Assembly: GCF_002775205.1 (NCBI RefSeq)
Contig: NC_036448.1
Location: 3,622,572 to 3,686,571 of the forward strand
DNA from: Xiphophorus maculatus
Taxonomy: Eukaryota > Chordata > Actinopteri > Cyprinodontiformes > Poeciliidae
DNA: 64,000 bases
Direction of reading: 5' to 3'
Shown: positions 1 to 64,000 of the stretch, piece after piece
Position numbering within the stretch: the first letter of the stretch is position 1
Layout of the letters: the number at the start of each line of letters is the position of its first letter
Notes under the pieces: generated by a model
Database searches by the model: none
Seen by the model: the letters and a program-made list of their open reading frames with translations, nothing else
What the model was told of the DNA's origin: nothing
Program-made: the position numbers and the translations under genes

Positions 1-2233
1 TGACTAAACTTCATTACGAATTGCTTTGGGTTTATTTCAGTGCCATGGATACGGAGATGGAAGGGAATATGAAACGGAGAAAAAAAGAACAAGAGAGGTC
101 TGGTAAAAAAAAATAAAAATAAAAAAAAAAAATCTGAAAGGGAAAGAAAGTGGTAAGAATTGAGGAGAAAACCAGAAAATGGTACATATCTGTTTCTACA
201 TCTCCAGAAAGAGATTTAAAAAATTATAAACAAGAAACCAATAAGCCACAACGAAAATCAACATATTGTCACCTTCCTAAAATAATGGTCTAAGCAGATT
301 TTTACCTATGATATGCAACAAGAATAACACCACTGACAGGCAGAGTGTAATAGTTAACGCGAGACGTATTTACTGGCAACCGCAGCTCAAAGAAGAGCAG
401 AAAAATGAACATCACATTGTTTTAATGTCTTCTAGAAACACCTGCAGTCCACCAAACTGAAGCATCATGAAGAATCCAACTTTTAACTTTTAATCCAACT
501 TTTAATTTAAGTCCCCCAAGTCCTGGAAAAAAAAATACAACTAAAATCTAAATTATTGTTACCTCTGAGAAACACTTTGAATTAAATGAAACTAAAGAAT
601 TCCAGTTGCCGTGGATGGTGATGCTGCGGGCATGAAGGATTCCTGACTGAAGATTGTTGTCATGCCAACAGCTCAGTGTACTGGATGACACCCTCCGTTG
701 TTAGCATACACTGCTAACGCTAATCCACCTCATTTTAAACTCTTGTCTGGTCGTTTGGTTAGAAAGTCAGGCAGAGAGAGAGACGCTGAATTGTCCGACA
801 TGATGCCACAAATCATTAAATGATGTTTACAGGCCAACTAGATATTTGGAAGTGATGCTGGAGGGCCGTGGGGTGATTTTCTTTTTCCTGTCCTCCCATC
901 ATAAGAGTAAACTTATAGGTTTAGCTAGCTGGAACTGATGGGACCAAGACTGACGAAAGAGGAAAATGTCTGACGTTAACTCCGATGGCGCAGCTGAATA
1001 CTATTTGCATGGCATCATTAACTATAGTTAGCACTGTAGCACTTCTTCCTCGACAACGACCGCAGGCGTCTCGCATGTTTGAATGAAACAGGGCTTCTTT
1101 GTTGGCTGCGGAAGGCGTCGGCGAGTTCAGGGGAACAGGTGAACAGCAAAATTATTCATACCACAATTCAAGTCTGTCCAAAAAGAAAGAAGTGCATAAC
1201 CGACGTTTTATTTTAGATTCAGTCAGGTTCATTATTATTCTCTCGGAGGAGCGAGAGAATCAAAATGAATTGCTTGTCAAAAGCCGGCTGAGTCGGGCTG
1301 TACTGAGGAGGATGTGTAAAAAGCATCAATTCCAAAGTGTCTATTGCACTGGCAGTGGAAAATCTATTCTTTAGTTTAAATACTTCAGGATTCAAGTAGA
1401 GAAAACTTGGTGTTGATGATCTTTCCGTGTTTAAATCTTTATCCCGCTGTAAGAACCAGGGATGGCCCATTTTCCCCCCCCTTAATACAAAATGTCCTTG
1501 TATGTAAAAGAGTTAGTGCATATAAATTGTAAACGGGAACCATTTTATGAACCTCAACCAAATGAGTAAACAGCAAAGCAGCATTGACAGGTTTTAAGTT
1601 TCACCGTTGATGCGATAGAGAAGCCAGATCAAACAGACTCCCACTGTTCCTGTTTTAGAAATAGTTGAAAGTCAACAACTTTCCTGCAGCAACAGGTTGG
1701 ACGGTTCGTTTTTGCTCAAAATCGGATTGAATTATTGCTGTCAGAAAATCCCAACTTTGTTGCACCAGCAGTGGATCTCTTTTAACCAGCACCTCTACGA
1801 ATTTCCCCTCTATTTTGCAATGAAAATGTGCTTCTCGCTTCTTACCTTTAAATGCTAATCGTGTATTTCTGCAAAACTGCTGTCATTTGTGGAAAGCTCC
1901 AAAACCCAAAACTGAAGAACTGCCGACATAAAAAAAACCTCATTCGCATGAGGCTTAGGGTTTAAAATTAGCACGACACAGACACATCTTTGCAGAACTT
2001 TAATTTCACATTCTGTGGTCTTCCCACAACGCCTGCACTTTAAAAATGACCACGACAAAAATTCATAGACAAGATGGAGGTCTCACTCCAGCAGCGATAA
2101 CACAACCTGTTTTTTCTGGCTTCTTCTGCGGCAGTAAACCACTGTGTGGGCAGAGGTCCTAGGGAAAGGCCTGAGGTAATACATCTAGAAATGAACCCAT
2201 CGGTGTTATAGTGGGCTCTCGCCTCCTCGCCTA
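1..2233. other. 3' flank and probable 3' UTR of b3gnt5
   Basis: No recognisable protein-coding exon was found here. The part next to the b3gnt5 stop codon is expected to be its 3' untranslated region on the minus strand. A canonical AATAAA poly(A) signal on the minus strand lies at 1207-1212, about 1.0 kb past the stop, and is a reasonable candidate transcript end. A small plus-strand exon-like stretch near base 41 follows a good acceptor and starts with an ATG, but it reads into AAA-rich sequence and was not accepted as a gene. Confidence 0.4.
1207..1212 (-). other. candidate poly(A) signal of b3gnt5
   Basis: The plus strand reads TTTATT, which is AATAAA on the minus strand, downstream of the b3gnt5 stop codon. 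The distance of about 1.0 kb is normal for a vertebrate 3' UTR. AATAAA is common in AT-rich DNA, so the assignment rests on position only. Confidence 0.3.
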
Positions 2234-3397
2234 CTATAAAAATGCTGCTTTGCAAGGATAGGTGTCGACAAACCGGGGTTTACAGAGGAGATACATTCTC
2301 ACTACAGTGCAGTACAGCTTCCCGAACAGTCCTGAGGTGCTCTGCTGGACCTTTGGGTGCGTCGCCTCCCGCCACAGTTCATAAATGTCCTTCACGTGGC
2401 CGTGAGAGGTCATCATCTGGCTGTAGATACACGGGTGGTACGGTGCCTTGCCCTCTCCCGCGAAATAAACGTGCTGCTGTGGCGACACGTTGACGGCGTT
2501 GGCGCAGATGCCCATGAACACGTCGTCTATGTAGAGGGAGGCGTTCAGGGTCAGCGTGGCGTGGTAGATTTTATGGGCCACGTCGCCAGAGACGACGTAG
2601 CCGGCCCCGGCCGTGTAGTCGGGGTAAGTCGACCATTGGTACATCTCATAGGGAACGTAGTACTTGCTGTCTTTTCTGCGGATGGGAGGTGCTCCGATGT
2701 GCACTCTCCCCGTCCAGAAGTCGGTGACCCCCTGGCTGCTCAGCTCCTGCAGGTACCTCACCAGGTTGGGCATGTGGACAAAGACGTCGTCGTCCGTGGT
2801 CATGAAGAAGCGGGCGTGGGCGCAGCGGCTGTGCATCCAGTGGTACTGCATGATGAGTTTGAGGGTCAGGTTGTGGAAGGAGTCCTTGAAGTTCTTCTGG
2901 ATCAAGTCGCCATAGACGGCATCCTCGTGGACAAGCTTCCTCCGGAAGCCACTGTCGCTCTTATTGCTCCACAAAGGCTCGGTCTTTTTCCTCCTAACGG
3001 TTCCCAAGGCGAACAGGACCTTGACCGTCACGCCCAGGGTATTTTGGATGTACCCCTCGTTGCCCCAGGTGGTTCGGATGGCGTTTCGACGCTCAAAGTT
3101 CTCCGGGAAGGATTTTACGAAGACGAGGAGGAGGACGTCCTTGTCTGCGCACTTGTCGGGGTGGTCCAACACGTAGGGGAAGTCACTGAAGCTTCTGGCC
3201 TGCTCGCGAGGAATAGTGAGGCTCCTATTGACGTAGTAGAAGCTGTTGATGAGGTAGCGGAAGGAGTAGGACTTGACGTGGCTGACGACGGCTGAGTCCA
3301 GCTGCTCCCAGCAGATCATTACCACCGACAGCAGCAGGCAGCTTGTCATCAGCTGCACCAACTGGCATTTTCGGATGCGCCTCAAGTTCACGAACAT
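2234..3397 (-). CDS. b3gnt5: lactosylceramide beta-1,3-N-acetylglucosaminyltransferase (B3GNT5)
   Basis: Type II Golgi membrane glycosyltransferase of family GT31. The family member B3GNT5 adds GlcNAc in beta-1,3 linkage to lactosylceramide and so starts lacto/neolacto-series glycolipids. The 387-residue protein has a short basic cytoplasmic tail (RRIRK, residues 6-10), a signal-anchor helix at about 11-30, and a luminal catalytic domain. Visible family motifs are RRNAIRTTWGNE (103-114), the metal-binding TDDDVFVH with the DDD triad at 202-204, YPDYTAGAGYVVSGD (258-272), DDVFMGIC (291-298), and the C-terminal VDTYPCKAAF. Potential N-glycosylation sites are N57, N145, N176 and N285. Length and order match vertebrate B3GNT5, whose coding region is also a single exon. 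The ATG at 3397 gives the family-typical short tail. An upstream noncoding exon is likely but was not identified. A long plus-strand frame (2357-3295) is its antisense shadow. Confidence 0.96.
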   Translation of the reverse strand: MFVNLRRIRKCQLVQLMTSCLLLSVVMICWEQLDSAVVSHVKSYSFRYLINSFYYVNRSLTIPREQARSFSDFPYVLDHPDKCADKDVLLLVFVKSFPENFERRNAIRTTWGNEGYIQNTLGVTVKVLFALGTVRRKKTEPLWSNKSDSGFRRKLVHEDAVYGDLIQKNFKDSFHNLTLKLIMQYHWMHSRCAHARFFMTTDDDVFVHMPNLVRYLQELSSQGVTDFWTGRVHIGAPPIRRKDSKYYVPYEMYQWSTYPDYTAGAGYVVSGDVAHKIYHATLTLNASLYIDDVFMGICANAVNVSPQQHVYFAGEGKAPYHPCIYSQMMTSHGHVKDIYELWREATHPKVQQSTSGLFGKLYCTVVRMYLLCKPRFVDTYPCKAAFL

Positions 3398-5106
3398 CCT
3401 GGAGGTTGGCCAGCAGTTGACGGTGGGCCCAGTCTGGTGGGAGAGGGGGTGTGTTTAGAGGCGGCGAGGTAAAGGAGTCTGAGAGTGTTGCTACAGTTTC
3501 TTAGAGCAGCAGTTGACGGGTCTTCCATCCTAAGCTTCGCTCATTCAGCCCGAGGTAAGGGTAGTGTTGGGAGTCAACGGTTCTGCGTGGAAACGGCCTC
3601 CATCTTGATACAATCATTCTCACACACACAACTGTCAATCACCTGGTGTATCATCTTCCCTCCATGAAGCCCGTAGTTCTGTAAAAAGAGAACACAGGTA
3701 TTGTTGTGATTAACTCTCATTTCCTAGGCCCTTTCGTTAAAAATGAAGAAGTGGAATCAGTGTTGAAAACAGGAAATGGAAATCAGAGCCTGAAAGTATA
3801 CATATGTGGGTCTCCTAGGCCAGGAGTGGCTCTAAAACCTTTAGTGTTGCAAATAAATGTTTGTTCTTGTGTTGTAGTTTAGCACCGAGTTCTCTTATGT
3901 TAAACCCCCTATTGAAAGTATTCATAACTCTTCAGATTTCTTAGGTTACAACCAGAAACAATCTATTTTATGTAGCCCTAGTCAGGCTAGTGGTGCATGG
4001 CTTTAGGTAAGCGGTCATTACTTTGCAGAAATGTCTTTCACAGATTGAACATTTTCAACCGCTTCTTCTTTGCACAACAAAGTTCAAGCTCAGTCAGATT
4101 GGCCAGAGTGTTTCCACTCTGCTGGAAATTCAGGATAGATGCAGTGTTAGGTTTTCTGCACACAAATTAAAAAAACTAAATAAAATAAATTAAAAACAAA
4201 CAGTGCCTGGGACCGCATGCTTACTCAACGCAATTGGTTGCACTGGGTTTTATTTAGTGGTAAAGAAGTAATGGGAGGAGCGTACAAATGCAAGCCACAC
4301 TTTTCAAATGTGGTGTGATGTGACTTTACTCATTTTTTTGGGCTTTGATACCAATTTAGACCAGGTCTACAGGGACAATCTAGAACTCTCGTACTGGCCT
4401 AACACAGATTAGGTTGACACATGATACATTTTTCTGTCGTAATGGAAAAATGTATCATGACACATTTTTCAGCCACGTAGTCGGACCCCACCCTGCACTG
4501 TATGCAAATCCTACGGACAAGTTTCATTCCACATCCGGAAAGCATACAAGGCTGGAAGGGAAAAACTTTCATTCTTTTACTTGCCATCAATAGCGGCGCT
4601 GCCGGAGTAAAACTAGTCCACAATCAAAAAGGAAACCTGGAGACGTAGGTATTTTTAATTTAGTGCGCCATAAAAAAACGTTCAACAAGTCAAAATCACT
4701 TGTAATCTTCTTTTTTTTTTTTTTTTCTGGCTTTCTGTGTCGGCTACGCTACACGCAGACCTGCTGCCGCAGCAACTTACTGACAACAGCTCCACTAATG
4801 TATCAGGATTCAACACCAAAACAACAAGCACACATTTCCAACACAAAGAACAGAACAGTCGGTCCACTACAGTTGTATGTTTTCAGGCTCTATGCTTATT
4901 TTTGCGATTATTAAACCGTAGACGTGAATACTATAGTTAGAGCAGCAGTGGTTGATTATCTGATTTAAACGCCTGCTCTACTAGTCACCTAACGGAGAGT
5001 ACATATGTGGGTTGCCTTTGTTTAACTGAACTGAACCAAAGCATGCCGCATTCTGCAGCACATCTACATGCCAAAGTCAAGCTAGAATGACTGACTCACT
5101 TCTCCC
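3398..5106. other. intergenic, no gene seen
   Basis: This is the 5' flank of b3gnt5. No conserved coding exon is visible. It should contain the b3gnt5 promoter or noncoding first exon, but no clear CpG-rich start site or convincing splice pair was recognised. A short inverted repeat occurs around 4420-4470, where an ATGATACATTTTTC-type sequence is followed by its near complement. Confidence 0.3.
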
Positions 5107-5111
5107 TCCCT

Positions 5112-5216
5112 CAACAAGGTTCACAAACCTTGTTATCTAGTTGTTATCTAGTGTTAACAACTAGATAACAACAACTAGATAACAAGGTTCGTGGACCTTG
5201 TTATCTAGTTGTTGTA
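5112..5216. repeat. nested inverted repeat (multi-arm hairpin)
   Basis: The motif TTATCTAGTTGTTATCTAGT and its complement alternate several times around a central GTTAAC. The cluster is flanked by small hairpins of the type CAAGGTTCACAAACCTTG and CAAGGTTCGTGGACCTTG. The strand can fold on itself in more than one register. No coding capacity is present. Confidence 0.7.
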
Positions 5217-5956
5217 GTGTTGATAATTAGTTGCAGAGCAACTAATTATTTTATATATTATGCGCACATTTACATTAGAAGTTGTGATGAAACATTATTT
5301 TTACTCAGTTTTCTCTTTTTTTTTTTATTATCCAGCTCTGTAAAATAGCCAAAATGTCGAGACGATATTGAAACCATAAATTTTATTCCACTTCCTTGAC
5401 ACGATATGCTGTGTTTGGTCTTTCATATAAATATAATATATATATATATAAATAATATAAAGATATTTATTAAATAATCTTGTGTCCCAAGCATCATCGA
5501 CTACATGTTTGGTTGTCCTTTATTAAATTCTGACCGGACCCAGATCCCAGTGGAACAGCAAAGGACTTGATTAAAGCTTTTCGTGACGATGTGTCCTTTT
5601 AAATCATGACGTTTGTGTTTTACAATACATAGTGACCTTTGAGTAGTCATTGTTGATAATCATTGTTGATAACATGTTCAGCTTCTAGGGATTTCCAAAC
5701 AAATGAACCAAGATAAGTGACATAACACGGCATTTTATTCAAAGCTTTGTGCTTTTCTGACGTCTATTTCTAAATAATTTTCCTCTGGAACCTTTCTAAA
5801 GATCCGCCAACTGTTGTGCAAAGCAGAACCAAATTTTAACGACCCGCCCACAGCTGTTTCCCCACTCCCACTCCCCCTCATCCAAACGTGTTCAAAAAGC
5901 AGCCCCAATTTTATCTGGCAACACCGACTTCTGCGGCAGACAACACCTGCGCGCGC

Positions 5957-5996
<40 letters not shown>

Positions 5997-6624
5997 ACCC
6001 GCGGAAACTGAGCAGCGACGTACGCTGAAAAGTCAAAACGTAGCCGGGGGGGGTGGAAGAGATGTAGAGCTGAAAGATAAAAGCTAACGCAGCAAGATGT
6101 GGCGATGTGAGCCTGGTTATAAAAGGGGGGGCTTACGGCGCGAGCCAGGCGAAAAGCGCTGAGGGTCACGGAAAACGTTCGGACACAATGGGAGCGCGTG
6201 AAAGCAGCACAATGCCGGATGAGGAGAGCCGGCTTCCGCCTGGGCCGGAGCCGAATCCGGGGTGAAGGGAAGGGAAGGGAGGGGGGGGGGAGAGGAGGAC
6301 TGGATCACACCCAGGGCATAGGACCCCCACTGCGACCTGACAGCTTTTTAAACATCACTGCCTGCTCTGGACCTAATGAGGTCACTGACTCTGAACGGCT
6401 CCGTGAGCCGGGAGCGGGATGGAGAGATTCTTTTCACACAGTCACAACACTCGCTTACGCGCCCGTTTCATCCTTGGGCTAAACGAGGGCTCACTTTTAT
6501 TAACTGTGCATGCAAACATCTTAGCATTGTTCATACAATGCTACTGTACATGGATATTTTAAAACATCTGCTCATGTGCCTGTGGGCCTTTTATGCAAGC
6601 AGAGACACACAGGAAGCAACTCGG
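5217..6624. other. intergenic with microsatellite and G-rich tract
   Basis: No gene is supported. The stretch holds AT-rich DNA, a (GT)n microsatellite at about 5956-5993, and a purine-rich stretch near 6260-6300. The open frames over it are low-complexity products of these simple repeats. Confidence 0.35.
5956..5993. repeat. (GT)n microsatellite
   Basis: A run of GCGC steps followed by about 17 GT dinucleotides. It is a simple tandem repeat with no function visible from sequence. Confidence 0.9.
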
Positions 6625-7040
6625 GCTGCAAATAACAATTATTTCAGTAATTGATTTTTCTGACAATCGTATGAAAAATAGGCAAATTTCACTGATTTTT
6701 CATGTAACCATTTAAGGTTATTTATACAATATTAGAAATACATCATACATAATGGTTTTTTTTTAAATAAGTAAAAATACGTTTAAAATAAATATAGGTT
6801 ATTCTGACAGCTAATCAGAGAAAAATTGCCACAGTCTACAAGTTTTCCTTTAAGCAATTAATGTTACTTTATACAAGATTAAAAATACATAAAATATACA
6901 AATAAATAAATAACAATTCGTATAAAATTTTTTTTATGTTATCGCCTGCAGGACTGCAACTAATGATTATTTTAGTAATGGATTATTCTGGTGATTAATC
7001 GATTAATCGTACAGAAAAATTGACATCCAGCAGATTTTTC
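6625..7040. mobile_element. AATCGATTAATC-type MITE fragments
   Basis: Two blocks, at about 6625-6680 and 6950-7025, share the pattern GCTGCAA-TAA-GATTATT-TAGTAAT-GATT-AATCG, seen again at 17105-17150. In fish genomes this dispersed pattern marks a nonautonomous DNA transposon, usually classed as hAT-like. That class is recalled from the family and not proved here. There is no coding capacity. Confidence 0.5.
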
Positions 7041-8790
7041 ACTTAACAAAATCTATGTCATTTATGTTATTTTAAACAGCATTAAAAATGCAAATAATTC
7101 AATTCATTCTTTAAATGATAAAAGAACTATTACATTGCCTAAAATGCAGCAACATTGTCGCTGATCGCTGTATGCTTGAACATTTGAAGCAAAGGCAGGA
7201 AATGCAGCTAAAAAGTTAAAAAGAACAAGTGAAAAGCCCGGGCCGTTCTGCTTAACGTGACAATAACACAGTGTAGAGATCATCTGTCCCTTTTTTTAAA
7301 TTAATCTATTAATAATTGGACAACAAAAAGTGGTTAGTAGCATTTGAATTTTTTGCAGAACTTGAGGAGTTCTGTGTAGAACATTTTTACCGACAATTCT
7401 TTTCTTTAATCTTGCATGCAAAATGTAGACGTTTTTGTAGAGTTGTGGCTCAACTACTGATAAATATGTTGTTCTTTCAGCCACTTCTCTTTTGAGGCCG
7501 TATACTCCAGCTAAAGGTTAATCGATTAGTAAGTTAGGTGATTCATTCAGTTATCAATTCGTCCAAATAACTTGTAAGTGCGGCAAGCTCTGACTTGTCT
7601 AACCGCTTGAAGCTTCTTTCTGTTTGTTATTTTTATTTTATTTTCAGTTAAAGATGATTGTCTGATTCAACACCTCTGTTTTTTTTTTAGAAGAAGAAAT
7701 GTGTTGAGTACAAAAGAGCTTCAGGGGGCTAGACTAGTGAGAGCTTGCCGCACTTACGCCATGGAAGCAAAAAAACACCTTAAAAAGAAAAACTACAGCA
7801 GTGATACGTAAATACAACCGGAGCTCAGTGAGAGCAGACAAAGTGAACTGGGGCTTTAAGAAGAAGGACATATTTAGGAGTACTTAGTCAGGCTCCTTCG
7901 CCGGGTGGTGAGCAGAGACTGAAGTCATCGATTAGATCCAAACTGAAGTTTCTTGCTTTTAAAAATGTTCCCTCCCCAAATTGCTTTCTCCGTGAGGACA
8001 GATGTAAGCAGGGCGGCACTCTTGATCCACGAAACCAGAGCTGCTCACAAACATGGTTCGAGAGTCACCGCTTGTAGAAATAAAGAGTTTGAAGCCCAGA
8101 GGAGAGGCGCGGCGTGGGAAACGGCCCACAGTAAGGAGCAACAGCCAGGCACTCACCTGGTCGACGGAGTGGGTCCACGTTCCCTCTGCTCCGCTTTCAA
8201 AGACTTTCTCTCTTCCAAGTGTGAGCGTTAGCCCCGAGGTGAGGAGGTGGGGCAGGCTTCAGCTCTCAGTCCACCCAACCTGGGAAGGATCACAGTGTTT
8301 CTCTGCCAGAGAGAGTGTGTGAAAGTTCAGTCAGACGCCTGGTCTGAGACTGATAGTGTTGATTGCAAAGTTGCTGGTAATAAAAAAGGAAGAAAGAAAA
8401 AAAAAACAGAGCCAGGTTCTCTGACTGCTGTTTCCACTCCCTCTCTCCCTCTCTCCCTCCCTCCCTTCCTGCTTTCACAGCAGCCCAGAGAGGCTCTGAA
8501 GCAGACAGAGGAACGGAGGATCCAGACCCAAAGAGAGTTTCAAACGGCCGTCGAACGAAGCCGATTGGAAAATCTGCAGCTGCGTATCCTCCTGTCTGTG
8601 TCCCAATTTAATAATGCAATACACCACACACGAACACACACACGCACACGCCAGCCCACGCCCGCACACACACACACACAGAGCTACTGGTTATTCAGTT
8701 TCACGCTTACATTTTTTTTTTCATTTCACAACACCGACCGTTTCTTGACTCCTAAACTGCCTCTTTTCATCGCCGAAAAGGAACCCGTAG
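7041..8790. other. intergenic, no gene seen
   Basis: No conserved exon was recognised on either strand. The longest open frame (8247-8915, plus) is rich in Lys, Ser and Thr runs, crosses a CT-rich tract and a CA repeat, and resembles no family I know. Confidence 0.3.
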
Positions 8791-8794
8791 ATAT

Positions 8795-8995
8795 CCAAAA
8801 GTATTCACACCCCTTGAATGTTTCCCCATTTTTGTCCTATTACAATCACAGAACGTCCGGTGAGGTAGACCGACTCAAAGCAGCGCATGGCTGTGAAGTG
8901 GAAAGGAAAGGATAGTTTTCATTAAGAAAAAAAAAACAATTAAATCTTTTTTTAAAAATCTTAAAAGTGTGGCTTGCATTTATATACAGCTCCGT
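8795..8995. mobile_element. Tc1/mariner-like terminal fragment
   Basis: The stretch begins AAAGTATTCACACCCCTTGAA and continues with TTTCCCCATTTTTGTCCTATTACAATCACA. It ends around AAAAGTGTGGCTTGCATTTATAT. This is the recurrent start and early body of a decayed Tc1-like element of fish genomes. Related pieces occur at about 15570-16215 and 22938-23320. No transposase frame survives. Confidence 0.5.
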
Positions 8996-10442
8996 TCACT
9001 TTGCTACCGGCTTCACATAAGTATCGGCTAATCGTCGATCTCCCAAAATAAAGAACATCAGTGCACCCCTACAGATTTCACCCAATAAAGTGTTTTTCTT
9101 TAATCTCAGTATAACTGCAGATCTTCTGTTTCTGACCTCAGAGGTTTGACTGAGGACATTAGAGAGCTAAACAGCATCACGGAGGACCAAGGGACATGTG
9201 AGGCAGAGCAGTGAGACTTTTAAAGCAGGGTTGTGTTAGAAAACACATAAAGACCATCTATTGATGGTGTGATTATTAGTTGTGCAATCCACAGATATGG
9301 GTTTTAGGGGGGGGAAAAAGAGTAAGATAAAGAGACGGCTGAAAGAAAGCAGATATTATTGGCTGACAAATATGATGCGTGGCAGAAAGCTAACACTGCA
9401 CATCGCTTTAAAAACATCTTCTCCTTTGCGAAAATAGCGGCTAGTCAACGTCATGGGGGACGCTTTTCCTCAGCTGAGACAAAAGAAGTAGGTCGGAGCT
9501 GATAAGATGAAGCTAAATGCAGAACAACTCGGGGAAGGGAAAAAAAAATCCATAATTGCAGCCAAAGGTGGCTGACCCGGGCTCACCTTCCAACGACCCT
9601 ACCTACACACACACACACACAGCCAGAGCTACAATGGAGCAAATGTTTAAAGTGGCCCAGTCAAAGTCTGGAGATAAGTACAAGGTCTGTGAAACAACTT
9701 GCTTCTTTTAGAGAAGTCCTCCGCCCAGTCTGAGCTTGGCGGTGTTTTCACGACTATATTGTGCCGCAATGGTGTTGACACCTGGGGGCCCGAATCCACG
9801 CCACACTTCAGGGGTTTCATTTGGAAAATTCCTGTTTCGTGTAGCACACAGCATGCCTAAAATACCTGGATGCTTTGCGGTGGTAAAGTGACAAAGGGGT
9901 GTGGATACTTTTTCAGAACACAATACAGGTTGAGTAACAAGTAGTGGTGTGGGCGTTGAAATGAAATCGCTCTCGCCAGTCTCCCTCTAGCAACCGTCCT
10001 ACACCAGTTCCGCTGTTGTTTATGATGCTAACGCTACCGTTAGCCTAGCACTTAGCGAAGCAGAGCTACTTACTTTACCTCCTCCGGAGCGAAGCCATGG
10101 CGTGTAATTGGTCTGCCTTAAAAAAAAAAGAAAGAAAGAAGTCAAGAGAAAAATCACTCCCTTCACGAGTCAACAAAGGACACACTGCTAGAAAGGTTTT
10201 TGTAACTTGCTGAATTAATTTGCGGTTACCTGTTCAACTGTGGTTGTCTTTCATAACTTGTGGTTTAACCGTCTTATTTTTAAACGCTAACATAAATTGC
10301 ATTCAGGGACAAACGCAGCATTCGAAATGTATAACGGTCGAGTGGAATTAAGTCTGCCGTTGATATAACCGTTACCAGAGATCGTGAAGTGAGCAATTTT
10401 TGTAAATAAATAAATAATTTAAAAAAACAAACAAACAAACTA
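8996..10442. other. intergenic, no gene seen
   Basis: No coding exon was recognised. There are simple CA repeats near 9605-9620 and a sequence at about 9640-9930 that may be further transposon debris. Nothing else is supported. Confidence 0.3.
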
Positions 10443-10456
10443 GAATTGACCTTTTG

Positions 10457-10487
10457 CACGTGACGTCACTCTCTCCGCCATGGCGGC
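10457..10487 (+). promoter_or_regulatory. promoter-like cluster: E-box, CRE, YY1-type motif
   Basis: Within about 30 bases are CACGTG (10457-10462), overlapping a full cAMP-response element TGACGTCA (10461-10468), and then GCCATGGCGGC, which contains a YY1-type ATGGCGG core. Another AAATGGCGG follows near 10572. Such clusters are typical of housekeeping promoters and could have driven the THAP fragment downstream. Activity is inferred only. Confidence 0.35.
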
Positions 10488-10639
10488 TGTCAAAACAACC
10501 TGTGAGCTCCTGTAAATTCCACATAAGGTAGGTAGCCTAATATTGCGACTATTTGGTTGATTTCGCAGTAAAAATGGCGGTGCGGTTTAATGCACATACA
10601 GACGGGGCTGAAAACCTAACTTGTTATTTTGTTGTATAG

Positions 10640-10722
10640 CCTTTGGGATGGATAGCAGCCGTCTATCATGACCGCCAGCCCTCGGTGTCACCGCGGATTT
10701 GCAGCGAACACTTTTTTACAAA
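10640..10722 (+). pseudogene. THAP zinc-finger domain fragment
   Basis: After a plausible acceptor (TTGTATAG) the frame encodes 27 residues, PLGWIAAVYHDRQ followed by PSVSPRICSEHFFT, and then an AAA|GTAAG donor. The invariant Trp, the spacing, and the ICSEHF box with the last Cys and His zinc ligands fit the second half of the C2CH THAP domain. A candidate first half upstream (about 10485-10525) reads PVSSCKFHI before a GTAGG donor, but its phase differs by one base, so the domain is not continuous. No downstream coding exon was found. It is therefore called a remnant. Confidence 0.5.
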
Positions 10723-10990
10723 GTAAGAAGATTAACGTTCATAAGTAAGTGTGATTAGAAAGATACCAAATATTGCATTATGGCGAACCAGGTTACGTTC
10801 ACAGACTAATTAGAACACGTAAAAGCCATGAGTAAACTGGCGAAAACAACTTCATTCGCTCAGTTCAATACTCACATCCACCATGGCGCCGGGAATGATT
10901 AAATGACGTAATTGTGAAAGGGTCAATAAAGAAAGCATTCAAAAACAAACTTGTCATAGCGTAATTAAAGCAACATTGTTTTAGCTATTA

Positions 10991-11376
10991 GGGGCTGCAC
11001 AGTGGCGCAGTTGGTAGCACTGTTGCCTTGCAGCAAGAAGGTCCTGGGTTCGATTCCCGGCCGGGGTCTTTCTGCATGGAGTTTGCATGTTCTCCCTGTG
11101 CATGCGTGGGTTCTCTCCGGGTACTCCGGCTTCCTCCCACAGTCCAAAAACATGACTATTAGGTTAATTGGTCTATCTAAAATTCTCCCTAGGGGTGTGT
11201 GTGTGTGAATGGTTGTTTGTCCTGTATGTCTTTGTGTTGCTCTGCGACAGACTGGCGACCTGTCCAGGGTGTACCCCGCCTCCCGCCTGGAACGTAGCTG
11301 GAGATAGGCACCAGCAACCCTCCCGACCCCATTAGGGACAAAGGGTGAACAGAAAATGGATGGATGGATGGATGGA
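10991..11376 (+). mobile_element. full-length tRNA-derived SINE with target-site duplication
   Basis: The head is tRNA-like, with an A-box-like TGGCGCAGTTGG and a B box GGTTCGATTCC, about 40 bases apart. The body carries the conserved TTTGCATGTTCTCC and GACTGGCGACCTGTCCAGGG blocks, and the end is a tandem ATGG repeat. It is flanked by the perfect 14-base duplication TGTTTTAGCTATTA at 10977-10990 and 11377-11390. Other copies or pieces in this window are at 36224-36604, 40549-40815, 47038-47147 and 52615-52830. Confidence 0.9.
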
Positions 11377-11410
11377 TGTTTTAGCTATTATTTTGATAAA
11401 TCCCGGTGTT

Positions 11411-12405
11411 GGGAACCGGGTTTTTGGTTTTCTTTGTGGGGGGTTTCTCTGTTCGCCTGCTGCTTCATCCTTTATCCACCAGATGGCGTTAGAGGCTGTA
11501 CACCTGGAGGGGCTGACTCAGTCAGTGTACCTGTGATTCATCACCCGATCATCCTGGAGTTTAAGAGGAGGAGCAGACTGCCAGCACCTCGTCGCCTGAG
11601 TGTTTGCCAGTAATGGTACTCTGAGCCCTCTGAGTTAGCTCTCTGTGTTTTCCTTAGAAGACCTTCTAGTGTCTAGTAATCGATTCTTGTTGTCTCACTC
11701 ACTCACTCACTCACTCACTCACTCACTCACTCACTCACTCACTCACTCACTCACTCACTCACTCACTTTCTCTCCCTCTCTCTCACTTTCACTCTCTCAC
11801 ATAACATGACACCTAACATGTTATGTGACACCTTGGAAGTTTCCCTGTGAAATCTCTTGACCTGGCTTTTCGCTTTTCGGTCCTCATGACGTCGTAGATA
11901 GTTACCCACTGGTTGCCCGAGTCCCTTCTTCTTCGCCTCTGCAGATTAACCAAAAACCGTTCCTGGATTCCCCAGCTGGCAGTCGGCTCGCTCCTCTGTT
12001 CTCCTCCACGCTTGAACTTACCTGTCCGCCCTCCACCGCAGCCTCCATGTCGTCTACCCAGAACGTACTCAGTCAAGACCTCACTCTGGAACCTGGATCG
12101 CCTTGAGGACACACACAAAGATACCGAAACTACGAACCAACAACGTTTACTCTTCTGGGTTGATGTAACCTGAAAATCCAGTAAGACCAGTTTAATTTCA
12201 CGAAGTTCCAGTTTCCTGATTACCTCAAACTTACCATCTTCCGTGCTGCTCTTCAGTGTGCAGATGACCCCGTGTGCCTCCCCCCAGGACCAGACCCTTT
12301 CACCAACATTTTCATATTGTTCAAATAAACGTTACTTGTCTGATTACCTGTTCTCCTGGTGGTGTTCTGCATGTGGGTTAAGAAACTGGAACCCATCATG
12401 ACACA
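11411..12405 (+). mobile_element. probable solo LTR of a retrotransposon
   Basis: The segment starts TGTTGGGAACCGGG and ends CCATCATGACA, fitting the TG...CA rule. Near its 3' end is AAATAAACGTTACTTGTCTG, a typical polyadenylation stretch of fish LTRs. There is no reverse transcriptase or gag beside it, so it would be a solo LTR, enlarged by the (ACTC)n repeat inside. No target-site duplication was confirmed, so the borders are approximate. The class is probably Ty3/gypsy-like, from resemblance only. Confidence 0.45.
11695..11767. repeat. (ACTC)n microsatellite
   Basis: About 18 uninterrupted ACTC units, followed by a CT-rich tail. It lies inside the probable solo LTR. Confidence 0.95.
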
Positions 12406-13540
12406 GGGTAGTTTTTCGTATTACCAAAGCAGGCTTAAAATATTCAATAAATAGTTCAGAAAAACGGTAAGCAGTGGTATTTTTCAATTTACATGTATGA
12501 CTAAAGTACACAAAATGATCACAAGATTAATGATCATCAGCAGGGCCGTGCAGAGACCTTTGGAGGGGCAGGGCCTCAAAGTTAAAAAGAAACACATTGA
12601 ACATAGCAACAGCCCATATTAATCAAGAATTTAATTGGATCCTACTGTATCATTGCCATCATGCGGGAATAATGCAAAGCAAACGTGGTATATTTTCCCC
12701 CAACAGGTATAAAGTTGCTGTTTCTGCTGCTGACAGTCCTGGAGATCTGAGTTGATCTGAGACTGTAGCTGCTAAACAGACCAGAGGCGAGAAGGTCGCT
12801 GGTTATGAAGTTATGAAATAAGCAGATTTGCTGCCATTTCACTAATTAAGCCCTAATAATATCTATTTAACCTGTAGAACAACTTGGCTGCAGACTGATT
12901 TATAAAGATCCAAAAAGCTCAAAGACAATGTTATTAACTCTATATATTAATTTGATGTTAAACCTCTGAAATCTAGAATTGTAAGTCTGGGATATGAAGG
13001 CAAAGAAAACTCAGTACCTGCTGGTAGGGGCCCTCCAGACACTCAGGGGCCCCTAGAAATGGTTTAATTGTAACACAGACCATAGATCTAAAGCTGTAGC
13101 ATCATTTATAGAGAATGACAATGTTATTAAATTTTATTTAATGCATTCAGCTGATAAAACAAAATACAGTTAGGATTTAATTAGGAAGTTTACTTTGTAA
13201 AAGTTTAAAGAATCATCTTGATAGTTTGATTGTTGTGTTACCATGGCGACAATATGGCGTAGACGTGGATCAGAAACATGTTGGACTCGTTTGGACAGTT
13301 TTTTCCCTCTGATTTTGGATGTTTTCTTTACTTCCATGCAATTTTTGACAATGCATAATCATGCCAACAAGATATTGTGTTTACATTGGGGCACACCTGA
13401 TCAGCACGTCAAAAGCTCAACCTGAACGATAACCTCAAACCCTAAAGCCGGCATTGCTGATAACTATGCTGATCACAATACCTTTTATAGTTCAAGTTTG
13501 ATATATCAGATTTCTCATACTTGTGTCACCATTTTTATGA
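12406..13540. other. intergenic, no gene seen
   Basis: AT-rich sequence with no recognisable exon or RNA gene. A GGGGCCCT/AGGGGCCCCT pair occurs near 13026-13052. Nothing further is supported. Confidence 0.3.
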
Positions 13541-13544
13541 CACA

Positions 13545-13610
13545 TATCCTGTGGTCTGATGACACTAAAACTGAACTGATTGGCCCGAATGACCATTGCT
13601 GCATAAGGAG
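13545..13610 (+). mobile_element. Tc1-like transposase fragment
   Basis: The bases reading TCCTGTGGTCTGATGACACT, then an AAACTGAACT/GATTGGCCC/AATGACCAT order, match the well-known central Tc1 transposase stretch that encodes the W-S-D-E catalytic region. The frame is broken and only about 65 bases remain. Confidence 0.45.
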
Positions 13611-13626
13611 CTTCCTCTTCTTTTGG

Positions 13627-13860
13627 CAACAATGTGTGTGGAACACGCCTCCCTGGTGAGGTGTACGTCCCACCGGGTGGAGGCCCCGGGGAAGACCCAG
13701 GACACGCTGGAGGGACTGTGTCTCTCGGCTGACCTGGGAACGCCTCGGAATTCCCCTGGAGGAACTGGAACAAGTGGCTGGGGAGAGAGAGGGAAGTCTG
13801 GGCCTCCCCACTCAGGCTGCTGCCCCATCGACCTGACTAAGCAGAGGATGATGGGTGGAT
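13627..13860 (+). mobile_element. non-LTR retrotransposon (LINE) 3' end
   Basis: A GC-rich segment contains TCCCACCGGGTGGAGGCCCC, GGGAAGACCCAGGACACGCT, GGGAACGCCTCGGAATTCCC and GCCTCCCCACTCAGGCTGCT, and ends in AGAGGATGATGGGTGGATGG. This order is typical of the 3' end of a common fish LINE, with the ORF end and a short ATGG-type tail. A degenerate antisense relative lies at about 62208-62345. No reverse transcriptase is attached. Confidence 0.6.
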
Positions 13861-14240
13861 GGTTCCTCCTTTGTGTTGAAGCTGTAACTGAGTGGGGCCT
13901 CAGTTACAGCTTGGCCCCAGTGTCAGGTTAGTTGGTGCTGGGAGGGTCTTTTATTAGAAACCTTGGATGTTTAGTTATTCTCATACTTTTCGTTCAAGTT
14001 CCCCCCCCTTTTCAATCAAAGATTCTTCTTTTTTTTTTCAAATTAAACAATTAATTGTACACACATAAAAATAAGTTAATAATAGTAACAGTACAACACA
14101 TGGGGCTTGTTTTGACACACATCATGGGAGCGGGAGAGTCACCCATTGATGTAAGTGAACCAAAGCAGCAGCTGTGTGTGAAGTCTGTTGTTCTGGTGCA
14201 GAGCAAAGCCACAAAACACACAGATATTATCAAAATAGAT

Positions 14241-14246
14241 TTTATT
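14241..14246 (-). other. candidate poly(A) signal of tbl1xr1
   Basis: AATAAA on the minus strand (TTTATT on plus), downstream of the last exon found for tbl1xr1. Long 3' UTRs are normal for this gene family. It is one of several possible signals. Confidence 0.25.
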
Positions 14247-15569
14247 CTAGACCTTAAGATCTGAGTGATATACCAACAGTCTGATCAGGAGGCTGCAGGC
14301 TGCCACCATGACAAAGTACAACATAGGACTGTGGAAAGACACCCCCAAAAAAAAAAAAATTCAGAAAATTGGTATTTACATGTTCTGTGTTATATTACAC
14401 CAACAATTACATCTGTTTTTTTTTCTTTTGTTTTTCTTTTTGTCGTTTTGAGTACGTGGCTACAAACGAATCAAAATTACAAAAGTACAAAACCTTCGCG
14501 GGCTTCCCGACATAGCAAACATAGGAATCGGTGTTAGTGCTGTTCCTGCCCACCCAAAACCAAACGGGGATAAAACACCATTTCATTGTCAGAGAGATCC
14601 AGTTCAGACGCTGCTGGCTTTACCGACGCAAATAAAGGTACGAGCATTTTTTGTGTGGCAGACATGTAACAGGTCGGCTGACGGGTCCTTTTTGACTGAT
14701 GCGAGTTGAAGACGACCGATAAACCTGCTTCTAAAGACGAGTTTCTGATGGATCGAATCTTCCCTCATTTTAGGCTAAAGTGCAAAACAACTTCAAGCGC
14801 CTACCGCTTTGGTCGCAGCTGTGGCGGTGCAACGGTGTCCTATAAGATTCCACTAAGCAGCCTACGTCTGGATGTTCGCTTCATCAACAGCAGACTTTGT
14901 CTTCGAAAGCAAAACCTAAACACTGCAAAGTAATCGCCGTCTGTCTGTCACCTGGGCGTTTGTGACATTAAGGGGCAACAACTGTCGACTGCAGTGTGGT
15001 GCGTAGGTCGGGAAAACCGGGTACGGCCGTATTAACAGAAGAGAAGACGCCCTTTTAGAAGAAAGTGAGGGAAAGAACGACTGTTACAACACCGCCTGGG
15101 TTTCACCAGGAGAGAAACAAAGCACAGCTACAGCTACCAGACGGTTGTGTCAGCGAAATTCATGTGGCTAACTGGTTTATCGCGTTGCCTCGCACCTGAA
15201 GCAGATCCGTGGCTCAGATTAACCTTTAGACGTTTTGAATAGTCAGTTTGCAAGCACCTGAAAAATGATTTCCTAGAAACCGACAAGTTGGCCTGACGTC
15301 CTTAAATTTGCGTTGCCCAGAGAAACCAATTTCATCTACCTCTAACTTTGGGGCTTTTGTTGGTATATTTGCCTTTTTTTTTTTTTTTTTTTGTTTGGAC
15401 CAAAAAAAAAATTATTTATCAATATCTGCCAAAATTGAAATCGCCAGGTCAAGCTTTTTAAATATCGGTGATCGGCCAGAAAACAACAATCGGTTCCCCC
15501 CCTTAAATGAAATCAGCTATGATGGTTATCAAATACTGTCACTTGCAAAAGCAGTCATAACTCTTGAAG

Positions 15570-16215
15570 CTTTTCAACATTCTGTCATGGTAAAACCATG
15601 TGTGTGATTGGGTTTTATGTGATGGGCCAACATAAAGTGTAGCTTAATTGCGCAGTGGAAGAAAAATGGGAGAACAATTTGCAGCGTGTATTTGTATTCA
15701 GCCTCATTTACTCTTATAAAAACTGCCTTTAAGATAACCAGATTATTATTGACAGGATAACAACCAACTGATTTTAGGTTTTGACTTATGTGAAACAGAT
15801 CAGGCTCACTTTCCTATCCCCATAGTTAAAAATGGTAGTGGCAGCATCATGGTGTGGCGATGCATTTATTAATTTTTTTCTGTAGAAACAGAGAAAGTGG
15901 TCAGAAGACGGATGGAGCTAAACACCCTGGTGAAAAAGACTTGAAACCGGGGTGGAGTTCAACTACCAGAGTGGTCCAGTCAAATCCCAGACCTAAATCC
16001 ATTTAAGAATCTGAGAAAAAACGTAATCATTGGTATTATTTATTCAACTTGGCTAAGCTAACGCTAGTTTGCAGTGATAACTAGTCCAGTTGTTTTCCAA
16101 ATTTTTCACTATCTGCTTATTTGTGTCGGACTATCACTGAAAGTCCCAACAAAATAGAAGGAAAGTTTATGGTTCCGACTTGAAAATTGAAGAGATGTGA
16201 ATACTTTTGCAAGGC
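15570..16215 (+). mobile_element. decayed Tc1/mariner-like element
   Basis: In order the plus strand shows TTTTATGTGATGGGCCAACA, GTATTTGTATTCAGCCTCAT, GGTAGTGGCAGCATCATGGT (Gly-Ser-Gly-Ser-Ile-Met in Tc1 transposases), a CCCAGACCTAAATCCATTTAAGAATCTGAG-type stretch, and finally GTGAATACTTTTGCAAGGCTCTG. This is the order of parts of a Tc1-like transposon. Stops and indels break every frame. Confidence 0.6.
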
Positions 16216-17104
16216 TCTGCTCACTCTTAAAACCGGCGACAACTTAAAAACATGTCTTGGAGTAAAAGAACGAGTTGGCATATGTCACCAACAGGAAACG
16301 AATAGATCTGTGAATGAAAAGAGACGAGCTTCTCAAAACTTCCCCTTGCCTCGTTCTTACATGTCACAAGATAAACCCAGTGAGGCCCAAATTTAGCTCT
16401 GTGCGGGCCGCCAGATTCTGACGGTACGCGGCGACAGAGATCAAAAATCTGTACACTTCTGATTTAGCAGATATGGACATGAGAAGACAGAAAGGATGCC
16501 GGGGTTTTGTTTGACCCATTGGGGGTCCAAGTGACGTTGGGGAGGCTCTTCCTACGTCTGCACGGCGCAGGCGTGACGAACTGTGGGACGTCCACGAAGA
16601 AGCGGAACCTGGTGGGACAGACAGCAGTGTGGCGGACAGGCAGGGACAGTCGTTTTGGCTATGTACACATTCGTAGTCGGTCCACAGCTACACCACAGAC
16701 AACTGTCATTTCCTCAGCTCTAGCACACAAACCTGTGAAACAGAAACCACAAATGGTTAGACGGCGTGTTTTTTTTCCGTACCCTTTCACACGACATTCA
16801 ACATCTGCAGGGTGGCAGCTTCTTAGCAGCTCACACCGGGAGGCGCTCTGCTCTCCGTCTGCAGACTGACACAAAAACATCTCCACCGCAGAGACTCCGG
16901 GTCTCAGACCGTTGTCTCGGGCAAAACTGCGTGAACTGGTTTGGGAAAACACTGGCAGGTGTTGCAGGTAGAGGCAGGTCCGCCTCTACTCGGCAGACCT
17001 GCAACATCTGCAAGATTGTTTTTGTAGTTTGCTACTGAAAGAGAGGAGATGTGGATCGAGATCGGTTCTGATGCACAATGCGAGGATCCTGAGTATTCAG
17101 ATTA

Positions 17105-17150
17105 AGGCTGCAACTAATGATTATTTGAGTAATCGATTAATCGAACAGAA
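17105..17150. mobile_element. AATCGATTAATC-type MITE fragment
   Basis: GGCTGCAACTAATGATTATT followed by TGAGTAATCGATTAATCGAA is the same motif seen at 6625-7040. It is noncoding. Confidence 0.5.
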
Positions 17151-17465
17151 AAAAAACTTGCACACTGTGCAGAGTTTTCATTTAACCACGTTTGGCTTCT
17201 TTACACAATATTAGAAATACATCAAAAGATACAAATAAATAGCCTTTTAAATTAAAATAAGACGTTTTATTGTTTAAAATTAAATAAGTATTTTTTTTTG
17301 TTGTGTTTTGATCATTTTTAACAAAGGATGCATTTGCAGATAAAGTAATACCTTCTGCTTGACTTAACATCCATTCAGTGTAGGGCTGATCTGTTCATTT
17401 TTTTTGTAATAGCTAATTAATTGGATAGAAAAAGGTTCTTAAACAAAACACATCGTCTTCTGCTT

Positions 17466-17757
17466 TAAAGCTCCAGTATTTAACTTTCACAAAGAATATT
17501 TTTTTCTTCCTGCATATTTGTTTTTTCTTCCTACTGTATCACAGTAGAGAGCAACGTTACAGGAGATTGTGATTGACAGCGCTAAGACCCGCCCCCTGAC
17601 TCTGATTGGTTGTTTCTAGTTAGACCTGTGAGAAGGCAGAGGCGCTCCATTTTCTCACGGATCATCTGTCTCACAACAAACTGCCATGACAAAGTGAAAC
17701 TTTCAACAAATATGTAAAAGAAATATTTGTTGAAAGTTAAATACCGCAGCTTCAGCA
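17466..17757. mobile_element. CCAAT-bearing MITE family, copy 1
   Basis: One end reads AAAGCTCCAGTATTTAACTTTCACAAA and the other is close to its complement (TGAAAGTTAAATACCGCAGCTTC), giving terminal inverted repeats. Inside is CTGACTCTGATTGGTTGTTTCTAG, which is repeated in every copy. Further copies lie at about 20053-20637, 40178-40880, 45195-45490, 45918-46506 and 57310-57836. The family is noncoding and its superfamily was not determined. Confidence 0.65.
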
Positions 17758-17971
17758 GTCATTTACCACATTATTAGTATCTAGAGTGCATTTTAAAAGA
17801 ATTTAATTGAACAAAATTGTGCTTTTTTTTTTGCTGTAAGATCTCCTGTCCTTCAGGGAGTGGCTCCATCTAGTTGAACTGAAAGGTACTACTATTTAAC
17901 CCAGGTTTAGAGCTGTTTCATTTGAGAATGCCCAGAATCCTAATCATAGTAACACAGAGAGGAAAACTCAC

Positions 17972-27120
<9,149 letters not shown>

Positions 27121-27684
27121 TTTTAGTCCTGCTGATTAAACCATCGGGTCAGCACAGGTCAGTAGCCTGTAAGACACGAACAGAAGCGAATGAAACAAAC
27201 TGTGAAACTCTAGAAAACTCCCAACCCGGAACGATATTTTCTGTTTCCACCCTACTTTCACTAAAGGCACATGCCTCGTCGCCGAAGCCAGGCCCACCGG
27301 TTTCCACTCATTAACCTACATCTGGAAGTGATTCCTGCACGGCTTGTGTTTGTGCTCTATTCCTGTTCTGGCAGAACCTACGCTGTTTAAATGGAAATGT
27401 CGGAATAAACAAGAAGAGTGGAAAAAGGACAGAACGTCCACTGTTTGCATTCTGCCAGCCCGCTGAATGAGTCAACACGTCTTCTGCTGCGTCCCTAAAG
27501 ACTGACGTCCGACGCCAGCTAAACCTGGAGGCCTGGAATGGAGGAAAAGGCCTCCAGGAAGCCGTGAAGCAGGCGGTCAGAGAGTCCAGCTGGCTACTGA
27601 GCCTCAACAATACGACTCAGCAGATTTCAGGTTATTCTACACAAGCTCTGGCAGAGATGGAACTCCGTGTTTGATCCTACATGC

Positions 27685-28815
27685 ATTCACACCAGTCCAG
27701 TTCAGTCCGCTTTAATCCAACTCCAGTCCGTCTCCCTATAAAGTCCGGTTCATTTGGGGGAGGTGTGAATTCGTAATCCAACTCTTGATTTAAAAAAGCG
27801 AACTCTGGTCCGACTGGAAACCTCGACCTCGGTTCGGTTGAAGGGAACTCTGGTGTGGTTTGCATTCACATGTGAACACCAAGCAGACCGGAAACCGCTT
27901 CAAAAGCAGGAAGTGGACTGTAACGCAAGGCATTCTGGGTAAATACAGTCAAAGCAAACATGAGAGTCTAGCGTTGGATGGAGAAATAGCTTGTTTGTTT
28001 TTTTTTAACCAATGGCAAAAGAAAAATCCTCCAACCACTAGAATCTGACGCTACTCCATATTTGCTTGCATTTCGTGAAGAAGGAAGTTGTGCTCCGTGT
28101 CTTCTTCAAAGGTTTTCATGTCGTTTCCTTCAGTGGTTCTTGGTGCAGCGCCACCACAGGTGTGGAGGGGAACCATTTTTCAATTAGTTTGTGGTGTGAA
28201 AGAGAACCGCAGAACCTGAAAATGTAACAAATGCTGCAATTTTGTCCCCAATGGAGCAGAGTTTCCCGGACTATCAGGTTTGAAAATAAAAATAAGATCT
28301 TGGCTTCTCAGGGCATTTTCACACCTGGTAGTTCGGTTCCATTGGGGACCAAAATGGCAACATCTGGTTTATTTTCAGCTGTAATTCACCTTCACAACCC
28401 ACTCAGTCAAATGAATAAAGCACTTTGAAAAGTTGTTCATCCCATCACCTGCAGGGGCGCTGCACCAAAAACCACTGAAGAAGAATTGAATGCAACTTCC
28501 TTCTTCACAAAATGAAAACAAAAATGCAGTAGCATCAGATTTTAGTGGTCGTAGAATTTTTCTTTTGTTTTTGGTAAAAAAAAATTTAAAAAAATCCCAA
28601 GCAACTTCTCCTGCTGGCGCTAGACTCTCATTTACCCAGAATGCCCTGCATTATAGTCCGCTTCCTGCTTTTGGAGAGTCCGCTTGGGATTCACATATGA
28701 ATTTGAGCCGCACCGGAGTTCACTTCAACCAAACCGAGACCTGTGTTTTTCATGCGAACCGGAGTTTATGTTTTTGGTCCGCATCAGAGTTTGATTTCAT
28801 ACTCATACCTCTAGA
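27685..28815. mobile_element. large foldback (inverted-repeat) element
   Basis: The left arm holds AAAAGCAGGAAGTGGACTGT, GGCATTCTGGGTAAATACAG and GAGAGTCTAGCGTTGG. The right arm holds the complements in reverse order: GCGCTAGACTCTCATTTACC, CAGAATGCCCTGCATTATAG and TCCGCTTCCTGCTTTTGG. Further inward, CAGTGGTTCTTGGTGCAGCGCC pairs with GGCGCTGCACCAAAAACCACTG. Each arm is several hundred bases and imperfect, around a short centre near 28200-28430. It lies in the intron just 5' of the tbl1xr1 start exon. Borders are approximate and no frame encodes a transposase. Confidence 0.7.
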
Positions 28816-29090
28816 ATTCAATTAAAGGAGACCAACAAAGTGAATGAAATAATGAGACCTCCATTCAACAGACAGAAAACCAACCAACTGAAATTCAGAG
28901 TGGTCAAATACAGAGCCAGAATTATGCTGACTGATGACTAAAGTATGCGGTCAATTACCTGAGTTTTAAAGCCTGGAATTTTGGGATTCAGAAAATAAAT
29001 GACACAAAATGGCCCTAAACTGATTGTACAGAATCAATTTAGCGTTTCTTTTCTCAACTCCTAACAAGAATGCGGTCATCGATACAGTAC

Positions 29091-29147
29091 CCATGTGATC
29101 ATCAAGACGTCTTCAGTTGCACATGACGGCCGCCTCGTCTCTGGACC
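29091..29147 (-). other. tbl1xr1: candidate noncoding 5' UTR exon of tbl1xr1
   Basis: On the minus strand a strong acceptor (TTCTCTATTTCAG) is followed by GGTCCAGAGACGAGGCGGCC, and after 57 bases by a GG|GTACTG donor. A noncoding exon is expected upstream of the start exon. This is the best pair seen, but it is not supported by homology. Confidence 0.3.
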
Positions 29148-32100
29148 CTGAAATAGAGAACAAAAACAGACCCTGAATGTTCACCGTCGACTTCATGAAC
29201 CTTCAAATACTCCGCATTTGCACTCTGCAGTGTCGCTTTGCTTCTTTCAAACTGGTGTTTTTCAGAAAATTGACGCAGCAAGACAACTTCGCAAGTTGGT
29301 AGAGCGACAATACATCAGTAGCGCGTAGCTATTTAAAAAATTATATTTGCAAAATATTCCCCAAAAATGTGGTTTGTCTGTTTTATGGTGACCTGGTCTC
29401 TAGGGGGCAGGAAGCTGAGATCCTGGAATATCCTGGGAAAAGATCATTTAGAAAACAAACCAAATCAGAAAAGAAAACAAAAGTTTCCATAGTAACAAGG
29501 ATTCTCTGCACAGATTTTATTAGTTTTACTCAAAGACATTAGGCTGCTGTCCTTCACTGTGAGGAAAATGAAGAACAGTGTAAAAATGGTTTTTGTATAC
29601 TGGGTAATTGTATTGACATTTACATAATATTACACCATTCCCTTCAAATGTTCAAATAACCACTACCTTGCACATGCAGAGACATTCTGTACGATTGAAA
29701 AGTTCATTTAGTTCATGTATATACTTCACACACAAATTGATGTTTTCAAGTCTTCATTTCTGCTAATTATGAAGATTTTCCGCTCATAGTCATAAAAACG
29801 GGACATTTCAGACCAGAAAATTACGCCAGATGAATTAAAAACATTTCTAAAACAGAAATTGGGGTTCATTGAAAAGTATGTCTAATACCAGCTGTAAGGT
29901 TATTTTCAAAAAGGCACTTTAATTCTGACAAATGAGCGTCATCGGAACACGGCTTCGAATCAACTGGAATACGTTCTGCACCTGAAAATGAACCAAAGAA
30001 CGAAAAAACTAAGACGTCTTCTGTAACTAATAAAAAAGAAACAATATTTAACTAATTAAAAGAAGCAAACCCACTCTAAAAACGAATTAAAACAAATATA
30101 ATTAGACTAAAAGTCACCACAAAAAAAATAAAACTAAACTGTAATGAAAAATCCTGCAGCTGAAGGAAGGACGGAGGTCCAGATTACTTTGATAACCACA
30201 TTCAGCTTTTGTTAGTTGAGTTTTGTTAGATCATGGTTGGATCCAACCATCCTCATGGTTGGATGAGGATCCAATGGACCACAAAAGGATGGTTTGTGGG
30301 ACCAACCAGTCAGGATTTACATCAATCACCAACAAGAGAAAGACGCCGAGGTGCAAAACTGTAAATCTGAAGCCTTTGTTTGGCCTCCTGAGCTCGTTTG
30401 CCTTCAGCGTCTTCAAAAATCTTTAGAACAGGGAAACACCCGGCACAGATTTAGTTGGCATGGTGATCTCAATACCAGGGCAGACTTCCTGTTGTCTGCC
30501 TCGTCTCCAAAACCTCACAGCTGTGCGGTTGCGGAGCGTGTCGGTGACCGCGAAGGGACACTGTCCAGTCAGCAGATTTCTACATCCTGATCTCGGCGAT
30601 AACCTTACACTTCTGTGTCAAAAATGCACTCCCCCCCCCCCGCTTTTTGTTTGTTTGACATAATATTCAATTTTTTAGAGAAATTATATTTGGGTTTCTC
30701 GTTAGCTTTAAATTATAATGATCAAAATTAACATAAGTATGAGTTTAGCTTTTCAAAAAAATACAAAAAAAAAAGAATACAAGATTTGGAATATGGTAAT
30801 ATTTCCATTCATAAAGACGCACCCGTGCTCGAGAAAAATGCTTACACTTGTTCAAAACGGCTAGCAAAAGGAGCTAAACTAACTTCAGAGTGGACATCAG
30901 GCGGACCAGCCCAGTTCGTGGAGATATGGGAGGACCACGGTCATTCTACAAATAAGCAGACAAACAGCAACGTGGAATATCTGGAGCTGCCTGCTGCTCA
31001 AATGAACTACTGCAACTCAGTTGATTCGGAAACTAAAGTTAAAGTTATCACAGCGGCAGCGCAAAGCCGCGTAAACCTTTTAGCTCACTGGCTACCACGC
31101 GTGTGTAATCAGTTCTGCATGGCGCTGGTTGTACCCGTCAACACACATGCCAGTCAGTCAAGGCGGGGTACGGCTGACTTATTTTTGATGCAGGCATTTG
31201 CGTCCCGTGCCTATTATAACAACTTCGCGTCTGTGCTTGTTTTTTTTTTTATTGCGTTATTACTACTAATTACCATTATTTGAATCCCTCTCTAACACGA
31301 ATTCCTGCCTTGAACCGAAAGGTCGTCAGGCTTGCTAACCCCCGTGGACTTGCCAACAAGCTAGCTGGCTAACTGGATAAACCTAGCATGCTATGCTAAT
31401 GACAGTGTAGCTACAATGTCATACCTACTTGGATTAAAACTTCCAACAGACGGTATCTTCCGTTCACGTTGACGCTCAAGTCAGACCATGATGTCGCTTT
31501 AATCCGTTGCAGGGTTGCTCCCTGTAGCGCATAGATGAACTATGGTGAGGTTATAATATTAAAGCTAAAGCCCGGCGGTAAGAGCCCAGCAACGGCTTCA
31601 GACACACAGCGAGGTGACCTGTCATGCTAAAATGGGCTGCTTGTAACTACTGTTATTTCAGAGCGTCAGACAGACACTAAAGCCTATTTGAAAGATTATT
31701 AAGCCGCGGTGGCAGCAGGGACACAGTATATGTTTACGGTGTGGTCGGTTAGTGTGGAGGACAACGTTCAGTAACTTGATTTAAAGAGGACATAACTATT
31801 TATTGGTATCTCTAGCCCAGTTTTAAAAGGCCACCATGCACCTGCGTGTGTTTAGCACAAGCTGAAAGCGTTAATTAAACATTAATTCATGGTACATTAC
31901 TCACGTTCAAAGAAGGGAGGGAAAATGAAGCAGCGATTCTTTAAAACGAGCGAAGAGAGAAGAAAATGAGGAGAACTAAAAGCCCAGCGTTCAGAAGTTC
32001 ATCATGAATCAGTCATAACAGAACCTTGTTGCCCATCCCCCACTACACGTCATTTTCTCTTGGCAAGTCACCACTAGCTGTGGATTAATGACACCCCAGC

Positions 32101-32700
32101 CCCCCATCCTTTGCTCAGTCATTCAGACTAGGAAAGTCAACAACACGCTTACATCATCATTGCAATTTGGATTTTACACTGATTTTTTTTTCTCTTTTTT
32201 TCCCCTGGCAGCTCTCAGTGCTCATATCCGTTTCCCTAGCATGGTGAAAGATATTTTTCTCACATTCCTGTCTTTAGAGGCTTAAAGATATGACCAAGCG
32301 GGATAGTTTTTCCTCCCACTGACAAGTATCTAACAACTTGCTATACTTTTTTTCTTCTTCTTGAAAAACAAGAATACCCTTAAATTCAGTGGTGGACTAA
32401 TGTGAAGGCACTATTCATACTTCCTTCCGCCAACCAATGCTAAAGCGCTACACAACACATTATTTAGTGGAAGCTAATGCTAAAGCGCTGACATCAATCA
32501 AGTTTATAACCACTAAGTGTCTAATAATGTCCTTCAAAATTTGTATATCAACTTCAACGGGGTCAAATGCTGTGAAAATAGCAGTTTTCACAGCTATTTG
32601 TACTTTATACTTTATCTGCTAAAATAGCATATAAAATCATGCTATTTTAAAGCATGACTTTATAGTCATATAAAGTATAAAGGTCTAATTCAGTGAATGT
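29148..32700. other. no gene seen; possible tbl1xr1 upstream region
   Basis: The transcription start of tbl1xr1 probably lies in or beyond this stretch, but no CpG-rich core was identified. One plus-strand open frame of 165 codons (30786-31283) has a hydrophobic C-terminus and resembles nothing I know. A small palindromic repeat around GGTTGGAT/ATCCAACC occurs at 30234-30275. Confidence 0.3.
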
Positions 32701-32746
32701 GGGGCACTGCGCCCCTAGAGGGCACCCTCTAGGGGCGCAGTGCCCC
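32701..32746. repeat. 46-base near-perfect palindrome
   Basis: Two 22-base arms (GGGGCACTGCGCCCCTAGAG plus GG, and the exact complement) are separated by only CA. A partial third copy of the arm follows at 32747-32765 before a poly-G run. The GCGCCCCTAGAGGG unit recalls the short 'GCGCCCTCTAG' tracts common near vertebrate repeats. No function is visible. Confidence 0.9.
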
Positions 32747-32765
32747 TAGAGGGGGCGCAGTGCCA

Positions 32766-35700
32766 ATAGGGGGGGGGGGGGAGGTATGAATGAATGACCA
32801 AAAAAAAAAAGTTACACAAAAGTGTTTCACTGTAAAGATGGTTTGTAGTGTGTTTTGTTGCAACCTGAAGTGTGAAATAAACTTCAGTGGAGTTTGAAAA
32901 CAAAATATGTGTGTAGGTTTATGTCTGGTTGAACGATGTGTGTGCCCAGTTGATTTTCTTTTTCCTTTTTTGGGGGGGATTTTATTGTAATCCATAGGGG
33001 AGCCCAGAAAATCTTTGGTCTAACTACATATACTTTGCAGCCAATAAACAAAACTTCAGTACAGACGTGGGACTTTATTAAAATTAAAGTTTACAAAACA
33101 GCCTGTGAATTAGTGCTTTAGAATTTATTTGGGAAAAAAAATACTTTAGGGGAAGCCAAGTGTGCTGCATTTTTTTTTTAAAAAAGTTAGCAATAGCATT
33201 AAATGCTAAACAAAAAAAATTGGCTTCGCTATTAGCAGATTAACGGAAGTGTGTGCTGCTCAATGTAGTAGTCTGAAACAGCGCTCACATATGTTGATGC
33301 TGCTGCCGAAACAGAACACAGATACAATCATTTGATGGAGGGAAACATGAAAATAAAGCGAAAACTACAAATGAACACACGAAAAGAACTCTGATCATCT
33401 CACTTATGCCTTACGTGATGTCATCAGATGACTACGGAAGCTTGTCTTTGAAACTTCTTTTTTCTTGATTAAAAAGTCTTTAGTTAGCAAAACAGCAAAA
33501 GCCACATGTCCTACAATTAACAATCTATATGTAGCTTAAGTTCTACTGACTTCACAGAAAAGCTAGGTGTGCAGCTTTAAATATATAATAAATAATCCCT
33601 GTATGGAAAAGAAGAACACAAATACAGCATTCTTTTCACGGCAAAAACGGTTTCATTCTTTTTTCAGGATACCTTTGTTTAGCCGGCGGTCCAGCTGCAG
33701 TCCTTCTTTTTCAGCATGAGATGATGAAATATACTGAAATGCTGTTATGGAGTCCTTGAAATGTGTAGAACAGTAGCAGAAACTGTCCTGCATAATCGTT
33801 GCTGCACGGCTGTTTTATATGACCACTAAACATGAGCTGTGGTAGAAGCACTTTTTACAAATTACAGCATCTACTCATTGGGTTTTGCATAATCAAACAC
33901 ACAACTACGCGCCCCCCCCCCCCCCCCACACACACACACACACATCCTTCTACTTTACAAACGGAGGAATTTGTATTGACTTTTTTATAACTGCATTATG
34001 CCTAACCTAGACTTTTTCCTTAATCCTGAAAATGACTAATCCTAACCTTAATCAAACCTTTATTCACATCATACTGCTAAATCAAACTAGTACAGAGTGT
34101 TAAACTGGACAAAGTCAAATGCCAAAATGCTCCCAAAACACTAAACCGTTCCCTTTAATTCAGCACAGAACTTTCTGTTGTTCAGCAAGATTTTGCCGAG
34201 TTCACACGCTGTAGTGGATTGGCGTCCACTACCGGGGACGCCAATCCTCATTGACTGGAATATTTGTTCTGAGCACAAATGACATTTTAATATTTATTTT
34301 GTTTCCGTACCGCCTTGGGCAGAACGTCCTGTTGCCCCATATAAAACACGCCTGCAGGTCTGAAGCAGGTCATTTAGCAAAACGTGTTTGCATTTTCACA
34401 ATCACTTGCACTGTTTTACTAATTTTCTGCTATTATTGTACATCTATTTTTCTGATATATTTTGTTGTAAATAGTCATCTGTTGTTTTTGTTTTTTTTCC
34501 AATGATCAATACTTGTACATTTAGAAAGAAAAGAGAGAAAAAAACTACTTTGGTTCTCCTAGATCAGAGAACGCTATTTTTTATTTCTGAGAATCCCATC
34601 GTATTTTTCATATTATAATCTTGTATATCAATGTTGTTATTATTCTTTTAAGGTTGCTGTTTTTAAGCTTGGGTTTTTATATATTTTTCACACTTCTTGA
34701 TCTTCAGTGTGATTCTATTCTATTCTATTCTATTCTATTCTATTCTATTCTATTCTATTCTATTCTATTCTATTCTATTCTATTCATTACATCCCAGAAT
34801 CAGCACTGATAAACATCAGAATATCTGTGTGCAAGTAGAAGAAATGTAAAAAAAAAAAAAAAAAACACAAAAAAATAACTGTTCCCATTTGTAAAATTTA
34901 CCTTTTTACACAAGTTAATTAATAATATCATAATATACAATCCCAGTACTATTCAATAACAGATCCGCAGGCTCTTTTCCTCCATCTTTTTAGTTTGTAA
35001 CATTTAAAACTCCACTTTTTTAATCAATTGAATTGTGGCCAATTGCTCCTGTATTGCTTTGATTGTTAAAAGGGGAAAAAAAAGCACAAATCTGTTTCAT
35101 TTTGACTCCATATTAACAAGAAAGTTCCCCCACTTTCTGGCCGGTTCTCTGACAGCCGACAGGAATATGTGCTCCGTCACTCCCACTGCATGAGAAGCTT
35201 TTGGCAGCAGCAGAAGAAGCAGAAGAAGTCTGGAGCGGATTCCTCATGCAGAGTGCCAGGCTTTATGCAACATGTTATTCACTCTTCAGAGACAAATCTT
35301 GTGAGATGACTTGCCTCCTCTTTGTCGCTATAAATCACACTCATCCGTTTTCACCTCCTGTGCACTTGCATGGTGCAGACCCGTGTGCCGCAGGAGGGCA
35401 GACAGAAGGCTTGTCTGCATTATTAGACAGGAAAAACCCAAACTGTGAGGTCTGCTTTTTTGTCAGCAAAGCGCTTTCGCTCTCCAAGAACCTGAACCAG
35501 CACAAAGTCCTTTTGTAAAATAAATAAGATATTGTGTTGCCTGTATGTGACTTTTGCTTATACCTCTGGAACTTTTCAGCATTCGTCGTGACAACGCAAT
35601 AAGCCAAGAAGAAAGCTGCGGGGCGCTATGGGATATAGGTCCAGAAGCGTATTACAAGCTTCAACGCCTTTCGGTCCGGCTCTGAGACGCCTGAAACACT

Positions 35701-36180
35701 TCATCCCAGAGGTTTTAACAGTGCAGACACAGAACCACAAGAACTCCATCTAATTAAAACAGAAACTGTGGAAAGCGCGTGTGTGCGCGCACACAAACGC
35801 GTGCGTGCGTGTGTGTGTGTATGCACCGAATGCACCTGGGAAGACTCAATGTGCTGTTGAACCAAATAGTTGCTGGAACTTTCTGTGGTTGTTTTAAGAA
35901 CTGGAGAACTTACTGACTTTTTTCCCTTTTTTTTTCTTTGCCTCATTGTAATTTGCATTGAACATAGAAATGCTGAGACTGCAAACAGCACCACGAGTTC
36001 AATATTCACTCCAAAGAAATCAGATTTTTCTTTTGATCACACTTCCACCATAAAGTTCAGCAGGGTTTGTTAGGATTTTATGCTCAAATGACCACAAAGA
36101 AGAGCAAACTCCAATGGAACTAGTTTTTATTCTTTCAGATAAAACATATGGAAATATCAAAAGCGTAGCTATATTAGACA
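32766..36180. other. intergenic, no gene seen
   Basis: AT-rich, with poly-C/CA tracts near 33913-33945, a short hairpin (GGATTGGCGTCC and its complement) at 34216-34244, and a pentanucleotide microsatellite at 34712-34785. The frame at 35201-35518 (105 codons) has no recognised domain and is not claimed as a gene. Confidence 0.3.
34712..34785. repeat. (TATTC)n microsatellite
   Basis: About 15 uninterrupted copies of the pentamer. Confidence 0.95.
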
Positions 36181-36223
36181 TTTATTAGCTTTTCGGGGCC
36201 CTGAGTCATTGTGCTGTAAAGGT

Positions 36224-36604
36224 CCATCCAACCATCCATTTTCTGTTCACCCTTGTCCCTAATGGGGTCAGTAGGGTCGCTGGTGTCAATCTCCAGCCTC
36301 GTTCCGGGCGAGAGATGGGGTTCACCCTGGACAGGTCGCCAGTCTGTCGCAGGGCAACACAGAGACATACAGGACAAACAACCATTCACACACACACTCA
36401 CCCGCAGGGAGAATTTAGATAGACCAATTGACCTAACAGTCATGTTTTTGGACTGTGGGAGGAAGCCGGAGTACCCAGGGAGAACCCACGCATGCACAAG
36501 GAGAACATGCAAACTCCACGCAGAAAGACCCCAGGCCGGGAATCGAACCCAGGACCTTCTTGCTGCAAGGCAACAGTGCTACCAACTGAGCCACTGTGCA
36601 GCCC
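36224..36604 (-). mobile_element. full-length tRNA-derived SINE, minus orientation
   Basis: Reverse complement of the element at 10991-11376, from the CCATCC-type tail (plus left end) to the tRNA-like head with GGAATCGAACCC (complement of the B box) and CTGAGCCACTGTGCAGCC. It is flanked by a perfect 14-base target-site duplication TGTGCTGTAAAGGT at 36210-36223 and 36605-36618. Confidence 0.9.
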
Positions 36605-36619
36605 TGTGCTGTAAAGGTG

Positions 36620-38219
36620 CCTGTCAATAAAATAACACCTGTTGCGACTGTTTTGAATTACATCCTTGTCGCCTTTGCACATTTCCAACCTCGTTCTACA
36701 CCTGCTTATCCTGGTGGGGCGGGGCCTGGTGGAGGTCGCGTCAATGTGTGAGAGGTCAGCAGAGTCTCTGCAGGAGGCAGCAGGAGGGCTCTGCATATCT
36801 ACAGACTGACAAGTCTTCACATTCCGCTTTTCAAAGTAGCTCAATCTGTTTGGGTTCATTGTTCAAAGTCTCATTTTCACCATGTCATTCATTCATTCAT
36901 TCATTGATAAATATTGCATAATTCAACCTAAATATGCAGCTAGCAAGCTAGTATTTGGCTTCTAACTAAATTTTTCGTTAGCTCCATCCTACATATTTAG
37001 CAAGTAACAAGGTAACTATTTTCTTTAGTTTGGAACTAAACATTAAAATGAAGTTAGCAAACTAAATATTGAATTTGTAAATGAATTATTTAGCAATTAT
37101 TCAGTTTATCACATAAATATTTTGTCTCAAAATGTAGTTTGCAAGCGAAATATTTAGCTCGAAACCAAATATTTAGGTAGGAAGCGCAATATTTACTTCA
37201 TGCTGTTCCCAACAAGTTACCACCCTGGGTGGTTGCCCATGTTGCCCATATCAGAAACCGCTACTCCCTTTAATACCCTTCAGATTCATTCTTTTCACTC
37301 AGTTTTTGCACTTGTGCTTCATGTTAGTCATATTTTTCATTTTGATTTATTAAATTTTCCACCAATCCAGCATAATCCAGCTCAAATTAATTATAAGATG
37401 ACCATAATATCTGTGTATGAGCTCAGAAAGCTGATCTGAAGGACATTACAGGGTTCGGCCTGCCTTAGCAAAACCATTTGTACTCTTTATGTCGACCAGT
37501 TGGTCTATGTCAGTCACATCCCATCACATGTGTATCAATATCTGTTGGAGTAAAGCTTTATTTTAGTAGACGGATGCAGCGAAGAGCCTGAAAGGGCTCA
37601 TTCAAGGCTCGGCCTGTCTGCGTTTGATGTGTGTGAAACTGAAAAAGAGGCGAAGAAATGGGGCTGCAGCTCAGCTCGCTGCTGGCTCAGCAGGAGCTAT
37701 TTCAAGTTCCCGAGAAACAAAGCAGCAGCAGCATCGCCTTTCATGTCCAGCGTACACGTTTCACCTCCAAACGGAAACACAGGCTGCACTGTGTGGTTAT
37801 ATTTAGGCTTCACCTCCAATAATGAACCCACGTTCCTGACCGTCCGCCCCCTTCATTCTTTCTCATCCTGTCGTTTTTTTGTTTTGTTTTGTTTTGGGGG
37901 GGTTTTTTTGGCCCGAGGTTTAATTAAAGGGGAAAGCTTCCTGCAGTTCTGCTTTAAGAGAGTTTGATTTTTTTTGCTGCAGCTGCAGGGAGATGGACTC
38001 GTATAATCTTACAAACCAAATAGGATACGCACAGACTGCAGCCAAGACTGGCGGGGGTCAGCCAGGAATAATCCCCGCTCTGGTCAGACTGTTGAGGAAA
38101 TGACTGCTTACAGAGAGTTAGAGGACAGAAAAATAGCTGGAAGGCCGAGAAGAAATAAACAAGCCCTTCATTATTCTGAAAGGCGGTTCGTCAAGCGAGC
38201 ACACAGGGGTTGTGCTCAT
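36620..38219. other. intergenic, no gene seen
   Basis: A run of short AT-rich imperfect repeats containing TTAGCAAG/CTAAATATT words lies at about 36930-37200, and a T-rich tract near 37870-37910. No exon was recognised. Confidence 0.3.
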
Positions 38220-38985
38220 ATTTATTCACTTAAATATCTGGTATAACACCAATACTTATTTATTGCTTGTTTGATAAAAAATTTTTATATACTTTATTAA
38301 CTTTATTAATTGCTTGAATGGATTTCTGTCCATTTTGTTCGTTACCTTTCATGACATTTTTTTTAACACCTTTCATTCATTTACAAATTTATTTTTATTT
38401 TATTGATTGGTTGATTGATTTCTATTAAAACATTTTTTGATTGTCTCATGAAGTTTTTTTCAACTTTGCCTTTATTTGTTTGTTTATTTACTTATTTAGT
38501 TAATTTGTTTTCATTAAAAAGTCCTAATTTTTTTTATGACATTGTTATTAACTTATTTTATTAATTTGATATCTTGGTTGATTGATTTTTACAAATTTTT
38601 TCATTATCTTATATGAACTTTCTACTAACCTTTATTTACTTATGTATTTTTGTTGTTGTTGATTGGTTCATTAATTTCTATTTCAAAGAGATCATGATTT
38701 TTTTTTAAAGGTTTTTGTCAACTTTTTAAATGCATTTATGTATTTATTGGTTGATTGATTTCCAGAAAACCTTTTTATTATTTTATGGTGTTTTCATTAA
38801 ATCAACTTTACTTATTTATTTATTGGTTGATTGACTTCTATAAAAAATATTATTTTTTAATGATGTTTATATAAAATTAACTTTATTTTATTGATTGGCT
38901 GAGTTCCATACTGTTTTCCATGATCATTTCTGACGTTATTAACTTTTATTTATTTATTTATTTATTTGATTGATTTATCCTTCAA
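38220..38985. repeat. degenerate AT-rich tandem repeat
   Basis: Words of the type TTATTTATTGGTTGATTGATT, TTCTATTAAAA and TTTTATGA-GTT recur roughly every 100-140 bases in the same order, at about 38395, 38570, 38650, 38740, 38815 and 38890. This indicates an old tandem array that has decayed. Confidence 0.5.
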
Positions 38986-40177
38986 CTCAGACGCCCTGAT
39001 GCTGTTGTAAATTCCTAGTTTAACACCAAGTGCAGTAGCAAAAAAGTAATATTGGATAGTACAAAAATGGTTACCGTGGAAACTTAGCACAGATTTGTGG
39101 ACAGACCATGCAAGATTTGGCAAGTGGCTCCGTTTGCTTGGGTCTGAGATGTGACAGGTGCTGCTCCAGCTCAGGTGAAATTTGATCTTCAGCATCCAAA
39201 GAAAAAGAGAAACATATTTCTGTTTACTGCATACTTTGTAATATATTGCATCAAATATTGCTTGTTGCTTTTAATCCTTCATAACCTCTGCTGCCTGCGT
39301 TAATGCAGAATGCAAATAGGATTCTATCTGCAACATCTGCTGAGTGTTATGAAATGAATATAGTTTGTCAATAGAAAAGTTGTAACAACTTTTCAACAAA
39401 ATAAATCATCCTGAAAAGGAACTTCACTGGCGCTAACCTGAAATCAAAGAAACAAACAAATGAAAAACAAAAACAAAACTTGTGCTGCACTGACACCTTG
39501 TGGCCAAATTTAGCCACATTCGTGAGTCCAAGTGTTTGACATTCAAGTTGTTCTTTTGTGACATTTGAAGACAGGGGATATTTGAAATCTTAAAGTTCTG
39601 GCTTTGAAGCTGTGCCCTCCCTGCAGACCTCCTCATACAAGTATAGAACTGGACGCAAACAGTCATGGTCACTTATTCAGAGTGATGTAGCAAGACCGGC
39701 TGGTTTTGAGCAGGACTTGCATTGTGGAGAGAACTCACATGACGGTGCTAGGTATGGCAGGCATCCCGATCACTTGGGGTAAGAGTTTAAACGAGTGGTG
39801 GCCAGCTGCTCTCCCTTGCCACCCAGACCTTGTTGGGAGAGCCACTGCTGACACTTGAAGTCCAAAGACCGGATTATCTCAACAGTCCAGCGGCAGGAGG
39901 TGAAATCTCTCCGACTGTACGTATTACCACCTTTATTTCATTTTGGCTGATACTAGTCACTTGGCACAGCTGGGGACTTATGCTTAGCTTTATGGGGATG
40001 TAGGAGGATATTAAAGCAAGCGCATGGCTGGAGATAGTGATCATAGATAAGTCAAGTCATTTACTGGAAATCTGCAGCTACATTTTCCAAACTAGCGTAC
40101 TAAGTAATTCAGAACAGGCTATTCTAGAATTCAAACAAATCATTTTGAGACACAAACATTTGTCAGGAGTCCGTTAA
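38986..40177. other. intergenic, no gene seen
   Basis: No recognisable gene, RNA or named repeat was found in this stretch. Confidence 0.3.
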
Positions 40178-40880
40178 AACACCAGTATGTAACTCTTACT
40201 TTAAAATAAATAAAAATTCTATATATTTGTTGTCACTATGTTGTGACAGTACGAGACAGACAATCTGTGAAAAAAACCTAGCTCCTTTGCCTTCTCCCAG
40301 GGCTAACTAGAATCAACCAATCAGAGCCAGGAGGAGGGTCTTAGTGCTGTCAATCATGCCCTTCCTCACTTGTTCTCTACTAGCATTGCCTGGTCATAAA
40401 TGCTAAGCCTAGTTAGCGATTATCAGACCTAATGACCACCGATGACGGCGCTTAAGCGACTTTCCTGTAATGGTGAGTTGTTTCTCCGTCCTTAGCACAT
40501 TTAACAACACGTTCATGAGGTTGATTGACAGCGCTAAGACCCTCCTCCAGTCTGTCGCAGGGCAACACAGAGACAGACAGGAGAAACAATCATGCACACA
40601 CACACCCCACACACACCTAGGGAGAATTTAGAGAGACTAATTAACCTAACAGTCATGTTTTTGGACTGTGGGAGGAACCCGGAGAACCCGGAGAGAACCC
40701 ACACATGAACAGGGAGAACATGCAAACTCAGTGCAGAAAGACCCCGGGTCGGGAATTGAACCCAGGACCTTCTTCTACAAGGCAACAGTGCTACCAGCTG
40801 AGCCACTGTGCAGCCTGATAGTTTTAACAAACATGTGAAAAACATATTTTTTTGTTATAAAAGTTACAAAGTGTCTCTTT
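40178..40880. mobile_element. CCAAT-bearing MITE family, copy 3, interrupted by a SINE
   Basis: The left end reads CCAGTATGTAACTCTTACTTT and the right end, inverted, TATAAAAGTTACAAAGTG. Internal units carry CAACCAATCAGAGCCAGGAG and GATTGACAGCGCTAAGACCC. A truncated SINE (40549-40815) replaces the part after CCCTCCTCC. Confidence 0.6.
40549..40815 (-). mobile_element. truncated SINE inside MITE
   Basis: Same family as 36224-36604, head intact (GGAATTGAACCCAGGACC, then GAGCCACTGTGCAGCC), but the 3' tail with ATGG repeats is missing. The join to the MITE lies in CCTCCTCC|AGTCTGTCGCAGGG. Confidence 0.8.
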
Positions 40881-41394
40881 AAGCCACCACAGTTCAGCTA
40901 CACTGATACTTTTTTAAAGTTAGAATTTAATTGGTAATATTAGTATTTGCATTTAATTTTGGTTCAGTAAGGTGAATTCTGTTTTTGAGTTAGTTTAGCT
41001 GCTGAAAGACAGAATTTCTGAAACAGGCAATAGACCTTGATGTGGTTTTCCTGGGTTCGATTCCAGTCTTGGGTTACTTGCCGCTATTCCTGGCTCTTTC
41101 CAGTCAAATTACTGTTCAATACATGCCACAAGAGTCCAAAAAATTTTACATGTTACCTTTAGTATGTTACTCAAATGAATTATTTAAATAGCTCAAATAA
41201 TTTAGGTAGATCGACAAAATAAGTTGTACACTCCAGTTGTTCTAAAAACTAACATCTGTATGGTCAACATTTAATCAATATGTCGTAATTGCATGTATTT
41301 AATATTCCTCAATCCAGACAGATATTCTCTAATATATATTTGAAAAATACAAGCTACAACTGATCAACAGCACTTGCTGATAAACTGGAGAAGT

Positions 41395-42230
41395 TGGTGG
41401 GGTTTCCACTAACGTGTTTCAAACTTTGACAGACCAGGACTACTTTGTGACACTTGGTACTTATACATCTGGGCAAACACAATTTAATTCTGGGGTTCCT
41501 CAAGGCTCCATTCTCAGTCCTGTTTTATTTAATCTCCCAGCTCAGATTATAAAGTACTACAACGTCCCTAACCATCAGTACGCTGATGATAGGCACGTTT
41601 ATATCTCTGTTTTTGCATGACCAACAGTTCACAGCTGTGTTTGAGTTGGTGTGTCCATAAAATCAGTGAATAAATAGGTCAGAACTTCCTCCAGACTAAA
41701 GTAGTTAAGATATAAAACATTTTTAAAAATCATTGTTTTTGGACCCAAAATTTCAAGTATAGAGGTTATCCAGCACTTAATGGACTTGGTGGGGCTAAAA
41801 ATCACAAAGCATACAAGAAACATAATTCTTACTTTGAACTCAGATTAAAATTTGATCAAACATAAAATGTGCTATTAAATCATCTTATGACAATCTGAAA
41901 AACATGGCAAGAATAAATGGTTTCCTTCCAAAACAGGTAATTAAAAAAATTGCTGCGTGCTTTATTTCAGACATTAAAGGTTTCTACTGGAATAGTAGAA
42001 AATTTTGTAAATTAATACAAAAAAAGGGGTTTGGAAGCTTGCCTTGCTTGGCTCACAATGAAAGTCTGTTGCTAAAATTCTTGCTCCAGCACAGAACCAC
42101 AAGTCCCACAACAGTTTCTGAATTGTATTTATTCACATACAACCCAAGTAAACACATCGCTCTTACCCTTCTATTCTGAGCACTTTGCCCCACGCTGCAA
42201 TGGCTTATGGGCCTTTTCTGCACAAGAAAG
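41395..42230 (+). mobile_element. decayed LINE with reverse transcriptase fragment
   Basis: The frame at 41414-41620 contains SGVPQGSILSPVLFNL and, after a short gap, HQYADDRHVYIS. These are the reverse transcriptase 'G-V-P-Q-G-S' and 'Y-A-D-D' active-site blocks of a non-LTR retrotransposon. The next stretch resembles the region after the YADD box (LQTKV-type, then VFGPK around 41735-41752) but contains stops. Only about 0.8 kb remains and it cannot be active. Confidence 0.8.
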
Positions 42231-43254
42231 GCATCTTAATAATAAGACAGAGCATAAAACTGATTTGAGCAGGGCTCTCTTTCTTTTGGCCACGCATGCA
42301 GATGCTTGCGGATTGTTGTGCAGAGAGTGGGTTTTATAGCAAACATGTCTGATTTTGTTCCGATGTGAGATGTGTTGCTAAGCTCTCAGCAATGTTTTGT
42401 CCCTTCTGTGAAATGTGGGGGGGGGGGAAAAGTGACATAAATGTGAAAATTAGTTATCTAAAAGACCCTTGCTCATTATTCTGCAGGTTGCTTACAGGAT
42501 TTTATTCAGTAAGACAAAAACAACAAATTAAGGCAGCTTCTTTAAATCAAATTAGGATCTGCAAAAATGTCTTACTTTTCTGGATGAACTACATGAGCAA
42601 ACTGGTAAGCAATGCAATTAATATTATTCATATACTCATGTATACATACAATTAACATTTAATGCACAGCATTTAAGACTGAGTTCTTGCTAACAGTAAC
42701 AAGAAGACTGACAGAAAATAGTTCCAACAACAAGGCTCTCTGCTGAAGCAGTGGAAGGGGCCTCGGCGCCCCCTACGTGTGTGTTCTCACACAAAAGACG
42801 GCACTTAATTGAAACCCATTGAAGTTCCTAAGGTTCACTGATGAAACCCCTCGTTGAGTCTGCGTGGAGACGGGGAGCCGGAGAACTTTCCACACACTCC
42901 CTGTTCTTTCTGTCCAAATCCAACCCAATTTATTCATGAAGGGCATCTGAAAAACAGAAGTTAGCCCAAAGTGTTGTACGAAAATAAGGCAAAAAAAAAG
43001 AATAAAAGTCAAGAACAAAACAACACTCACCCCCAGAAACAAAGGCATTAAAAAGAACATCTCTATTCATACCGGAGCCAACGCTATTAGAAAAAGATGT
43101 GTTGCTAAATCAAAAGAGACTTAAAGACAGGAAGCAAAGACGTCGGTCTAATATTCAAAGGCGATGAATTCCAAAGTTTGGGAGCCACAACAGAATGAGC
43201 TTGTTCTCCTCTCAGTGGTCAGCTGAGGGGAAGGGAGATAACGCTGGAGTACGA
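42231..43254. other. repeat-rich intergenic stretch
   Basis: About 42681-42775 has the order TGAGTTCTTGCTAA ... GCTGAAGCAGTGGAAGGG, which recurs at about 61935-62000. At about 42905-43060 a TTTATTCATGAAGGGCATCT/AAAGTGTTGTACG-type dispersed repeat is present. No gene is seen. Confidence 0.35.
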
Positions 43255-43480
43255 CCAATTCAATTCAATTCAGTCCGATACACTTATATCACCAGTTCAC
43301 AACAAATGTCGTCTCGAGACACTTTTAAAAAAGAAAATCATTTCAGTTCCGTCACGCATACATTCCTATTGATCCTAGTTGTCAAACAGTTCAGCATATT
43401 TGGTTAATTATTCACAGTAGTTTAAACCGTTTCTATATAAGTGAACCCAGCAGATCGCAGTGAGCCATTGGCACATTGTC
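43255..43480 (+). mobile_element. dispersed 'ATTCAATTCAATTCAG' repeat
   Basis: ATTCAATTCAATTCAGTCCG, ATATCACCAGTTCACAACAA, TGTCGTCTCGAGACACTTTT and CTATATAAGTGAACCCAGCA occur in the order of a very common fish dispersed repeat. It is noncoding and of uncertain class. Confidence 0.55.
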
Positions 43481-43528
43481 GACCGTAGATAACATTAGGT
43501 TGCTACGATCCACATCTGTGGGGAGCGG

Positions 43529-44105
43529 TACGGTGGCCCTGAAGAGCAAACCACGACAACAAATCACTCAACTGTGAGGATGTTGGTACTGTGTGTTTAT
43601 TAGTTAATTTAGTCCCTGTGCTGTCGTGTCTAGCCCGACTGGTTCCAGCTGTCTCTTGTTCCCCTGTGTATTTAACCTCACCTGTGTCTCCTGCTCCCCG
43701 TTGGATCCTAGCTTGTCGTTCCTTGTCATAGTTCTTGTCATTGTGCTGGCGTTGGTCGTCATTGTATGTCTTCCTGAGTTAGCGATCTAGTCCGGTTCCT
43801 TACCTGCATTTTCCAAGTGTTGTGAACCTTGCGGACTTCATTAAACTCACTCCTTCCTCTTACCCTGGGTCTCACCGTGCCTAAATCCTCATCTACAGAC
43901 CACAATTGTAAAACACAACAGCATATTCAAAAACACAACAATATTAAGTAAGCACCTCTTCTGCTTTGTTAATATCATCATGTTTTCCTAATTTGTAGTT
44001 GTGCTTAGTTAATATCTTCTTGTTTTTGAATATTTTCTTGTGCTTTTCATTTTGTAGTTGTGTTTAGTTATTTGCTGAAGTGGTTTGCACTTCAGGGCCA
44101 CCGTA
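43529..44105. mobile_element. TIR element (MITE) with an inserted LTR-like segment
   Basis: The termini TACGGTGGCCCTGAAGAGCA (continuing AACCAC) at 43529-43554 and its complement at 44080-44105 match at 25 of 26 positions. Inside, AACACAACA words of the MITE are split by an LTR-like block at about 43573-43908. Flanking TA on both sides fits a TA target, but the superfamily is not certain. Confidence 0.75.
43573..43908 (+). mobile_element. LTR-like insertion
   Basis: The block starts TGTGAGGATGTTGG, contains CCCCTGTGTATTTAACCTC (a TATA-like promoter word used in fish LTRs) and CTTCATTAAACTCACTCCTT (3' processing stretch), and ends ACAGACCACA. This fits a solo LTR. Flanks CAACT and CAATT may be a damaged target-site duplication. 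Confidence 0.45.
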
Positions 44106-45194
44106 GATCAGTGGTGGTCCTCACACCTCCGTCTGGAGACTGTCCCTCCAAGAAGGGCCCAGCAGTATTTGGTTGCATTTCACGGGGCAGCATAAGAAGT
44201 ACGGCCCATTTTGGAGGCATTGATCAGAATCTTTTCTGCCATTGTTATATCAGGCGAGAGATACAAAGCTCTGGTAGTAAAAACCAACAGTCATAGACAA
44301 GGTTTTGTCACCAAGGCAGTCTCTATGACGATCGCAATGAACACTTAACAGCCAGATGGTTAGGATCTAGGAAAACAATAAAGGTAAAGCATAATGTGCA
44401 TATTTACACTATTCTAAACGTTCTTCCAAACTGCTGTACCCCCCACATGCGTTTTCTCTGCCGATGTCAAATAATTGTATTCGATCAGTATAGAGTTTCC
44501 ACTGACTCTCATCACAAAAACCTTTGGCTAACTCCCGGCTGCCTTCCACATATCAGCCAGTCGTTCATTTAAATCAAATTTATTGCTGTTATTTATGGGA
44601 CCAACGCCGGACGGATTGAGACAATTCCCCCGTTTTCAAAATACCATCGCTGTGGACTCGATGACTACGTGTTGACAGCACAAATGTTGGGGATAAAGAA
44701 GGTCGGTATTCCACCCTTGACCTCATCAGCGTCAACACCTTCCCTCTCTAGCTATTTTGTTTGCCCTTTGGAGGATTTCTTTGTGTTAGAAATGAGATGT
44801 TTACCTGGGAACCACAAGAGTGTTTTCAGGGCTGGCAAAAAAAGCTTTATCCTCCACTGAATGAGCTTCCCAACGAATAAATTGTGTTACACAGGCAAAA
44901 TCTATCAAAGGTAAATTCTTATTTGACATTTTTTTGACTTAACTTACTCTGCAGCCCAGAACAGAGGTAATAAATGGGAGAGAATTCATTACAAGAGCCG
45001 AACATAAAACCGTAATTTTTCACAGGACTTTCCAGCAGTCTCGCCGCTGCTGCGCTTCGGCAAGTGGAGGAGCTCCAAGGTCATCAGGAAAGATGTTTTT
45101 TGTGGCAGGGGCCAGAAATGCTGCAGAATCAGAGGAGGTAGGTGCTGTGTTCAATATATTTACACTGAGAAATGCAAAAAAATAAAATAAAAAA
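44106..45194. other. intergenic, no gene seen
   Basis: No gene is supported. The short frames in this stretch have no recognised domain. Confidence 0.3.
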
Positions 45195-45490
45195 TCTGTT
45201 TTTTCCACATTTATTAAAACTGTGACCATGTTGTGACAGTTTGCTAAGAGTCTGATAATCTGTGGAAAAAAATCAAATCCTCCCTGAGCTGCTATTGCTG
45301 TCTGAAGAAATACACCGGTCCCTGTCAAAAACAACCAATCACAGCCAGGAGGAGGGGCTTAGCGCTGTCAGTCATCCTCATGTTGTCCCTGCTAAAACCT
45401 TTTATCTGTTGTCATCAGTGGCTATGCTAACTAGAAACAACCAATCAGAGCCAGAGGGCAGATCTCAGCGCTGTCAATCACTATTTCATG
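45195..45490. mobile_element. CCAAT-bearing MITE family, copy 4 (partial)
   Basis: TATTAAAACTGTGACCATGTTGTGACAG, AACCAATCACAGCCAGGAGG and a second AACCAATCAGAGCCAGAGGG are present. Terminal repeats are not both visible. Confidence 0.55.
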
Positions 45491-45917
45491 TGGCGTAGCT
45501 CATCTCTCTCCGTTTTACCCCATTGCTATCTGCTTTTTTTTTTTTGCTAAGTTTCATTTCCATCTTACCTGGAAATATGCTTTTATTTCCAGGTGCCTCT
45601 GTCCTACTAGATGCACCTCTATGACACAGTGACCACCAGACCAGTACCTGTCTGCACACGAGCGTAAAACGGCGATGCCCAACACAAAATACATCATGAC
45701 TGAACACAGGACCATCCCGAGTCCGAGGAGAATGGCTCGGTCTTCTCCGGGTTAGACAGCAGTCACCGTTTTCTTCTTGTCCAAAATATCCACCTCTCGA
45801 AACTTCTGGTAAATCGACCTAAGAGCAGAAGGTTAAACGGCATCATTTTTTAAAATGTTTTTTTAGAAGGCTAAAACAGAGACAAACATTTAAAAAAAAA
45901 AAGAAAAAATGTGGTCA

Positions 45918-46506
45918 TTGAAGCTGCAGTATATGACGTTTCTAAAAGTATATGTTTTTTAACATATGTGTTAAAATTATCATTATGTAGGGATAAGACA
46001 GATGATCTGTTCAAATAAAACCGAGCTCCTCTGCCTTCTCGTGGCGTTGCCATATTCCCAGGACTCACAACAGAAATCAAACAACCAATCAGAGCCAGGA
46101 GGAGGGACTTAGCGCTCTCAATCATCCTAATATTGATGATTAGGATACTCACCTAATTGATGATTAGGTGAGTATCCTAATTGATGATTAGGATACTACT
46201 AATCATCAATTAGTAGTATCCTAATTGATACTAGGATACTACTAGTATCAATTACTAGTATTGATTACTAGTAATCAGTAGTAGTAATTACTAATACTCA
46301 CCCCTTCTCCCTTTCTTTTTGCTCAGCCACAGTTGGTTTACCACAACAGTCTTCCACAAATGCTAAGGATAGTTAGTAGTAGGTAAAGGCAGAGGAGCTC
46401 AATTTTTTCAGATTATCTGTCTCAGATTCAAACTGTCCCTACATAGAGACAGTTTGAACAAAACAAATCGTGTTTTTTATGAAAGTTACATACTGCAGCT
46501 TTAAAT
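45918..46506. mobile_element. CCAAT-bearing MITE family, copy 5, expanded by hairpins
   Basis: Best preserved termini of the family: GAAGCTGCAGTATATGACGT on the left and GTTACATACTGCAGCTTTAA on the right, which are complementary. The centre (46127-46300) is filled by an unusual nest of palindromes, listed separately. Confidence 0.7.
46127..46300. repeat. nested palindromes of ATTAGGATACT / AGTATCCTAAT
   Basis: The words GATGATTAGGATACT, CACCTAATTGATGATTAGGTG, AGTATCCTAATTGATG and ACTAGTATCAATTACTAGTA alternate with their complements for about 170 bases. Almost every base lies in a short inverted repeat. This suggests serial foldback replication inside the MITE. Confidence 0.85.
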
Positions 46507-46998
46507 AATTCATTGTTTTGTGCTGGCATCCATCGCTTCCAGGCCGCCATCTTAAACCACCTGGTTCTCTTCAACAGTACTGAGTTTAACACCATAAGTG
46601 TCAAGAGTCACGCACTATTTGACCGGCGGTGATGTCAAACCCACAGGGAAACTGAAACGTTGCTCATATGGAGCTTAAGCCTGTAAACAAGATGGAGTGT
46701 CTGAATTACAGCTTATACCTAAACGGTTTTGATGAGTCAGATTTAATAAAGTCTCAGTTCTTGAGAGTTCAATGAATTGTGCATTTCTGGACTCCTGCAC
46801 ATTGTTTCCTACCCCCACCTCCTCAGTGACCTTACTGGAAAGCTAAATTGCGAGGAACGGTTTTGGGTTGTGTCACCTATCCAATCGGATTCCAACGTCA
46901 AATGGTTTCTGCAGACTTTTGGAGAGTTCTCCGGAGAGCGTCGGCAACTTACTGGACTCCTCCACCATATGCGTGATGAAGCATGAGAGTCTCTAGAC
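46507..46998. other. flank of hAT mosaic, no gene seen
   Basis: No coding exon was recognised. The last 8 bases (46991-46998, CTCTAGAC) matter as a target-site duplication, as described in the findings. Confidence 0.35.
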
Positions 46999-47039
46999 CA
47001 ATGGTCCCCAACCCCCAGGTAATTGACCAATTGGTACCG
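46999..47039 (+). mobile_element. hAT MITE, left-end fragment
   Basis: CAATGGTCCCCAACCCCC matches the left terminus CAGTGGTCCCCAACCCCC of the complete copies at 47904 and 56118. After ACCAATTGGTACCGGGC it switches into the 3' part of a SINE. The left flank is CTCTAGAC. Confidence 0.8.
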
Positions 47040-47147
47040 GGCGACCTGTCCAGGGTGAACCCCACCTCTCACCCGTTGACCGCTGGAGAAAGGCACCAGC
47101 ACCCCTCATGACCCCAACAGGAATAAACATGTTAGAAGGATGGATGT
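47038..47147 (+). mobile_element. SINE 3' part fused to hAT fragment
   Basis: GCGACCTGTCCAGGGTGAAC through GGAGAAAGGCACCAGCACCC and GATGGATG is the 3' part of the SINE family at 10991-11376. It begins exactly where the hAT sequence stops, in a short shared GGGCG. Confidence 0.75.
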
Positions 47148-47749
47148 TAAAATGTGAGCAAAAAGTAATAACTCTGAAACAGGAAGAACAGAGGAGTGAA
47201 TGACAGCCTTTATTCATGAAACCCCGTCTGCAAAACACACAGTATTTGCATCTCTTGACACAATAACAAAACAAAAAGAATAAGACACAGTGCCACATGT
47301 CTTATTCTTTTTTGGGAGCTGATGGAAATAAGATGCAAACGTTTGTATTTGACTGATGCATCTAAAAGTATTTCTATCAGGGAATATATCATAAGCATTA
47401 GCTTGCAGCAAGGACCGTCTGCTGAGTTTAGAGTTTATTACATAAACTGAGTTATTTTTTGTTTTGATGAAGGAGGATGCATCTGCCAGCGACAGTCACC
47501 CGTGTTAAGAGCAAATATTCTAACCCTTAAAATCGTTCCTAACCGAAAACAGTGTGAAGTCTTTTATTCGGTAAGCGGCTCACATCATTCACATCTAAGC
47601 TGGCACTGTTCATATACAATATTTAACTATTCCAGTAAAACAAACCAGCATCTGTAGATTCACTGTGAGTTTATTCCAGCCTCACTTTGGGTTAATCAGG
47701 TTCTTGCTTGAAATGTACCACCTGTATTGATGTAGAGGAAGTAGCAGAC
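47148..47749. other. no gene seen
   Basis: Unique-looking AT-rich sequence between the hAT/SINE fusion and the duplicated block. No exon was recognised. Confidence 0.3.
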
Positions 47750-48086
47750 CTGTATTACCTATTTCTTGTGTTGATCTATGGTCGCTCCCTGCAAGAAAAA
47801 TACAAAACTCTAAAGTTTATCTAAAACTTTAGAGTTTTCAGATAAACTTTTACAAGGACTGAGAGTGACTCTCAAACCTTTTGTAAGAAGCAATACTATA
47901 TTGCAGTGGTCCCCAACCCCCGGGCCGCGGACCGGTACCGGTCCGTGGACCAATTGGTACCGGGCCGCTGAAGAAATAATTAAATACTTCCGTCTCGGTG
48001 CGCAAACCACGCCCCAACCCCCGGTCCGCAGCAAATTTTCGAAGTCTTGACCGGGCCGCTTTTACGTTAAAGATTGGGGACCACTG
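47750..48086. repeat. duplicated block, left copy (pair with 55967-56299)
   Basis: From GTATTACCTATTTCTTGTGT through AACTCTAAAGTTTATCTAAA and AAACCTTTTGTAAGAAGCAA to the end of the hAT MITE, the sequence is nearly identical to 55967-56299 in the same orientation. The two copies bracket the pair of USP-like genes. The block contains the small palindrome TCTAAAACTTTAGA. Confidence 0.9.
47904..48086. mobile_element. complete hAT-type MITE
   Basis: Terminal repeats CAGTGGTCCCCAA and TTGGGGACCACTG, 183 bases, with a GC-rich CCGCGGACCGGTACCGGTCC centre. The flanks CTATATTG and CTATAATG match at 7 of 8 bases and fit the 8-base target-site duplication of hAT elements. Confidence 0.85.
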
Positions 48087-48183
48087 CTATAATGAATCCA
48101 AAAAAAGGAACATAGAAGAAAAAAAACTTTCTCGTGTGCACCATTGTAGCCAGCTTTCTCTCAACTTTACCTTACCTTCTGTC

Positions 48184-49805
48184 GGGATTTGAGATTTTTA
48201 TGTTTATTTTGAGTTCTCTGTGTTCTGAGTCCCTGTGCTGTCCTGTCCTCCCCTTGATTGTTCCCTGGTGTGTCTCGTTTCCTTGATTACCCTCTTTGTA
48301 TTTAACTCCACCAGCCTTATTCCGCCTGTCAGCGCCTGGTCATTGCCACATGCATGGTCCTTATGCTGAACTACTGGATCCTGCGACTTCTGCACCTGGG
48401 GCTGGCAGAGTTGCAGCAGGAGGCAGAGTGGGAGCGCCTGACGGCGGTTGCCGTTCTGAAAGGCAACACTCTGCCTCCCAAGCCGCAGAGTCTCTCTGCC
48501 AGCCCAGACCCAGCGTCTCCGGAACCAGCACCTCCAGAGCCCGCAGCAGCGCCTCCGCGGCCAGAGCCTGCAGCAGCCCCCTCTCCTGCAGCTCCAGAGA
48601 CTGTTTCTCCTGCACCCGCCATACCTTCAGCCGTTGCTGTCTCCGTGCCTCCAGCCCCTGCGTCCTCCACACCTCCGGTCGTCACCGCTACAGCTGCCGC
48701 TCCCACGCCCGCAGGAGCCGTTGCTCCTAAGCCTGCTCCAGCCCCTCGGCGAAAAGAGCCCACTCTCGCCTTCGCTCCGGTCCCCATGGTGAAGGGTTTC
48801 CAGGCGGCCGCCTGACACCAGGCCGACAGGGGGCGCGGCTGATGGCGTGGCCTGTCTCCGTAAGTGAGCCTTCGGGCCCAGTTAGTGGGTTCTTGGCCCC
48901 TAAAGAGCTTCCTAGTTCCTCCGAGATTCCTAGTGTCCCCTCCAAGCTCCCTAGCTTTCCCTCCGAGCTCCCTAGCTTTCCCTCCGAGCTCCCTAGCGTC
49001 TCCTCCGAGCTCCCTAGTGTTCCCTCCAAGCTCCCTAGCATCCCCTCCAAGCTCCCTGGCTTTCCCTCCAAGCTCCCTAGCGTCCCCTCCAAGCTCCCTG
49101 GCTTTCCCTCCAAGCTCCCTAGCGTCCCCTCCAAGCTCCCTGGCGTTCCCTCCAAGCTCCCTAGCGTCTCCTCCGAGCTCCCTAGTGTTCCCAATGTTTC
49201 CTCGTCGCCCCCTAGGGCTCCTCCCGAGAACCAGCCTCCTAGTGCTCCTCCAGATTCTCCCAGAGACTCCTTGTCGCCGCCTCCTGTGGCGCGGTCCCTG
49301 CGCCGACATCGCCTGGCGGACCCGCCTCCCGCAGCCTGGCCTCTGTGCCGACGTCGACCTCCGGACCAGCCTCCAGGGGCCCGGCCCCAGCACCGACATT
49401 GCCCGCCGGACCCACATTTGGCTCCTTCCTGTGCCTCCGCCCACCCTGCTGGGTTGTTTTTTGTTGTTATTTGGACTCTGGCCCCCCGTCCTGCGCCCCT
49501 CCACCCACCCTTGTCAGGTCCTCGTCTCATTTGGTGTCATCGTGCTGTCTCTGTCTTTACACCGCACCTCCTTCTTCCCGTCCCCAGTGCCACGGACGTC
49601 CTCCGGACCTCTCCCGTGGGTTCTGCCTCCAGTGCCGCGGACGCCTGCCGGACCTCCCACGCGACGGACGCCCGCCGGACTTTCCCCGCGGGTTTCATCT
49701 CCTGTGCCTCCGCCCAGCCTGATGGGTTGTTTTCTGTTGTTATTTGGACTCTGGCCCCCCGTCCTGTGCCCCTCCACCCACCCTTGTTGTGTTTTGTTTT
49801 TCAGA
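48184..49805 (+). mobile_element. retroelement-like fragment with Pro-rich repeat region
   Basis: Starts with an LTR/promoter-like stretch (CCCTGTGCTGTCCTGTCC ... CTTTGTATTTAACTCCACC). It then reads MNYW/RLLHLGLAELQQEAE-type and Pro/Ala-rich sequence, and then a tandem array of a 21-base unit (about 48930-49190) coding the heptad PSKLPSV/PSELPSF. After this come two copies of TTATTTGGACTCTGGCCCCC at 49459 and 49735, and finally TTTTTCAGAATTTGAGC. The order recalls noncoding or accessory parts of fish Ty3/gypsy-like elements. No reverse transcriptase, protease or integrase is present, so the class is an inference. A second truncated copy is at 53286-54117. Confidence 0.55.
48930..49190. repeat. 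21-base tandem repeat (heptapeptide PSKLPSV)
   Basis: About 12 units of CCCTCCAAGCTCCCTAGCGT-type sequence with alternating variants (AGCGTC, GGCTTT, AAG/GAG). The unit length is a multiple of three and lacks stops in several frames on both strands. This explains the long open frames on plus and minus here. Confidence 0.9.
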
Positions 49806-51789
49806 ATTTGAGCCCTACACTGTATTCGTCCTGTCCTTCTGTGGCTTTTTCATAGATGTAGACGTACCCATTGCTGCAAACGTCAGCTGCACAGTCGATC
49901 GTTTCCAGTGATACCCGCTCATCCTCCGCCTTAAACACCAGTTCTCCACACATCAGATATGTGTAAAAGCTGCTGGTGTCAGAAGCAGTTGAATGTCTCC
50001 AGCAAATGACGGAGGACAGATGATATAACTGAGTTCCATTTTTTAAAGGAACTTCCAGGGCTGGGTCAGGTATCACAGGATGTCTATCATCTGGACTGTC
50101 TGACCATGGCAGTATCAGGGTCATCACATCCGTGTCATTAAAAAAGCAATCCCTCTTTTTATTTGACTTGCAGGTGTCGCAACTTTTTGAAATTCCACTC
50201 CAATAATCCTCCAGAAGAGTTGATGTAGTGTCATTTACTTGTTCCTTTGGCAGAGGAACGACAGGACCAAGGTCACGAATAATTCGTGAACACTTCTGAC
50301 AATGTTCACAGTAGTCAGTTGTGTATAGTTTAGTGTTTGTGTAGATGCCACACTCCGCCAGATAGTGCAACATGTAAAACAACAGGACTCCTGGCCTGTC
50401 CTGATGTTTCACATCCTTAATCTTCAGAGTATCAATTAGTTCATTCTGAACAGCAAACACTTCATGTGGAGGAAAGTCTCTTCCTGGATGGCACATTGCT
50501 GTGAAGAAGCATCTCGCAAACAATGGTGTCGCTGAAAAAAGTTCAGAAATCTCCTCAGGATGCTGAGCCACAAACCTTCTGACAACAGTCAAATTAATTA
50601 TGCTTTGCATTGTGGAATTCATCCAACAGTTATAAAAGGAGTTGGAGAATTTGCAGAAATACATGGCTGGGTAAATATTTACATCCATGGCATCGAAATC
50701 GTTGGTGTCATTCTCATTTCCGTCTTCTGAGTTTTCTTCTTCAGAAGACGATTCCTCTGATGAAGAAAACTTATATACTTCTCCAAATTCTGGCCACGTA
50801 TCCTCAGCATTTGGGCTTCCAGAAGGAACTTCCTCATCCTTAGAGGAAGCATCAATGCTCTTAGTATAAATGCCTTCGTTATGGTCAGGGTCAAATTCAA
50901 CATCATCTTCAGAGCTTTCTTCATCTGAAGACCATTCTTCTGATGAAGAAAGCTCAGACACTTCATCAAAATGTGGCACAACATCATCCTTATCTTTAGT
51001 GTCCAGGTTCTCACAATGGTCTGTGTGACTTTTAATTTCTGTGTCTCCAGAGAAGGTTTCAAATTCCAGCTCCGTTTTGCTATCAGGAAGACAGATGCTT
51101 TCCAAAGCAGCAGTTTCTCCAGATGTCTTTACTGTCAAACACTTATTGATGGTAACTTCCTCGACTTTAGAGGAAGCATCGATGTCCTTCTGATTTTCAG
51201 GAAAAATGTCAAAACTCATGTACTTCCCTGTCTTAAACTCTACGAATTCTCCTGAAATTCCATCGTCTTTGGCAACAATGTCAAAACCAGAGTATTCCAA
51301 TCTTCCATCTTCAGATGAGCTCTCTGTAGAAAGATCACTGTGTTTTACATCGTCTTCGGAGACAATGTCAAAATCAGAGGACTCAAATCTTCCATCTAAA
51401 GATGAGCTCTCTCCATAAACATCCTTGTGTTTTACACATTCTTCAAAGAAATCTTCAAATCCAAAATACTTCATACGTTCATCTTCATATGAGCTCTCCT
51501 TTGAAACAACATTGTGTTTTACATCGTCTTCAGCGATGACGTCAAAATCAAAGTGTTCTGGACTTTCGTCAGTTGATCTCTCTGCTGAAAGGTCTTCATC
51601 TTTTATCCGATATCCCAGCAACTTTTCTACTCCCTTTGTAACAAGATACCCAAGGCCCCAACCGATAGTTAAAATCATTGTGACTGAGGTTGAAATGGTT
51701 TCTAAAATCACTTTCCGAAATCGTCTCTCTATCAAAGTGTTGTACCTCCAACGGCGTTGAAAAGCAAACTGAGAATTCTTGTATTCCAA
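49801..51789 (-). CDS. USP-like protein with TM segment and acidic repeats; catalytic His replaced
   Basis: A single-exon frame of 662 residues. Residues 1-26 are basic. About 27-50 form a hydrophobic helix (TSVTMILTIGWGLGYLV). About 60-370 are acidic Ser/Glu/Asp-rich with degenerate 29-33 residue repeats (ESSSEDGRFE ... EDDVKH). The C-terminal 290 residues show a ubiquitin-specific protease fold: Cys box NCWMNSTMQSIINL with Cys388, an HQD-type box (KHQDRPG), a zinc ribbon CEHC...CDTC, and a His box VICWRHSTASDTSSFYTYL, an AEDERV block and a final YVYIYEK. In active USPs the His box ends G-H-Y. Here Phe608 stands at the His, while the first His of the motif (599) and the spacing are kept. It is therefore probably a pseudo-deubiquitinase or substrate binder anchored at a membrane. 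The family is not one I can name. The downstream end abuts a retroelement. Confidence 0.7.
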   Translation of the reverse strand: MEYKNSQFAFQRRWRYNTLIERRFRKVILETISTSVTMILTIGWGLGYLVTKGVEKLLGYRIKDEDLSAERSTDESPEHFDFDVIAEDDVKHNVVSKESSYEDERMKYFGFEDFFEECVKHKDVYGESSSLDGRFESSDFDIVSEDDVKHSDLSTESSSEDGRLEYSGFDIVAKDDGISGEFVEFKTGKYMSFDIFPENQKDIDASSKVEEVTINKCLTVKTSGETAALESICLPDSKTELEFETFSGDTEIKSHTDHCENLDTKDKDDVVPHFDEVSELSSSEEWSSDEESSEDDVEFDPDHNEGIYTKSIDASSKDEEVPSGSPNAEDTWPEFGEVYKFSSSEESSSEEENSEDGNENDTNDFDAMDVNIYPAMYFCKFSNSFYNCWMNSTMQSIINLTVVRRFVAQHPEEISELFSATPLFARCFFTAMCHPGRDFPPHEVFAVQNELIDTLKIKDVKHQDRPGVLLFYMLHYLAECGIYTNTKLYTTDYCEHCQKCSRIIRDLGPVVPLPKEQVNDTTSTLLEDYWSGISKSCDTCKSNKKRDCFFNDTDVMTLILPWSDSPDDRHPVIPDPALEVPLKNGTQLYHLSSVICWRHSTASDTSSFYTYLMCGELVFKAEDERVSLETIDCAADVCSNGYVYIYEKATEGQDEYSVGLKF

Positions 51790-52065
51790 ATGATAATAAT
51801 AATCGCTTGAACCTTTATGACATCATCGATGAGAACACCGATGACATGATGATGTCATGATGATGATGTCACACGACCTGTGTCAGGTTCTTGTTTGTTT
51901 TAGTTGCTATGGAAACACAAGGAGTTATGTATGAGATAAAACTACTGTCAATTAAAAATGCATGCGTAGACATCTAAATTTGTGAATTTAAGTCAGTAAA
52001 TGTGCATAAATGTAAGTTTTGTATTTGTCCTGTTTTTCAACTCATACGTACGTGTAACTTTACCT
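51790..52065. repeat. duplicated 5' flank of USP-like gene, copy 1
   Basis: CCAAATGATAATAATAATCG through ATGACATCATCGATGAGAAC and GTGTCAGGTTCTTGTTTGTT to CGTGTAACTTTACCT is repeated at 55226-55486. This is the presumed promoter side of both gene copies. Copy 1 has an additional short ATGATGATGTC repeat. Similarity stops abruptly after TTTACCT. Confidence 0.9.
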
Positions 52066-52629
52066 ATGAGAATACTCGTAAACAAATAAATTAATACAAG
52101 TGTTTTTGATTGGTTTTATAGAGAGTAAGTATTTTTCCAGAAGTTAGACACACATCAGTCACATTTAGAAACTGGCTCTAAACCATCTGCTTGATCTATT
52201 TTGAACTGGGAGTGAGGAGGATCCTCTTCAACTTATCATGTCTTGCCATAATTACTTGCTCTGTTCATAAGGAAAACATTGGCTGGCTGACTTCTCTGGT
52301 TTTCACTGCTTAGCTGCGTCATTTATATATTTCCTCTGTCCTGTTGTACAGATGGTTTTTTTTAAACATTTTATCTCCAAAAATATAGAAATGTTATGGA
52401 TGAAATAATGTGTTTACAATCATGAATTTAAAGTGTAGCAGGAAGCCGGAGCACCCGGAGAGAAACCTGCAAATTTCTTTTTGATATTTTATTCATGAAA
52501 TGTAATTACAAAATCTATTTCTGACATTTTGTAATTAAATGTCAGAAATACATTTATTATTTCAGAGCCTTTTTGGGAAATAAAGGCTCTAGTGGCCTTT
52601 ATTTAATAGGAGTAGACAGGAAAGTGGGT

Positions 52630-52710
52630 TATGAGAGAGGGCATTCAAACCCAGGACTTTGATGCTGCAAGGCAACAGTGCTCCCAACTGAGCCACTGTC
52701 CAACAGTTTT
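52630..52710 (-). mobile_element. SINE head fragment
   Basis: ATTCAAACCCAGGACTTTGA, TGCAAGGCAACAGTGCTCCC and AACTGAGCCACTGTCC are the complement of the tRNA-like SINE head, with a damaged B box. Confidence 0.7.
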
Positions 52711-52736
52711 ATTCTCAAAATTAATGTTTTATTAAC

Positions 52737-52830
52737 ATCTAAGGAGAATTTAGAGGCCAATTAACCAAACAGTCATGATGTTAGACTGTGGCAGGAAGCC
52801 GGAGCGCCCGGAGAGAAACCTGCAAACAGG
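52737..52830 (-). mobile_element. SINE body fragment
   Basis: AAGGAGAATTTAGAGGCCAA, TTAACCAAACAGTCATGATG and GCAGGAAGCCGGAGCGCCCG match the SINE body on the minus strand. The head fragment lies in the wrong relative order beside it. Confidence 0.7.
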
Positions 52831-52840
52831 AAACCTGTCA

Positions 52841-53254
52841 ATCTTTTTACCCTTTGATCCCAGAAAATTTTGTGTCTCTTGTCATGAATGTTTAAGTAAC
52901 TGAACTCAACAACACATGTTCTGTCCCAGTTACTGAAACGTCTCCAGCTTCAAAATGCTCGGTTATTATCTCATCAGGGATATTTTCTTCAACCAAATTA
53001 GAAATTTCTAGCTCCTCTCCAAAAGCACCTTAATCGCTTTCGAGAGGAGGGGCTGGAGAAACCATCGCATTAGATCTTTTTACCCGGTCTTTGCCTACTT
53101 CCTTTCCTTTTGATAAAGGTAAATGAAGCCCCTTCTGAACATGATGATGTAGAAGCAGTCGTGATAGTTTGTGGACTCATTTTAAGCGATAAAAAAAAGA
53201 AAAGACGTTTGATACGAGACGGAACTACGAAATTTAACTACGAAAAAACATAAC
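52841..53254. other. spacer with two short acidic/basic open stretches
   Basis: The minus strand at about 52900-53032 encodes an acidic stretch (GEELEISNLVEENIPDEI ...) and the plus strand at 53113-53253 an open stretch of 46 codons (VNEAPSEHDDVEAVVIV, then DKKKKRR). Neither has an ATG start nor a known match. They may be exon remnants of a lost neighbour. Confidence 0.3.
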
Positions 53255-55225
53255 TCAACTAGAAATCATAGTGCAGCAAATAGAACCTCCAGCCCCTGCG
53301 TCCTCCACACCTCCGGTCGTCACCGCTGTGGCTGCCGCTCCCACGCCCCCAGCAGCCGTCGCTCCTAAGCCTTCTCCAGCCCCTCGGCGAAGAGAGCACA
53401 CTATCGCCTTCGCTCTGGTCCCCATGATGATGGGTTTCCAGGCGGTCGCCAGCCAGGGGGCGCCAGCCAGGGGGCGCGGCTGATGGCGTGGCCTGTTGCC
53501 CGTAAGTGAGCCTTCGGGCCCTGTTAGTGGGTTCTTGGCCCCTAAAGAGCTTCCTAGTTCCTCCGAGTTTCCTAGCATCCCCTCCAAGCTCCCTGGCTTT
53601 CCCTCCAAGCTCCCTAGCTTTCCCTCCAAGCTCCCTAGCTTTCCCTCCGAGATCCCTAGCGTCTCCTCCGAGCTCCCTAGTGTTCCCTCCAAGCTCCCTA
53701 GCGTCCCCTCCAAGCTCCCTGGCTTTCCCTCCAAGCTCCCTGGCTTTCCCTCCAAGCTCCCTGGCTTTCCCTCCAAGCTCCCTGGCTTTCCCTCCAAGCT
53801 CCCTAGCGTTCCCTCTAAGCTCCCTAGCGTCTCCTCCGAGCTCCCTAGTGTTTCCAATGTTTCCTCGTCGCCCCCTAGTCCTCCTCCCGAGAACCAGCCT
53901 CCTAGTGCTCCTCCAGATTCTCCCAGAGACTCCTTGTCGCCGCCTCCTGTGGCCCGGTCCCTGCGCCGACTTTGCCTGGCGGACCCGCCTCCCGCAGCCT
54001 GGCCTCTGTACCGACGTCGACCTCCGGACCAGCCTCCAGTGGCCCGGCCCCAGCACCGACGTTTCCCGTCGAACCCACATTCGGCTCCTTCCTGTGTCTC
54101 CGCCCACCCTGCTGGGTGCTGCTCAAATCTTTCATCTTCAGATGAGCTTTCTGAAGAAACGTCACTGTGTTCTACATCGTCTTCGGAGAGAGTGTCAGAA
54201 TCAGAGGACTCAAATCTTTCATCTTCAGATGAGCTTTCTGAAGAAACGTCACTGTGTTCTACTTCGTCTTCGGAGACACTGTCAGAATCAGAGGACTCAA
54301 ATCTTTCATCTTCAGATGAGCTCTCTGAAGAAACGTCACTGTGTTCTACTTCGTCTTCGGAGACACTGTCAGAACCTGAGGACTCAAATCTTTCATCTTC
54401 AGATGAGCTCTCTGAAGAAACATCACTGTGTTTTTCATCGTGTTCAACGAAATCTTCAAATTCAAAGTAATTATGTTGTTTATCTTCAGATGAGCTCTCT
54501 GCAGAAACATCAGTGTGTTTTACATCGTCTTCAGGAACGATGTCAGAACCTGAGGACTCAAATCTTTCATCTTCAGATGAGCTCTCTGAAGAAACATCAC
54601 TGTGTTTTTCATCGTGTTCAACGAAATCTTCAAATTCAAAGTAATTATGTTGTTTATCTTCAGATGAGCTCTCTGCAGAAACATCAGTGTGTTTTACATC
54701 GTCTTCAGGAACGATGTCAGAACCAGAGGACTCAAATCTTCCATCTTCAGATGAGCTTTCTGAAGAAACATCACTGTGTTTTTCATCGTCTTCAGCGAAA
54801 TCTTCAAATCCAGAGTAATTTTGTTGTTTGTCTTCAGATGAGCTCTCTGCAGAAACATCCTTGTGTTTTACACATTCTACAAAGAAATCTTCAAGTTTAA
54901 AATTCTTGTATCGTCCATCTTCAGATGTGCTCTCCTTCGAAACATCCTTGTGTTTTACATCGTCTTCAGCGATGACGTCAAAATCAAAGTGTTCTGGACT
55001 TTCGTCAGTTGATCTCTCTGCTGAAAGGTCTTCATCGTTAATCCGATATCCCAGCAACTTTTCTACTCCCTTCGTAACAAGATACCCAAGGCCCCAACCG
55101 ATAGTTAAAATCATTGTGACTGAGGTTGAAAGGGTTTCTAAAATCACTTTCCGAAATCGTCTCTCTATCAAAGTGTTGTACCTCCAACGGCGTTGAAAAG
55201 CAAACTGAGAATTCTCGTATTCCAA
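53255..55225 (-). CDS. truncated chimeric copy of the USP-like gene (open frame)
   Basis: Residues 1 to about 369 match the N-terminal half of the neighbouring 662-residue protein. The start, basic tail, hydrophobic segment and first acidic blocks are nearly identical, followed by expanded acidic repeats (29-residue unit RFESSDSD...SSESSSEDE). From base 54117 downward the frame enters the antisense of the retroelement fragment and reads Gly/Leu/Glu-rich heptads (GSLEGKP) before a stop. The whole USP domain is absent. The frame stays open for 656 residues because the 21-base repeats have no stops in this frame. It could be a pseudogene that happens to be open, or an expressed chimera. The transcript is not visible from sequence. 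Confidence 0.5.
   Translation of the reverse strand: MEYENSQFAFQRRWRYNTLIERRFRKVILETLSTSVTMILTIGWGLGYLVTKGVEKLLGYRINDEDLSAERSTDESPEHFDFDVIAEDDVKHKDVSKESTSEDGRYKNFKLEDFFVECVKHKDVSAESSSEDKQQNYSGFEDFAEDDEKHSDVSSESSSEDGRFESSGSDIVPEDDVKHTDVSAESSSEDKQHNYFEFEDFVEHDEKHSDVSSESSSEDERFESSGSDIVPEDDVKHTDVSAESSSEDKQHNYFEFEDFVEHDEKHSDVSSESSSEDERFESSGSDSVSEDEVEHSDVSSESSSEDERFESSDSDSVSEDEVEHSDVSSESSSEDERFESSDSDTLSEDDVEHSDVSSESSSEDERFEQHPAGWAETQEGAECGFDGKRRCWGRATGGWSGGRRRYRGQAAGGGSARQSRRRDRATGGGDKESLGESGGALGGWFSGGGLGGDEETLETLGSSEETLGSLEGTLGSLEGKPGSLEGKPGSLEGKPGSLEGKPGSLEGTLGSLEGTLGSSEETLGISEGKLGSLEGKLGSLEGKPGSLEGMLGNSEELGSSLGAKNPLTGPEGSLTGNRPRHQPRPLAGAPWLATAWKPIIMGTRAKAIVCSLRRGAGEGLGATAAGGVGAAATAVTTGGVEDAGAGGSICCTMISS
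53286..54117 (+). mobile_element. second copy of retroelement fragment, inside the chimeric gene
   Basis: From CCTCCAGCCCCTGCGTCCTC to CCGCCCACCCTGCTGGGT it matches 48648-49454. It starts and stops inside the element at both ends, so it did not arrive as an ordinary complete insertion. The 21-base array has a slightly different number and order of variants. Confidence 0.85.
54118..54885 (-). repeat. 87-base tandem repeat coding the acidic region
   Basis: CAAATCTTTCATCTTCAGATGAG recurs at 54124 and 54211, 87 bases apart (29 codons). Further on, a double unit of about 174 bases (with TCAAAGTAATTATGTTGTTT) is repeated. Copies near the retroelement end are the most alike, which indicates recent expansion. 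Confidence 0.85.
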
Positions 55226-55486
55226 ATGATAATAATAATCCTTGAACCTTTATGACATCATCGATGAGAACACCGATGACATGATGATGTCACACGACCT
55301 GTGTCAGGTTCTTGTTTGTTTTAGTTGCTATGGAAACACAAGGAGTTATGTATGAGATAAGACTACTGTCAATTAAAAATGCATGCGTAGACATCTAAAT
55401 TTGTGAATTTAAGTCAGTAAATGTGCATAAATGTAAGTTTTGTATTTGTCCTGTTTTTCAACTCATACGTACGTGTAACTTTACCT
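55226..55486. repeat. duplicated 5' flank of USP-like gene, copy 2
   Basis: Partner of 51790-52065. Identical for long stretches, lacking one short ATGATG repeat. Similarity ends after TTTACCT, where a different repeat (CGACGTGTTTTGCGTTCAGA) begins. Confidence 0.9.
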
Positions 55487-55810
55487 CGACGTGTTTTGCG
55501 TTCAGAGATGCTCTTCTGCATACCTCGGTTGGAATGAGTGGTTATTTGAGTTACTGTTGCTGTTCTATCAGCTGGAACCAGTCTGGCCATTTTCCTGTGA
55601 TCTCTGGCATCAACAAGACATTTGCACCCACAGAACTGCTGCTCACCGCATATTATCTCTTTTTCAGACCATGTTCTGTAAACCCTAGAGATGGATGTGC
55701 GTGAAAATCCCAGTAGATCAGCAGTTTATAAAATACTCAGACCAGCCCATCTGGCACCAACAACCGTACCACATTGAAAGTCACTTAAACACCTAATAAA
55801 GTGGCATATG
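55487..55810. mobile_element. dispersed transposon-like repeat
   Basis: CGACGTGTTTTGCGTTCAGAGATG, TTACTGTTGCTGTTCTATCA, GTGCGTGAAAATCCCAGTAG, CAGACCAGCCCATCTGGCAC and ACCTAATAAAGTGGC are the ordered parts of a very common fish repeat. It is truncated before the last part and has no open frame. The class is not certain. Confidence 0.6.
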
Positions 55811-55966
55811 TGACATAGTAGTGTCAGTACTTTAACAAATTCTGACAGTTTCAGAAAGCTCAAAGTTTTGACATTTTTCAAAAGATTTCCTTTTGATTTC
55901 CTTTGATTTCTTCCCAGTGGCCGGTGAGTGTATGTGCAACTGTCCTGTGTGTGAATTCATTTGCTG

Positions 55967-56299
55967 TATTACCTATTTCTTGTGTTGATCTATGGTCGCT
56001 CCCTGCAAGAAAAATACAAAACTCTAAAGTTTATCTAAAGCTTTAGAGTTTTCAGATAAACTTTTACAAGGACTGAGAGTGACTCTCAAACCTTTTGTAA
56101 GAAGCAATACTATAATGCAGTGGTCCCCAACCCCCGGGCCGCGGACCGGTACCGGTCCGTGGACCAATTGGTACCGGGCCGCTGAAGAAATAATTAAATA
56201 CTTCCGTCTCGGCGCGCAACCCACCCCCCATTCCCCCGGTCCGCAGTGAATTTTTGAAGTCTTGACCGGGCCGCGTTACTAAAAAGATTGGGGACCTCT
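55967..56299. repeat. duplicated block, right copy (pair with 47750-48086)
   Basis: Same order as the left copy, including the left flank of the hAT element with target-site duplication CTATAATG. The right end differs, as described in the findings. Confidence 0.9.
56118..56299. mobile_element. hAT MITE with mismatched flanks
   Basis: CAGTGGTCCCCAACCCCCGG to GATTGGGGACCTCTG. The left flank is CTATAATG, but the right flank is CTCTAGAC. A hAT insertion should have identical 8-base flanks, so this copy is probably a recombinant of two elements. Confidence 0.85.
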
Positions 56300-56307
56300 G
56301 CTCTAGA

Positions 56308-57309
56308 CTGTTCAGAGCATGCACCGAGCTTCTGAGGCCGAAGCAGCAGTGGCTGAGTGCTGTGTTGGAGCAAACGGAGAGTTTGGTAGCAACCAGGATC
56401 CCTTCAAGATGGCTGCAACCTCACCATGCATATACCGGCCTGAAAAATAAATTAATGTGAAACTCTTGGGCTGCTGCTACGTGCTTCCTGTCCTGCCACT
56501 GCTAGGATTGCAAGCCAAAAGATCTCAACAAGCAGCTGAAACAAACAACAACCTCCATGCTCTGTCCCCATGCTCATAGAAATCAGCATGTGTAGGTGTA
56601 CTGAGAAAAGTATATTGAGAAAGTACTCTGGGCCCAGAAGGTTAGGGTAGGAAGGTTAGGGTTAGGCAGAGCAAAATTGACCAGTAAAATATAAATAATA
56701 GCTCAAGCTAGTACAATATTTTAATCTCTTATCCTGCTTTACGTTTAGATAAAGTTTTAAACCTGAAGTGACGTAAACGTTGACTTCAAGCTCTACCATT
56801 AATAAGGAGAATTTGACTGCAGTATTCAATGTTTAACCCAAAGAGGGCAGCACTGAGATGGTTTGGGGCCAAATATTAAATAAATTAAATAAATTGACCC
56901 GAAAACGTTGCATTTTTTTCACTGTAACAAAAAAGAAGCACCTTTAAGAAACCAATGTATGCAATTTCTTAGCAAAAAGGTTGATTTGGGGTTTAGTTAT
57001 TCTTTAAGATTGAAACACGTTTCATAAGACAACACTGAATATAAGACAAGCTACCTGATAAACTTAGCAATAAAATTATGTTGAATAATTGACAGATCTA
57101 TTTATTGACAGATCTATTTACTGCTTCTTATTGTTGCAGATCAGCTTTTTTTTTTTTTTTAAAGTCAACGACTTTTCACCCACTTGTCAAAATGTGGGTT
57201 TTACTTCCTCAGATGGGCATGGAGATGACCACTAGGGGGCAGGGCTCCCGCTCTTTTCTTCTGTCGTTAAGTTTGCATTTTATTTTGATCTTATGGAAAA
57301 CATAAAAAA
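56308..57309. other. intergenic, no gene seen
   Basis: No exon was found, including none for the missing first part of the kcnmb-like gene. A GGTTAGGGTAGGAAGGTTAGGGTTAGG tract occurs near 56640-56665. Confidence 0.3.
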
Positions 57310-57836
57310 ATATGGGGAGGGGGGGGACCATATTTATTAAAACTGTCACCATGTTGTGAAAGTATAATTTACAGATAATCTGTGGGGGGTGGAGGGGAGC
57401 TGACCTCCTCCAGCACCACCCAGTGCTACAACTGAGGCCTGCAAAAATGCACCAGTCCTCCAGCCAGGTTGAAGGTTTTAGTGCTGTCAATCAATCTCCT
57501 GTACTCGCTGCTCAATGTGCTAATGACAGAGAAACAACTTACCGTTAAACAAAAACAGTTTATCCGTTGTCAGTGGTGGCTCTGCTAACTGGCCTTAGCA
57601 TTCGTGGCAGGCTATGTTGTGGTGAACCAGCTGTAGCGTAGCTGAGCATGAGAGTGATTGACAGCGATAAGACCCTCCTCCTGGCTCTGATTGGTCGTGT
57701 CTGACAGTATAAATTAGAAGAGATAACCTCTTTTATATGCTCTCATGAAATAACGATCATTTTAACAAGTAACCAAAAACATATACAGTATATGCATTTA
57801 TATTATTTTCTCATAAAAATTACTTACCGCAATTTT
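57310..57836. mobile_element. CCAAT-bearing MITE family, copy 6
   Basis: TATTAAAACTGTCACCATGTTGTGAAAG on the left, GATTGACAGCGATAAGACCC and CTCCTGGCTCTGATTGGTCG inside, and CATAAAAATTACTTACCGCA on the right. It lies upstream of the kcnmb-like remnant. Confidence 0.55.
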
Positions 57837-58132
57837 ACATCTAGTAAAGGATTTGTTTCATCCAGAAGAAGATGGGAGAAAAACAAATTCCTACCTTGAA
57901 GGACGATCACCACTGGCTAAAGTTAACCTTGCCTTCCTCCAGTTTTTTTTCTTTTCCGCATTTTAAAAACAGTTACTGTTTTCTACTGTAGGCAAGATAC
58001 TAACAACTCTCAATTTTTTAAAAGAACCTTACTTGAAAATCAGTTTTTGTTGTTTTTTTTCTTTGCCCCTTTAGGCAAAGACTTACAAGTAACACAACCT
58101 GAGATAACCGCCTTTATTTTGTCTTGATACAG

Positions 58133-59826
58133 TGTGTGGGCAGAGGAAGGGACGTGTGCTGTCATCAACGCCACGGTCACCGGGGGTCATGAACTGTTCA
58201 TACAGTTACGGGTCAGACTGCTGGAGGGTGTCCAGGTTCCCCTGTCTGCAGGTGTATGTGAGCGTCAACAACACGGGTCGAATCGGTCGTCTGTTGCACA
58301 ACAAAGAGGAAGCCAGCTCTGAAGTAAGTCCAGAGCCAGAGGAAACACCGTGACTGGCTGTGAGTCGCTTCAAATGTTGGCAGGAGGAGTCGACATGCTG
58401 GCCACAGTGACAGACTCACTCCAACCACTGAGCAGAGAGGGTCTGTTGGTTCCAGGTGGCGCAACTATGTAACTTTCTGAGGTGAATGTGGGCTCATTAT
58501 AGACACACTGTGTAGGCCATTGTTTTGTTTTGGTCCCACTTCAAGAGCAGTGCTCCTATATAGTGCATACCAACTTTATGCGCCGCTACGAAAACTTTAG
58601 CTATATTCCGCTAACATCAAAATATCGCAACTTTGCAATTGCCGTGTTTCCGTTGAATAAGAAATGGCAATAAAATCACACGTGAAGTGACAAGTCATTA
58701 ATATGCCACTCCATCATCCTCCGACTACTTCCTGTTATCTTCTTCTTTGTGGTTTGCGCCAGTAGCTGCATTTCCATTACAAATGTGCGCGAAACTGTGT
58801 CGATATTCCGCTAATGTCGAAAAAGCAAAAATTTCCAATTGTGGTCTTTCCAAAAATCTTTTAAAAAATATGCGGCCATATTCCTCATACCACTTCCTGT
58901 CGACTTCTTCATCTTTTCCACTGGTAGTAACATCTGGTTGTTGATCATGTGACTTGTGTGATGTGAAAGAAGTGCTTCCACTGCAGTTTTGCGAACTACA
59001 CTAAATCACTACATTGTATCGCCAAAACTTTAAATTATCGTGTTTGCATTGGATAACTGTATTCTCAAAATGTCAAATTGCTCAATGTTATGTTCTTAAA
59101 ATGTACAACAGCAGCTACGTAAATCCACCAGTTAGTTCAGCGATAACTCATTAGAAACATGCCACGCCATCATCCTCCAACTACTTCCTGTCGTCTTCTT
59201 CGTTTCTGCCAGTGGCAACATCGGACTGTTGATCGTGTGACTCGCCAGATGCGGAAAAATTGCTTCCATTGCAGTTTTGCCAGAAACCAATTTCAATGTG
59301 ACCCAAAAAAAGACACCTCATCCTAGCGCCAAACTTTTTTTTTTAATTGAAAAACGAGTTGGTTTTTCAAAATTGGCAAATAAATTAAACAAATCTATTC
59401 TTAAAATGTCAAATTGTGCAATTATACGGTGAATGGAAAAACACAGCTGTACGAGTTAGCATTCACTGTTGCGTAAAAAAACCTGGCCAACCAAATAAAC
59501 GTTTCGCTCAGTGTAACCTGCCGCCCTCTGCTTGCCTTGCAGTGTGTCTACATCCCCCGGTGCCAGAAGGACAGCGCGGCCAACCGCGCCGTCATCGTCA
59601 ACATCTCCCAACACCTGAAGACCAACCAGCACGTCTCCTGCTACTACGACCCCAGCGAATAGCAGGACGCGGTCCTGCTGACTTGGCTCTATCACCACAG
59701 CTCTGTCTTTCACACCCTGTTGTGGCCCTCTTGCACGCTCAGGTGGGGGCCCTCATCGTCGTCATGGTGAAGCTCACGCAGTACCTCTCCAGACTTTGCG
59801 AGGAGGTAGGGAAGCTCAAGAGGTGA
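58133..59826 (+). pseudogene. kcnmb3: BK-channel beta-subunit (kcnmb3-like) remnant, two exons
   Basis: Beta subunits of BK (KCNMA1) channels have two membrane helices and a Cys-rich extracellular loop. Exon A (58133-58323, TTGATACAG acceptor, GAA|GTAAGT donor) reads VWAEEGTCAVINATVTG and then, one base out of frame, MNCSYSYGSDCWRVSRFPCL, QVYVSVNNTG and LLHNKEEASSE. Exon B (59543-59826, CTTGCAG acceptor) reads CVYIPRCQKDSA ... VSCYYDPSE, a TAG at 59660-59662, then QDAVLLTWLYHHSSVFHTLLWPSC, and after another shift GALIVVMVKLTQYLSRLCEE and a stop. The loop Cys expected before SDCW is Tyr. The first exon with TM1 was not found. Features of both KCNMB3 (LLHNKEEA) and KCNMB2 (MVKLTQYLS) are visible. 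Both shifts lie at G runs and could be assembly errors, but the nonsense codon and lost Cys support a pseudogene. Confidence 0.75.
58580..59330. repeat. degenerate intronic tandem repeat
   Basis: Inside the intron of the kcnmb-like remnant, the order CC-ATCATCCTCC-ACTACTTCCTGT, TCTTCTTC, GCCAGT, ATTTCC/GCTTCCA recurs at about 58710, 58880 and 59170. It alternates with GATATTCCGCTAA/AAAATATCGC and GTGTTTCC(G)TT(G). Units of 170-290 bases are degenerate. Confidence 0.6.
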
Positions 59827-59918
59827 ATGACATGCGGCGGCTCTCAAGGTCACGAATGTTGGGTGATCGACGTGTAAAGAGGATTTTATTTTATTTTTAA
59901 TCTGCAGCAAACTTTGCC

Positions 59919-60050
59919 GTGACCTTTGGCAGACTTTCCTCCCTGGCTGAGACTCTGAAAACTTCCACGGCGCTGCAGCGAGGATGTAGCTTGTTTAGAG
60001 AAGCGGACTGGATGTTCCTGGCCGGAAGCTGACAGACATGGAACTGGCTG
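59919..60050. repeat. 132-base direct duplication, first copy
   Basis: GTGACCTTTGGCAGACTTTC through GCAGCGAGGATGTAGCTTGT to GACAGACATGGAACTGGCTG. The partner is 62442-62573, same orientation and same length. It lies just 3' of the kcnmb-like stop. No known family. Confidence 0.85.
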
Positions 60051-61930
60051 TTCCTGACAAAACAGAGATCTTTCTTCTGCCTGGTTTTAAAGCTTTGCAA
60101 AGCATCTGCGAGGACGTGTTTAATCCAAGCACTGCGTGAGACTTCAGAAAGAAAGAAAAAAAAAGTCCTGGAGTGACCAGAGTTTTCTCCAGCTGCACTG
60201 AGCGTAGGATAACAATGTGCTGCCGCTCCCCCCACCTGTTTCTCTGCTCTGCCACTCACGCTTTGGAAACTAAAGGAGTCCCACCCATCACTCATTCAGA
60301 CAAGAGACAAATTGAGACTGAAAGCTTTTTAAAGCGAAGATGTGTTGTTTTTCACTCAAGGTTATCCTCAGAACCTCATTCCAGGATATGGCTACTTGAA
60401 GGCTCTGACATATAGGAGAGTAAAATATTAAAATATCTTTGAGGAACCTCCTGATGGTTTATCAAAGTCTCATCAGCGCTTTCGCGTTCAAGTAGGACAC
60501 AAAGTAGATGAGAGAAAACAACTTTAAATCACTGACGTGCGCTAACCTGCCTCAACGGGACAGTGTTTATGAAACGCCTCGCTGCAGATGCTTTTTTCGG
60601 GTTTTGAATCGAACAAAACTAAAAGTGTTTAAATGACAACAGAATATTGGATGTTTACTCTCATTTTTCAGTGTTTGTCATCATTTCTGCTGCTTTTTCT
60701 TAATGTCTCTGTTACTCATTTCACTCATCCAGATGGATTAGGACTAGGGATGCAACGATATAAAAATTGGTACCGATTCCAATATTATTATTGATGTCAT
60801 GGCCGACATGACATATTTTATTTTTTTTAACCTGTATGTCAGAAGGCCTGCATGTGCACCTCAGCAATAATATTTAGCTAAATATAATAATTTTGCAAAA
60901 GTAAACTAGTCTGGCTGCCCTCAGTCTAATAATGACTCTCAGAGCCTTGTAGCTGTTGTGCAAGAAATATTTTTTCACGTTTTTGCAACAAAAAAAAAGA
61001 AAAGAAAATAAGTTGTCTATTTTTCTCATGTGGTGCTGGTGGCCTGCTCCAAGACATGGTTGAACAAGTTTTAGCTTATATCTTTAATAAAAACTTCAGT
61101 CCGTCCTAGGAGCTTGGCCTTCCACTCCCACATTCAGCCTGAATGAAGCCATACTGCAAAAAAAAAAAAAAAAAAAGAAAAAAAAAAGTTGCTTGACAGG
61201 ACAGCAAATACTCACAGTCAAAGAGTGTGTCTGGTTGTGGTTTAGTTGTAATCAATGCAGGAACTGGAGGAACCAAAGCTGCAGTGATCACTGAGATTTT
61301 TCTGCAGGAGAAAAGCAGCTAACTTGTTAGCTGGAGTAAAACTGATGTGTGCTCAGGACTCTTTGTTGTGGATTTGCACACAGACTCTTGTGGATTGCTC
61401 TGCAGAGCGTGGGACTGTAGCTGACATCTCTGCTTTCGTTCAGATGTACAAAGGTGGTCCCTCAGCAACAGTTCTCCCCCCGCCCCCCCTCTCTGCAGAT
61501 GGAAATGTGAGATAATAAGGAAATTACTCATGTAAGAGGAACTTTTTCATCTGTGTTTTTAAAAACAATATAAAAAAAGATTCCTCTTGCAGCGTAACTT
61601 CAGCAAAAAGAAATAAAGGCGGTCTAGTTGTTCAACTTCTGTGAGTCAAAACGGGAAACACGGGTAACGGATGTCGATCCATGTGCTGTTCTACTTTTTA
61701 TAAAACGTGTGAGAAAATTACAACATTTCACCCGTTTTTCTTAGTAAGATGGATGGAAAAAATGCTGCACGTTCGCAGTTGACAATAACCGCCCCACTGT
61801 TGTCAACTCAGTGACTTTCTTGCCAGATTTTGCAACATTTCAGACAAAAAAAAAACAAAAAAAAGAGTCAGGCTTTTTTAAAGATCTGTAATCGGCGATC
61901 GGCCAGAAAACTGCAATCAGTGCACCGCTA
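60051..61930. other. intergenic, no gene seen
   Basis: Includes a MITE-like TAGGGATGCAACGATATAAA piece at about 60745 and poly-A tracts near 61157-61187. Small frames are not supported. Confidence 0.3.
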
Positions 61931-62441
61931 GTTCAGGCTGAGTTCCTGCTAAAGGAAAACATCGCCCCATACGAGAAAGCTAGCTGCTGAAGCAATGGAA
62001 GGGCTTCCAAAGCTGGAGGCCTGGACAACAGGACATAAATAACAAAAGAAGTGAAAAACAAACGGTCAAAAATGGAAGTTGATACCTCTGAGTGAGCTGC
62101 GAGGAAGTGGGTTTTTTAACCAGAAAAGCCAAATAAACCATCATCAACAAGCTAAACAGGAGAAAACACGGATCTGCTTGGTTGAACCAGATGACAAGAA
62201 GCATAGTATCCATCCATCCATTGTTTTCTGCTTCTCTAAGATCAAGTTGTGAGGCCAACGGGTTCAAAGAGGGAAACCCAGACATTTCTCCAGGCCAGAA
62301 AGGAAACGAGAGTTCCTCTAGCGTGATCTGGGTCTTCCCCCGATTACTAAAGCACGTTCTGTTAAAGGTTCTACTCTGCAGGAGCTGATTTTTCAGATAA
62401 AAAAAAACATAAAAGGGATTTTTAAATCTAGAGAACTTGCT
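61931..62441. other. repeat debris including antisense LINE end
   Basis: At 61935-62000 there is a relative of 42681-42775. At about 62208-62345 TATCCATCCATCCATTGTTT followed by AGAGGGAAACCCAGACATTT is the degenerate complement of the LINE 3' end at 13627-13860. A 204-codon minus frame (61980-62594) spans these pieces and is not a supported gene. Confidence 0.4.
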
Positions 62442-62573
62442 GTGACCTGTAGCAGACTTCTGTTCCTGGCCGGGGCTCTGAAAACGTCCACAGAGCAGCA
62501 GCGAGGATGTAGCTTGTTTATAGAAGCCGACTGGATGTTCCTGGCCGGAAGCTGACAGACATGGAACTGGCTG
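62442..62573. repeat. 132-base direct duplication, second copy
   Basis: Partner of 59919-60050, with scattered substitutions only. Ends at the same GGAACTGGCTG. Confidence 0.85.
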
Positions 62574-63012
62574 CAAGCAGGGATTTTCCTCCACATGGCT
62601 TCAAAACGCAGTGAGGCGTCTGGCAGTAGCACTTTACATGTGTGTCTAATTATCATTTAACACAGTTCTTCTCTAGTCACATACACTGTAAAAGGGTTAT
62701 ATATATATTTTTTTAAAATCCAAGCCATGTGTGAGATTTCAGTAGTAGTGCCCAAAGTTCTTTCCCGGCTGTACCCCAACCAGACTGTCTCCCATGCAGC
62801 CACTGGAAGTCATCTTACAAAGTCACCAGAAGTCACATCATTAGTCACTGACTAAACATCTTTCTCCCTGAGTGACTCATTTAGTGGTGTACTTGTAAGA
62901 GAAAAAAAAAGCATGACTTGAGAGTCTAAATATAATATTTATAAGTTTTGCTTCCTAAATTCATCATGAATTTAGGGTCCTCAAAAACCTGTTCCGTGGA
63001 GGAACCACGGAA
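62574..63012. other. intergenic, no gene seen
   Basis: Nothing recognisable apart from a short palindromic GAATTTAGG/CCTAAATTC word near 62953-62975. Confidence 0.3.
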
Positions 63013-63330
63013 ACATTAAAGGGGCAGTATTATGTGTTTTCCAGCCATATAGTGCCATTTTATAACACAATCAAGTAATTATGTTAACTTTAGTTGTTAT
63101 GAAAATGCTACATTAATCAAATATGATTTAAAAGAAATTTGACTTTGTAAATTAGCACCTTCAAATTGGGCCTCTGTCTCTTTAAAAACTCCCGCTCTTT
63201 CTGAAACTCCACCTTCAGGAAGTCGTCACAACATGGTTCCTCTATTAACCCTTTAACAACATTTGACCTGCTCAGCAGATGCACAGTTCCACCACGTGTT
63301 TGCTAATTGCTGCTGGCTAGTCTGAAGGAA
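63013..63330. mobile_element. dispersed repeat, second copy (pair with 25908-26262)
   Basis: Same parts in the same order as the first copy, starting GGGGCAGTATTATGTGTTTTCC. The end GCTGCTGGCTAGTCTGAAGG is shared. The repeat may continue to about 63550. Confidence 0.6.
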
Positions 63331-64000
63331 CTGAGTGGGGGAGGGCCGCTCTGTGAGGCAGAAGCTCTGAAACTTGGAAACTGCAGCTCTGTAGGAGGAG
63401 CTGCCTCTTGAAGGCGGGGCTAGGTCCACCCAGGCATTTTTTTGTTTTTTCAGCTGAATGGTTCCCTTGGAGATTAAAGAATTTCTCAAACATGCATGAA
63501 AGAATCAACAAAAACTCCAAGTATGTTTTAGATGAGGAAATAACATTACAACATGATGAAAAGCTCAAAAAAGTCAATTTTACATCATCGGTTTGCTTTG
63601 GGCCTTGCATAAGACTGTATGCAGCAACATTTTTTTTCATGCTTTTCTCATTTTTTACTGACATTTCTTTAAAGATGTCGGTTGTGTTGTCCTTTGTCAA
63701 AAAAACAAAATAAAAAAAGCACAAGGTGGTGGGGGAGTTGATTTCCCCTATCTCATCATCCCATGAGGAACATCTGCTCCAGCTGGAAAATTGTGATTTT
63801 CCACTCGTGACCAAACTGAGTCTTTGTCCCGGTTCACATGTCTGAACGACAGAAGCTGGCTGCCGTCTTTCCTGCGGTTGATGTCTCTGTGTTAGACAGA
63901 GAGGGGCTGATCTGATAGCTAAACTAAAATGCTCTCAGTAGTAGGCCAGAACAAATCAAGAACAATAATCAGGCATCGTCTTGGTAGAAAGTATCCAATT
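63331..64000. other. window end, no gene seen
   Basis: No exon was recognised. The stretch near 63380-63430 may be the remainder of the dispersed repeat. Confidence 0.3.

Follow-up and report, generated by a model that had tools for sequence, protein, structure and literature searches.

A probable lineage-restricted multigene family with a constrained pseudo-USP domain in Xiphophorus maculatus

The gene that we call copy A, on the minus strand of the 64,000-nt stretch of Xiphophorus maculatus DNA analyzed here (the window), probably belongs to an undescribed multigene family that is lineage-restricted and carries a pseudo-USP domain under constraint. Since its protein has at least 107 matches in the same 704-Mb genome (67 of 342 candidates scored) and the divergent sister ORFs run for 664-1232 codons, the copy A frame is more than a chance ORF. 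A lineage-specific family had been proposed in the preliminary description, and as far as our searches reach the family is indeed lineage-restricted; a literature search found no paper or name for it.

The copy A reading frame extends from 49801 to 51789 (minus strand) and comprises 662 codons if counted from a TTG; the motifs originally reported from it, NCWMNS (Cys388), CEHC...CDTC, TSSFYTYL, and YVYIYEK, were all present. The ATG at 51678 is the most likely true start, because a homologous ATG opens most of the sister ORFs that we read (it was not seen in the C11 sister ORF). The coding sequence then occupies one exon from ATG to stop (49801-51678, minus strand) and encodes 625 aa. The protein begins with a conserved hydrophobic/amphipathic motif (MILTIGWGLGYLVTKGVEKLLGY...; 51589-51678, minus strand) that is common to USP-bearing relatives and to ORFs without a nearby USP match. 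It continues with an acidic Ser/Asp/Glu-rich region (50695-51588, minus strand) that contains 29-aa (87-bp) repeats at 51261-51554 and is probably disordered. The "about 300 acidic residues" noted earlier correspond to this region, although it consists of 298 residues of which 29.8% are Asp or Glu (net charge -65, pI 4.05). The protein had also been described as membrane-anchored; however, no 19-residue stretch of it reaches a Kyte-Doolittle value of 1.6, our transmembrane cut-off (at least 1.6 over 19 residues). This cut-off, which was passed by C-terminal stretches in L035-L039, is crude, because in L030 and L031 it also flagged a stretch inside the USP domain. The USP-type (Pfam UCH) domain of copy A lies at 49819-50679. 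It includes, likewise on the minus strand, the codon of a retained catalytic-type Cys (50626-50628; Cys388, or Cys351 from the ATG), the zinc-ribbon-type cysteines CxxC...CxxC (CEHC, CDTC; 50170-50310), and the codon of a Ser at the catalytic His position (49969-49971; Ser607, or Ser570 from the ATG).

Because the UCH match is partial in copy A itself, the membership of its domain in the USP family was established through its relatives. The full copy A protein scored 20.5 bits against UCH, below the cut-off of 23.9, and the domain alone scored 24.2 bits over profile positions 2-138 only. UCH was matched at E<=1 by 15 of 18 family domains, and whole-length matches to PF00443 (positions 2-254 of 254) were obtained for P0002 (E 7.2e-18, two stretches), L031 (E 1.9e-7, one domain), and P0006 from C11 (whole-protein E 3.9e-28 for its three domains combined). 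The copy A domain is 46-47% identical to those of P0002-P0004 over its whole length, in agreement with the USP homology first proposed. PDB sequence searches returned no relative at E<=0.01; with a best E of 0.028, no named USP was close enough to count as a parent, and the weak local matches were to chains of USP36, USP25/28, and USP14/Ubp6. Protein searches for wider relatives yielded none when seeded with P0005 and only P0002 and P0003 again when seeded with P0007. The AlphaFold model of the copy A domain, built on only 4 sequences, had a mean pLDDT of 36.2.

Copy A keeps the catalytic Cys388 and the Asn at -5 relative to it, and its His position is occupied by Ser607, the second Ser of TSSFYTY. 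Two kinds of alignment set this register: one with relatives reading HFYTY, and weak local ones with the PDB chains of USP36 and Ubp6. The earlier reading that the His is replaced therefore stands, but the replaced site is Ser607 and not the Phe of an S-F-Y/G-H-Y register; no His occurs at the site in either register. Glu, rather than Asp or Asn, occupies the column that the weak Ubp6/USP36 alignments place at what we take to be the third (Asp/Asn) catalytic position of USPs. With Ser in place of the catalytic His, the copy A domain should no longer be able to act as a cysteine protease. The replacement extends across the copy A clade (tree support 1.0), where the His position holds Ser or Asn in 22 of 22 unbroken domains examined; the Cys is replaced by Ser in 11 of the 22 (support for the Cys>Ser subclade, 0.988), whereas sister proteins outside the clade keep Cys and His. 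The 22 domains include those of L007, L008, and L020, which are unbroken in frames broken elsewhere, and exclude clade member L025, whose frame is broken in the domain and whose pieces show a kept Cys and a Ser at the His site. C5 copies with stops and loci overlapping counted ones (L021-L023, L026, and L040) were also left out of the counts, and L015 and L028 were omitted from the residue table as identical proteins.

Members of the copy A clade are 81-95% identical and are spread over seven chromosomes. Copy B (53255-55114, minus strand), a tandem paralogue, shares the promoter, N-terminus, and acidic repeats of copy A; its USP domain is deleted, and its frame then runs into a GC-rich repeat. 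One shared deletion of the whole USP domain was found in six ORFs. A GC-rich minisatellite with a 21-bp unit lies 3' of copy A (48918-49192, unstranded), a second 21-bp GC-rich array lies within copy B (53560-53848), and the two-gene unit is flanked by repeats spaced 8.2 kb. On other chromosomes, too, the duplicated stretch takes in the promoter and upstream sequence; the dispersed copies therefore arose by DNA-level duplication and not as retrocopies, which had been suggested as one possibility, although an older retroposition may have founded the family.

An RFX-type X-box (GTTTCCATAGCAAC; 51903-51916, minus strand) was located 224 nt before the copy A ATG, followed downstream by two CRE-like TGACATCA sites (51850-51871, minus strand); the X-box of copy B is at 55324-55337 (minus strand). 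With at most one mismatch, the X-box was found upstream of 6 of 7 subfamilies, with 12-14 of its 14 positions kept, and the 100 bp upstream were no more similar across subfamilies than one shuffled pair. No X-box precedes the two-domain subfamily C9/C21/C18, and the strict X-box plus CRE pattern was present in only three of the seven subfamilies. The X-box plus CRE-like pattern gave 47 matches in 704 Mb, against 0 for the reversed control. Twenty-seven of these lay on the same strand as a match to the copy A protein and at most 1038 nt upstream of it; of the other 20, 12 were retrieved, and 9 of these 12 are followed by an ORF that carries the family's N-terminal motif. The promoter and N-terminus are thus common to copy A and to relatives without any USP domain in sight, and together they look like the enduring unit of the family, in which the USP domain would be optional. 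The predicted X-box/CRE-like promoter may direct expression in spermatids or ciliated cells, a possibility that we put forward tentatively. The paired sites are no proof of spermatid expression, because in mouse testis the genes controlled by RFX2 are largely distinct from those controlled by CREM, according to passages of PMC4498915.

The dN/dS comparison envisaged in the preliminary description gave a non-neutral result, with an omega of 0.369 across all 22 clade domains (2ΔlnL 70.4 versus omega=1, GY codon model). Under the same model, omega was 0.406 for the 11 Cys-keeping copies, copy A among them (2ΔlnL 37.1), and 0.251, the lowest of the sets, for the 11 Cys>Ser copies (2ΔlnL 35.9). Copy A paired with the other clade copies gave 0.21-0.42 over 21 pairs, and all of these values compare paralogues of one genome, between which gene conversion could distort omega. 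The GY fits replaced earlier MG fits (kappa at 1), and both reject omega=1 for the His-less clade; in the two-domain subfamily C9/C21/C18, omega did not differ from 1. Purifying selection on the His-less clade therefore points to a constrained pseudo-deubiquitinase rather than plain decay, and the copy A domain is very probably a pseudo-USP under constraint.

Low omega values could also result if the copies were mostly dying by-products of segmental duplication, with one or a few functional source genes seeding and converting the rest and copy A itself functionless. Internal stops in the C5 array, C15, and several C6 pieces, the domain deletion common to six ORFs, the two C5 loci fetched for their promoters (L052, a decayed copy, and L047, which lacks the motif), and the GC-rich repeats adjoining the genes are consistent with such decay. 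However, copy A is fully open with its start and promoter in place, and constraint was detected both in the Cys-keeping set and in its own pairs, which makes this explanation unlikely.

We consider it very unlikely that the copy A domain retains deubiquitinase or UBL protease activity through unusual catalysis, even though it keeps Cys and the Asn at -5, and Cys, His, and Asp are all kept in the C23/C24 relatives and in P0002 domain 1. Passages of PMC12037411 report activity for USP53/54, which had long been classed as inactive for want of conserved residues ahead of the His, and the activity of USP39/USP52 is reconsidered in parts of PMC10919355. USP53/54 do have the His, however, and lost cleavage when Cys or His was mutated (PMC12037411, in the same passages), whereas the copy A clade has no His at or adjoining the site and its set that also lacks Cys has the lowest omega. 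Carriage and spread by a transposon or virus is the least credible explanation: copies that are 81-95% identical on seven chromosomes and the 8.2-kb-spaced repeats on both sides of the two-gene unit would fit it, but a single-protein query found no close relative in viral contigs, the loci compared (dispersed ones with limited flanks) had no common terminal ends, the copies keep a host-type promoter, and the breakpoint at 52280, rejected as a transposon end, is private to the copy A lineage, with 6 of 7 other loci sharing further upstream DNA.

If copy A encodes a constrained pseudo-USP, its protein would be a non-catalytic binding or scaffold module, a role that is possible but by no means assured. 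The N-terminus would target the protein to a membrane or a partner, the stretch of acidic repeats would form a spacer, and a ligand, either a protein or something ubiquitin-like, would be bound by the pseudo-USP domain but not cleaved. A bolder and rather improbable scheme is that the evolutionary unit is the promoter plus N-terminal motif in tandem arrays with fast-evolving acidic repeats, the USP domain being a decaying, non-cutting binding decoy. A lineage-restricted family amplified in this way and expressed at the haploid stage would be consistent with a germline arms race among live-bearing fish, through either sperm competition or meiotic drive. The passage from protease domain to constrained non-enzyme is hard to follow where a gene is conserved and single. 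This genome contains the stages together: genes with a complete Cys-His-Asp domain, genes lacking the His, genes lacking both Cys and His, and genes from which the domain has been deleted, all with one promoter and N-terminus in common. Selection can be measured on several of them, and the transition is directly testable in a laboratory-tractable fish group. A family without a found name or paper is now marked, with a predicted cell type of expression; the candidate X-box before 6 of 7 subfamilies and the predicted promoter plus N-terminus common to genes without a USP domain are new here.

The family shares with the USP deubiquitinases (PF00443; USP36, USP25/28, USP14/Ubp6) the Cys box with Asn at -5, the CxxC...CxxC ribbon, the His-box strand, the late Y-x-Y block, and, in sister proteins, a whole-length profile match; it differs in the replaced His of the copy A clade, the Glu as third residue in copy A, and the single exon. 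USP30 and USP19 are membrane-anchored by established transmembrane helices. Copy A resembles them in joining a USP domain to a hydrophobic segment, but its N-terminal segment fails the cut-off and a 300-residue acidic spacer is present. USP39/Sad1 and USP52/PAN2 have roles in splicing or deadenylation. Like copy A, these pseudo-DUBs, a class to which ~13% of known deubiquitinases are assigned, have a USP-type domain without the full triad (passages of PMC10919355); they are conserved genes, whereas the copy A family is multi-copy and lineage-restricted and has lost the residues several times. USP53/USP54 are likewise distant members of the USP family in which the residues preceding the His are atypical, but their His is retained and they are active (PMC12037411, in part), whereas the copy A clade has lost its His.

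The USP-like ORF at window positions 49801-51789 (minus strand; copy A) is a member of a multi-copy USP family, constrained and repeatedly inactivated, in which the USP domain is optional. The preliminary description held up as to the frame, its blocks NCWMNS, CEHC...CDTC, TSSFYTYL, and YVYIYEK, and an acidic stretch, which spans 298 residues from residue 31 onward (pI 4.05; Asp plus Glu, 29.8%). The frame has 662 codons counted from TTG, as are the residue numbers used here, and 625 codons from the first ATG at 51678. A tandem paralogue (copy B, 53255-55225) adjoins copy A, to which it is 93% identical over 300 nt of the 5' part. The two share promoter, N-terminus, and acidic repeats, but copy B has lost its USP domain, and its frame continues into a GC-rich repeat. 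Direct repeats (47750-48091 and 55964-56305) lying 8.2 kb apart and 97% identical over 273 nt flank this two-gene unit and may be a mobile-element remnant. A single-exon ORF for a beta-1,3-galactosyltransferase-like protein (387 aa; Galactosyl_T, E 1.3e-42) is located at 2234-3397 on the minus strand.

The window domain alone scored 24.2 bits (cut-off, 23.9) against the UCH profile (Pfam PF00443) at positions 2-138 of 254. Relatives match in full, so the homology to USPs proposed earlier is secure, at the level of sequence comparison, by way of them. P0006, the C11 protein, matched the profile at full length (2-254; whole-protein E 3.9e-28 with three domains), as did the related proteins P0002 (7.2e-18) and P0003 (1.1e-13) and the locus L031 (1.9e-7), while L033 (3.2e-9) and P0004 (8.1e-8) matched up to position 241; P0002-P0004 are 46-47% identical to the window domain. 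No match at E<=0.1 was found for P0005 or P0007, and 15 of 18 family domains matched at E<=1. A structure model intended as a check of the fold had a mean pLDDT of 36.2, too low for use.

A tblastn search of the window protein against its own genome of 704,300,149 bases in 101 contigs gave at least 107 matches, and 67 of 342 candidates were scored. Close relatives of copy A (the window clade) are located on C2, C3, C4, C6, C14, C15, and C18, and divergent subfamilies on C11, C19, C23/C24, C9/C21/C18:2.1 Mb, C21:3.89 Mb, and C14:25.6 Mb. At ten loci of the divergent subfamilies (L030-L039), every domain lies within one open frame; the C11 locus (L030, C11:4362000-4371999) is a single 1232-codon frame with three USP-like domains, and the C9/C21/C18 subfamily (L035, L036, L037) has two. 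In a whole-genome UCH profile search, the rows covering at least 234 of the 254 positions were family members only (three from C11, two from C23, and C24), and the remaining rows were partial, as expected for multi-exon genes. Protein relatives, all labelled uncharacterized, came from Poeciliopsis prolifica, Gambusia affinis, and Girardinichthys multiradiatus; beyond these three, a word-based search of limited sensitivity found none among 5.8 billion sequences, and no paper on the family was found in the literature searched.

In phmmer and profile alignments, the His of the relatives' HFYTY aligns with the His of Ubp6 and USP36; these alignments are weak (whole-sequence E 0.028 to 0.13) and mutually consistent, and in their register the window residue is Ser607. 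The reported replacement of the catalytic His is thus borne out, with Ser or Asn at this site in all 22 unbroken window-clade domains. The Cys site is divided equally between Cys and Ser (11 domains each). Both Cys and His are present in C11 domains 1 and 2, C19, C23/C24, and the first domains of P0002-P0004; His is kept with Cys>Ser in C11 domain 3, P0002 domain 2, and C21:3.89, and with Cys>Gly in C14:25.6; both are gone from each of the two C9/C21/C18 domains. Cys, His, and Asp occur together in C23/C24 and P0002 domain 1, and Glu takes the third place in most other family domains. Provided that the ancestor had Cys, as other USPs do, the tree (support 1.0 for the window clade and 0.988 for the Cys>Ser subclade) implies at least four Cys losses.

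Codon models (GY+F3X4, IQ-TREE, kappa estimated; the omega=1 fits used three kappa values and an unchanged topology), which leave gene conversion among tandem copies out of account, gave an omega of 0.369 for all 22 window-clade copies (2dlnL 70.4 against omega=1), so dN/dS is not neutral. The values were 0.406 for the 11 Cys-keeping copies (2dlnL 37.1), 0.251 for the 11 Cys>Ser copies (35.9), 0.619 for six His-keeping domains (16.0), and 0.21 to 0.42 in the 21 pairs that include the window copy. However, the two C9/C21/C18 domains (three sequences each) gave 0.94 and 1.49, indistinguishable from 1, which counts against a uniform selection story and suggests, from these sequences, relaxed or adaptive evolution where both domains are dead.

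An N-terminal motif, approximately h-G-[WFL]-x-[LV]-G-[YFH]-h-[VI]-[TS]-x-x-h-K-[KR], is found in window-clade, C9, C14, C21, and C23/C24 proteins, is weak in C19 and P0004, and is absent from the C11 ORF. The name "membrane-anchored" is unearned for the window protein, in which the highest Kyte-Doolittle value of any 19-residue segment is 1.08, below the cut-off of 1.6. C-terminal segments above 1.6 (maximum, 3.07) occur in L035-L039, at a cut-off crude enough to mark a segment within the USP domain of L030 and L031 as well. The hydrophobic moment of the N-terminus (0.30-0.44) allows an amphipathic helix.

Copies on different chromosomes have upstream and promoter DNA in common, so they spread by DNA-level duplication. 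A longer C-terminus (TTDQQQR) is kept in the Cys>Ser copies and the C15 copy and lost in the C6 and C4 copies shown. GGACATGTCC-like palindromes, which we take to resemble p53 half-sites, lie just past the stop in L009-L012, L019, and L020 (Cys>Ser copies and the C15 copy).

An RFX-type X-box, whose consensus was picked after the motif had been seen in the window and some relatives, occurs with at most one mismatch in six of seven subfamilies, 154-298 nt upstream of the ATG and always on the coding strand; it is missing in C9/C21/C18 and in L009, a window-clade copy with different upstream DNA. Across subfamilies 12-14 of its 14 positions are kept. Identity in the 100 bp upstream is 59-75%, where shuffling one pair 50 times gave a mean of 70%; in the 150 bp downstream it is 68-88%, so this part can be partly aligned as well. 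C14:25.6 has its best CRE-like site upstream of the X-box. A strict genome scan (GTTTCCATAGCAAC, 20-50 nt, then TGAYRTCA), which covers three of the seven subfamilies (window clade, C11, and C21:3.89), gave 47 hits (one site counted twice) and none with a reversed control. For 27 hits, the window protein has a match on the same strand no more than 1038 nt downstream; domain-deleted paralogues such as copy B account for several of these matches.

Twelve of the other 20 hits were fetched. In nine (L041, L043, L044, L045, L050, L051, L042, L046, and L048), the X-box is followed at 154-174 nt by an ORF with the N-terminal motif; these loci have the family promoter, and no match to the window protein was found nearby. 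Four of these, when scanned, had no Pfam domain at E<=1. In these loci the motif is followed by repeats with words like DLFW or PGRG. However, for L045, L050, and L051 the sequence covered extends to about 1 kb, short of the ORF ends, and the ORFs of L042, L046, and L048, just 113 aa, may be decayed. L052 precedes a decayed window-type copy, L047 has a window-type promoter with no N-terminal motif found, and L049 looks like a chance match. Copy B has its USP-deletion junction in common with five further ORFs on C6. The domain-less paralogues L023, L024, L026, and L029 and copy B, which share one deletion junction, have long frames that continue into a 21-bp GC-rich repeat; since both strands of this repeat are open in the window, an open frame there does not indicate coding.

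According to PMC4498915, RFX2 binds 14-bp X-boxes of this type close to spermiogenesis gene start sites; CREM, also a regulator of the haploid stage, controls a set of genes that is largely distinct. From such promoter motifs, expression in spermatids or ciliated cells is a guess. In the mechanism we propose, the gene would be expressed in germline or ciliated cells, the N-terminus would target the protein to a membrane or partner, and the pseudo-USP domain, devoid of catalysis, would act as a binding or scaffold module. Known USPs call for caution on the lack of catalysis: USP39 and USP52 have been reconsidered (PMC10919355), and USP53 and USP54, once declared inactive, are in fact active, according to PMC12037411. 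By the same account, USP53 and USP54 retain the His, whereas the window clade has Ser or Asn at this site.
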